DNA from: Muribaculum sp.
Lineage (GTDB): Bacteria > Bacteroidota > Bacteroidia > Bacteroidales > Muribaculaceae
DNA: 41,192 nucleotides
Direction of reading: 5' to 3'
Assembly: GCA_023666965.1 (NCBI GenBank)
Contig: JAMPAZ010000001.1
Coordinates: forward strand, 841,184-882,375
A program made the position numbers and the translations under genes. The notes under the pieces are model-generated. The model was given only the letters and a program-made list of their open reading frames with translations, had not been told where the DNA came from and did not search any database. This document shows positions 1 through 41,192 of the stretch, piece after piece; within the stretch, counting starts at the first letter, position 1, and each line of letters begins with the position of its first letter.

Positions 1-537
1 GGTCAGTTTACCTTTACATCCATTATCAGCCTTGATTATCTCAATAGATTTATATAGAGACGACAGGTCTGCTATCAGTGGATATGCACCTTTTAAATCA
101 TGCACATTGTCCGTTGTTATCGCAACTGCAAGCGGCAGACCCTCGCTGTCAACTGCTATATGCCGCTTGATTCCTTTGATGCGTTTGTTGCCGTCTATGC
201 CCTTTTGCGATTGAAGCAGGCCGCTCTTTGCGCTTTGACTGTCAATAATAGCCACTCTTGGATTTTCTCGCTTACGACCTTTACTGCGTTTACGTCTGAC
301 GTTGAGCAAGTGTTCGAGCATTCGGCTAAACCACAGGCACTCACTGATTCTTCTGAAATAATGATAAACACTCTTCCAATTGCCGAAACGCGGAGGCAAT
401 AACCTCCACTGGCTACCGCTCTTCAAGATAAATATTATACCTTCAAACTTTCTTATATTCAGCTTAATACCGGCTTTTAAACAGTAAGTTTTAAGCCAAC
501 GTTTTTGTTTGATATTTAGGAGAGAATTAGGTTTCAT
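1..537 (-). CDS. IS5-type transposase, N-terminal part (cut by window edge)
   Basis: Reading the minus strand from the ATG at 537 gives 179 codons with no stop before the window edge. The protein begins MKPNSLLNIKQKRW. It has the short N-terminal domain typical of IS5-type transposases (WRLLPPRFGNWKSVYHYF), then the first catalytic Asp in AIIDSQSAK, the GIDGNKRIKGIKRH stretch, and the second catalytic Asp in IIKADNG. The final Glu lies outside the window. It would catalyse cut-and-paste movement of an insertion sequence. The upstream end should carry a terminal inverted repeat within about 60 bases of 537, but I could not identify one with confidence. Family assignment is from motif recognition; the IS subgroup is not determined. 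Confidence 0.88.
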   Translation of the reverse strand, partial: MKPNSLLNIKQKRWLKTYCLKAGIKLNIRKFEGIIFILKSGSQWRLLPPRFGNWKSVYHYFRRISECLWFSRMLEHLLNVRRKRSKGRKRENPRVAIIDSQSAKSGLLQSQKGIDGNKRIKGIKRHIAVDSEGLPLAVAITTDNVHDLKGAYPLIADLSSLYKSIEIIKADNGCKGKLT

Positions 538-578
538 ATACAACTAACGCATTGCATCAAAGAAAATTACCCTCGCCT

Positions 579-671
579 CGCATCTCTCGGGCGCTTTTGA
601 AGCTGTCGCTCAGTCACAATGCTACAGCATTGCTCCTTCACGCCACCTCCAAAATCCCTCCGAGATATGCG
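579..671. repeat. Long imperfect palindrome (REP/hairpin-like element)
   Basis: Outer arms at 579-599 and 650-671 match as inverted repeats at most positions (shared core CGCAT, then TCTCGG, then TTTTG on the reverse complement). The centre at 617-632 is a clean palindrome, CAATGCT-AC-AGCATTG. The bases between arms and centre also pair partially, so the whole ~93 bases could fold as one long hairpin. It lies between the transposase start and the rpmB promoter. It may be a repetitive extragenic element or part of the insertion-sequence end. Confidence 0.6.
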
Positions 672-763
672 ACCTCAGCGTTAACATATATTATGGGACA
701 GGCTCTAAATCGGGCATTTTCTGCGAATTGCCGAGAAAAAGCAGGAAAAAGACTGTGGAAAAG

Positions 764-794
764 TTGTGTAAGTGCGGAAAAATTCGTTACTTTG
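764..794 (+). promoter_or_regulatory. Probable promoter of rpmB-rpmG-DUF4295
   Basis: TTG at 764-766 is followed by 20 bases and then TTACTTTG at 787-794. This matches the Bacteroidetes primary-sigma pattern (TTG, N19-21, TAnnTTTG) with one mismatch in the -7 box. Transcription would start near 800, giving a leader of about 120 bases before rpmB. Confidence 0.55.
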
Positions 795-806
795 CAAACT
801 GTTTTT

Positions 807-873
807 AGGCTCATCCTGTAAAGCTGTTGAGAATGATGCACTTAACGGCGATATGAGACTGAGATGGGAGCCT
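807..873 (+). promoter_or_regulatory. Possible structured leader of the rpmB operon
   Basis: AGGCTC at 807-812 is complementary to GAGCCT at 868-873. ATC (813-815) can pair with GAT (863-865) across a two-base bulge. This long-range stem would enclose about 50 bases and starts almost at the predicted transcript 5' end. Ribosomal-protein operons often have autoregulatory leaders; nothing in the sequence proves this one is functional. Confidence 0.3.
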
Positions 874-922
874 AAATCCGGGACGTTAACTAAATAACAA
901 TTTAAAAAGATAATAAACAGCC

Positions 923-1183
923 ATGTCAAAGATTTGTCAGATTACAGGCAAGAAAGCAATGGTGGGCAACAATGTGTCGCACTCAAAGCGTCGCACCAAG
1001 CGCAAATTCAACGTGAACCTGTTTGAGAAGAAGTTCTACTGGGTAGAACAGGATGCGTGGATTCGTCTTACCATCTCCGCCGCCGGTCTACGCACCATCA
1101 ACAAGCTCGGCCTTAACGCCGCCATGATTCAGGCAGCCGAGAAGGGTTATTTAAATGGAAAAGATATTAAATTTATAGACTAA
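923..1183 (+). CDS. rpmB: 50S ribosomal protein L28
   Basis: This 86-residue protein is full length for bacterial L28. It begins [21 protein letters not shown], and its core [14 protein letters not shown] and the [14 protein letters not shown] stretch are typical. L28 is a small basic component of the large ribosomal subunit. It is the first gene of a three-gene operon: rpmG starts 7 bases after its stop and DUF4295 follows. There is no Shine-Dalgarno site; the A-rich stretch before the ATG is normal for Bacteroidetes. Identification is firm. Confidence 0.97.
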
Positions 1184-1190
1184 AAGTACT

Positions 1191-1379
1191 ATGGCAAAGA
1201 AAGCTAAGGGTAATAGAGTGCAAGTCATTCTCGAATGCACCGAGCACAAGGCCAGCGGAATGCCTGGCACTTCCCGTTATATCACCACCAAAAATAGAAA
1301 AAACACTACCGAGCGTCTGGAGTTGAAGAAATACAACCCCATCCTCAAGCGTGTCACTGTCCACAAAGAAATTAAATAA
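1191..1379 (+). CDS. rpmG: 50S ribosomal protein L33
   Basis: A 62-residue basic protein, [20 protein letters not shown], ending [18 protein letters not shown], which is the usual L33 tail. It has only one Cys (in the ECTE stretch), so it is the zinc-independent (C-minus) form lacking the paired CxxC motifs. It is a large-subunit ribosomal protein. It lies between rpmB and the DUF4295 gene with very short gaps, consistent with cotranscription from the promoter near 764-794. Confidence 0.96.
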
Positions 1380-1387
1380 TATAAGAT

Positions 1388-1537
1388 ATGGCAAAGAAAA
1401 CCGTAGCATCACTTCAGAAAGGTGAAGGACGTACCTACAGCAAGGTCATCAAGATGGAGAAATCGCCCAAGACCGGTGCTTACGTCTTTAAGGAAGAGAT
1501 GGTTCCTAACGATCAGGTTAAGAACGCTCTCAAGTAA
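1388..1537 (+). CDS. DUF4295 family small basic protein
   Basis: A 49-residue ORF beginning MAKKTVASLQKGEGRTYSKV and ending DQVKNALK. Small, lysine-rich proteins of this family are found in Bacteroidetes directly after rpmB and rpmG, so a ribosome-related role is presumed but not known. The start is 8 bases after the rpmG stop. A strong terminator follows at 1598-1632, closing the operon. In many Bacteroidetes this gene is followed by ftsY (from memory); here it is not. Confidence 0.9.
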   Translation: MAKKTVASLQKGEGRTYSKVIKMEKSPKTGAYVFKEEMVPNDQVKNALK

Positions 1538-1597
1538 TCCTAATGCCTGTTAATCGATAGGTGTAAAGATAATAAAACAATACCTCATATTGTATCC

Positions 1598-1632
1598 AGG
1601 GCTGACCTTGCAAGGTCGGCCCTGACTTTTTT
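1598..1632 (+). terminator. Rho-independent terminator of the rpmB operon
   Basis: AGGGC-t-GACCTT at 1598-1609 pairs with AAGGTC-g-GCCCT at 1612-1623, and a run of six T follows at 1627-1632. It lies 60 bases after the DUF4295 stop. Confidence 0.88.
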
Positions 1633-1661
1633 GTAACCATTTCGATACACGATTCGATACA

Positions 1662-1692
1662 TTGATAAAACCGCGTTTTTTGCGTAACTTTG
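1662..1692 (+). promoter_or_regulatory. Promoter of the tricorn-type protease gene
   Basis: TTG at 1662-1664, a 20-base spacer, and TAACTTTG at 1685-1692 fit the Bacteroidetes promoter pattern exactly. The box lies 32 bases before the ATG at 1725. This argues for that start rather than the in-frame ATG at 1662, which would lie in the promoter. Confidence 0.8.
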
Positions 1693-1724
1693 TGGATGGA
1701 ATTAAAATCAATCATATATTTACA

Positions 1725-4700
1725 ATGAAAAAAGGATTTGTTGCTCTGACAATGCTCGCCGCATCCTTAACCGGACTGTCGGCCGGACCCCTTTGGCTGC
1801 GAAACGTGGCCATTTCGCCGGACGGAAACACTATAGCCTTCACTTATAAAGGCAATATTTTTACTGTGAATTCCGCCGGAGGCGATGCGCGCCAGTTGAC
1901 TTCCGGAGGAAGCTACAACACATCTCCGATATGGAGTCCCGACGGAGCCTCCATTGCATTTGCAAGCGACCGTGAAGGTTCGTTGGATTTGTACATAGTC
2001 GACAGTAAAGGCGGAATGCCGAAACGTCTGACCACGTACTATGGAAAAGAAACTCCGTTGGCATTTAAAGATAATAATCACATACTCTTCTCGGCATCCA
2101 TACAACCCGATCGCCGTGCCGCGCAAGGCGATTTCGGCAGTCAAGTGTATGTCGTCGACACGGAAGGCCACCGTCCGGAAATGCTCGTGTCTTATTCGAT
2201 GCCTGCTCTGAGCGTAGGTAAAGACGGCAAAGTTCTTTATCAAGACAAGAAAGGCGTGGAAAATGAATGGCGTAAGCATGAACGGTCGTCGGGAACGAGC
2301 GACATTTGGCTGATGGACGGCACCAAACATTCCAAACTTACTTCATTTAACGGACATGACCTCAATCCTGTATGGGCGCCCGACGGTGGATTCTTCTTTA
2401 TAAGCGAGGAGGACGGTACGCTTAACGTCTACAAACGTTCGATTGACGGAAAGCTTAAGAGCCAGCTCACAAAGTTTACCACTCATCCGGTGCGTTCGCT
2501 TTCGGCATCGGATGGAGGCAAACTCGCTTTCAGCTGGGACGGGGAGATATATACATTGACCGAGGGAGGCCAACCGAGCAAAGTCGAAGTCAATATCGTT
2601 ACTGACGATTATGTGTCGGATGTCAAGAAGTCGGTAATGCGGTCCGGAGCCACATCGATGGCAGTGTCGCCCGACGGAGAGTTAGTGGCATTCGTGCTTC
2701 GTGGCGACGTGTACTTGACATCTACCGAATATAACACCACCCGCAGAATCACGGATACTCCGGCGCAGGAGCGCATCGTGGACTTTGCCCCCGACGGTCG
2801 CAGCGTGGTCTATGACAGCGAGCGCGACGGAATTTGGCAATTGTTTACTTCAGAGATTAAGGATCCTGAAGAAAAGTCGTTGCTTTACGCCACTGAGCTT
2901 GTGGAAAAGCCGTTGTATAAAAGCGACAAACCTTCATTCCAGCCCGCATTCAGCCCTGACGGCAAGAAGGTGGCGTTCCTTGAAGACCGCACTACGTTGC
3001 GTGTCATTGACCTAAAGACAAAAAATGTCAACACGGCTCTCGACGGTAAATTTAACTACAGTTATACCGACGGTGATATTGGCTTTGAGTGGAGTCCCGA
3101 CAGCCGTTGGCTCCTTATCGACTACATCGGAGTAGGAGGATGGAACAATTCCGACATTGCGCTGGTTAAGGCAGATGGATCGGAAGTGGTTGATTTGACG
3201 GAGAGCGGTTACAGCAATTCTGCGCCTCAGTGGGCTCTCGACGGAAAAGCTGTTGCGTATGCCACCGGAAAGTATGGTTATAAAAGTCACGGAAGCTGGG
3301 GCAACGAATACGATGTCTTGCTGATGTTCCTCGATGGTGAAGCGTACGATCGCTTTAATATGACCGAGGAGGAAACGAAGTTGGCCGAACAAGCTGAAAA
3401 AGATGCAAAGGAAAAGGCGGAGAAGAATGACGACAAGAAGAAAAAAGATAAAAAGAAGGACGATAAGGATGCTGACAAGGAGGAGGTGAAACCGCTCGTC
3501 TTTGACCTTGACAACCGTCGCTATAGAATGGCTCGTCTGACCGGGTCATCGTCGCGCATGGGCGATTATTTCCTCGCGCCTAAAGGCGATAAGTTTTACT
3601 ATGTGGCTTCGAGTCCCGACGGCATGAGCCTTTATGAACGCAATTTGAAAGAGGGGGGCACGAAAGTTTTAGTCAAGGGGCTGAGTGCAAGTGATATGAC
3701 ACCCGACAAAGAAGGTAAAAATCTGTTCGTAATGACCTCTTCGGGTATAAAGAAGGTGTCGTTGAGCGACGGTAGCCAGAAAAACGTTGACTTTGAAGCC
3801 GATTACACCCGGCGCAAGTCAGACGAGCGCGACTATATCTACAACCACATGTGGCGACAAGTTCTGGATAAATTCCACGACAAGAACTTCCACGGCACAG
3901 ATTGGGCAAAGTACAAGGGCGAATATGAAAAGTTTCTCCCTTATATCAACAATAACTATGACTTTGCCATCTTGATGAGCGAGATTTTGGGCGAGCTTAA
4001 TGCGTCACATACCGGCGCAAGATATTATTCTTCGGGTGCTCCAATGTCAACAGCGACTCTGGGAGTTTTCTACGATGAAGACTATGAAGGCGATGGACTT
4101 AAAATCGCCGAGATAGTCAAGCGCGGGCCATTGTCGTCGCCCTCGTTGGAGATTGCCGAAGGCGACATAATCATGTCCATCAATGATTCTCTCATTCATG
4201 CCGGAGCCGATTATTTCCCGCTTCTCGAAGGGAAGGCAGGAAAGAAGGTGAAGCTAGACGTTAAAAAGACTGACGGAAAAATGAAAACAGTCTATGTCAA
4301 GCCTATTTCCTACGGTGCTAACTCAGACCTTTTATACCACCGTTGGGTAGAGCGCAATGAAGCTATTGTCGACAGTGTCTCCGGAGGACGTATAGGTTAT
4401 GTGCATGTCGAAGGTATGGATAGCCCGAGCTTCCGTGAGGTATACGACCGTCTGCTCGGTAAATACCGTAACTATGATGCGGTGGTGGTAGACACTCGTC
4501 ATAACGGAGGAGGTTGGCTCCACAACGACCTGGCTATCCTCCTTAACGGCAAAGAATATGTGCGGTTTGCTCCGCGTGGTCAGTATATCGGCAGTGAACC
4601 CTTCTCGCAGTGGACTAAGCCGTCGGCTATGCTTGTCGACGAGAGCAACTACAGTGATGCCCACGGTTCTCCTTTTGTCTACCAGACCCTTAAAATCGGT

Positions 4701-4958
4701 GACGTGGTAGGTGCCCCCATCCCCGGAACAATGACTGCCGTGTGGTGGGAATATCAAATTGACCCGACTTTGCTGTTCGGCATACCCCAAGTTACATCGC
4801 TCGACATGAATGGAAACGTGCTTGAAAACCGTCAGCTTAACCCTGACGTTTTGATCTACAATTCTCCTGATAATGTTTTGCGGGGAGTTGATGATCAGCT
4901 TATTGGAGCTACCAAGCATCTGCTCAAAAAACTTCCTGCTAAGTCGTCGGAAAAATGA
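1725..4958 (+). CDS. Tricorn-type S41 serine protease, exported
   Basis: This 1077-residue protein starts with a clear signal peptide (MKKGFVALTMLAASLTGLSAG). Residues ~20-560 hold repeated WD40-like/PD40 blades (ISPDGNTIAF, WSPDGASIAF, FSPDGKKVAF). An unusual Lys/Asp/Glu-rich linker follows at ~555-600. The C-terminal half has a C1-type domain with the Ser-His pair NASH (S761-H762), a PDZ domain (~785-870) and an S41 domain (VVVDTRHNGGGW). S977 in ESNYSDAHG aligns with the tricorn nucleophile region, giving the expected Ser-His-Ser-Glu tetrad apart from the Glu, which I did not place. Tricorn proteases trim peptides; this one is probably periplasmic. The start was chosen from the promoter and signal peptide. 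It is monocistronic or leads into the next gene 49 bases on. Confidence 0.9.
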   Translation: MKKGFVALTMLAASLTGLSAGPLWLRNVAISPDGNTIAFTYKGNIFTVNSAGGDARQLTSGGSYNTSPIWSPDGASIAFASDREGSLDLYIVDSKGGMPKRLTTYYGKETPLAFKDNNHILFSASIQPDRRAAQGDFGSQVYVVDTEGHRPEMLVSYSMPALSVGKDGKVLYQDKKGVENEWRKHERSSGTSDIWLMDGTKHSKLTSFNGHDLNPVWAPDGGFFFISEEDGTLNVYKRSIDGKLKSQLTKFTTHPVRSLSASDGGKLAFSWDGEIYTLTEGGQPSKVEVNIVTDDYVSDVKKSVMRSGATSMAVSPDGELVAFVLRGDVYLTSTEYNTTRRITDTPAQERIVDFAPDGRSVVYDSERDGIWQLFTSEIKDPEEKSLLYATELVEKPLYKSDKPSFQPAFSPDGKKVAFLEDRTTLRVIDLKTKNVNTALDGKFNYSYTDGDIGFEWSPDSRWLLIDYIGVGGWNNSDIALVKADGSEVVDLTESGYSNSAPQWALDGKAVAYATGKYGYKSHGSWGNEYDVLLMFLDGEAYDRFNMTEEETKLAEQAEKDAKEKAEKNDDKKKKDKKKDDKDADKEEVKPLVFDLDNRRYRMARLTGSSSRMGDYFLAPKGDKFYYVASSPDGMSLYERNLKEGGTKVLVKGLSASDMTPDKEGKNLFVMTSSGIKKVSLSDGSQKNVDFEADYTRRKSDERDYIYNHMWRQVLDKFHDKNFHGTDWAKYKGEYEKFLPYINNNYDFAILMSEILGELNASHTGARYYSSGAPMSTATLGVFYDEDYEGDGLKIAEIVKRGPLSSPSLEIAEGDIIMSINDSLIHAGADYFPLLEGKAGKKVKLDVKKTDGKMKTVYVKPISYGANSDLLYHRWVERNEAIVDSVSGGRIGYVHVEGMDSPSFREVYDRLLGKYRNYDAVVVDTRHNGGGWLHNDLAILLNGKEYVRFAPRGQYIGSEPFSQWTKPSAMLVDESNYSDAHGSPFVYQTLKIGDVVGAPIPGTMTAVWWEYQIDPTLLFGIPQVTSLDMNGNVLENRQLNPDVLIYNSPDNVLRGVDDQLIGATKHLLKKLPAKSSEK

Positions 4959-5007
4959 CGTTAGGTAAAAGGCTCATCGTATTGACGATGCCTGCGTAAG
5001 TGAAAAA

Positions 5008-6090
5008 ATGGACCTTCGGAGATTTATAATCGGGATATTTCTTTTGGCGGCGTGCATGGGCGTTTCGAGCGCGTGCACGTCGGCCATAATTAGCGGTCGA
5101 TTGACTCATGACGGCCGTCCGCTGTTGTGGAAGCACCGCGACACCGGATGCCTCGACAACTTCGTGTCGGCTGTAAGGGCGAAGTCGACTGATGAGTATA
5201 ACTATGTGGCGTTGTTCAACATGGGCGACTCCCTGTTGTCGGAAGCGTGGATTGGCGTGAACGAGGCGGGATTTGCCGTGATGAACACTGCGTCTTACAA
5301 TTTGGCACCCGACACTGCATCGTACAAGGATCGTGAGGGCGCCATTATGTCGCACGCATTAAAGCGGTGTCGGACTTTGCTTGATTTCGAAGCTTTGCTG
5401 TCGGGATTGCCGCGTCCGTTGGGCGTTCAGGCAAATTTTGGCGCGATAGATGCTGAGGGTCATGGCGCTTATTACGAGACGTGCGACACGGGATATATAA
5501 AATTCGACCTCGCTGACGCACCGGAAGGCTATATGACAAGAACCAACTACTCATGTTCGGGTGCGTCGGATACCGGTTTCGGATATATCCGCGAGCAAAA
5601 TGAGCGCGAGTTGATTAAGCCGTATGTCGATTCGTGCCGGGTGTCACCGGAACTGTTTACGGAAGTGCTTTCACGGAGTTTTTATCACTCGTTAATAGGT
5701 CGGGATTTTGAGAAGTCGGCCGATGAGTGGATTGTTGACCAGGACTTTATTCCGCGATATTCATCAAGTGCCTCTGTTGTGATTGAGGGTGTTCTGCCTG
5801 GAATGTCCGCCGACGAAGCCGTGATGTGGACGGCGTTGGGCTATCCTCCATGCTCGTATGTGCAGGCGGTCACTGTCAATGAAGTCCCGGATGCCTTACT
5901 GCCGGCCGGCAGCGAATGGCGCAGTCCTTTCTGCGATGAGGTAATGGCGAGAAAATCTGACGTGTTTCCGGTACGTCGCGGCTCCGGCAGTCATTATATC
6001 CACTTGCCGTCGTTGAAGCAGTGGAACACTGAGTGTCGGCGTCGGTCGTTGGAAAACTATAATGAATTTAGAAGTAAGAAACGCAATTAA
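5008..6090 (+). CDS. Exported Ntn-hydrolase-like protein (C45/choloylglycine-hydrolase superfamily type)
   Basis: A 360-residue protein with an N-terminal hydrophobic export signal followed by SSACTSAIISGRLTHDGRPL. Cys23 is the likely N-terminal nucleophile: Ntn-hydrolases of the acyl-transferase/amide-hydrolase type begin their mature chain with Cys-Thr/Ser, followed by a kinked strand and a conserved H-R/D segment (LLWKHRDTG). Other family-like segments are WIGVNEAGFAVMNT and MTRTNYSCSG. The probable activity is hydrolysis of linear C-N amide bonds; the substrate cannot be read from sequence. LAAC at 13-16 also resembles a lipobox, so a lipoprotein is possible, though that would leave Cys23 internal. 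The gene starts 49 bases after the protease stop and may be cotranscribed with it. Confidence 0.75.
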   Translation: MDLRRFIIGIFLLAACMGVSSACTSAIISGRLTHDGRPLLWKHRDTGCLDNFVSAVRAKSTDEYNYVALFNMGDSLLSEAWIGVNEAGFAVMNTASYNLAPDTASYKDREGAIMSHALKRCRTLLDFEALLSGLPRPLGVQANFGAIDAEGHGAYYETCDTGYIKFDLADAPEGYMTRTNYSCSGASDTGFGYIREQNERELIKPYVDSCRVSPELFTEVLSRSFYHSLIGRDFEKSADEWIVDQDFIPRYSSSASVVIEGVLPGMSADEAVMWTALGYPPCSYVQAVTVNEVPDALLPAGSEWRSPFCDEVMARKSDVFPVRRGSGSHYIHLPSLKQWNTECRRRSLENYNEFRSKKRN

Positions 6091-6097
6091 TATTGGT

Positions 6098-6469
6098 ATG
6101 AAGACAGCGTTAATAACTATTCTGTTGCTTTTGGCGGCAAATGTTTTTATGACAATAGCCTGGTATGGGCATCTGAAGCTCCAGTCGACAGGAATATCTG
6201 CAAATTGGCCTGTTTACTTAGTGGTATTGGTAAGCTGGGGAATAGCTTTGGTGGAGTATAGTCTGCAAGTTCCGGCTAACAGGATAGGTTTTGAAGAGAA
6301 TGGCGGTCCGTTTTCGTTGATGCAGTTGAAGGTGATTCAGGAGGTGATTACTTTGGTGGTTTTTACGATTTTCAGCGTTACGATGTTTAAGGGCACCCAC
6401 TTGCAGTGGAATCATTTTCTCGCATTCTTGCTTCTTATCGGAGCTGTATACCTTGTGTTTATGAAGTAG
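6098..6469 (+). CDS. DUF486 family small membrane protein
   Basis: The 123-residue protein starts MKTALITILLLLAANVFMTIAWYGHLK and has four hydrophobic segments (about 3-22, 36-54, 75-95 and 103-122). This is the DUF486 pattern, related to small drug/metabolite transporters; its substrate is unknown. The ATG at 6098 was preferred over the one at 6062, which would overlap the upstream gene and add a non-hydrophobic tail before the first membrane segment. It follows the amidase-like gene by 7 bases, so the two are probably cotranscribed. Its end overlaps the end of the convergent gene by 11 bases. Confidence 0.85.
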   Translation: MKTALITILLLLAANVFMTIAWYGHLKLQSTGISANWPVYLVVLVSWGIALVEYSLQVPANRIGFEENGGPFSLMQLKVIQEVITLVVFTIFSVTMFKGTHLQWNHFLAFLLLIGAVYLVFMK

Positions 6470-6968
6470 AGTGTAGGGGTAGTTCGACTCCTTCCGGCCA
6501 TTGTGCCGAAGGTATGACCAGGATATTGTATTCACCGGAAGAGAGATGAAGTAGAATGTCTGATTTGTTTCGTGTGATTGATGATATGTCGGAATATGGA
6601 ATGATGTCGTCTTGGCGTTTTATCTGCTCGGTATTGCTCTCGCTGTTCGTATCCTCGTCTTGTCCTTCCGGCTCGGTGTCGTAAACGATTCTAAGTGCGT
6701 CGCTTTCAAAAATGACCCTATGCGGCAGAATTGACATGGCGGCTTTCGGTGACATGGCGTGATAGTAGTAAACGGTCACCATTATATGCGGAATCACTAA
6801 AAACACAAGTATGACAGCCACGAAAAGGAATCTCCAATCTATGACGAAGACAAGCGTCAACGCGATAGCGGGGAGTACTGCGACTAACCACCAATGCCGT
6901 ACTGTCCATATCCGCATTAAATGACGGGCATAAGCCGAGGGTGCTATCTTATGAGTTTCAGTGGTCAT
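6459..6968 (-). CDS. Two-TM hypothetical membrane protein (YcxB-like layout)
   Basis: A 169-residue protein with a short cytosolic start, two adjacent membrane segments (about 27-45 and 47-68), and a soluble C-terminal half (IIPYSDISSITRNKSDILLHLSSGEYNILVI in pieces). That layout resembles YcxB-type proteins, where a membrane pair precedes a small PH-like beta domain. The segment EPEGQDEDTNSESNTE at ~116-131 is an acidic low-complexity insert. No function can be assigned. It is a single gene whose 3' end overlaps DUF486 and whose upstream side abuts the MITE-like element at 6991. Confidence 0.75.
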   Translation of the reverse strand: MTTETHKIAPSAYARHLMRIWTVRHWWLVAVLPAIALTLVFVIDWRFLFVAVILVFLVIPHIMVTVYYYHAMSPKAAMSILPHRVIFESDALRIVYDTEPEGQDEDTNSESNTEQIKRQDDIIPYSDISSITRNKSDILLHLSSGEYNILVIPSAQWPEGVELPLHSTS

Positions 6969-6990
6969 TCTATATTGCAGTTTAAAAAGA

Positions 6991-7248
6991 GAGGCTTTGT
7001 CAAAATATCATTTGCTTCTGAAAGAAGATTAACTTGTGTAGCCGGGTAAAGCGGTCGTCAGACCGATTTGCCCGGTTTTATATTGGAGTAATACGCGAAA
7101 TCTGCGAAGATTTATTGTTGATTAATAGGTAGTTAAATCTTTTCAAATTTTATTGTTGTTTCAAACATAAACCGGAGATAGGCGCGTTGCGCCAATCCCC
7201 GGCTATTCAATTTTGTGCATCTTTCAGATGCGATTTTGACACACCGTC
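6991..7248 (+). mobile_element. MITE-like element, copy 1
   Basis: The ends form terminal inverted repeats: GAGGCTTTGTCAAAAT at 6991-7006 versus the reverse complement of ATTTTGACACACCGTC at 7233-7248. The interior is full of hairpins: the CCGGG..CCCGG stem at 7042-7075 followed by TTTT, a degenerate AAATCTGC..pair near 7100-7155, GGCGC-gtt-GCGCC near 7180-7195, and GCATCT..AGATGC near 7217-7231. It contains no ORF. A second, similar copy lies at 18383-18647. AAGA flanks both sides and may be a 4-bp target duplication. Non-autonomous transposition by an IS transposase in trans is inferred. Confidence 0.75.
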
Positions 7249-7271
7249 AAGATTGTTAATAAATACCGGCA

Positions 7272-8054
7272 TTAATTGTTTCCTGTGACTTCTGCTTCGG
7301 CTACTCCGGCGAGTTCGGGATCAATCATAATGCGTCCGCAGTATTCACATACGATAACCTTTTTGTGCATCTTGATCTCCATCTGCTTTTGAGGCGGAAT
7401 GCGGTTGAAGCATCCTCCGCAGGCATTACGCTGGATATAGACGATACCCAATCCGTTGCGGGCATTATCGCGTATGCGCTTGAATGCCTTAAGCGTACGC
7501 TCGTCGATGCGGGGTTCGATTCCTTTGGCTTTAATGCGCAAACGTTCTTCGTCTTGTTTGGTTTCGCTTACGATTTCGTCAAGTTCCGACTTTTTCTCAG
7601 CTAAAATATGCTCGCTGTCGCGAAGCTTCTCTTCGGTAACGGCGATGTCGTTGTTCTTCATTTCGATTGCGCGGGCATACTCGTTGAGGTGCTTCTCTGA
7701 AAGCTCTATTTCGAGAGTCTGAAACTCTACTTCCTTCGACAGCAGGTCAAACTCACGGTTGTTGCGCACATTGTCAAGTTGCTCTTTATAGCGAGCTATT
7801 TTGGATTGCGAATCGTGGATCTTTTCTTTTTCGACAGCGGTCTTGCGGCGGTATTCTTCAATCTCCTTGCGGAAATTCTCAATACGTGTGCGTAGACCTT
7901 CGATGTTGTCTTCCAAGTCTTTAACTTCCAAAGGCAATTCGCCTCGGATGGTCTTGATTCGGTCGATTTCGCTGAGTATGGTCTGAAGTTCGTAGAGCGA
8001 TTTTAGACGTTGCTCCACTGAAAGCACTTCGTTTTGTTTCTTGTCTGTAGCCAT
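7272..8054 (-). CDS. Coiled-coil protein with C4 zinc ribbon
   Basis: A 260-residue protein. Residues ~10-195 are nearly all helical heptads rich in Glu/Lys/Arg/Leu, an extended coiled coil. The C-terminus carries a zinc ribbon with CGGC at 212-215 and CEYC at 236-239, and the segment FNRIPPQKQMEI between them. This matches the conserved C4-type zinc-ribbon (DUF164/CT398-like) family, proposed to bind nucleic acid or act in secretion; no firm biochemical role is known to me. The gene follows the Nif3-like gene by 3 bases on the same strand, and the Nif3-ZnR pairing is common across bacteria, so cotranscription with nif3 and aspS is likely. Confidence 0.88.
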   Translation of the reverse strand: MATDKKQNEVLSVEQRLKSLYELQTILSEIDRIKTIRGELPLEVKDLEDNIEGLRTRIENFRKEIEEYRRKTAVEKEKIHDSQSKIARYKEQLDNVRNNREFDLLSKEVEFQTLEIELSEKHLNEYARAIEMKNNDIAVTEEKLRDSEHILAEKKSELDEIVSETKQDEERLRIKAKGIEPRIDERTLKAFKRIRDNARNGLGIVYIQRNACGGCFNRIPPQKQMEIKMHKKVIVCEYCGRIMIDPELAGVAEAEVTGNN

Positions 8055-8057
8055 TGC

Positions 8058-8852
8058 TTACAAGTAGTTTATCGGATTTTTTTCAATATCAGAGTTATGA
8101 AGTGCAAAGTTAGGAAATTTTTCGCTAAGTACGTGATAAAAAATCTGTTTTGTGCACGATTCACTCTCATAGTGTCCTATGTCGATGATGAAAATGTCGT
8201 CGGCATAGTCAAGAAAATAGTTGTGTTTGGTGTCGGAGGTGATGTAGGCCTGCGCTCCTTTTCTCACAGCGTCGGCGATAAAGTCGGCACCGGCACCCCC
8301 GCATAAAGCCACGCATTCTATCTGTTCGGAGCTGTCGGCTGTAGGTTTTGAACATCTTGCAATCGGTGACTCGAAAGCTTCCTTGACTTTTGCCACCAAT
8401 TCAGCTTTGCTTAGGGGCTGAGGCAGATTCCCGATAATTCCAAGACCTGTTTCCGAGTTGCCGTGAAAGGGCTCCAAAGTCTGAAGGTTTATCATGCCGA
8501 GTCGCTTTGCCATGGCCCATGACACTCCGTTACGGGCGTTGTCGACGGGTGTATGGCATGAATAAATCGTGACACCATGTTTAATGGCCTTCGCAATTAC
8601 TCGCTCTACGCGGTTTCGTCCGAGTATCTGCCCGATCTTTCGGAAGATTACCGGATGGTGGGATATGATCAGGTTGCACCCACGCTCCGATGCTTCGCGG
8701 ATGATTTCTTCCGTGGCATCTACGCAGAGGAGCACTCCTGTGCACTCAGCATCCGGATCACCGACCTGAAATCCGGAATTGTCCCACTCTTCTTGTGTGG
8801 AGAGCGGGGCAAATTCTTCAAGTACGGATGTTATATCGTGGTTACGGGTCAT
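8058..8852 (-). CDS. Nif3-like dinuclear metal centre protein
   Basis: A 264-residue protein of the Nif3/YbgI family. It shows the metal-binding motifs expected: [10 protein letters not shown] (His pair), [10 protein letters not shown] (His/Asp), and a late HYESE (His/Glu). [10 protein letters not shown] near the N-terminus is also typical. Family members form toroidal hexamers with two metals per active site; the physiological substrate is unsettled, though annotation as GTP cyclohydrolase type 2 homolog is common. At 264 residues this is the short form without the central CutA-like insertion. The ATG overlaps the aspS stop by 4 bases (ATGA), strong evidence for translational coupling. Confidence 0.93.
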
Positions 8853-10618
8853 TCTTGTTCCTTTCCGGGTATGTCAATTTCCAGACAAAGCTCGTCAAGC
8901 TGTTTCTGGTCGAGCGCCGCCGGGGCATCGAGCATTACGTCGCGTCCGGAGTTGTTCTTGGGGAATGCGATGCAGTCGCGGATGGAGTCGAGTCCGGCGA
9001 ATAGCGACACCCAACGGTCAAGGCCGTAGGCCAGTCCGCCATGGGGAGGAGCACCGAACTTGAATGCGTTCATAAGGAATCCGAATTGCTCCTGAGCTTT
9101 CTCCGGAGTAAATCCGAGTATTTCAAACATCTTGGCCTGCAGGGCGCTGTCGTGTATACGGATTGAGCCACCTCCTACTTCGACACCGTTAATTACCATG
9201 TCGTAGGCGTCGGCTCTTACTGAAGCCGGATCGGTGTCAAGCATAGGGATGTCCTCGTCCTTGGGGTGAGTGAACGGATGGTGCATGGCCATAAGTCGTT
9301 GTTCTTCTTCGCTCCATTCAAACATGGGGAAGTCTACGACCCAAAGACAAGCAAACTTATTCTTGTCGCGCAGTCCGAGACGACGTCCCATTTCAAGACG
9401 AAGTTCGCACAGTTGCTTGCGCGTCTTCATGGCATCGTCGCCGCTGAGAATCAAAATCAAGTCGCCCGGCTTGGCTCCGAATGCGTCCTTCATCTTTTGA
9501 AGCACTTCTTGAGAATAGAACTTGTCGACGCTTGATTTGACTGTTCCGTCAGTTTCGACACGTGCATAAACCATGCCTTTTGCTCCAATTTGAGGGCGTT
9601 TCACGTATTCGGTAAGCTGGTCGAGCTGTTTACGTGTATAGTTGGCCGCTCCTTTGGCACAGATGCCCCCGATGTATTGGGCATTGTCGAACACACTGAA
9701 TCCATATCCTTTCATTATGTCCATCAGCTCGACAAATGTCATTCCGAATCGCATGTCGGGCTTATCGCTGCCGTATAGGCGCATGGCTTCGGCCCAGGGC
9801 ATACGGATAAATGGCTCGGTCAGCTCGACTCCGCGAAGCTCCTTAAACAAGTGCTTGGCCATACCCTCAAACAGGTTGATGATGTCGTCTTGCTCGACAT
9901 AGCTCATTTCGCAGTCGATCTGCGTGAACTCCGGCTGACGGTCGGCGCGGAGGTCTTCGTCGCGGAAACATTTCACGATTTGGAAGTAGCGGTCCATACC
10001 CGACACCATTAACAGCTGTTTTAGCGTCTGAGGCGATTGAGGCAGGGCATAGAACTGTCCCGGATTCATTCTCGAGGGAACGACGAAGTCGCGGGCGCCT
10101 TCCGGAGTCGAACCGACGAGCATGGGGGTCTCTATTTCAAGGAATCCCTTGCTGTCGAGGTAGCGGCGCACCTCCATTGTCATCTTGTGGCGCAGTTCGA
10201 GATTCTTTCTTACGCATGGACGGCGCAGGTCGAGATAACGGTATTTCATGCGTATGTCGTCGCCGCCGTCGCTCTCATCCTCGATAGTAAACGGAGGCAC
10301 TTCGGATTTGTTAAGTACGGTCAGTTTATGTGCTTCGATTTCTATGTCGCCGGTTGGCAACTCGGGATTTTTACTCGAGCGTTCGGCCACAGAACCTGTG
10401 ATTTGCACAACGTATTCACGACCGAGATGATTGGCCTCCTCACAGAGCGCTGCATCTGCATTGTTGTTGAACACGGCCTGGGTGATTCCATATCTGTCGC
10501 GGATGTCGACGAACGTCATGCCACCCATTTTACGGATGCGCTGTACCCATCCGGCTATAGTCACTTCTTTACCGGCATCGGCAAGGCGGAGTTCTCCGCA
10601 CGTTTTAGTACGATACAT
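8849..10618 (-). CDS. aspS: Aspartyl-tRNA synthetase
   Basis: The 589-residue protein is full length for bacterial AspRS, a class II synthetase charging tRNA-Asp (or tRNA-Asp/Asn). It begins [11 protein letters not shown] with the OB-fold anticodon domain (~1-105). The catalytic core has motif 2 ([18 protein letters not shown]) and motif 3 (GLAYGLDR, Arg about residue 535). A bacterial GAD insertion is present between them (~290-410). The gene heads a minus-strand operon with the Nif3-like and zinc-ribbon genes. Its upstream region has a variant -7 box (TAACTTTA, 10713-10720) and a strongly structured leader at 10646-10699. Identity is certain; whether it is discriminating was not determined. 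Confidence 0.97.
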
Positions 10619-10645
10619 ATTATCCTATTGCTTTAACTGAAATTC

Positions 10646-10699
10646 ACGCGAGTTTGCGCCCGGATTGGCACGCACGTCGCCACCGTGGCCCACTCGCGT
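10646..10699 (-). promoter_or_regulatory. Structured leader before aspS (three-way-junction-like)
   Basis: Read on the minus strand, ACGCGAGT (10699-10692) pairs perfectly with ACTCGCGT (10653-10646), closing a domain. Inside are two smaller stems: GCCA-cgg-TGGC at 89-79 of the 10600s, and TGCG at 10674-10671 with CGCA at 10658-10655, extended by GCC/GGC pairing. It lies 28 bases before the aspS ATG and would be transcribed from the TAACTTTA box at 10713-10720. It could be a control element sensing tRNA, amino acid or protein; no known class was recognised. Confidence 0.5.
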
Positions 10700-10712
10700 T
10701 AAAAAATTTCCG

Positions 10713-10720
10713 TAAAGTTA
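10713..10720 (-). promoter_or_regulatory. Variant -7 box for aspS
   Basis: TAACTTTA on the minus strand differs from TAnnTTTG only at the last base. No TTG at the expected -33 distance was found, so support is partial. Its position just upstream of the leader stem is sensible. Confidence 0.35.
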
Positions 10721-10786
10721 GTCATTATCAATTTAAAATGGAAATCAACAGTCACTAAATTGAATCGCATCCCCCTAAGTTCAGCA

Positions 10787-11137
10787 TTAGTTTTTGCAAA
10801 ACCACCACTTCATCTTTTCCCAGACTGTCGGTGGATTGGTCTTGATATGTACGTTAATTCCCGAGTCGTTGCGGTTTAAGAACAAGATGGAGCTATGCAT
10901 GACTATCGACAGCGAGTTTTCGAATGCCGAGATGCCGTGGATCCTGTCGAGAGCTATCTTGTGGAACGGCGAGCGCTCGTCAAGACTCTCTATGACCAGG
11001 TTGCCCTCGTCGTCAATCTGTATGTTGTGGTGTTCTGACGCGTAGTCAAACAGTAGGCCGATATCAAGATGCTCGATGCCGTTAGGGAGCTTCTTGTATT
11101 TCTTGTAAAGTTCGTCTATAACTTGTTTAGTTATCAT
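10787..11137 (-). CDS. Small conserved-looking hypothetical protein
   Basis: A 116-residue protein, MITKQVIDELYKKYKKLPNG, ending with an aromatic/basic tail (WEKMKWWFCKN). It is soluble with no signal peptide or membrane segment. The middle alternates short beta-like stretches (NLVIESL, HKIALDRIHGISAFENSLSIVMHSSILFL in pieces). I do not recognise the family. The composition and codon usage are like the neighbours, supporting a real gene. It stands alone between aspS and the mmd operon on the same strand, with ~170 bases before aspS and ~200 after oadB. Confidence 0.7.
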   Translation of the reverse strand: MITKQVIDELYKKYKKLPNGIEHLDIGLLFDYASEHHNIQIDDEGNLVIESLDERSPFHKIALDRIHGISAFENSLSIVMHSSILFLNRNDSGINVHIKTNPPTVWEKMKWWFCKN

Positions 11138-11280
11138 TAGCTGATTATTTCGTGATAATTCGTCAATTGGGGATAGTTTGCCGTAATTGCACTTTATGTT
11201 CTGTTTGAAAGACGATTGAATGGCCTTTTTTGTTCACCAATTTGGGGATATTAACACTAATTAGCCGTTTGTGTTTAAGA

Positions 11281-11309
11281 AGGGCGGTGAAAGGTTGGTT
11301 CACCGCCCT
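11281..11309 (-). terminator. Hairpin downstream of oadB
   Basis: AGGGCGGTGAA at 11281-11291 and TTCACCGCCCT at 11299-11309 form a perfect 11-bp stem with a 7-base loop. It lies 28 bases after the oadB stop. The following bases on the minus strand (TCTTAAAC) are only weakly T-rich, so it may be a weak terminator or a 3'-end stabiliser. Confidence 0.6.
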
Positions 11310-11337
11310 CGTTATCATAGGATTTGCTGTGAAGTCG

Positions 11338-12495
11338 TTATGCAAGGAATCCAAGCAGTACACCGGCTGCTACGGCTGAACCGATCACGCCGGATACGTT
11401 CGGACCCATGGCATGCATGAGCAGATAGTTGCTCGGGTCGTATTCCAATCCGAGATTGTTCGAAATGCGGGCAGACATCGGCACTGCCGACACGCCTGCG
11501 TTTCCGATTAGCGGATTGAGCTTCTTCTCGGCAGGCAAGAACAGATTGAAAATCTTCACGAAAAGAACGCCGGAAGCCGATGCGATGATGAAGGCCATAA
11601 ATCCGAGAGCAAAGATGAAGATGGTGTCGAGAGTCAGGAATTCCGAGGCTTGTGTCGATGCTCCGACGGTCATTCCGAGCAGGATGGTCACGATGTCGGT
11701 CAAGGCGTTGCTTGCGGTCTTGGCAAGACGGGTGGTGACACCGCACTCGCGAAGAAGGTTTCCGAAGAATAGCATACCGAGCAACGGAATGCCTGAAGGC
11801 ACTACGAAGCAGGTCAGAAGCAGACCGACGATCGGGAAGATGATCTTCTCATTCTGCGACACGGCGCGAGCGGGTTTCATCTTAATGACGCGTTCTTTGC
11901 TCGTGGTGAGCAGTCGCATGATAGGCGGCTGAATCAGCGGAACAAGTGCCATGTATGAGTAGGCGGATACGGCGATAGCGCCCATAAGGTTGGGGGCAAG
12001 CTTCGATGAAAGGAAGATTGCCGTCGGGCCGTCGGCACCGCCGATGATGGCGATGGCACCGGCCTGGTCAGGCGCGAATCCGAGCGCAAGGGCCACCATG
12101 TAGGCTCCGAAGATGCCGAACTGTGCGGCGGCTCCGATGAGCATCAGTTTCGGATTGGCGATGAGTGCCGAGAAGTCGGTCATGGCACCGATACCGAGGA
12201 AAATCAGAGGAGGATACCATCCTGCGCTGACGCCGTTGTAGAGGATGTTAAGCACGGAGCCTTCCTCGTAGATGCCGATCTCAAGTCCGGCTGTGGTATC
12301 GAAGGGGATGTTTCCGATCAAAATACCGAAGCCGATCGGCACGAGCAGCATCGGCTCGAAGTTCTTCTTGATGGCAAGCCACAAGAAGAAGAGTCCTACT
12401 GCGAGCATCACTAAATGTTCCCAGGTACAGTTGGCAAAACCTGTCAACGACCAGAACTGATAGAAATTGTTCGCTATGAATTCATTAAAAGTCAT
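11338..12495 (-). CDS. Decarboxylase beta subunit, sodium pump (OadB/MmdB family)
   Basis: This 385-residue protein has about nine to eleven hydrophobic segments and the signatures of the OadB family: PIGFGILIGNIPF, the IIGGADGPTAIFLSSKLAPNLMGAI region, and a C-terminal NYLLMHAMGPNVSGVIGSA in pieces. The subunit decarboxylates the carboxybiotin group and couples this to sodium export across the inner membrane. With mmdA and mce upstream in the same operon, methylmalonyl-CoA decarboxylase is the likely complex, though OadB-type names are often given. It is the last gene, starting 30 bases after the biotin-carrier stop, with a hairpin downstream at 11281-11309. Confidence 0.92.
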   Translation of the reverse strand: MTFNEFIANNFYQFWSLTGFANCTWEHLVMLAVGLFFLWLAIKKNFEPMLLVPIGFGILIGNIPFDTTAGLEIGIYEEGSVLNILYNGVSAGWYPPLIFLGIGAMTDFSALIANPKLMLIGAAAQFGIFGAYMVALALGFAPDQAGAIAIIGGADGPTAIFLSSKLAPNLMGAIAVSAYSYMALVPLIQPPIMRLLTTSKERVIKMKPARAVSQNEKIIFPIVGLLLTCFVVPSGIPLLGMLFFGNLLRECGVTTRLAKTASNALTDIVTILLGMTVGASTQASEFLTLDTIFIFALGFMAFIIASASGVLFVKIFNLFLPAEKKLNPLIGNAGVSAVPMSARISNNLGLEYDPSNYLLMHAMGPNVSGVIGSAVAAGVLLGFLA

Positions 12496-12525
12496 ATCCT
12501 ATAAAGATCTATTTAAGGTTTGACT

Positions 12526-12969
12526 TTATTCTAATGTTACGAGGACTGCGCCTTCGAGGACTGAATCGCCGTTGGCTACATTGACAGCCGCCACTTTGCC
12601 GTCGCGTCCGGCGTGGATGGCGTTCTCCATCTTCATAGCTTCGAGCATAATCACTGTGTCGGATGCCTTCACCATGTCGCCGACTTTGCAGTTGACCGAA
12701 AGGATGGTTCCGGGCAGTGGAGCCTTGACTTCGTATGAGCCTGAGCTGGCGGTTGTCTTCTTGATGACCTTTTCGCCGGTAGCTGTGCGGGGAGCTGCAG
12801 AAGGACGCGGAGCTGAGACGGTTACAGTGGCTGCCGCTTTCTTTTCAAGCTCCACTTTGTAGGGAGTACCGTTAACCAACACCTCAACAACGTTGTCGTC
12901 CAAGTCGCCTATGGCCACATTATAGTTGTTGCCGTTGATTTTGTATTTGTATTCTTTCATTTTTGCCAT
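12526..12969 (-). CDS. Biotin carboxyl carrier subunit of the decarboxylase
   Basis: A 147-residue protein. The C-terminal ~75 residues are a biotinyl domain with EAMKMEN, where Lys113 is the biotinylation site. An Ala/Pro/Thr-rich flexible linker (~45-75) precedes it, and the N-terminus (KYKINGNNYNVAI) is the small beta domain typical of MmdC-type carriers. It shuttles CO2 between the carboxyltransferase (mmdA product) and the membrane pump (OadB-like). It sits between the OadG fusion gene (55 bases upstream) and oadB (30 bases downstream). Confidence 0.93.
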   Translation of the reverse strand: MAKMKEYKYKINGNNYNVAIGDLDDNVVEVLVNGTPYKVELEKKAAATVTVSAPRPSAAPRTATGEKVIKKTTASSGSYEVKAPLPGTILSVNCKVGDMVKASDTVIMLEAMKMENAIHAGRDGKVAAVNVANGDSVLEGAVLVTLE

Positions 12970-13024
12970 AATGGTGCGATTTTTTTGTTACCTTTATGAT
13001 TTTGGTAATTAGTTGAATGATGTA

Positions 13025-13945
13025 TTAACGACGGGGCAGTTCGCGCAGACCGTAAATCTTGCTGCTCCAGGGTGAATAGCTCTTACGAACCTTGTTGATG
13101 GTAAGTATGGTGCTTTCAGTGTCGTGGGTGTTGAGGTGTTCATGGAGTGCCATGACGATAGCCGCGATTTCCTCTCCCGAGTCGTGCTCCGGACGGTCTT
13201 CGCGGGCTAAGCCTTTGGTCTCGATGCCCTGCGAACGGGCTTTGTTCGTGCGCGATACTTTGCTTCCGATCTTGCTGATGGTGTAGAAGCAAATGCTCAA
13301 CAGCAATAGGGCGGAGAACACAATCAACATGGCCATGATGGCAAGGCCGAATCCGTGACCGTCATGTTCGGCGAACATTTCCACCTTATTGTTAGTGTCT
13401 ACGATCTTGTTGTTGCTGCTCGGAGTGATATAGTACTCGTCGCTCCCGTCGCGCACTTCCCAAGCTTCAGCGCCTGTGCCCTCGCCGTCAAGTTTGCGGG
13501 CGTAAGTGGCGTTGGCCATGAGCGATGCCGGAACGGTTATCGAGTCGATAAGCGTGATGCCGTTGGCGTCATATATACCGATCCAATTGTCTTTGCCGGG
13601 TTCGAGCGTGAAGCTCAGGTGGAACGTACCCTTGTTCGGCTCTCCGTCGGCCCAGAACACTACGTGCTGACGAGGGGGAATCTCTGTATTGACATCGCCC
13701 AGCGGCACCGGATACTTTTTTGGCTGAGCCGGGTCGTTGGTCAGATATACGCTTGAGATGTCCATGGGGGCAAAAGTCGAATTGTAAAGCTCAATCCAGG
13801 CTTGATGCTTCCCGTAATCGTCAACGTAATTGTCGTCGTTTTGCACCATCACCTCGTTTATGCGCAGACCGCGACGGCCTTGGGCCATCGAAGTAGCTCC
13901 GCATAGCAGAACGGCGACGAGCATTAAATATAAGCTTTTCTTCAT
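13025..13945 (-). CDS. Lamin-tail domain fused to OadG-type small subunit
   Basis: The 306-residue protein begins MKKSLYLMLVAVLLCGATSMAQ, a signal peptide. Residues ~25-140 look like a lamin-tail domain (LRINEVMVQND, WIELYNSTFAPMDISSVYL, a beta-rich fold usually seen in secreted proteins). A single membrane segment follows (~205-230, HGFGLAIMAMLIVFSALLLL), then a cytosolic tail (~235-306, EEIAAIVMALHEHL) like the gamma/delta subunit of oxaloacetate/methylmalonyl decarboxylases. The small subunit normally assembles the complex; the exported domain is an addition. The ATG at 13945 was chosen since an upstream in-frame ATG at 14242 lies deep in the next gene. It begins 14 bases after the mmdA stop. 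Confidence 0.82.
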   Translation of the reverse strand: MKKSLYLMLVAVLLCGATSMAQGRRGLRINEVMVQNDDNYVDDYGKHQAWIELYNSTFAPMDISSVYLTNDPAQPKKYPVPLGDVNTEIPPRQHVVFWADGEPNKGTFHLSFTLEPGKDNWIGIYDANGITLIDSITVPASLMANATYARKLDGEGTGAEAWEVRDGSDEYYITPSSNNKIVDTNNKVEMFAEHDGHGFGLAIMAMLIVFSALLLLSICFYTISKIGSKVSRTNKARSQGIETKGLAREDRPEHDSGEEIAAIVMALHEHLNTHDTESTILTINKVRKSYSPWSSKIYGLRELPRR

Positions 13946-13959
13946 TTGTTGACGTATGT

Positions 13960-15513
13960 TTATAGAGGTATGTTGCCGTGCTTTTTGGCGGGATTTGTCA
14001 CTTTCTTTGTGGCGAGCTGCTGCAGAGCGCGTATCACGCGGAAGCGAGTGTTGCGAGGCTCGATGACATCGTCGATGTAGCCGTACTTGGCCGCATTGTA
14101 GGGGTTGCAGAACAGCTTGTTGTATTCGGCTTCCTTTTCGGCGAGCACTTTGGCGGGATCTTCCGACTCCTTTGCTTCTTTTGCATAGAGCACCTCTACT
14201 GCGCCGGCACCGCCCATTACTGCGATTTCGGCTGTCGGCCATGCATAGTTCATGTCGCCGCGGAGCTGCTTGCAGCTCATCACGATATGGCTTCCGCCGT
14301 AGCTCTTGCGGAGTGTAACGGTAACCTTGGGCACGGTGGCTTCGCCGTAGGCGTAGAGCAGTTTTGCTCCGTGGAGAATTACGCCGTTGTATTCTTGTCC
14401 TGTTCCGGGGAGGAATCCTGGCACGTCGACAAGCGTCACTAAAGGAATGTTGAATGCGTCGCAGAAGCGTACGAAGCGTGCACCCTTGCGCGATGCGTTG
14501 CTGTCGAGAACGCCGGCCAGATACTTAGGCTGGTTGGCCACGATACCTACTGACTGTCCGTTCATGCGGGCGAATCCTACAATGAGGTTTTTCGCATAAT
14601 CGCGCTGTATTTCGAGGAATTCACCGTTGTCGATGATTGCGCCGATTACTTCATACATGTCGTAGGGCTTGTTGGCGCTGTCGGGGATGATTTCATTGAG
14701 CGAATCCTCCAGACGGTCGATCGGGTCGGTGCATTCTACCAACGGAGGCTCTTCAAGATTGTTTTGCGGAATATAGCTGAAGAGTTTACGGATGATCTTA
14801 AGCGCGTCTTCGCCGTCTTCTGCGGCAAAGTGTGCCACGCCGCTCTTACATGCATGAACCTGTGCGCCGCCGAGAGCTTCCTGGGTCACGTCTTCTCCGG
14901 TAACTGTCTTGACCACCTTCGGGCCTGTGAGGAACATGTAGGAGATTCCCTTTGCCATCACGGTAAAGTCGGTCAGGGCGGGGGAGTATACGGCACCTCC
15001 GGCGCACGGGCCGAGAATTCCTGAAATCTGGGGTATTACACCTGAGGCGAGGATGTTGCGCTGGAATATTTCTGCATAGCCGGCAAGGGCGTTGATGCCT
15101 TCTTGGATGCGTGCGCCGCCGGAGTCGTTAAGGCCGATTACGGGTGCACCCATCTTCATGGCCATGTCCATGACTTTGCAAATCTTGAGGGCCATGGTTT
15201 CAGAAAGGGCTCCTCCGAAGACGGTAAAGTCTTGTGCGAATACGTAGACCAGACGTCCGTCGATAGTGCCGTAGCCTGTCACTACGCCGTCGCCGAGGAA
15301 CGACTTTTTGTCGATGCCGAAGTTGTGGCAACGGTGGCGAACAAACATGTCAAGCTCCTCAAACGAGCCTTCGTCAAGCAGCTGGGCGATACGCTCGCGG
15401 GCTGTATATTTACCTTTATCGTGTTGCTTCTGAATGGCTTTCTCACCTCCGCCTAAACGGGCTTCGTTGCGCAGGGCGATTAATTCTTGAACTTTTTCGA
15501 GTTGGTTGCTCAT
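13960..15513 (-). CDS. mmdA: Methylmalonyl-CoA decarboxylase alpha subunit (carboxyltransferase)
   Basis: A 517-residue carboxyltransferase of the propionyl/methylmalonyl-CoA family. The N-terminal half has [22 protein letters not shown] and the oxyanion-hole region GGARIQEGI and [16 protein letters not shown]. The C-terminal half has [10 protein letters not shown]-like NLIVGFARM and the [13 protein letters not shown] and [10 protein letters not shown] segments. It transfers the carboxyl group of (S)-methylmalonyl-CoA to biotin, releasing propionyl-CoA. [11 protein letters not shown] at 15513 was taken as the start; the longer in-frame option at 15555 adds 14 residues without support. Placement just after mce and before the biotin carrier supports the decarboxylase rather than a carboxylase. 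Confidence 0.93.
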
Positions 15514-15603
15514 TTTTTTGTTTTCTCTCTTGGAAATGTTATTAAATATCGGCACGCCCCGCAGGAAATTGCTTCCTTCCGGGGCGGTCGGTAAATTGAT
15601 TTC

Positions 15604-16023
15604 TTACTTATTGGGGTCTTCGCAGAACTCGATGAGTGTTCCGCAGGTCGACTTCGGATGCAGGAAGGCGATGTTTAAGCCTTCTGCTCCCTTGCGCGGG
15701 GCCTTGTCAATCAAGCGGCATCCTTTGCCTTCAACTTCTGCAAGCGCGTTGGCTACTCCGTCTTCGATGGCGAAAGCTATGTGTTGGATACCTCCGCGAC
15801 CGCCGTTATTGGCGATAAATTTGGAGATGGCGCTGTCTTCGCTGGTTCCTTCGAGAAGTTCAATCTTGGTCTGGCCTACCTTGAAAAAGGCTGTGCGTAC
15901 TTTTTGGTCGGCAACTTCTTCGATGGCGAAACATTTAAGGCCGAGGATGTTCTCGTAAAACGGGATTGCTTCTTCCAGACTCGGAACAGCGATACCCACG
16001 TGTTCAATGTGAGAAATGTTCAT
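15604..16023 (-). CDS. mce: Methylmalonyl-CoA epimerase
   Basis: This 139-residue protein has a vicinal-oxygen-chelate fold with paired beta-alpha-beta modules. Metal ligands are seen at HVGIAV (His8), QHIAFAI (His) and GTLIEFCED (Glu), as in known epimerases. It interconverts (R)- and (S)-methylmalonyl-CoA between the B12-dependent mutase and the decarboxylase in propionate formation. The mutase is not in this window. It is the first gene of the minus-strand operon, with mmdA starting 90 bases downstream of its stop. Two short palindromes lie in its leader (16052-16063 and 16070-16081). Confidence 0.95.
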   Translation of the reverse strand: MNISHIEHVGIAVPSLEEAIPFYENILGLKCFAIEEVADQKVRTAFFKVGQTKIELLEGTSEDSAISKFIANNGGRGGIQHIAFAIEDGVANALAEVEGKGCRLIDKAPRKGAEGLNIAFLHPKSTCGTLIEFCEDPNK

Positions 16024-16400
16024 TTTGAATTGGTTTTAATGATATTGTGTTACAATTAATTGTTGTCACTCTGATTTCAGACTCCGGGACACGTACATGC
16101 CTAAAATCCTTAATCTTTCGCAAAATTAATAAATAAGTCGGAACAATGACACTAATTTAAATATATTTATAGGATGTAAGGGCTGATTTTTTGGCAGAAA
16201 AGTGAAAAAGTGTCAGCAACCATGTCAGTAAGCCGTTTTTACGGTAATATATTGTCGCCTATTAATTTATGCCTGACGACAACCTTTTTGGCATACGATT
16301 TGTTTCTTTAGTGAATGTCGCGGGATGCCGGACGGCTCCCTGCAGACGAATGTGAGAATGATAAAACAGTAAAATTAAACGAACATAAAATATAACAACT
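16024..16400. other. 377-base divergent intergenic region between mce and dnaK
   Basis: No gene is visible here. On the mce side are the palindromes ACAATTAATTGT (16052-16063) and TCTGA-TT-TCAGA (16070-16081), and a -7 box TAATTTTG on the minus strand (16121-16128) without a well-spaced -33. On the dnaK side are two direct TGTCAG copies (16211-16216 and 16224-16229) preceded by GGCAG, a weak TATATTG (16248-16254), and a hairpin TATGCC..GGCATA (16268-16273 and 16290-16295) in the leader. Confidence 0.45.
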
Positions 16401-18308
16401 ATGGGAAAGATTATTGGTATTGACTTAGGTACTACCAACTCATGTGTATCAGTACTCGAAGGTAACGACCCCGTCGTTATCCCTAACAGTGAAGGACGTA
16501 ACACGACTCCTTCTATCGTGGCTTTTATAGCCGGTGGCGAGCGTAAAGTGGGTGACCCCGCAAAGCGTCAGGCCATCACTAATCCTGAGGGTACAATTTA
16601 CTCGATTAAACGTTTCATGGGCGAACGCTACGACGAGGTTGCCGATGAAGTTAAGCGCGTACCTTACGAAGTAGGTAAGTCGGCTAACGGTTCGGCTTGC
16701 GTGCTTGTTGACGGACGTGAATATACTCCTCAAGAAATTTCTGCGATGATTCTGCAGAAGATGAAAAAGACCGCCGAAGACTATCTCGGACAGTCGGTCG
16801 ACGAAGCTGTCATCACCGTTCCTGCTTACTTTAACGACTCTCAGCGTCAGGCCACTAAGGAGGCCGGTGAGATTGCCGGATTGAAGGTGCGCCGTATCGT
16901 GAACGAGCCTACGGCGGCCGCTTTGGCCTACGGCTTGGACAAGAGCGACAAGGATCAGAAGATTGCGGTGTTTGACCTCGGTGGCGGTACTTTCGATATT
17001 TCTATCCTGGAACTTGGCGACGGTGTGTTTGAAGTGAAGTCGACCAATGGTGATACCCACCTTGGCGGCGACGACTTTGACCACGTGATCATTGACTGGC
17101 TTGCCGACGACTTCCAGAAAGAGTATGGCGTTGATCTCCGTAAGGATTCGATGGCTCTACAGCGTCTTAAGGAAGCTGCCGAAAAGGCTAAGATTGAGTT
17201 GTCTAGCTCAACCACCACTGAAATCAACCTTCCGTATATAATGCCTGTCGACGGTGTTCCGCGCCACTTGGTAAAAACTCTTACCCGTGCCACTTTCGAA
17301 CAACTTGCCGACAAACTTATCCAGGCTACCGTTAAGCCTTGCGAACAAGCTTTGGCTGATGCCGGTTTGAAGGCATCCGACATTGACGAGGTTATCCTCG
17401 TCGGCGGGTCTACCCGTATTCCTGCCATTCAGGCTATCGTACAAAAATTCTTCGGAAAGGCTCCTTCTAAGGGTGTCAACCCCGACGAAGTAGTGGCAGT
17501 AGGTGCGGCTATCCAGGGCGGTGTCCTTTCGGGCGACGTTAAGGACGTGCTTCTTCTTGACGTTGTGCCTCTGTCGGTCGGTATCGAGACCCTCGGCGGC
17601 GTGATGACCAAGTTGATTGAGGCTAACACCACCATACCTACCCGTAAGAGCGAAACATTCTCTACAGCAGTCGACAATCAGCCGTCGGTAGAAATCCATG
17701 TTCTTCAGGGCGAGCGTCCGATGGCCAAGGACGACAAGACTCTTGGTAAATTCCACCTCGACGGAATTGCTCCCGCACCGCGTGGCGTTCCTCAGATCGA
17801 AGTGACATTTGAAATTGATGCTAACGGTATTCTTAACGTTTCGGCAAAGGATAAGGCTACCGGAAAGGAACAGAGCATACGTATTGAGGCTTCATCAGGT
17901 CTTACCGATGCAGAAATCAAGCGGATGAAGGACGAAGCCGCTGCCAATGCCGCAGCCGACGAAGCTGAAAAGCAACGCGTCGACACTCTTAACAAGGCCG
18001 ATACCGTAGTGTTCCAGTCCAAGAAGCAGCTCGAAGAGTTCGGCGCGGCTATCCCTGCCGACAAGAAATCGGCTCTCGAAGCAGCTATCAAGGAGCTTGA
18101 AGATGCGCATAAGGCACAGAACGTCGCCGCCATCGATCCCGCTATCGAGAAGATTCAGAAATTGTTCGGTGAAGTTCAGCAAGACATCCTCAACGCTCAG
18201 CAGGCCCAAGCCGGTGCTCAGCCGGGCGCAGGTGCGCAACCTGGAGCCGGAAGTTCAGCTCCCCACGACGACCACGTCACAGATGTAGACTTCGAGGAAG
18301 TGAAGTAA
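16401..18308 (+). CDS. dnaK: Chaperone DnaK (Hsp70)
   Basis: The 635-residue protein is full length. It starts [21 protein letters not shown] (the phosphate-1 loop), has [15 protein letters not shown] and [13 protein letters not shown] in the ATPase domain, then the substrate-binding domain (~390-505) and a helical lid. The tail has the usual Gly/Ala/Gln-rich stretch ([16 protein letters not shown]) and ends [13 protein letters not shown]. It folds and disaggregates client proteins with DnaJ and GrpE, which are not adjacent here. The gene is monocistronic, with a 377-base upstream region and a MITE-like element 75 bases downstream that has a terminator-like hairpin in the same orientation. 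Confidence 0.98.
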
Positions 18309-18382
18309 CCCCTCAAGTTAATCGTAATAAGACATCTGTGTCATAATACAAATAGCTTCTGAGATAAGCTTGAAAATTGTAT

Positions 18383-18647
18383 GAGGCTGTTTCAAAATAG
18401 CATTTGCTTCTGAAAGAAGATTAACTTGTATAGCCGGGTAAAGCGGTCGTTAGACCGATTTGCCCGGTTTTATATTAGTCTAATATGCAAAATCTGCAAA
18501 GATTTATTGTTGATTAATAAGTAATTAAATCTTTGCAGATTTTATTACTGGTTCAAACATAGACCGGAGATAGGCGCGTTGCGCCAATCCCCGACTAGAC
18601 AAATTTAGCATCTTCCAGATGCGCTGATTCCATTTTGACACAGCCCC
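18383..18647 (+). mobile_element. MITE-like element, copy 2
   Basis: Ends are GAGGCTGTTTCAAAAT at 18383-18398 and ATTTTGACACAGCCCC at 18632-18647, whose reverse complement differs from the left end at only two positions. The interior follows copy 1 (6991-7248) closely. The AAATCTGCAAAGATTTA / TAAATCTTTGCAGATTT stem is perfect here but degraded in copy 1. The stem CCGGG..CCCGG at 18434-18467 is followed by TTTTAT and could end dnaK transcripts. There is no ORF inside and no clear target duplication. Confidence 0.78.
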
Positions 18648-18722
18648 TTTTTCGGAAATGCCGTTTGTCAGGCTGAGAAGTTTTTACCCCAATTTTGCAG
18701 TACAATCCGGAAGTTTGCGTAT

Positions 18723-18730
18723 TATCTTTG
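18723..18730 (+). promoter_or_regulatory. -7 box before the DUF6291-like gene
   Basis: TATCTTTG fits TAnnTTTG exactly. The only TTG nearby upstream (18695-18697) is 25 bases away, longer than usual. The box is 23 bases before the ATG at 18754, which supports that start over an in-frame ATG at 18658 touching the MITE end. Confidence 0.45.
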
Positions 18731-18753
18731 CAGAACACAAACCTAAAATCAAA

Positions 18754-19281
18754 ATGATTATGATACACACTGTAAAGCGCACACCGCGATTTGACCGCGA
18801 ATGGAAAGAGTTGATTGGCCTGTTGCCTGAAAATCGCAAACCGGTATTGGAGAATGCCATCCGACAGTATCAGTGTTCAGGTACGGAGCCCGACGGACTC
18901 GATGGAGCCGAAATGATGGCATTCCTGCTTATAAAGAAAATAGTTGACCGCCGTAGCCGACAGAGGGAGTCGCGCATACGAAGAAAAATGGCGAAGATGG
19001 CTGAAAAACAGGCATCGCCCATTGAGCTGAAAAAGAATTCTGCAAAACTTTCCCGAAAGGAGATTGTAAGGAAAATTAACAGCCTGAACCGTGCCGGTGC
19101 TAATAAGAGGTCGGGAAATATTAAATGTCATGCGAGCGCAGATATGCAAAATCAGGTTCATCCAGTCCGGACTCGTCCAGAACCACGGCTTCATTGTGGT
19201 CGTTCAGATAAATCCACTGTTCGGGCTCGCGATACTCGGCATTTGCGACAGAGCATGTCGGGTCGAACTTTTCGCAATTAA
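18754..19281 (+). CDS. DUF6291-like orphan protein with basic tail
   Basis: A 175-residue ORF, MIMIHTVKRTPRFDREW. Residues ~8-80 resemble the DUF6291 pattern common in Bacteroidales phages and mobile elements (an aromatic/Trp start, LPE..., an AI..Y segment, G.EP..L.G, and AFLLIKKIVDRR). After ~85 the protein becomes strongly basic and low in hydrophobic residues. The last ~53 codons run antisense to the end of the EptA-like gene (161 bases of overlap), and that tail looks like a shadow, so the true end may be lost. The gene lies right after MITE copy 2 and may be a relic of an integrated element. Family assignment is from pattern memory only. Confidence 0.55.
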   Translation: MIMIHTVKRTPRFDREWKELIGLLPENRKPVLENAIRQYQCSGTEPDGLDGAEMMAFLLIKKIVDRRSRQRESRIRRKMAKMAEKQASPIELKKNSAKLSRKEIVRKINSLNRAGANKRSGNIKCHASADMQNQVHPVRTRPEPRLHCGRSDKSTVRARDTRHLRQSMSGRTFRN

Positions 19282-20809
19282 TGCCCGCAAGGTCGAGAGC
19301 CGTATGGAAGAATGATTCGCTCGAAGAAACGCGCTTGTCGGCATTCTTCTTTAACGCAGAAATTACTGACGGGTAAAGCCCGGCGTATGAGTCGGATGTC
19401 CAGACGAGATAAGGAACGTGGAGTTGTCGTGCCGACGGGCGCGGAGAGGCGTGGAGAAACAGCCCCCGGGCGTCGTCGTAAATATCTTCGCCATGGTCGC
19501 TCGTGTACAGTACCGCCGATGTAATCGAATCTTGTTGTAGTCGCGACATGACGCGAGCCAGCATGTCAGACGTGTACAGTATAGAATTGTCGTAGGCGTT
19601 AATCAGCCTTTCCCGGTTATCACGCCGTGCCTCAGTTGCATCGTCGGGCATAAACGTGCTAAAGTCCGCCGGGTAGCGCTCGCGATAGTTGAAATGCGAG
19701 CCGTAGGTGTGCATGACGATGAGCATCTTCGTGTACGGAGCGGCCAGTTCTTGGTCGAGGTAGTCAAGCAGTGCCTCGTCTTGAAGATGGTGGTCAGATC
19801 GATCGTCTTTTATGAATACAGTCTTGTCGGCTTCTTCGCCGAAAAAGTCGATAAATGATCCGTTGCGTTCTTGGTTGGACAAATACACGGTGCGGAATCC
19901 GGCTTCGTTGAAAGCCGTGATTAGGCTTTTTACGTGATAAATAGAGTCGCCGAACTGTTCTGCGGTAAGTGGCGACAACATCAATGGCACGCTCTTGTGA
20001 GTCGTGTTGGATTCGCTTAACGTCTTCTTGAAGGCTTCAATGCCGTCTTTTACTCGTAACGCGGGATTTGTGGGGCGTTCGTAGCCGAGTATTTCCCAAT
20101 TCGATGCGCGAGATGTCTCTCCGATGACCAAGAGGTAGGCTTCTTTGGCTGTGCTGTCGTGTATGCTTTCAGCTCCGTAGACAAAATCTTTGGAAGAATC
20201 GGCGTAGTGCGATGTCTTGACATAACGGTCTACCGCGATACAGGCATTGTCGACGGCATTGACGGGGAATAGGTAATACCGAGGTGCGACATATCCGTCG
20301 ACAGCAATCCCTATGACCAACAATGCTAACCCTGTACCTGACATACAAGCGAATAATCGACGGCCTACGTTAAGGAACGGCGAAGAGAGTCTCCATTTCT
20401 TCGTAACCGCCACTACTCCGGCAACAATCGGAGGCAGGTACATCAGGCAGACCAACGCTATGACAGGCAGCAAATTGCCTAATAGTTCGCTGATCTCTTT
20501 TGAATTGGATGTCACTACATTGAGCCACATATCAACTCCTATGACTGAGTTGCCGTATAAATCAAGAAGTACAATCTCGAATGCGGCCAGAAACATGACG
20601 ATTATCATCCACAATGTAGATCGTCCGACATGCGACGACAGCGACATGAACATTCCATAGACCCCTAAAGGTAGAATCACGTTGACCAAACCGTAAAGCG
20701 TCGGCATATTCTCTGTATGCCACAGTATGACATTGGGAACGATCGAGACGACCAACACGACTATAAACAGCACTTCCGGCCAACGTCCCTTCAACTTAAA
20801 AAGCTTCAT
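19121..20809 (-). CDS. Phosphoethanolamine transferase (EptA-like, sulfatase fold)
   Basis: A 562-residue inner-membrane protein with five N-terminal membrane segments (about 13-30, 38-57, 66-85, 110-132, 150-170) and a large periplasmic sulfatase-type domain. The nucleophile is Thr232 in VIGETSRASNW, and metal-site segments are VMHTYGSHFNYR and YTSDHGEDIYDD. The family moves phosphoethanolamine from phosphatidylethanolamine to lipid A or other envelope sugars, which in gut Bacteroidales affects cationic-peptide resistance; the acceptor here is not known. Its start overlaps the end of the barrel gene by 14 bases, so the two are cotranscribed. Its C-terminal end overlaps the DUF6291-like gene. 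Confidence 0.9.
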   Translation of the reverse strand: MKLFKLKGRWPEVLFIVVLVVSIVPNVILWHTENMPTLYGLVNVILPLGVYGMFMSLSSHVGRSTLWMIIVMFLAAFEIVLLDLYGNSVIGVDMWLNVVTSNSKEISELLGNLLPVIALVCLMYLPPIVAGVVAVTKKWRLSSPFLNVGRRLFACMSGTGLALLVIGIAVDGYVAPRYYLFPVNAVDNACIAVDRYVKTSHYADSSKDFVYGAESIHDSTAKEAYLLVIGETSRASNWEILGYERPTNPALRVKDGIEAFKKTLSESNTTHKSVPLMLSPLTAEQFGDSIYHVKSLITAFNEAGFRTVYLSNQERNGSFIDFFGEEADKTVFIKDDRSDHHLQDEALLDYLDQELAAPYTKMLIVMHTYGSHFNYRERYPADFSTFMPDDATEARRDNRERLINAYDNSILYTSDMLARVMSRLQQDSITSAVLYTSDHGEDIYDDARGLFLHASPRPSARQLHVPYLVWTSDSYAGLYPSVISALKKNADKRVSSSESFFHTALDLAGINCEKFDPTCSVANAEYREPEQWIYLNDHNEAVVLDESGLDEPDFAYLRSHDI

Positions 20810-21977
20810 TTATATTGAAGATGAATCCCGACTGACCCGACTTGCCAAAGCCGTAATCCAGCCGGACATTAGTATTTTTTTTGAACTCCCATCTGTAGCC
20901 GAGTCCAAAATTCGGCAACGTATGGCTCCACTTCAGTTTGTAGAGCGAAGGAAACACATTTCCGGCCCCGACCCACACTACCGCACCGCTTCTGCGCCAT
21001 GCATGCTGACGCAACTCCAGCGTCACGTCGGCTTCGCCTTTGTCGCGGTATCGGCCGTCGTAATAACCTCTCATCGCAAAGCTGCCTCCCAGCGACGACA
21101 ACATGCTCCAGGGAACTGTCCCGTATGCTACCCGTGCGTGGATTCTCGAAGCGAGCACGGCGCCTTTCCACAGTTTATTGTAAAGACATCCTTCAATTTC
21201 GGTATAGCTGAACGGATAGTGATTGCCGAGCCAACGCGGGCAAACGCGTTGCTCTATTCTTGCCATGATTCCTTCGGTGGGGGCTGTCAGATTATCCCGC
21301 GAATCCCATACCACGCGGAACCCGACCCCCACTGTAGATGTCGACAGACGTTCGCCCTGCCACATCCAAAGGGCATCTGCATCAATGTCGGAACCCTTGA
21401 TGTAGTTATATTCAACTCCGGGGCCAACATAGAGCGCGTCGGTCAGTCTGAACAGATAGTTTACATTGGCCGTAAACCGAAAATCCTTATAAGAAGTCTC
21501 GTTGGAGCTGTTGTTGCCCATATCGTACCCCATGCCCCAAAATTTTGTTGGGAAGGAGTAAAAGTAGAGCTTATAGTCGAGACGGCTTTTATTTCTTGGG
21601 GCGATGTGGGTGCCTCGTATGCCTAATAGATAAAAGCCTACTGTCGAGACATCGCCGTAAAGCGATACGTTTGACGGCATCGTGACCGTGTCGGAGCGAT
21701 CTGTCCTGTAAATGCCTGCGGCTACCAGGCCGAGGCCGAGTTTTGTGTCGGAGGAGTAGTGGGGGCCGCCTATGACGCTGAAATCAAATTTTTTCTCCGG
21801 TTTTTGTGTATTGGATTCCTTAAAATAGTCCAATATCTTCCCCAGCACATTGCGGTGAATTTCAGTGCTGTCGCCGGCGGTTGCGTCGGTCGAAGCCTTT
21901 TCGGTCGAGGAGGCCCATCCATCAAGGCCGATGCTCAACATCGAAGACAGCAAAATTATCAGTCGAAACTTATCCAT
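20796..21977 (-). CDS. Outer-membrane beta-barrel protein (BamA/Omp85 surface-antigen type)
   Basis: A 393-residue protein with a signal peptide (MDKFRLIILLSSMLSIGLDGWAS). It is rich in alternating aromatic beta strands (GFYLLGIRG, DYKLYFYSFPTKFWGMGYD, VGPGVEYNYIKG), contains GGSFAMRGYYDGRYRDKGEADVTLE in pieces (the RGY segment, similar to the VRGF motif of Omp85 barrels), and ends in Phe (FNINEAF), the usual barrel C-terminus. It lacks POTRA domains, so it is a short D15-like barrel rather than BamA itself. It heads the two-gene unit with the EptA-like gene. A -7 box (TAATTTTG) lies only 4 bases before the ATG. Function is unknown. Confidence 0.82.
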   Translation of the reverse strand: MDKFRLIILLSSMLSIGLDGWASSTEKASTDATAGDSTEIHRNVLGKILDYFKESNTQKPEKKFDFSVIGGPHYSSDTKLGLGLVAAGIYRTDRSDTVTMPSNVSLYGDVSTVGFYLLGIRGTHIAPRNKSRLDYKLYFYSFPTKFWGMGYDMGNNSSNETSYKDFRFTANVNYLFRLTDALYVGPGVEYNYIKGSDIDADALWMWQGERLSTSTVGVGFRVVWDSRDNLTAPTEGIMARIEQRVCPRWLGNHYPFSYTEIEGCLYNKLWKGAVLASRIHARVAYGTVPWSMLSSLGGSFAMRGYYDGRYRDKGEADVTLELRQHAWRRSGAVVWVGAGNVFPSLYKLKWSHTLPNFGLGYRWEFKKNTNVRLDYGFGKSGQSGFIFNINEAF

Positions 21978-21981
21978 GTTG

Positions 21982-21989
21982 CAAAATTA
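21982..21989 (-). promoter_or_regulatory. -7 box immediately before the barrel gene
   Basis: TAATTTTG on the minus strand ends 4 bases before the ATG at 21977. A transcript from it would begin at or next to the start codon. No good -33 element was found at the usual distance. Confidence 0.5.
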
Positions 21990-22188
21990 GTCATAAAAGT
22001 GTACGTAAACTGTCTTTTTCGACCAATTTTGTATCCCAAATTGCCCTTATGGGTAAGTTGCCCCCGGATTCGGATATGAGGCAGACTTGACACGGCCGAG
22101 TCAATTATTTTGGGGGATATTAGAACTTTTGCTGTCATGTATTGTTTTAGAGATAAACAACATTTTTAACTCAACTATTTCAATGTTT

Positions 22189-23247
22189 ATGAAAAAAGCT
22201 TTATTAATGATTGCTCTCATGCTTAGTAGCGTGGTTGCTTTCGCTCAGAAACCTGACAAAAACGAGGTGAAACAACTTCAGAACTTCCTGTCACAACCTG
22301 CTGAAAAAGGTGGAACAAATGCCCAGGCATTAAAAATTACTAACCTTTCCGCTCCTTCAACTTGGGAAGGTGTTACAGTTGAAAACGGCAAAGTAACTTC
22401 TATCCAATGGAAAGACAAACATCTTGCCGGCACACTGAACCTTTCCGGATTCACCGCCCTAACTAAAGTGGACGTTTCGCGTAATGCCCTAACCGGCCTT
22501 GACATTTCCAATAATCCCGCGCTTATCGAAGTAAACGCTTCACGCAATAAGCTAACCCAAATGGAGATCGACAACGACGGCGCTCTTGCCAAGCTTAGCA
22601 TCTATCGTAACCGCTTGACTGACCTCAACATCACCGGAACCCCATTCTTGTCCGACCTTAACTGCTCAAACAACCTCTTCGTTGAGCTGAACCTTGCCAA
22701 CGCAACTAACCTGAAGACTCTTAATTGTCAGGGTTGCCACATCGAACAGCTTGACATCCAAGGTTGCTCGGCTCTTAAGAATCTTTATTGCGGCTACAAC
22801 AAGCTCACCTCAATCAACCTATATGGTGTGGAGAACTTGACTAACTTCAATATCGACGACAATGAAATCTCGGAATTGATTATCTCTGGTCTGCCTTCGT
22901 TAAGTACTTTCATCTGCTCTGACAACCGTATGAAGCAGTTGGCACTGCGCAATTGTAACGCTCTTATCGACATCGTTTGCTCTTACAACGATCTTACGAG
23001 CTTCACACTCGATAATTGCCCCAACCTTCAGTATATCGACTGCTCATATAACGACCTTACAAGCCTGACTCTTAGCAACCTGACATTCCTGCAGCGTCTT
23101 ATCTGCAACAACAATCAGCTGACAATGCTCGATGTATCGTTTGACCAGGCTCTTACCTACATCAACTGCCGTTACAACTACATCACTGACTTCCGTACTA
23201 TCGGATGTACAAGCCTTAACATGGTGGCTTGCCAGTGGAACTATTAA
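22189..23247 (+). CDS. Secreted leucine-rich-repeat protein
   Basis: A 352-residue protein starting MKKALLMIALMLSSVVAFAQ, a signal peptide. After a short N-terminal segment (PDKNEVKQLQNFL) come about twelve 21-residue repeats of the form L..LDCS.N.LT.L.L.N (residues ~95-350), with Cys recurring at the same strand position in most repeats. The chain ends CQWNY within a repeat, with no type IX sorting domain or membrane anchor. LRR solenoids bind proteins or carbohydrates; the partner is unknown. An ATG at 22183 two codons earlier is also possible; one at 22087 is unlikely as it adds a non-signal stretch. A strong terminator follows at 23331. Confidence 0.85.
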   Translation: MKKALLMIALMLSSVVAFAQKPDKNEVKQLQNFLSQPAEKGGTNAQALKITNLSAPSTWEGVTVENGKVTSIQWKDKHLAGTLNLSGFTALTKVDVSRNALTGLDISNNPALIEVNASRNKLTQMEIDNDGALAKLSIYRNRLTDLNITGTPFLSDLNCSNNLFVELNLANATNLKTLNCQGCHIEQLDIQGCSALKNLYCGYNKLTSINLYGVENLTNFNIDDNEISELIISGLPSLSTFICSDNRMKQLALRNCNALIDIVCSYNDLTSFTLDNCPNLQYIDCSYNDLTSLTLSNLTFLQRLICNNNQLTMLDVSFDQALTYINCRYNYITDFRTIGCTSLNMVACQWNY

Positions 23248-23330
23248 ACGTACAGATACCGACAGCTTTTTTAAGTCTCGAGTAATCGTCTTGGACTCTT
23301 ATTCGACAGACACTTAAACATTAACCACAA

Positions 23331-23366
23331 GAGGAGGAGGCTATTTCGGCCTCCTCCTCTTCTTTA
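23331..23366 (+). terminator. Rho-independent terminator after the LRR gene
   Basis: GAGGAGGAGGC at 23331-23341 pairs perfectly with GCCTCCTCCTC at 23349-23359, and TTCTTTAG follows. It lies about 84 bases after the LRR stop. Confidence 0.8.
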
Positions 23367-23460
23367 GTTTGATTAGTTAATTATTAGTGTATCTGCGAGT
23401 AGAGTAGGGATAGCTGTGAAATCGCGACAGGCGAGTACGTTATAATTGGTATTTTTTGCG

Positions 23461-23468
23461 TAATTTTG
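23461..23468 (+). promoter_or_regulatory. -7 box immediately before lepA
   Basis: TAATTTTG lies 8 bases before the lepA ATG at 23477. This predicts a leaderless or nearly leaderless lepA transcript. It also excludes the in-frame ATG at 23456, which precedes the box. No TTG lies at 19-21 bases upstream. Confidence 0.5.
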
Positions 23469-23476
23469 TGTCCGAT

Positions 23477-25264
23477 ATGAAACGTATACGTAATTTTTGC
23501 ATCATAGCACACATCGACCACGGCAAGAGCACTCTTGCCGACCGTCTGCTTGAATATACCAACACTATTGCGTCGAAGGATCTTCAGGCGCAGGTGCTCG
23601 ACGACATGGATCTCGAGCGGGAACGCGGAATCACCATCAAGAGCCACGCCATTCAGATGGAATACTCTCTTGACGGCGAACGCTATACGCTCAACTTGAT
23701 TGACACTCCCGGACACGTCGATTTTTCATACGAAGTGTCGCGCTCGATAGCGGCTTGTGAAGGTGCGTTGCTTATTGTCGATGCCTCGCAGGGAATACAG
23801 GCTCAGACTATCTCAAACCTTTACATGGCCATCGACAATGACCTCGAGATTATTCCGGTGATAAATAAAGTAGATCTCGACAGCGCCAAGCCCGACGAGG
23901 TCGAGGATCAGATTGTTGACCTGCTCGGATGCAAACGAGAAGAGATAATCCGTGCTTCAGGAAAGACCGGAATAGGTGTCCCGGAAATTTTGAGAGCTAT
24001 TATCGAGCGTATTCCGGCTCCTACGGGCGATCCCGAAGCTCCGTTGCAAGCTCTTATATTTGACTCCGTATTCAATCCGTTCCGTGGAATCATCGCCTAC
24101 TATAAGATAGTCAACGGAACTATCCGTAAAAACGACTTTGTGAAGTTCGTGTCAACCGGTAAGGAATACCACGCCGATGAAATAGGAGTGCTGAAACTTG
24201 ACATGTCGCCGCGGGAGGAGCTTTCAGCCGGCAATGTGGGCTACATAATTTCCGGAATTAAGACATCAAAAGAGGTGCGTGTAGGCGACACTATAACCCA
24301 TGTCCAGAACCCTTGCGACAAGGCCATAGACGGGTTTGAAGAGGTGAAGCCGATGGTGTTTGCAGGTGTATACCCGATAGAGACGGAGGATTTTGAGAAT
24401 CTTCGCTCTTCGCTCGAGAAGCTTCAGCTTAACGACGCTTCGCTGACCTTTACGCCGGAATCGTCTATGGCTCTCGGCTTCGGATTCCGTTGCGGTTTCC
24501 TCGGTCTGCTCCACATGGAGATTATCCAAGAGCGTCTTGGGCGAGAGTTTGACATGGATGTCATAACGACCGTTCCCAACGTTTCATATCGTGTCTACGA
24601 CAAGAAGGGCGAGATGACCGAAGTCCACAATCCGTCGGGACTTCCGGATCCTACTTTGATTGACCATATCGAAGAGCCGTATATCCGTGCTTCGATAATT
24701 ACGGCGGCCGACTATATAGGTCCGATAATGACTCTTTGCCTTGGAAAGCGCGGCGAGCTTGTCAAGCAGGAATATATCTCCGGCAACCGCATAGAGTTGA
24801 TTTTTGACCTTCCGCTCGGCGAGATAGTCATTGACTTTTACGACAAGTTGAAGTCAATCTCCAAGGGGTATGCCTCGTTTGACTACCATATCCACGACTT
24901 CCGTGAATCGAAGCTTGTGAAACTCGACATCCTGTTAAACGGCGAAAGCGTCGATGCGCTGAGTACACTGACCCACGTCGACAACGCTGTCAGCTTCGGC
25001 CGTCGCATGTGTGAGAAGCTGAAGGAGCTTATTCCTCGCCAACAGTTTGACATAGCAATTCAAGCGGCCATAGGAGCGAAAATAATTGCGAGGGAGACGA
25101 TAAAAGCTGTGCGTAAGGACGTTACGGCCAAGTGTTACGGCGGTGACATATCCCGAAAACGCAAACTTCTTGAAAAGCAGAAGAAAGGTAAAAAGCGCAT
25201 GAAGCAAATCGGTTCGGTAGAAGTCCCGCAGAAAGCCTTCCTCGCCGTTCTGAAGCTCGACTAA
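23477..25264 (+). CDS. lepA: Elongation factor 4 (LepA) GTPase
   Basis: A 595-residue translational GTPase. The P-loop is [14 protein letters not shown] near the N-terminus, with DTPGHVDF (G3) and [12 protein letters not shown] (G4, NKVD) following. The C-terminal domain ends [26 protein letters not shown], with the LepA-specific [20 protein letters not shown] region. EF4 acts on ribosomes to remodel or back-translocate stalled complexes. [17 protein letters not shown] was chosen as the start from family alignment and the -7 box. It has its own terminator at 25290. Confidence 0.97.
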
Positions 25265-25289
25265 CAAAATTATATTAATTATTGTTATA

Positions 25290-25332
25290 GTGATGTATCG
25301 TCTGCATCTGCCGGACGGTACATCACTTTTTT
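25290..25332 (+). terminator. Rho-independent terminator after lepA
   Basis: GTGATGTA at 25290-25297 pairs with TACATCAC at 25319-25326, with CGTC/GACG extending the stem past a mismatch. A run of T follows (25327-25332). Confidence 0.8.
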
Positions 25333-25344
25333 ATTCACTATTAG

Positions 25345-26751
25345 ATGTTGAGAATCATGTCAGAGATTCAGGATGATAAAAGCGGATTTCCGCGCAAGGT
25401 CTATTTTTCAGCAAAACGAGCCATACGGAGCCACGCGTCAGGAGGCAATGTTTTGATTGCGGCTACGGTATTGGCCATGATCGTGGCTAATATTCCCGGG
25501 ATTAATACGTTGTATGCCGACTTTTGGGAGCAAGAGGTCCGGCTCCAAGTCGGTGGCTTCAATATATTCAGCCATGCAGGACATGCGATGAACATGCTGC
25601 AGTTCATCAACGACGCTCTCATGGCTATATTTTTCTTCACAATCGGGCTTGAAATAAAACGCGAAGTGCTCGTCGGCGAACTTAGCTCATTCAAGCAGGC
25701 ACTTCTGCCGATTATCGCCGCTATTGGCGGCATGATAGTGCCGGTGGCCATATACATGTCGATGAGTGCCGGTACGGACTATAGCGGAGGTGCCGCCATC
25801 CCTATGGCCACGGATATTGCCTTTTCGCTCGGCATTCTGGCGATGCTCGGTTCGAGAGTGCCTGTGTCGCTGAAGATATTCCTGACCACGCTTGCAGTGG
25901 TCGACGACATCGGCGGCATCATCGTAATCGCGGCGTTTTATTCGACCGACATCCATGTCGGGTTTATTCTCATAGCCTTGGGATTGTTGGCTGTGCTGTT
26001 CCTTGGCTCCATACTTCGTATTCAAAGTAAGATATTTTACTTGCTTATCGGCACGGTAGTTTGGTATCTGTTCCTTAATTCGGGTATACATCCGACAATC
26101 GCCGGAGTGCTTGTTGCGTTCTGCATCCCGGCCACACCGGTGTTTGCTCCAAAGAAATATGTGCAGACCATCCGTCGGTCTATCGCCAAGTTTAACGCCG
26201 AGGACGACGAGCTGCTGTCGCGCCGTTCGATACTCAATAAAGATCAAATGGACTGGCTGAAACAGATTGAATCGGCTTCCGACAAAGTCATTTCGCCACT
26301 ACAGGAGCTTGAAGATTCGCTTCATCCTGTGGTAAACTATCTTATCATACCGATCTTCGCTTTCGCTAATGCGGGAATAAGTTTCGCCGGTATGCGGCCG
26401 GAGTCGATAGTCAGCGGCATAAGCCTTGCAATCATCTGCGGACTTGTCATAGGAAAGTTCTTGGGCATATTCCTCTTTTCGTGGGCAACAGTCAAGTTGC
26501 ATCTCGCTCCTATGCCGCAGCATTGCAATTGGAAGATGATAGCCTCCATAGCCGTGCTTGGCGGCATCGGATTCACCGTTTCGCTCTTCATTGCCAACTT
26601 GTCGTTTGACGGGTTGGGGCAGCATGGACTGGAATTGCTCAACAATGCCAAGCTTGGAATCGTAACCGGCTCGCTTTTGGCCGGAATCGGGGGCTTTCTG
26701 CTACTCCATCATTTCCTTCCCAAGACTCCGTGCGACGAACCGGAAGATTGA
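25345..26751 (+). CDS. nhaA: Na+/H+ antiporter NhaA
   Basis: A 468-residue protein with about 12 membrane segments. The active-site Asp pair is in LAVVDDIGGIIVIAAFY (D187-D188 from this start). Other NhaA landmarks are FFTIGLEIKREVLVGELSS, AIPMATDIAFSLGILAMLG and a late GGIGFTVSLFIANL. A soluble loop of ~60 residues (about 270-330) carries KYVQTIRRSIAKFNAEDDELL, longer than in the E. coli protein. It exchanges Na+ for protons across the inner membrane, which fits with the sodium-pumping decarboxylase elsewhere in the window. The start at 25357 (MSEIQDDKS) is equally possible. No promoter was found after the lepA terminator. pncB starts 20 bases downstream. Confidence 0.95.
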   Translation: MLRIMSEIQDDKSGFPRKVYFSAKRAIRSHASGGNVLIAATVLAMIVANIPGINTLYADFWEQEVRLQVGGFNIFSHAGHAMNMLQFINDALMAIFFFTIGLEIKREVLVGELSSFKQALLPIIAAIGGMIVPVAIYMSMSAGTDYSGGAAIPMATDIAFSLGILAMLGSRVPVSLKIFLTTLAVVDDIGGIIVIAAFYSTDIHVGFILIALGLLAVLFLGSILRIQSKIFYLLIGTVVWYLFLNSGIHPTIAGVLVAFCIPATPVFAPKKYVQTIRRSIAKFNAEDDELLSRRSILNKDQMDWLKQIESASDKVISPLQELEDSLHPVVNYLIIPIFAFANAGISFAGMRPESIVSGISLAIICGLVIGKFLGIFLFSWATVKLHLAPMPQHCNWKMIASIAVLGGIGFTVSLFIANLSFDGLGQHGLELLNNAKLGIVTGSLLAGIGGFLLLHHFLPKTPCDEPED

Positions 26752-26771
26752 TAATACTCAAATCAACTACT

Positions 26772-27977
26772 ATGCGACAGATTATTACCCACTTCACTGA
26801 TGACGACCTCTATAAGTTCACGATGTGCTGTGCCGTGATTGACAATTATCCGCGCACTCAGGTTAAGTATAAGTTTATAGACCGCAACGACACTGTTTAT
26901 CCTTCGGGATTTGCAGATGAGGTGCGCAATCAAATTGAACTGCTTGAGAATGTCGTGATAACGAATGAGGAGATTTCGTTTATGCGTCGCCGGTGTAGCT
27001 ACATACCGGGATGGTTTTACAGTTTTCTGAAAGGATTTCGGTATGACCGGCGCTGGGCGACGGTCAGCCAGGATGCGGAAGGGCACTTAAGCGTGGAGTT
27101 TGAGGGGTGTTGGAGCAACATCATATTGCTTGAAGTCAAGGTGCTTGCCATTATTTCGGAATTGTACTATTTGATGACCGGAAAGTCGACCGATTTAGAT
27201 TATGTCGATTACTACGGGCGTTCGTGGGATAAAGCACGCAGGCTTATCGAAGCGGGATGCTTGTTCAGCGATTTCGGTACTCGTCGCAGAGCTTCGTTTG
27301 AGGCTCAAGACACCGTTATTAGGGCGATGAAGGAATGTGGCGAAAGTTTGAGCGGATCGGGAAGATTTATCGGGACGAGCAACGTGTATTTCGCAATGAA
27401 GTACGACCTTATGCCCGTAGGCACAATGGCTCATGAGCTGATATGCGCCATTGCGGGCATGTATGGTCCGCAGATGGCCAACTATTTGGCCATGAAGACA
27501 TGGTCGCAAACCTACAGAGGCGCGCTCGGCACATTTCTTTATGACACTTACGGCTGGAGGATATTCAGCTTGAATTTCTCGGAAGACTATGCCAATATGT
27601 TTAAGGGATTGCGTGTCGACAGTGGCGATAATTATAGGGAGCTTGACATGATAGTCGATAAGTATCGCTCGCTCAATATAGATCCGTCAAGTAAGCAGAT
27701 TGTGTTCAGCAATGGGCTTAACGTGGACGAAGCTATAAAAATCAACAAATATGCTTCCGGCAAGTGTATACCGTCGTTCGGCATAGGCACTCACTTCACC
27801 AATGATTTTCCGGGAGTGAAGCCGATGAATATCGTAATCAAACTTATCGCGGTCAAGATAACCGAGTCGTGGCCGTTTTACTGCGAGACCTGTAAGCTCA
27901 GCGAAGACGAAGGGAAGTATACGGGCGATGCGGCTACTGTCAGGCGCTTTATGGAGGCTCTTCATCTGTTGCCTTGA
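26772..27977 (+). CDS. pncB: Nicotinate phosphoribosyltransferase
   Basis: A 401-residue type of the PncB family. The N-terminus MRQIITHFTDDDLYKFTM is typical. His221 in GTMAHELI aligns with the phosphorylated catalytic His. FSNGLNVDEAIKI and FGIGTHFTNDFP are in the substrate-binding end. It makes nicotinate mononucleotide from nicotinate and PRPP with ATP, feeding NAD salvage. An earlier in-frame ATG at 26730 lies inside nhaA and is rejected. Cotranscription with nhaA is likely (20-base gap). It converges on the fcl gene. Confidence 0.96.
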   Translation: MRQIITHFTDDDLYKFTMCCAVIDNYPRTQVKYKFIDRNDTVYPSGFADEVRNQIELLENVVITNEEISFMRRRCSYIPGWFYSFLKGFRYDRRWATVSQDAEGHLSVEFEGCWSNIILLEVKVLAIISELYYLMTGKSTDLDYVDYYGRSWDKARRLIEAGCLFSDFGTRRRASFEAQDTVIRAMKECGESLSGSGRFIGTSNVYFAMKYDLMPVGTMAHELICAIAGMYGPQMANYLAMKTWSQTYRGALGTFLYDTYGWRIFSLNFSEDYANMFKGLRVDSGDNYRELDMIVDKYRSLNIDPSSKQIVFSNGLNVDEAIKINKYASGKCIPSFGIGTHFTNDFPGVKPMNIVIKLIAVKITESWPFYCETCKLSEDEGKYTGDAATVRRFMEALHLLP

Positions 27978-28061
27978 TTCGCTCTGATTATCCAAAAGTC
28001 TGCAGTCCATGTCCGTAGGGGACATCGGTTATGGTTCGATGGCGGGCAAGATGGGATTGGG

Positions 28062-29003
28062 TTAGCGTTCGGCACGCATGGGGTTTGTGAGGAAGTCTTG
28101 GTAGGCGAGTCTGATGCCGTCTTCAAGTTCGGTACGGTAAGTCCATCCTAAGGCTGTGGCTTTGCTTACGTCGAGAAGTTTGCGCGGAGTGCCGTTCGGC
28201 TTCGACGTATCCCACTTTATTGCGCCGGTGTATCCTACTGTCTTTGCTACGAGTTCGGTCAGCTCCTTGATGGTTAGTTCTTTGCCGGTGCCTGCATTCA
28301 CGGTCTCGTTCCCGGAGTAGTTATTCATAAGGAACACGCATAGATTGGCTAAGTCGTCGACATACAGAAATTCGCGCAACGGGGAGCCGTCGCCCCAGCA
28401 TGTCACCTCGCCGAGTCCTTTCTCCTTAGCTTCATGGAAGCGGCGTATCAAAGCCGGAAGCACGTGGGAATGTGTCGGATGGTAGTTGTCGTTAGGCCCG
28501 TAGAGATTGGTCGGCATTACGGAAATGTAGTCGGTTCCGTACTGGCGGTTAAGAAATTCGCAGTATTTAAGTCCGGAGATTTTTGCGAGAGCGTATGCTT
28601 CGTTTGTTTTCTCGAGTTCGGAGGTGAGCAGACAACTTTCCGGCATTGGTTGTGGGGCCATGCGGGGGTATATGCACGATGAACCGAGGAATTGTAGTTT
28701 CCGGCATCCGTTGCGCCAAGCGGCATGTATTACGTTCATCTCCAGCATCATGTTGTCGTACATGAAATCGGCCAATGCCGACTGGTTGGCGACTATGCCT
28801 CCCACTTTTGCCGCGGCGAGAAACACATATTCAGGTTTTTCCTGCTCAAAAAATTCATTGACTGCGCGTTGGTCGGTTAAATCCAACTCTTTGTGGGTGC
28901 GTACAATGATCTTGTCGTAGCCTTGGCGCTTAAGTTCGCGTACTATGGCAGACCCGACCATACCGCGGTGGCCCGCCACGTATATTTTACTGTCTTTTTC
29001 CAT
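28062..29003 (-). CDS. fcl: GDP-L-fucose synthase
   Basis: A 313-residue short-chain dehydrogenase-type enzyme. The nucleotide-binding motif is [12 protein letters not shown], and the catalytic pieces are LGSSCIYPR and [13 protein letters not shown] (Tyr-x3-Lys). It epimerises and reduces GDP-4-keto-6-deoxymannose to GDP-L-fucose with NADPH. It lies 5 bases after the gmd stop, so the two form an operon that delivers activated fucose for surface glycans, a known trait of Bacteroidales. A hairpin ATGTCC-gtagg-GGACAT at 28009-28025 lies downstream. Confidence 0.96.
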
Positions 29004-29008
29004 CTTTG

Positions 29009-30097
29009 TTACTTAACGATGCCCTTTTCCAGATATTCGGCAAGGTTCAGCTTCACCTGCTCCTCTGCGCGTTCGGCGGCCACCTTCGCCATGTCGGCAT
29101 CCACCATGATTTTCACCAATTGCTCGAACGATGTCTTTTGCGGATTCCATCCAAGTTCCTTGCGGGCCTTTGTCGGATCGCCCCAAAGATTCACAACATC
29201 GGTGGGGCGGTAGAAGTCGGGCGAGACTTCTATCAGTACACGGCCGGTAGCGCGGTCGATTCCCTTTTCATTGATCCCTTCGCCTTCAAATTTAAGTTCT
29301 ATGCCGACATTGCGGAAAGCGAGTTCGCAAAACTCGCGAACGGAATGCTGCTCGCCTGTGGCTATTACAAAGTCCTCGGGTTTGTCGTTCTGAAGAATCA
29401 GCCACATGCACTCGACATAATCCTTTGCATACCCCCAGTCGCGTAGCGACGATAAGTTGCCGAGATAAAGTTTGTCTTGTTTCCCCTGCTTGATACGAGC
29501 GGCGGCAAGTGTAATCTTGCGAGTGACGAAAGTCTCTCCTCGACGTTCGCTTTCGTGGTTGAAAAGGATTCCGGAACAGCAATACATGCCGTATGCTTCA
29601 CGGTACTCCTTTACTATCCAATAGCCATAGAGCTTGGCTACCGCGTAGGGGCTGTAAGGATGGAAAGGTGTCTGCTCGTTCTGAGGCACTTCTTCTACTT
29701 TGCCATATAGCTCGGATGTCGAGGCTTGATATATACGGCACGTGTCTGACAGACCACACATCCTTACGGCTTCAAGTATGCGAAGCACACCTGTGGCATC
29801 GATGTTGGCAGTGTATTCTGGTGTGTCAAACGAAACTTGTACATGGCTTTGAGCGGCCAGATTGTATATCTCATCGGGACGTACCTTGCCGATCACCTGG
29901 ACCAGGCTCATCGAATCGCCGAGGTCGCCATAGTGGAGATGAAAGTTGGCGTGGCCTTCGAGATGCGCTATCCGTTCGCGGTAGTCAACCGACGAGCGAC
30001 GTATGATTCCGTGCACATCATAGCCTTTCTCCAATAAGAATTCTGCCAGGAAAGAGCCGTCCTGTCCGGTAACTCCGGTGATTAAAGCCTTCTTCAT
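29009..30097 (-). CDS. gmd: GDP-mannose 4,6-dehydratase
   Basis: A 362-residue enzyme starting [21 protein letters not shown] (Rossmann GxxGxxG). Catalytic motifs STSELYGKV and [10 protein letters not shown] are present, with [20 protein letters not shown] matching the tail of the family. It converts GDP-D-mannose to GDP-4-keto-6-deoxy-D-mannose, the substrate of fcl next door. The ATG at 30097 was preferred over one at 30142 because the family starts at the Rossmann strand. A -7 box TATTTTTG lies on the minus strand at 30132-30139, about 34 bases upstream of the ATG. Confidence 0.97.
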
Positions 30098-30131
30098 ATC
30101 TGTTGTGAGCGTATTAATCCGTATTTTTTTA

Positions 30132-30139
30132 CAAAAATA
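30132..30139 (-). promoter_or_regulatory. -7 box for gmd-fcl
   Basis: TATTTTTG fits TAnnTTTG. Upstream TTG lies only 13 bases away, so the -33 element is not clear. Confidence 0.4.
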
Positions 30140-30203
30140 CACATTTTATCTGCAACAGCCATCTCTATTTCTATCTAATTTGCCGATTCAATTACTTGAA
30201 ATA

Positions 30204-30234
30204 TTTGCGATGTAGTTTTAAATCAGTAACTTTG
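30204..30234 (+). promoter_or_regulatory. Promoter of the zinc-ribbon membrane gene
   Basis: TTTG at 30204-30207, a 19-base spacer and TAACTTTG at 30227-30234 match the Bacteroidetes pattern. The box is 33 bases before the ATG at 30268, favouring it over an in-frame ATG at 30196. Confidence 0.75.
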
Positions 30235-30267
30235 TTGATAACAACCATTATACTACCATATAAGACT

Positions 30268-30921
30268 ATGTTTTGCAAATACTGCGGGGAAAAAATTTCA
30301 GATGATTCCAGATTTTGTCAGCATTGCGGAGGCAAAATTGATATAATTGACTGTTCGGGAAATACATCCGCCGAACCCGTTAAAATCAAGTTGGCATTTT
30401 TGTTTGAAGTCGGGCGATTTGACCTAAAGCGGCAAATTAAATATTTGCAAAAGATTTGCAGTGAATATAAGTCGCTAATATCCGCTAAATTAGGACAATT
30501 ATATTCAAAGCATAAAGTTATTGCTGTGGCTTACTGTATTTGGTCTTTAGTAAATATTATGATGTTGATTATTGGTGGAAGCGAAAAAGGGTTTTGGCCA
30601 AATAATCGCACGTACGTCTACACGACCGTGGCAACAACTCCTTATAATAAGCCTACGCAATATAGCAGACCACCTCAATTCAGAAACGACTTCGCAGAGG
30701 GAATTGCACGTGCAATGAGGGACGGCTATAGGCCTGTTACAGTTACTGAAGAAACTAAGTTAGATTGGGATTTATGTTATTATGGTTGGACGGAGTTTTT
30801 TGTTTATATGTTTGCCCCTCTAATCTTAATATACTTGGTTTTAAGACTCAAACGGATGTATCGGATTAAAAAGCACTTAAGAGAGCTGAATGATGCGCTG
30901 GTTGGAGGAGCCTCGGAATAG
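30268..30921 (+). CDS. Zinc-ribbon membrane protein of unknown role
   Basis: A 217-residue protein whose first 25 residues are a zinc ribbon (CKYCGEK...CQHCGGK, two CxxC pairs). Two membrane segments follow at about 88-107 and 171-190, separated by a Tyr/Pro/Thr-rich loop, and the tail is basic (LKRMYRIKKHLREL). The layout, a short double-CxxC head on a membrane body, is common in bacterial 'zinc-ribbon domain-containing' proteins without known function. Base composition is more AT-rich than the neighbouring fucose and ribonucleotide-reductase genes, hinting at recent arrival. Its end overlaps the end of nrdG by 45 bases (convergent). Confidence 0.75.
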   Translation: MFCKYCGEKISDDSRFCQHCGGKIDIIDCSGNTSAEPVKIKLAFLFEVGRFDLKRQIKYLQKICSEYKSLISAKLGQLYSKHKVIAVAYCIWSLVNIMMLIIGGSEKGFWPNNRTYVYTTVATTPYNKPTQYSRPPQFRNDFAEGIARAMRDGYRPVTVTEETKLDWDLCYYGWTEFFVYMFAPLILIYLVLRLKRMYRIKKHLRELNDALVGGASE

Positions 30922-31326
30922 CAGCGATGTGTCGCGGAGCGATTCGACGAAAGGCCCGTCGACAAGGGCATCAAGATATGGTAGAATGACATTTAGGCGC
31001 GGATCGGTTTTGACGGTTTCGTAAAGGTAGCCCGTATAGCACCAAATGGTGTATCCTTCGGCTGTTATTGCCTGAGCGAGTGGAACGAGAGCTTCGATCT
31101 GAAGCAATGGGTCGCCTCCGGAGAAGGTGACATTGAAGTCATTTTCACGAACAATGTCCATAATCTCTTCGACCGACATTTCGCGTCCGCCTTCCGGATC
31201 CCACGACTGTGGATTGTGGCACCCCGGACAATGGTGGGTACATCCTGCAAAATAGATGGAAGTGCGGAGCCCCGGTCCGTCGACCGAGGTTCCGGCAACT
31301 ATGTCAAGTACGCGCAGTTTACGCAT
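30877..31326 (-). CDS. nrdG: Anaerobic ribonucleotide reductase activating protein
   Basis: A 149-residue radical-SAM enzyme. The cluster-binding triad is C29-x3-C33-x2-C36 (FAGCTHHCPGCHNPQSWD), with DGPGLRTSIYFAGC and FSGGDPLLQ, all NrdG landmarks. It generates the glycyl radical in NrdD using S-adenosylmethionine. It starts 6 bases after the nrdD stop, so the two are an operon. The C-terminal 15 codons overlap the convergent zinc-ribbon gene. Confidence 0.95.
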   Translation of the reverse strand: MRKLRVLDIVAGTSVDGPGLRTSIYFAGCTHHCPGCHNPQSWDPEGGREMSVEEIMDIVRENDFNVTFSGGDPLLQIEALVPLAQAITAEGYTIWCYTGYLYETVKTDPRLNVILPYLDALVDGPFVESLRDTSLLFRGSSNQRIIQLS

Positions 31327-31332
31327 AGTCGA

Positions 31333-33540
31333 TTATTTGTGTACTACGCGGTCGTTAAGTTCTGCCAGTTTGGCGCTGTTCCAGCGGTCGGTTGTTCCGA
31401 CAAGATAGCCGGTGATGCGCTGGAGCTTGTCGATGGCGTGGCTACCGCATTTGGGGCAAACGTCGAGACCGTCCTGGGCATCTTCATAACCGCAATCCAT
31501 GCATCGATTGCGGTTGTGGTTGACAGAGCCGTATCCGATGTTGTATTTGTCCATCAAGTCAACGATGTCGCTGATGGCCTGGGGATTGTGGGTGGCGTCT
31601 CCGTCAATCTCCACGTAGAATATATGACCTCCGCCGGTAAGCTCATGGTATGGGGCTTCGATTTTAGCCTTATGTCGAGGCGAGCATTTGTAGTAAACGG
31701 GCACGTGGTTGGAGTTGGTATAGTAGGTGCGGTCGGTCACACCCGGAATGATGCCGAACGTTTTACGGTCGAGCTTGGTGAATTTTCCGGAGAGTCCCTC
31801 GGCGGGAGTGGCGAGCACGGAGAAGTTGTGTTGATATTTTTCGGAATATTCATTAATGCGACTGCGCATGTGTGATATGATTCTGAGTCCGAGTACCTGA
31901 GCTTCTTCCGATTCGCCGTGGTGCTTTCCGACGAGTGCCACGAGACATTCTGCAAGACCGATGAATCCAATTCCGAGTGTGCCCTGGTTGATTACCGACT
32001 CAATGGTGTCGCCCGGCTTGAGATTCTCGCTGCCGTTCCAAAGTCGCGACATTAGTAGCGGGAATTGCTTGACGAGCGCCGTCTTTTGGAATTCGAAGCG
32101 GTCGCAGAGCTGTCGGGCTGTGATGTCGAGCACTTCGTCGAGTTTTGAGAAGAAACGTCGGATGCGCTCTTCCTTGTCGAGGTAACCCATACATTCGATG
32201 GCTATGCGGACTATATTGATGGTTGAGAAGCTTAGGTTGCCGCGTCCGATAGAGGTCTTCGGGCCGAAGCGGTTTTCAAACACTCGGGTTCGGCATCCCA
32301 TGGTGGCCACTTCATATTCATAGCGTTTGGGGTCGTTAATGTCCCATTTTTCGTGGAAGTTGTAGGTGGCATCCAAGTTTACGAAGTTGGGGAAGAATCG
32401 GCGTGCCGTCACTTTGCAGGCCAATTGATATAAGTCGTAGTTTCTGTCGCCTGGCAGATAGCTGACGCCTCGCTTCTTTTTCCAGATCTGAATGGGGAAT
32501 ATGGCCGTTGCGCCGTTGCCAACGCCTTCGTATGTAGAGTTTAGAATTTCGCGGATGATGCTGCGGCCTTCGGCAGAGGTGTCGGTACCATAGTTGATGG
32601 AGCTGAACACTACTTGATTTCCGCCGCGGGAGTGGATGGTGTTCATGTTGTGGATAAACGCTTCCATGGCTTGGTGGACGCGGCCGACAGTCTTGTTGAT
32701 GGCATGTTGTTTAACACGCTCAATTCCGGTAAGTCCGTCGAGTGGCCGCTTGATATAGTCATCGACCGGGGCATCGTAGAGCGCGGAATAGTCTTCGCCA
32801 TTGAACGCTTCTATGGTCTTGAGTTCTTCGATATAGGATGAGCGGACGTAGGGTGCGAGATAAAAGTCGAAAGCCGGTATGGCCTGGCCTCCGTGCATTT
32901 CGTTCTGAGCGGTCTCCAAAGATATACATCCGATGATGCTTGCCGTCTCTATTCGTTTGGCGGGACGCGACTCGCCGTGTCCGGCAGTAAATCCGTATTT
33001 GAGGATTCTGTCGAGTGGGTGCTGTACGCACGTAAGACTCTTAGTGGGGTAGTAGTCTTTGTCGTGGATATGGAGGTAGCCGTTGCGGACGGCTTCGCGA
33101 GCTTCGTGCGAGAGCAGATAGTCGTCGACGAACGGTTTGGTGGTCTCACTGGCGAACTTCATCATCATCCCTGCCGGCGAGTCGGTGTTCATGTTGGCGT
33201 TCTCGCGGGTAATGTCGTTGTTTTTAGCCTCGATAATTTCGAGGAACATGTCGCGGGTTTTGGCGCGGCGGGCAATGCTGCGCTGGTCGCGATATGCGAT
33301 GTAGCGTTTTGCCACCTCCTTGCGCGGACTCTTCATCAGCTCCATTTCGACGCGGTCCTGAATCTGCTCGACGGTCATGCGCTCAGGTCCGGTCATGCTG
33401 ATTCTGTCGGTGATTTTATGTATAAGGGCCTCGTCCTCGCCCATCTCTGTCTGGAGCATGGCTTTGCGGATGGCGGCTTTGATTTTTTCGTCATTATAGC
33501 CCACGACGCGACCGTCGCGCTTAACTACTGTTTGTATCAT
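31333..33540 (-). CDS. nrdD: Anaerobic ribonucleoside-triphosphate reductase
   Basis: A 735-residue class III ribonucleotide reductase. An ATP-cone domain occupies ~1-95 (VKRDGRVVGYNDEKIKAAIRKAM). The zinc site has C680, C683, C695 and C698 (CMDCGYEDAQDGLDVCPKCG). The glycyl-radical segment is QRITGYLVG, with Gly711 the likely radical site. It reduces ribonucleotides to deoxyribonucleotides under anaerobic conditions with nrdG as activator. The start at 33540 (MIQTVVKRDGR) is set by the promoter at 33588-33619, which lies inside the longer reading frame. Confidence 0.97.
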   Translation of the reverse strand: MIQTVVKRDGRVVGYNDEKIKAAIRKAMLQTEMGEDEALIHKITDRISMTGPERMTVEQIQDRVEMELMKSPRKEVAKRYIAYRDQRSIARRAKTRDMFLEIIEAKNNDITRENANMNTDSPAGMMMKFASETTKPFVDDYLLSHEAREAVRNGYLHIHDKDYYPTKSLTCVQHPLDRILKYGFTAGHGESRPAKRIETASIIGCISLETAQNEMHGGQAIPAFDFYLAPYVRSSYIEELKTIEAFNGEDYSALYDAPVDDYIKRPLDGLTGIERVKQHAINKTVGRVHQAMEAFIHNMNTIHSRGGNQVVFSSINYGTDTSAEGRSIIREILNSTYEGVGNGATAIFPIQIWKKKRGVSYLPGDRNYDLYQLACKVTARRFFPNFVNLDATYNFHEKWDINDPKRYEYEVATMGCRTRVFENRFGPKTSIGRGNLSFSTINIVRIAIECMGYLDKEERIRRFFSKLDEVLDITARQLCDRFEFQKTALVKQFPLLMSRLWNGSENLKPGDTIESVINQGTLGIGFIGLAECLVALVGKHHGESEEAQVLGLRIISHMRSRINEYSEKYQHNFSVLATPAEGLSGKFTKLDRKTFGIIPGVTDRTYYTNSNHVPVYYKCSPRHKAKIEAPYHELTGGGHIFYVEIDGDATHNPQAISDIVDLMDKYNIGYGSVNHNRNRCMDCGYEDAQDGLDVCPKCGSHAIDKLQRITGYLVGTTDRWNSAKLAELNDRVVHK

Positions 33541-33587
33541 TTGAGTCGGTTTTGATTGTGTAAAAGAAGGTGGTAGCAAAAGCTTGA

Positions 33588-33619
33588 CAAAGCTAAGCAT
33601 ACTTTTTTAAACAAACAAA
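33588..33619 (-). promoter_or_regulatory. Promoter of nrdD-nrdG
   Basis: On the minus strand, TTTG (33619-33616), a 20-base spacer and TAGCTTTG (33595-33588) match the consensus exactly. The box ends 47 bases before the nrdD ATG. Confidence 0.8.
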
Positions 33620-33961
33620 TCATTAACACTTAAAGTTATCTATAATTTTCGGTTTTGGAAAACTTTTTGATGTTATTTGTTTTGTAATATGATGTGAATT
33701 AGGAGTTTAGAAATATTTTTGGGAAACTTTGCTGGATTTGATTTTTGAGAAAATGCTCGAATGTGCCAATTTTACACCACGTTTTAGTGGCGCGATGCCT
33801 GTCTCGACGAGACGACATGGGGAAGCGAGGTCAAATATATAATTTAGTATATTTTCAGTCACATACGAAACTTATTCCATACTATGATGTTATTAAATTG
33901 ATAGGCTTATTGAATTAATCCAAAAACCTGACATATTTACTAACTTAACAATATATATATT
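33620..33961. other. Region upstream of the oxalate operon
   Basis: No gene was seen here. The sequence is AT-rich (especially 33600-33780 and 33880-33960). It holds a -7-like TATTTTTG at 33714-33721 lacking a well-spaced -33, a CCAC..GTGG stem near 33777-33790, and a perfect palindrome GTCTCG-A-CGAGAC at 33801-33813 that could be an operator. The promoter of frc was not located with confidence. Confidence 0.4.
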
Positions 33962-35272
33962 ATGAATACTGCACCGCTACAAGGTATTAAAGTCGTTGAC
34001 TTTACAGAGGTACAATCAGGCCCTTCATGTACACAAATGTTGGCATGGCTCGGAGCTGAAGTAATTAAAATCGAACGCCCCGGAGTAGGTGATGCCACCC
34101 GTAAGGAGCTACAGTTTGATCCAAATCTGCCAAGCTACTATTATCTGCAACTTAACAGCAACAAAAAGTCTCTTACGCTTGATGCAAAGACTCCCGACGG
34201 CAAGGCTATCCTGACTAAGTTGATTCAGGGTGCCGATATTTTTGTTGAGAATCTGCATCCGGGAGCTATGGACAAGCTGGGCTTCAGCTGGGACGTTGTA
34301 CATAAGCTTAATCCTAAGTGTATCTACGGAACAATTAAGGGATTCCCCCTCTCTTCAAAATATAAAGATTTGAAGGCATACGAACCTATAGCACAAGTTA
34401 CGGCTGCCGCCGCATCAACCACCGGATGGTTTGACGGCGACTATAATATACCTACCCAGAGCGGTGCGGCGTTGGGTGACTCCAACACCGGTATGCACCT
34501 GCTGATAGGTCTGCTTGCGGCTCTTCAGCAACGCGAACGCACAGGTGAAGGATGCTACGTCTATCAGTCAATGCACAATGCATGTCTGAACCTTTGCCGT
34601 ATTAAGACACGTGACCAGCTTACTCTTGACAAGATTGGCTATTTGACCCAATTCCCGCAGTATCCTGACGAAAAGTTCGGCGACTGCGTTCCACGTTCAG
34701 GAAATACCGAAGGCGGAGGAGTGCTTGGATGGACTTATAAGTGTAAGCCTGCCGGAGGCTTGGATTCGGAAATCGATGCCAACAACTATGTCTACATTAT
34801 CCTTCAGCGTGGCGAAAAGGACTTTAAGCTCGCATGTCAGGGTCTGGGATTCGAGGACTGGCTTACGAATCCGGACTTTGCCACAGCCGATGCCCGCGAC
34901 AAGCATAAACAAGAGATATATAAGAGAATCGGCGCATGGACAGCCGACAAGACCAAGTATGAAGTGGTCGAGATACTGTCAAAGTATGGTGTGCCCGTAG
35001 GTCCGGTGCTTTCAACCAAGGAAGTTATGAGCGACGAAAGCCTTTATGACGGAAACACGCTTGTAAAGATTAACCAGGGAGGTAAGATCGGCGAATACGT
35101 GACAGTCGGATGCCCGTTCACGATGAGCAATTTCCAGCCTACTTACGAACCCGCGCCGGAGCTTGGTGCCAACACAGACGAAGTGCTGAAGGGCCTCGGC
35201 TACACCGACGCTCAAATAGCGGAGTTTGCAAAGAACGGGACCACGGAACCTATGCCCGCGGCTCAAAAGTAA
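33962..35272 (+). CDS. frc: Formyl-CoA:oxalate CoA-transferase
   Basis: A 436-residue class III CoA-transferase, starting GIKVVDFTEVQSGPSCTQMLAWLGAEVIKIE in pieces. Asp173 in GAALGDSNTG aligns with the catalytic Asp (169 in the Oxalobacter enzyme). It moves CoA from formyl-CoA to oxalate, giving oxalyl-CoA and formate. It is the first gene of an operon with oxc, 25 bases downstream, and the AEC carrier, a linkage specific to oxalate breakdown (compare the E. coli yfd cluster). CoA-transferase family members differ in substrate; the oxc partner is what makes this assignment strong. Confidence 0.94.
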   Translation: MNTAPLQGIKVVDFTEVQSGPSCTQMLAWLGAEVIKIERPGVGDATRKELQFDPNLPSYYYLQLNSNKKSLTLDAKTPDGKAILTKLIQGADIFVENLHPGAMDKLGFSWDVVHKLNPKCIYGTIKGFPLSSKYKDLKAYEPIAQVTAAAASTTGWFDGDYNIPTQSGAALGDSNTGMHLLIGLLAALQQRERTGEGCYVYQSMHNACLNLCRIKTRDQLTLDKIGYLTQFPQYPDEKFGDCVPRSGNTEGGGVLGWTYKCKPAGGLDSEIDANNYVYIILQRGEKDFKLACQGLGFEDWLTNPDFATADARDKHKQEIYKRIGAWTADKTKYEVVEILSKYGVPVGPVLSTKEVMSDESLYDGNTLVKINQGGKIGEYVTVGCPFTMSNFQPTYEPAPELGANTDEVLKGLGYTDAQIAEFAKNGTTEPMPAAQK

Positions 35273-35297
35273 CAAATCCTTAAAACATCAATATATT

Positions 35298-37028
35298 ATG
35301 GCAACAACCACAACTCCCTCGGCACCTCATTTTCCCGAACAGGTGACAGGTATGTACGTTTTGGCTCGTGCACTAAAGAACATGGGCATTGAGAATGTAT
35401 ACGGCCTCGTTGGTATTCCTATCACTGAAGCCGGTTATATGGTGCAGGGACAAGGAATACGATTCGTGGGATTCCGCCACGAACAGCAGGCCGGTATGGC
35501 GGCCGCTACCGAAGGCTATCTGACAAAGAAGCCCGGTGTGCTGATGACGGTTTCGTCGCTCGGTTTTATGAACGGACTGACCGCGACCGCAAATGCTACA
35601 GTCAACTGCTACCCGATGATTCAGATTTCGGGAGCGAGCGACCCGGCCATGGTGGACATGAACATGGGTACTTACGAACAACTCGATCAATTCAACACCG
35701 CTAAGCCGGTAGTAAAGGCTGCCTTCAGATGCAGCAAGGCCGAAGATATACCTTCGGCTGTGGCACGTGCCTACCGTGCTGCCGTCAGTGGCCGCCCCGG
35801 TGGTGTATATATCGACATGACCACTCCTGCTCTTGGGCAGATAATGAACCGCGAAGATGCTGAAAAACTCCTCTACGCGCCGGTGGACATTTATTCACCT
35901 GTAGCCCCGAATCAGGAGGCCGTAGACCGAGCCGTCGCTACAATCGCTTCGGCCAAGCGTCCGGCAATACTCCTTGGAAAGGGTGCGGCTTACGCCCAGG
36001 TCGATGACAAGATTAAAGAGCTTGTCGAGAAGTACAATATTCCGTACTTGCCTATGTCAATGGCCAAAGGTCTAATGCCTGACGACGGTCCGCTCAGCGC
36101 ACTTTCATGCCGTTCGACAATCATGGAAAAGGCCGATGTGGTAATCGTTATAGGAGCGCGTCTTAACTGGATGCTGTCATTCGGCAAGGGTAAGTGGAAT
36201 CCTGAGATGAAGTTCGTTCAACTTGACGTTGAACCTCAGGAGATTGATGTCAATGTGCCGATAGCCGCTCCTGTCGTTGGCGATATGGGCTTGTCGCTTG
36301 ACGCTATTCTGGGAAAACTCTCAACGGTCAAGATGAGCGCCAACCCGACATGGGTCACTTCGCTTCAAGCCGAGGCCAAAGAGAAAAATGCGAAATTTGC
36401 GGCACGTATCGACGGTGCTAAAAATGCATCTCCAATGAATCATTGGACAGCTTTGGGCGCCATAAAGCCGATACTTGAAGCAAATAAAGACTTGATATTT
36501 GTCAATGAAGGAGCCAATACTCTTGACGACGCACGAGATGCCATCAATATGAGCTTGCCTCGACGCCGTGTCGATTGCGCTACCTGGGCCATCATGGGTA
36601 TGGGCATGGGTTCGGCCATCGGAGCGGCTGTGGCAACGGGTAAGAGTGTCGTGGCTTTGGAAGGCGACAGCGCATTCGGCTTCTCCGGAATGGACTTCAG
36701 TACCATCTGCCGGTTCAAATTGCCGGTGACTGTAATCATATTCAATAACGGCGGTATTTATAACGGAATCGGAGTCCCGATGGACAAGACGACGGATCCG
36801 GCTCCGACAACTCTTGACATAAATGCCCGTTATGACAAGCTCGGCGATGCATTCGGCGCACAGACATATTATGTCACCACTCCGGACGAGTTGTCAAAGG
36901 CTTTGACTGAGTCAATAGCCTCAAAGAAGCCTTGTCTTATCGATGTCCAGTTAGGCGCAGACTCCGGAAAGGAGAGCGGCCATATCGGTTATCTTAATCC
37001 GGCTCCGCTCCAGGATATAACAGTATAG
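35298..37028 (+). CDS. oxc: Oxalyl-CoA decarboxylase
   Basis: A 576-residue thiamine-diphosphate enzyme. Glu62 in FRHEQQAGMAAATEG is the cofactor-activating Glu. The thiamine-binding motif runs LEGDSAFGFSGMDF to IIFNNGGIYNG. It decarboxylates oxalyl-CoA to formyl-CoA, which frc reuses, so the two close a catalytic cycle giving formate and CO2. The start MATTTTPSAPHFPEQ at 35298 was chosen since the longer frame at 35226 lies within frc. The AEC carrier follows 59 bases later. Confidence 0.95.
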   Translation: MATTTTPSAPHFPEQVTGMYVLARALKNMGIENVYGLVGIPITEAGYMVQGQGIRFVGFRHEQQAGMAAATEGYLTKKPGVLMTVSSLGFMNGLTATANATVNCYPMIQISGASDPAMVDMNMGTYEQLDQFNTAKPVVKAAFRCSKAEDIPSAVARAYRAAVSGRPGGVYIDMTTPALGQIMNREDAEKLLYAPVDIYSPVAPNQEAVDRAVATIASAKRPAILLGKGAAYAQVDDKIKELVEKYNIPYLPMSMAKGLMPDDGPLSALSCRSTIMEKADVVIVIGARLNWMLSFGKGKWNPEMKFVQLDVEPQEIDVNVPIAAPVVGDMGLSLDAILGKLSTVKMSANPTWVTSLQAEAKEKNAKFAARIDGAKNASPMNHWTALGAIKPILEANKDLIFVNEGANTLDDARDAINMSLPRRRVDCATWAIMGMGMGSAIGAAVATGKSVVALEGDSAFGFSGMDFSTICRFKLPVTVIIFNNGGIYNGIGVPMDKTTDPAPTTLDINARYDKLGDAFGAQTYYVTTPDELSKALTESIASKKPCLIDVQLGADSGKESGHIGYLNPAPLQDITV

Positions 37029-37087
37029 GACTTCGGGTATCGACAACTATATTTTTTAGGCATTATAAATCTAAAATTTCGTAAATT

Positions 37088-38062
37088 ATGGTACACATAT
37101 TCCTATATGCCATTGTCCCGATCATCGTAGTGATGCTTGCGGGATACATATCCGGTAAGAAAGGGATGTTTACTGGAGGCGACGCCAAGGCATTCAATAA
37201 GGTTGTGCTGGACTTCGCATTGCCGGCAGCCCTGTTCGTGTCAATCGTTGACGCGAATCGAGAGATGCTCGTTCACGATTTGAAGCTCACAATGATTTCG
37301 CTTGTCGTGATCATGGGGTGTTTCATGCTCGTCTATTTTATCTATAAATACTGTTTTAAGCAGAACACCGGTGCCGACGCGGCAATCATGGCGTTGATTA
37401 GCGGTTCGCCAACGATAGGATTCCTTGGTTTTGCCGTTTTGGAGCCGATTTTCGGAACGACGCCTTACGTCGCGCTGGTTGTGGCAATTGTAGGAATTGT
37501 GGTAAATGCTGTCGGTATTCCGGTTGGACTATCTCTTTTGAATGCCAGCAATGAAAAGCTGCATCCTGTGGCAGCCGGCCAAAAACGGCCGAGCGCATGG
37601 AAGCCGGTGATTCACGCGTTGGAACAGCCGGTTGCTTGGGCACCTATATTGGCCGTTATTTGGGTAGCGGCAGGGATTCCTTGGCCGAAATGGGCAAGTC
37701 CGTCGTTTGATTTGATTAAGGGAGCCAATGCGTCAATGGCAGTGTTCGCGGCCGGTGTAACGCTGTCGGCAGTAAAAATCACTATCAATTGGCAAGGTAT
37801 ACTCGGATGTATCCTTAAGCTTATCGTAATGCCTGCCGCGCTTTTGATAGTTGGCATGATATTCCACATGGATCCGCTTAATCTGAAGATGCTTGTAGTG
37901 GCAGGTGCACTTCCTCCGGCATTTTCGGGCGTCATTATTGCCAGTCAATATGACACATACGTAGCGACCGGAACATCGTCGCTGGCATTGAGCGTAATCC
38001 TCTTTATCGTGTTTTGTCCGCTTTGGATTTGGATAACCGATTTGGCACTCAAGATGGCATAG
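37088..38062 (+). CDS. AEC-family carrier, probable oxalate/formate transporter
   Basis: A 324-residue membrane protein with ten hydrophobic segments in a two-half (5+5) layout characteristic of the auxin-efflux-carrier family (MVHIFLYAIVPIIVVMLAGY; DFALPAALFVSIVDANRE; GALPPAFSGVIIASQYDT). Its place directly after frc and oxc, as YfdV is in E. coli, suggests oxalate import or oxalate/formate exchange. This is inferred from context and the family alone; OxlT-type exchangers in Oxalobacter belong to another family. The operon ends near the hairpin at 38104-38139. Confidence 0.88.
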   Translation: MVHIFLYAIVPIIVVMLAGYISGKKGMFTGGDAKAFNKVVLDFALPAALFVSIVDANREMLVHDLKLTMISLVVIMGCFMLVYFIYKYCFKQNTGADAAIMALISGSPTIGFLGFAVLEPIFGTTPYVALVVAIVGIVVNAVGIPVGLSLLNASNEKLHPVAAGQKRPSAWKPVIHALEQPVAWAPILAVIWVAAGIPWPKWASPSFDLIKGANASMAVFAAGVTLSAVKITINWQGILGCILKLIVMPAALLIVGMIFHMDPLNLKMLVVAGALPPAFSGVIIASQYDTYVATGTSSLALSVILFIVFCPLWIWITDLALKMA

Positions 38063-38103
38063 ACACTCAAAAGGCATAGCGTTCCTTTTTTTCATAAACA
38101 AGT

Positions 38104-38139
38104 CAAAGGCTGACCGGACTTAGATTCGGTCAGCCTTTG
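38104..38139 (+). terminator. Hairpin between the oxalate operon and the methylase
   Basis: CAAAGGCTGACCG at 38104-38116 and CGGTCAGCCTTTG at 38127-38139 form a perfect 13-bp stem with a 10-base loop. The tail is not T-rich on either strand, so it is a strong stem that may be an inefficient terminator or mRNA-end stabiliser for the convergent operons. Confidence 0.6.
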
Positions 38140-38230
38140 CAATATCTTTGCCTATGACTAATAAGGTGAGAAATTAATATTAATAGGACACTGAACTTGA
38201 TTATAAGTCCATATCATAATCAGCAAGCTC

Positions 38231-39298
38231 TCAGTCTTTTGGATATGAGATAATCAAAACTTCACGGGAAGTGGTGTCGCTCAAAGCATATTTAATATTT
38301 CCGGAATATTTCACCTCATTGTATCTACCTTGATTATTTAATAGGTGTAATATACTTTCTATAGACGGAATACCATTTGACCTATACGAAAACACGATTG
38401 TGCTATGCTTGAAATTTTGTATCAGCCGTTCAAACCCGTTGATTATGCGCGCCTTATCGTTCCATATCGAATAGGAACGTTTAAGTCTATGGTGCTTACT
38501 TTTATAATCGATCAAATTAATCCAATTATCGTAGCACAATAACCCATTCAAAAAATGGTAAAAATCAGCATAATCTACACCGATACCTTTACTATTTAGA
38601 TAAGGAGTATCTATATAGACCAAATCAAATTTATTTGTAATGTCCAGTGCATCTTGATTAAGCGAAACACATTTCACACCATTACTGAAAATGGCTCTAT
38701 TCGCTTCTTCAATAAAATTTCTGAAATGTTGTTCAAAAGGTGTATCCCATGTTTTCTTATTTCCAAAAGAACGTTCAACGTCAGACATTCTGACATACAA
38801 ATTCTTCCTATGGAACAGATTATATGGTCTCTTAATTATACATGACTGAAAAAGGGCAAACCATGCCAAAGACCGTTTGTATTCGTCATCTATATTTGCG
38901 ATATTATAACGCACAACGTCTAACCAGTGATTCTCTTCGTCGGTATAATAAATATCTTTGAAATTATCCGCTATAACTGAAGGGTATATAATTCCCGGCT
39001 TTTCAGTCAAAATATCATTTACTTCAACATCAGTAATAGTTTCATTGTCATTTTCAATAATAGCCTTTCCAATCGTAAAATTGAACGGTAGTATATCATT
39101 GTAAGTGACCTGTTTCCCCTCATCTTTTAACCGATACGCGACAGATCCAGTCCCTCCAAAGGCATCCAATACAGTAGAAAACTCGATGGGTGAAATTTCA
39201 TTCCAGATCCAATCTACAAATTTTGATTTGCTACCTTGGTATCTTGTAGAAGGAAAAACATTTTTCTGCTTTATTTCAGGAAAAAGAGAATATTCCAT
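38231..39298 (-). CDS. DNA adenine methyltransferase (D12 class), likely GATATC-specific
   Basis: A 355-residue N6-adenine methylase of the alpha/D12 (Dam-like) class. TRYQGSKSKFVDWI at ~18-31 is the motif X-type N-terminus, FGGTG (47-51) is the S-adenosylmethionine motif I, and DTPY (230-233) is the catalytic motif IV, a known variant of DPPY. The gene begins two bases after the stop of the nuclease gene, so both are one transcript with the nuclease first. By pairing with the EcoRV-like nuclease it should protect GATATC by methylating an adenine. Composition is much AT-richer than the oxalate operon, suggesting acquisition by transfer. Confidence 0.9.
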   Translation of the reverse strand: MEYSLFPEIKQKNVFPSTRYQGSKSKFVDWIWNEISPIEFSTVLDAFGGTGSVAYRLKDEGKQVTYNDILPFNFTIGKAIIENDNETITDVEVNDILTEKPGIIYPSVIADNFKDIYYTDEENHWLDVVRYNIANIDDEYKRSLAWFALFQSCIIKRPYNLFHRKNLYVRMSDVERSFGNKKTWDTPFEQHFRNFIEEANRAIFSNGVKCVSLNQDALDITNKFDLVYIDTPYLNSKGIGVDYADFYHFLNGLLCYDNWINLIDYKSKHHRLKRSYSIWNDKARIINGFERLIQNFKHSTIVFSYRSNGIPSIESILHLLNNQGRYNEVKYSGNIKYALSDTTSREVLIISYPKD

Positions 39299-39299
39299 T

Positions 39300-40076
39300 T
39301 TATTCTAATTTGCGAAAAACCTTATAGGACGACAAATCATGGTAATATGGAGAAACTAACTCAGCCCGTTTCGCCATATCTGGTGTAAGAAAGTTTGTCC
39401 AATAGTCATCAAAAACATCTTCTCCTAAATTTGAAAAGGGACCATTGCCATTCATTAGATCATCTATGTTTGACACTGAACCAATATTTTTCGTATTGCC
39501 ACTTCCAGGACGATCAATCGCAATACGCCACTTTTCTTGAACGAAAAATGTAATATCCTTTATGACCGATATGATATCAGACAATTGATTGATTGAATAA
39601 TTAATACGTTCATCACCGTGGGGATTTTCACTATATATTATCCCCAGGACTACATGTGCCTTATATTCGCTATATGGATGAGTAACGTTCTTAGAGCTTT
39701 TTCGGTTCCTAAAATAACCTGTGAAAGCTCCAAGAGTCATTCCGTTAATTCTGCTTGGACTTTTCCGATAACTACTCTTTAAATCTACGGCAAACAAATT
39801 ACCTTTATCATCTTTAAAGGTCACATCCGGATAAAAATTTTGTTCTTTGGTTAATTCTAAGACAAGGTTGTTATCAACCGCAAACTTATTTAAAAGAGGG
39901 AAAATGTAAAGTTCTATTATTTTTGAGATAACTTTAGTGTCATTCGAAACAGTATATATACGTTTATAAATGTCAATAAAACCCTTGACTACCCATTGAC
40001 CGTCATCAGTCATAACATGTGACGAGAAAGAATTTACGGCATTGCGTAGATTCAGTATAAAAGATTCCTTATCCAT
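39300..40076 (-). CDS. EcoRV-like type II restriction endonuclease
   Basis: A 258-residue protein that resembles EcoRV along its core. Compared from memory: NDTKVISKIIELYIFPLLNKFA matches EcoRV's SDTKVLSTIFEL; NFYPDVTF matches NHYPDFTL; AVDLKSS matches AIDIKTT; and DRPGSGNTKNIGS matches DLAGSGNTTNIGS. The catalytic set is Glu55, Asp84, Asp98 and Lys100 (EcoRV E45, D74, D90, K92). The recognition loop GSGNTK at 191-196 differs from EcoRV's only in its last residue. It should cut GATATC as a homodimer with Mg2+. It is the first gene of a two-gene unit with the methylase and has a -7 box 4 bases from its ATG. No controller gene is seen. Confidence 0.88.
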   Translation of the reverse strand: MDKESFILNLRNAVNSFSSHVMTDDGQWVVKGFIDIYKRIYTVSNDTKVISKIIELYIFPLLNKFAVDNNLVLELTKEQNFYPDVTFKDDKGNLFAVDLKSSYRKSPSRINGMTLGAFTGYFRNRKSSKNVTHPYSEYKAHVVLGIIYSENPHGDERINYSINQLSDIISVIKDITFFVQEKWRIAIDRPGSGNTKNIGSVSNIDDLMNGNGPFSNLGEDVFDDYWTNFLTPDMAKRAELVSPYYHDLSSYKVFRKLE

Positions 40077-40080
40077 AACA

Positions 40081-40088
40081 CAAAGTTA
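40081..40088 (-). promoter_or_regulatory. -7 box immediately before the nuclease gene
   Basis: TAACTTTG on the minus strand ends 4 bases before the ATG at 40076, again predicting a leaderless or nearly leaderless transcript. No TTG at the usual -33 spacing was found in the AT-rich upstream sequence. Confidence 0.5.
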
Positions 40089-40146
40089 CTAATATTATTT
40101 CATAAATATATTTAGTAAAAGAATTTTCACCTTCATCTCTACAAGT

Positions 40147-41064
40147 TTAGTTTATCAAGGTGGAGGATATTTTGGATAGCGGGGCGTCTTTTAGGATTAC
40201 TGTTCCTTGCGGGTCGAGCAGGTAGATGACGGGCATCTCGGGGAAACTGTATTTGTCGGATTCCGACAAGTCGGCAAAAGCATCTGTCCATTCTGATGGG
40301 ATTTTGGCAAGTGCATCGTCTGCCTGCCAAATGTCGGCCTCACCGAATGGGTAAACGGCGATGACATTTATCTTTTCTGACTCAATCAGGTGGTTAAGCT
40401 CCGGGTCGGTCTTTAATTCCATAATTGTCTCAGCACAATGATCGCAGTCAGGATCGTAGAACATCAGGATAGTGGGGCGTCCGACAGAAAATTCGTGCAT
40501 ACCCACAGTCGATCCATTGCGGAGGCGCATCCGGAAGTCGGCGGACACGGTGCCGACTCTGTTGCGCAGAGTCTCTTCGAGCATATATTGGGGTCGGATG
40601 CGCTCGGCATCGGAAAGAATTGGAGATTTGACTATCGCTTGGACAAATGGGATGAAGAGTTCCTCCTCGCGCATAGGTGACCCCGGTTCATACAGGTAGT
40701 GCTCGGCAATCTCGGCAACGAGATTAAAAGCGGTTTTGTCAGTCGATACGATATTCATCAAATTAGATACTGCGGTTTCGCGGCCGGAGACTGAGGCGTG
40801 AGGCATTACGGAGAAAAAATTAACAAGGTTTTGCTCCATAAAAGCATAATCGTGGCTTTTAGCAGTATCTGAAAAATCCATAGAATCCCAAAAATGAAGA
40901 AGTATATAGTCGGCTCTGTTTACAGTGTCGGTCATTCCATCAGGGTCTTTCGGGAGGGTAAGTTCCTCGACAGAAGTGACTTCGTGAGACGGAAGCGCTA
41001 AAGTCGATACGGTTGAGAGAGTCATGGCCGCAGTTGCCGCGATTGTAAAAAGTATGCGTTTCAT
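40147..41064 (-). CDS. Exported thioredoxin-fold protein (TlpA/DUF5106-like)
   Basis: A 305-residue protein with a signal peptide (MKRILFTIAATAAMTLSTVSTLA). The N-terminal half (~40-170) is helical and resembles the DUF5106 domain found in Bacteroidetes before a thioredoxin fold. The C-terminal half is thioredoxin-like with an active-site motif CDHC (207-210) in TILMFYDPDCDHCAETIMELK in pieces, and a cis-Pro segment (FPEMPVIYLLDPQG). It probably reduces or exchanges disulfides in the periplasm. It lies upstream of the nuclease gene with 70 bases between and downstream of a gene cut by the window edge. Confidence 0.85.
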   Translation of the reverse strand: MKRILFTIAATAAMTLSTVSTLALPSHEVTSVEELTLPKDPDGMTDTVNRADYILLHFWDSMDFSDTAKSHDYAFMEQNLVNFFSVMPHASVSGRETAVSNLMNIVSTDKTAFNLVAEIAEHYLYEPGSPMREEELFIPFVQAIVKSPILSDAERIRPQYMLEETLRNRVGTVSADFRMRLRNGSTVGMHEFSVGRPTILMFYDPDCDHCAETIMELKTDPELNHLIESEKINVIAVYPFGEADIWQADDALAKIPSEWTDAFADLSESDKYSFPEMPVIYLLDPQGTVILKDAPLSKISSTLIN

Positions 41065-41111
41065 ATAACGGTATGTCGTTTAATTTTGTTATTAGACAAG
41101 TTTTTAGGAAA

Positions 41112-41192
41112 TCACTCTGCTCTTGACAGGACCATCATCACTTTAGTCCCATCGAGGAGCGTGGTGGCCATCAATCTGAAATCTCCTCCATC
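41112..41192 (-). CDS. C-terminal end of an unidentified protein (cut by window edge)
   Basis: Reading the minus strand in from the edge gives 26 codons and a TGA at 41112-41114: the residues end LLDGTKVMMVLSRAE. The run has no early stop and starts in frame at the edge, so it is probably the end of a real gene. Too little is visible to name a family. It is 47 bases before the ATG of the thioredoxin-fold gene, so the two may be cotranscribed. Confidence 0.45.
   Translation of the reverse strand, partial: DGGDFRLMATTLLDGTKVMMVLSRAE

Follow-up and report, generated by a model that had tools for sequence, protein, structure and literature searches.

Locus architecture and horizontal acquisition

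On the reverse strand of the DNA analysed here (a stretch of 41,192 nucleotides from a Muribaculum sp. contig, hereafter the window) a nuclease gene is followed by a methylase gene (Table 1), in the order given by the original prediction, with one base between them where two had been counted. We interpret the pair as a type IIP restriction-modification system, carried on the chromosome as a cassette about 1.9 kb long and acquired horizontally; the transfer, formerly suspected from AT-rich composition, is supported by GC content (0.34 in both cassette genes vs 0.50 and 0.48 in the flanking genes), patchy distribution and a break in synteny. Homology to the same-genus genome G132 runs through three genes (the last encoding a transporter, 37088-38062), breaks off at 38140 and starts again at 40213, within the following gene. 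Homology to the cassette relative L002 spans 38235-40105, which places either border of the acquired piece within a zone of about 100 bases.

Table 1. Features of the cassette and its borders (window coordinates).
Feature	Position	Strand	Basis
D12-class N6-adenine DNA methyltransferase, 355 aa, motif IV DTPY	38231..39298	-	PF02086, alignments
Single base between nuclease stop and methylase start	39299..39299	-	ORF coordinates
EcoRV-family type II restriction endonuclease, 258 aa	39300..40076	-	PF09233, PDB EcoRV chains, aligned residues
Predicted promoter element, Bacteroidales -7 box TAACTTTG, beginning 12 bases upstream of the nuclease ATG	40081..40088	-	spacing in relatives
Left border zone, taking in the methylase stop codon	38141..38234	.	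homology limits vs G132 and L002
Right border zone	40106..40212	.	homology limits vs L002 and G132

Among the closest counterparts are four cassettes of related gut bacteria (L002, L003, L004 and L007, the last from Muribaculum caecicola NM86_A22), whose nucleases are 73-77% and methylases 71-73% identical to those of the window and whose gene order and promoter-box spacing are the same. In the genome G144 the pair and the transporter gene, neighbours in the window, are on different contigs. G132 was considered as an empty insertion site and rejected, since it has the same left and right neighbours but carries between them a 2090-aa gene with a GLUG motif. The neighbours of the cassette at 33962-38062, presumably an oxalate degradation set (formyl-CoA transferase, oxalyl-CoA decarboxylase and transporter), are shared with G132 at 89-97%.

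An EcoRV-family nuclease with conserved reading residues

The nuclease matched Endonuc-EcoRV (PF09233) in the Pfam search (E 7.5e-103, profile positions 2-244 of 244), and the EcoRV chains were its only strong matches in the PDB (E about 1e-38; next E 0.13), with 35% identity to the plasmid-borne EcoRV. Its residues E55, D84, D98 and K100 align with EcoRV E45, D74, D90 and K92, its GSGNT with EcoRV 182-186, and its Q79-N80 with Q69-N70, EcoRV Q68 being replaced by Glu. As judged from these alignments, the window nuclease is an EcoRV-family enzyme that possesses both the catalytic Glu/Asp/Asp/Lys set and the recognition loop. The family, the catalytic positions, the exactly kept loop and the nearly kept Q-loop had all been named in the original prediction, which as an observation is confirmed (the match lies far beyond chance), and as an interpretation is partly supported.

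We read 81 aligned rows against EcoRV, divided by methylase partner into 43 window-type (the window and 42 relatives, five split nucleases having been dropped) and 38 M.EcoRV-type rows (33 genome and 5 plasmid loci, EcoRV itself kept apart); the placement of the recognition loop at the DNA was judged by alignment alone. Identical in 81/81 rows were K38, E45, Q69, Y72, P73, D74, K92, G182, G184, N185, T186 and N188, and D90, N70 and S183 showed one deviating row each. The GSGNT.N loop and the minor-groove Q69-N70 are thus kept in 43/43 window-type rows, and in the 38 M.EcoRV-type rows with the exception of one N70 and one S183. The Lys at the end of the loop (window K196, aligned with EcoRV T187), which had been taken for a changed residue, turned out to follow the family: position 187 is Lys in 43/43 window-type rows, and the 38 M.EcoRV-type rows have 27 Arg, 6 Lys, 2 Ala, 2 Glu and 1 Thr, so that Lys or Arg is the norm and EcoRV's own Thr the exception.

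A methylase of another D12 lineage

The methylase belongs to the D12 class (PF02086, E 6.8e-19 in the Pfam search), but the earlier view of it as the counterpart of EcoRV's own methylase did not hold: it has no blastp match to M.EcoRV at E 1e-4, a profile of 23 window-type methylases and one of 19 M.EcoRV-type methylases align over just 47 columns (probability 81.5), and motif IV is DTPY in 23/23 of the former (from several bacterial phyla and an archaeon) vs DPPY in 19/19 of the latter. On these comparisons, the window methylase is assigned to a D12 lineage distinct from that of M.EcoRV. DPPY is the typical D12 motif IV and variants of it are also known, so DTPY does not exclude D12 membership; in alignment it is an unusual motif IV, by which the window enzyme departs from DPPY. 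A PDB search with the methylase profile gave no match at E 0.01.

DPPY is present in 17 of another 18 methylases related to that of the window, including the second halves of three AlwI-type fused enzymes and the single methylases L090-L092 of other bacteria (32-38% identical to that of the window). The AlwI-type halves (L088, L089 and L093) match the window methylase at 31-33% identity (E about 1e-47 to 1e-50); they belong, however, to two-domain fused enzymes with DPPY whose neighbour is a type IIS nuclease (tested as RE_AlwI for L089, by annotation for L088 and L093), whereas the window pair has a single-domain methylase beside an EcoRV-family nuclease and is thus no AlwI-type system. The sole DTPY enzyme among the 18 (L132, 39% identity) lies near an AAA ATPase gene in the genome G186, which is not among the family carriers of the PF09233 nuclease.

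Two methylase partners for one nuclease family

A pattern-based scan of the genome collection, in which 108 nuclease relatives were confirmed and the best 80 kept (L002-L081), revealed that every one of these 80 loci has a same-strand methylase of either type (47 window-like and 33 M.EcoRV-like, proportions that are not those of nature because the loci were found by similarity to the window nuclease). No methylase among the 80 genome and the plasmid nuclease loci matched both queries (blastp, E 1e-4), only the fused comparison enzymes L088 and L089 doing so, and the six plasmid systems (EcoRV included) have an M.EcoRV-type methylase. In 75/80 kept loci the methylase starts within 60 bases of the nuclease frame end, the exceptions being two loci whose nuclease frame is split (L006 and L008), two with wider gaps (124 bases in L021, 1129 bases in L029) and the fusion in L051. 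Since the window methylase is of another D12 lineage, EcoRV-type nucleases are paired in nature with two methylase lineages. In the last of the exceptions above, from a candidate division KSB1 genome (L051:3403-5277), one 625-aa frame joins an EcoRV-type nuclease to a window-type methylase, a fusion that is possibly a natural single-chain enzyme.

The nuclease tree (76 rows, with the six long or odd rows L042, L043, L082, L085, L086 and L087 dropped) needs three changes of partner type, two of which are forced by the starred branches, and one-change trees were found in 0/200 bootstraps. As the AU test did not reject a single split of partner types (p 0.31), one methylase change in the past of the family is required and more than one is not claimed; recurrent partner exchange was considered and set aside on the same ground.

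The EcoRV system of the Escherichia coli plasmid pLG13 (L082) shares with the window cassette the nuclease family, the catalytic residues, the recognition loop and the likely target, but there a helix-turn-helix (controller) gene precedes the nuclease, and the methylase, of the other lineage, is divergently transcribed; the window cassette has two genes, nuclease first, a window-type methylase and no relative of plasmid C proteins. Nuclease-first pairs with an M.EcoRV-type methylase, from Bacteroidales and others (L046-L050 and L052-L066 among them), share order and nuclease family with the window cassette and, like it, have no relatives of four controller proteins (E 1e-3), yet differ in their M.EcoRV-type methylase with DPPY. 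In open-licence PubMed Central papers (REBASE being outside the search) we found no description of a window-type methylase beside an EcoRV-type nuclease. On the evidence of the sequences the pair is best filed as a variant in which an EcoRV-family nuclease is combined with a methylase of the other D12 lineage, a controller of any known kind is missing, and the nuclease mRNA, as in the nearest relatives, is predicted to be leaderless. EcoRV is a textbook nuclease, and the relatives suggest that the same kind of cutter is paired with two different protectors.

Distribution in the host's family

Of the 297 genomes drawn from the host's family (14 of them from its genus, with G000 as the host), 16 have a PF09233 match, including 2/14 in the genus (G000 and G144). 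Search of the flanks assigned a window-type partner to 10 carriers and an M.EcoRV-type partner to 5; G146, whose match is cut, stayed unassigned. The same nuclease family, its reading residues nearly unchanged, is thus found with two methylase lineages inside one bacterial family (10 and 5 genomes), so that methylase replacement and convergence on one target become directly testable.

In a search of the 297 genomes with the window-type methylase profile, 25 genomes matched at E 1e-30: nine of the 10 carriers scored 572-620 bits, G036 gave two pieces (343 and 257 bits) on two contigs, and below the carriers came G186 (338 bits) and 14 genomes at 153-195 bits, among them G146, where the methylase match is on another contig than the nuclease fragment. 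All 10 genomes with a window-type methylase carry an EcoRV-type nuclease beside it; the 47 window-type loci of the wider scan do not test such strict pairing, because it was the nuclease that led to them. The nuclease match is interrupted by stop codons in three of the 10 window-type carriers (G036, G054 and G073), in G146 and in 0/5 M.EcoRV-type carriers; these stops may reflect decay or errors of draft assembly. At the three window-type loci (L107, L101 and L098, respectively) the stops in the nuclease lie beside stop-free methylase frames (that of G036 being cut by the contig end): either the nuclease decayed first or the drafts contain errors.

GATATC as the likely target

Counts over 400 kb of host sequence (L148-L167 of G000) gave 42 GATATC sites vs 121.8 expected from the inner words of the site (O/E 0.34), which makes it the third lowest of 64 palindromes by z, and in two same-genus genomes without the nuclease O/E is 0.86 (G092, rank 37) and 0.55 (G057, rank 3). 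GAGCTC and GACGTC are likewise scarce in the host. CATATG (9 vs 104.5 expected) and GCATGC (7 vs 78.7) show a still stronger deficit than GATATC, a hint that the host has or once had further restriction systems.

Across whole genomes the median number of GATATC sites per Mb is 126 for window-type carriers (10 genomes), 188 for M.EcoRV-type carriers (5 genomes) and 311 for non-carriers (22 genomes). The non-carriers comprise the 12 from the genus plus 10 more that we picked from the 281; G146 was left out, and sizes of the other genomes are rounded. The deficit of window-type carriers relative to non-carriers (one-sided p 0.0012, kinship ignored) was the strongest of 10 words and persisted after normalisation to the other nine (p 0.016, kinship again ignored), while the M.EcoRV-type carriers showed no group effect (p 0.26). 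GAGCTC, CATATG and GACGTC are also lower in carriers (p 0.018 to 0.039; GAGCTC 0.018, GACGTC 0.039), and GAATTC shows no carrier effect (p 0.25). By GATATC density the two carriers of the genus take the lowest and third-lowest places among its 14 genomes, the carrier G144 (144 per Mb) being not below the non-carrier G037 (141). Site avoidance is described as following long residence and persisting as a trace of lost systems (PMC4687349), so that some scarcity of GATATC in a non-carrier is no contradiction.

In EcoRV the central base pairs of GATATC are without direct major-groove contact (PMC4081073), and the centre of the site is for this reason not fixed by the conserved loop residues. As the reading residues are near-invariant in both partner sets, GATATC nevertheless remains the best target, and the original prediction of it as the likely target is supported by the 81 aligned rows: judging from sequence conservation, the nuclease most likely cuts unmethylated GATATC as EcoRV does, for which the scarcity of the site in the host is no more than indirect support. 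For a gut isolate of Bacteroides acidifaciens, a preprint (PMC12694586) reports eight methylated motifs and a plasmid whose transfer was allowed by removing its single methylated motif, and its methods name a changed GATATC; that the removed motif was GATATC is our own reading, made by joining these two passages. In practice GATATC may act as a barrier to the transfer of plasmids into certain gut Bacteroidales. The cassettes themselves contain GATATC at scattered positions, to which we attach no meaning.

Promoter position and the problem of establishment

Relatives of four plasmid controller (C) proteins were found neither in the window, in agreement with the earlier claim that no controller gene is present, nor in L002-L081 (the best 80 of 108 loci), at E 1e-3 in a search that unrelated controllers would escape and in which some loci have little upstream DNA. 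Since no relatives of known controllers were found in these 80 loci, the question of how a new host survives establishment applies to the family at large. These loci pose the problem plainly, and the conserved position of the promoter offers a concrete hypothesis.

The -7 box starts exactly 12 bases before the nuclease ATG in 10/10 distinct window-like loci inspected (methylase 69-73% identical to that of the window), namely the window, L002, L003, L004, L006, L007, L008, L099, L101 and L107, and reads TAACTTTG throughout except for TATCTTTG in L099. Only five of the ten (the window, L002, L003, L004 and L007) are in the tree, as a starred group; upstream of L094, L096 and L097 the sequence is that of L003, L004 and L002, and these three are not added to the ten, and L095 and L098 (family copies) as well as L005 and L022 (split frames) were left out. 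As background, 3/275 host ORFs read have a box at the 12-base spacing, one of them presumably the nuclease itself. A box stands at 32 in L100 (methylase 60% identical), and in the 12 loci L009-L020 it is found 27-32 bases upstream in nine and is missing within 60 bases in three, so a leaderless start is not a general solution.

In B. thetaiotaomicron the Bacteroidales box is placed at the -7 region, and about 3.7% of 5' leaders are under 10 bases (PMC7366714). With a box for the -7 region 12 bases before the ATG, the nuclease mRNA is predicted to start at or next to the ATG, and from box position a leaderless nuclease mRNA is predicted in the window and its nearest relatives. Leaderless C-gene transcripts are described in other systems and have been associated with reduced initiation of translation in E. 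coli (PMC4824078 and PMC5333194), the latter describing the C transcript of the EcoRV system as not leaderless; there the feature belongs to the controller gene, and here it would lie on the nuclease itself. We infer that a leaderless start would delay the nuclease. A search by box pattern for an internal methylase promoter found a box at nuclease base 189, common to several relatives, which may simply follow from the amino acids.

Preferred reading and its rivals

From the families, residues, partner split, gene order, promoter-box spacing and borders read in the sequence, we consider the locus (with a probability of about 0.78) to be an acquired type IIP cassette in which a GATATC nuclease is combined with a D12 methylase of the other lineage and a predicted leaderless nuclease mRNA may serve as an aid to timing. 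The nuclease would cut unmethylated GATATC in the manner of EcoRV and the methylase would methylate an adenine of the same site. A single promoter ahead of the nuclease probably reads both genes, and since it would abut the nuclease start codon the nuclease mRNA would be leaderless in the window and its nearest relatives. If the nuclease is poorly translated from such an mRNA and initiation at the methylase is internal, the methylase could gain a lead in a newly entered cell with no need of a controller. A more ambitious version, which we regard as tentative and on balance doubtful, holds that two separate D12 lineages, swapped as partners, guard the same nuclease, that the DTPY motif of the window methylase works (perhaps on a different adenine of GATATC) and that in the window and its nearest relatives the conserved leaderless mRNA replaces the controller as timer, letting the methylase act first.

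The rival to which we give most weight concerns the promoter: the box before the ATG may be no working promoter and transcription may come from further upstream with an ordinary leader. We regard this as a serious though unlikely alternative: the leaderless start is predicted from a box match and the boxes of nine of the 12 loci L009-L020 lie further upstream, but the spacing is identical in all ten window-like loci while the surrounding bases vary, and few host ORFs (3/275, one presumably the nuclease) have a box at that place. Less probable by a clear margin is that the nuclease keeps the outer contacts of EcoRV (GA...TC) with a different or looser centre, the methylase reflecting the changed target. 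The indirect reading of the centre by EcoRV (PMC4081073), the scarcity of GAGCTC and GACGTC in the host and their lower density in carriers, and the different methylase lineage would all fit such a change, which is opposed by loops and a catalytic site that are near-invariant over both partner types (K38, Q69, N70, N185, T186 and N188) and by GATATC showing the strongest carrier effect of the 10 words, with none for GAATTC.

Equally improbable, in our view, is a methylase motif that is shorter or different while including GATATC, which would make protection broader than restriction; relatives of the methylase outside the pairing (AlwI-type halves and a methylase beside a DpnII-like nuclease) do have other targets, but 10/10 genomes with a window-type methylase (of 297) pair it with an EcoRV-type nuclease. 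We give very little weight to the proposal that the pair is decaying and inactive in the host, with DTPY as the mark of a weakened methylase. The stops in the nucleases of 3/10 family carriers and the departure from the DPPY of 17/18 other related methylases could be read in this manner; both window genes are nonetheless intact, DTPY is invariant in 23/23 window-type methylases across several bacterial phyla and an archaeon, and a nuclease that is active while its methylase fails should kill the cell.

Related methylases in other gene neighbourhoods

The window methylase matches PADLOC mad2 (E 3.3e-8). In G186 (L209:1-12663) the DTPY methylase, 39% identical to that of the window, is clustered with an AAA ATPase gene, and this cluster may be a MADS-like defence island, a name that we use as a lead only. 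At further loci in genomes of the family (L133, L135-L143 and L146) a related methylase adjoins an ORF of about 360-380 aa; the one tested (L136) had no Pfam match, many start near FEKWD, and this ORF may represent an undescribed nuclease.
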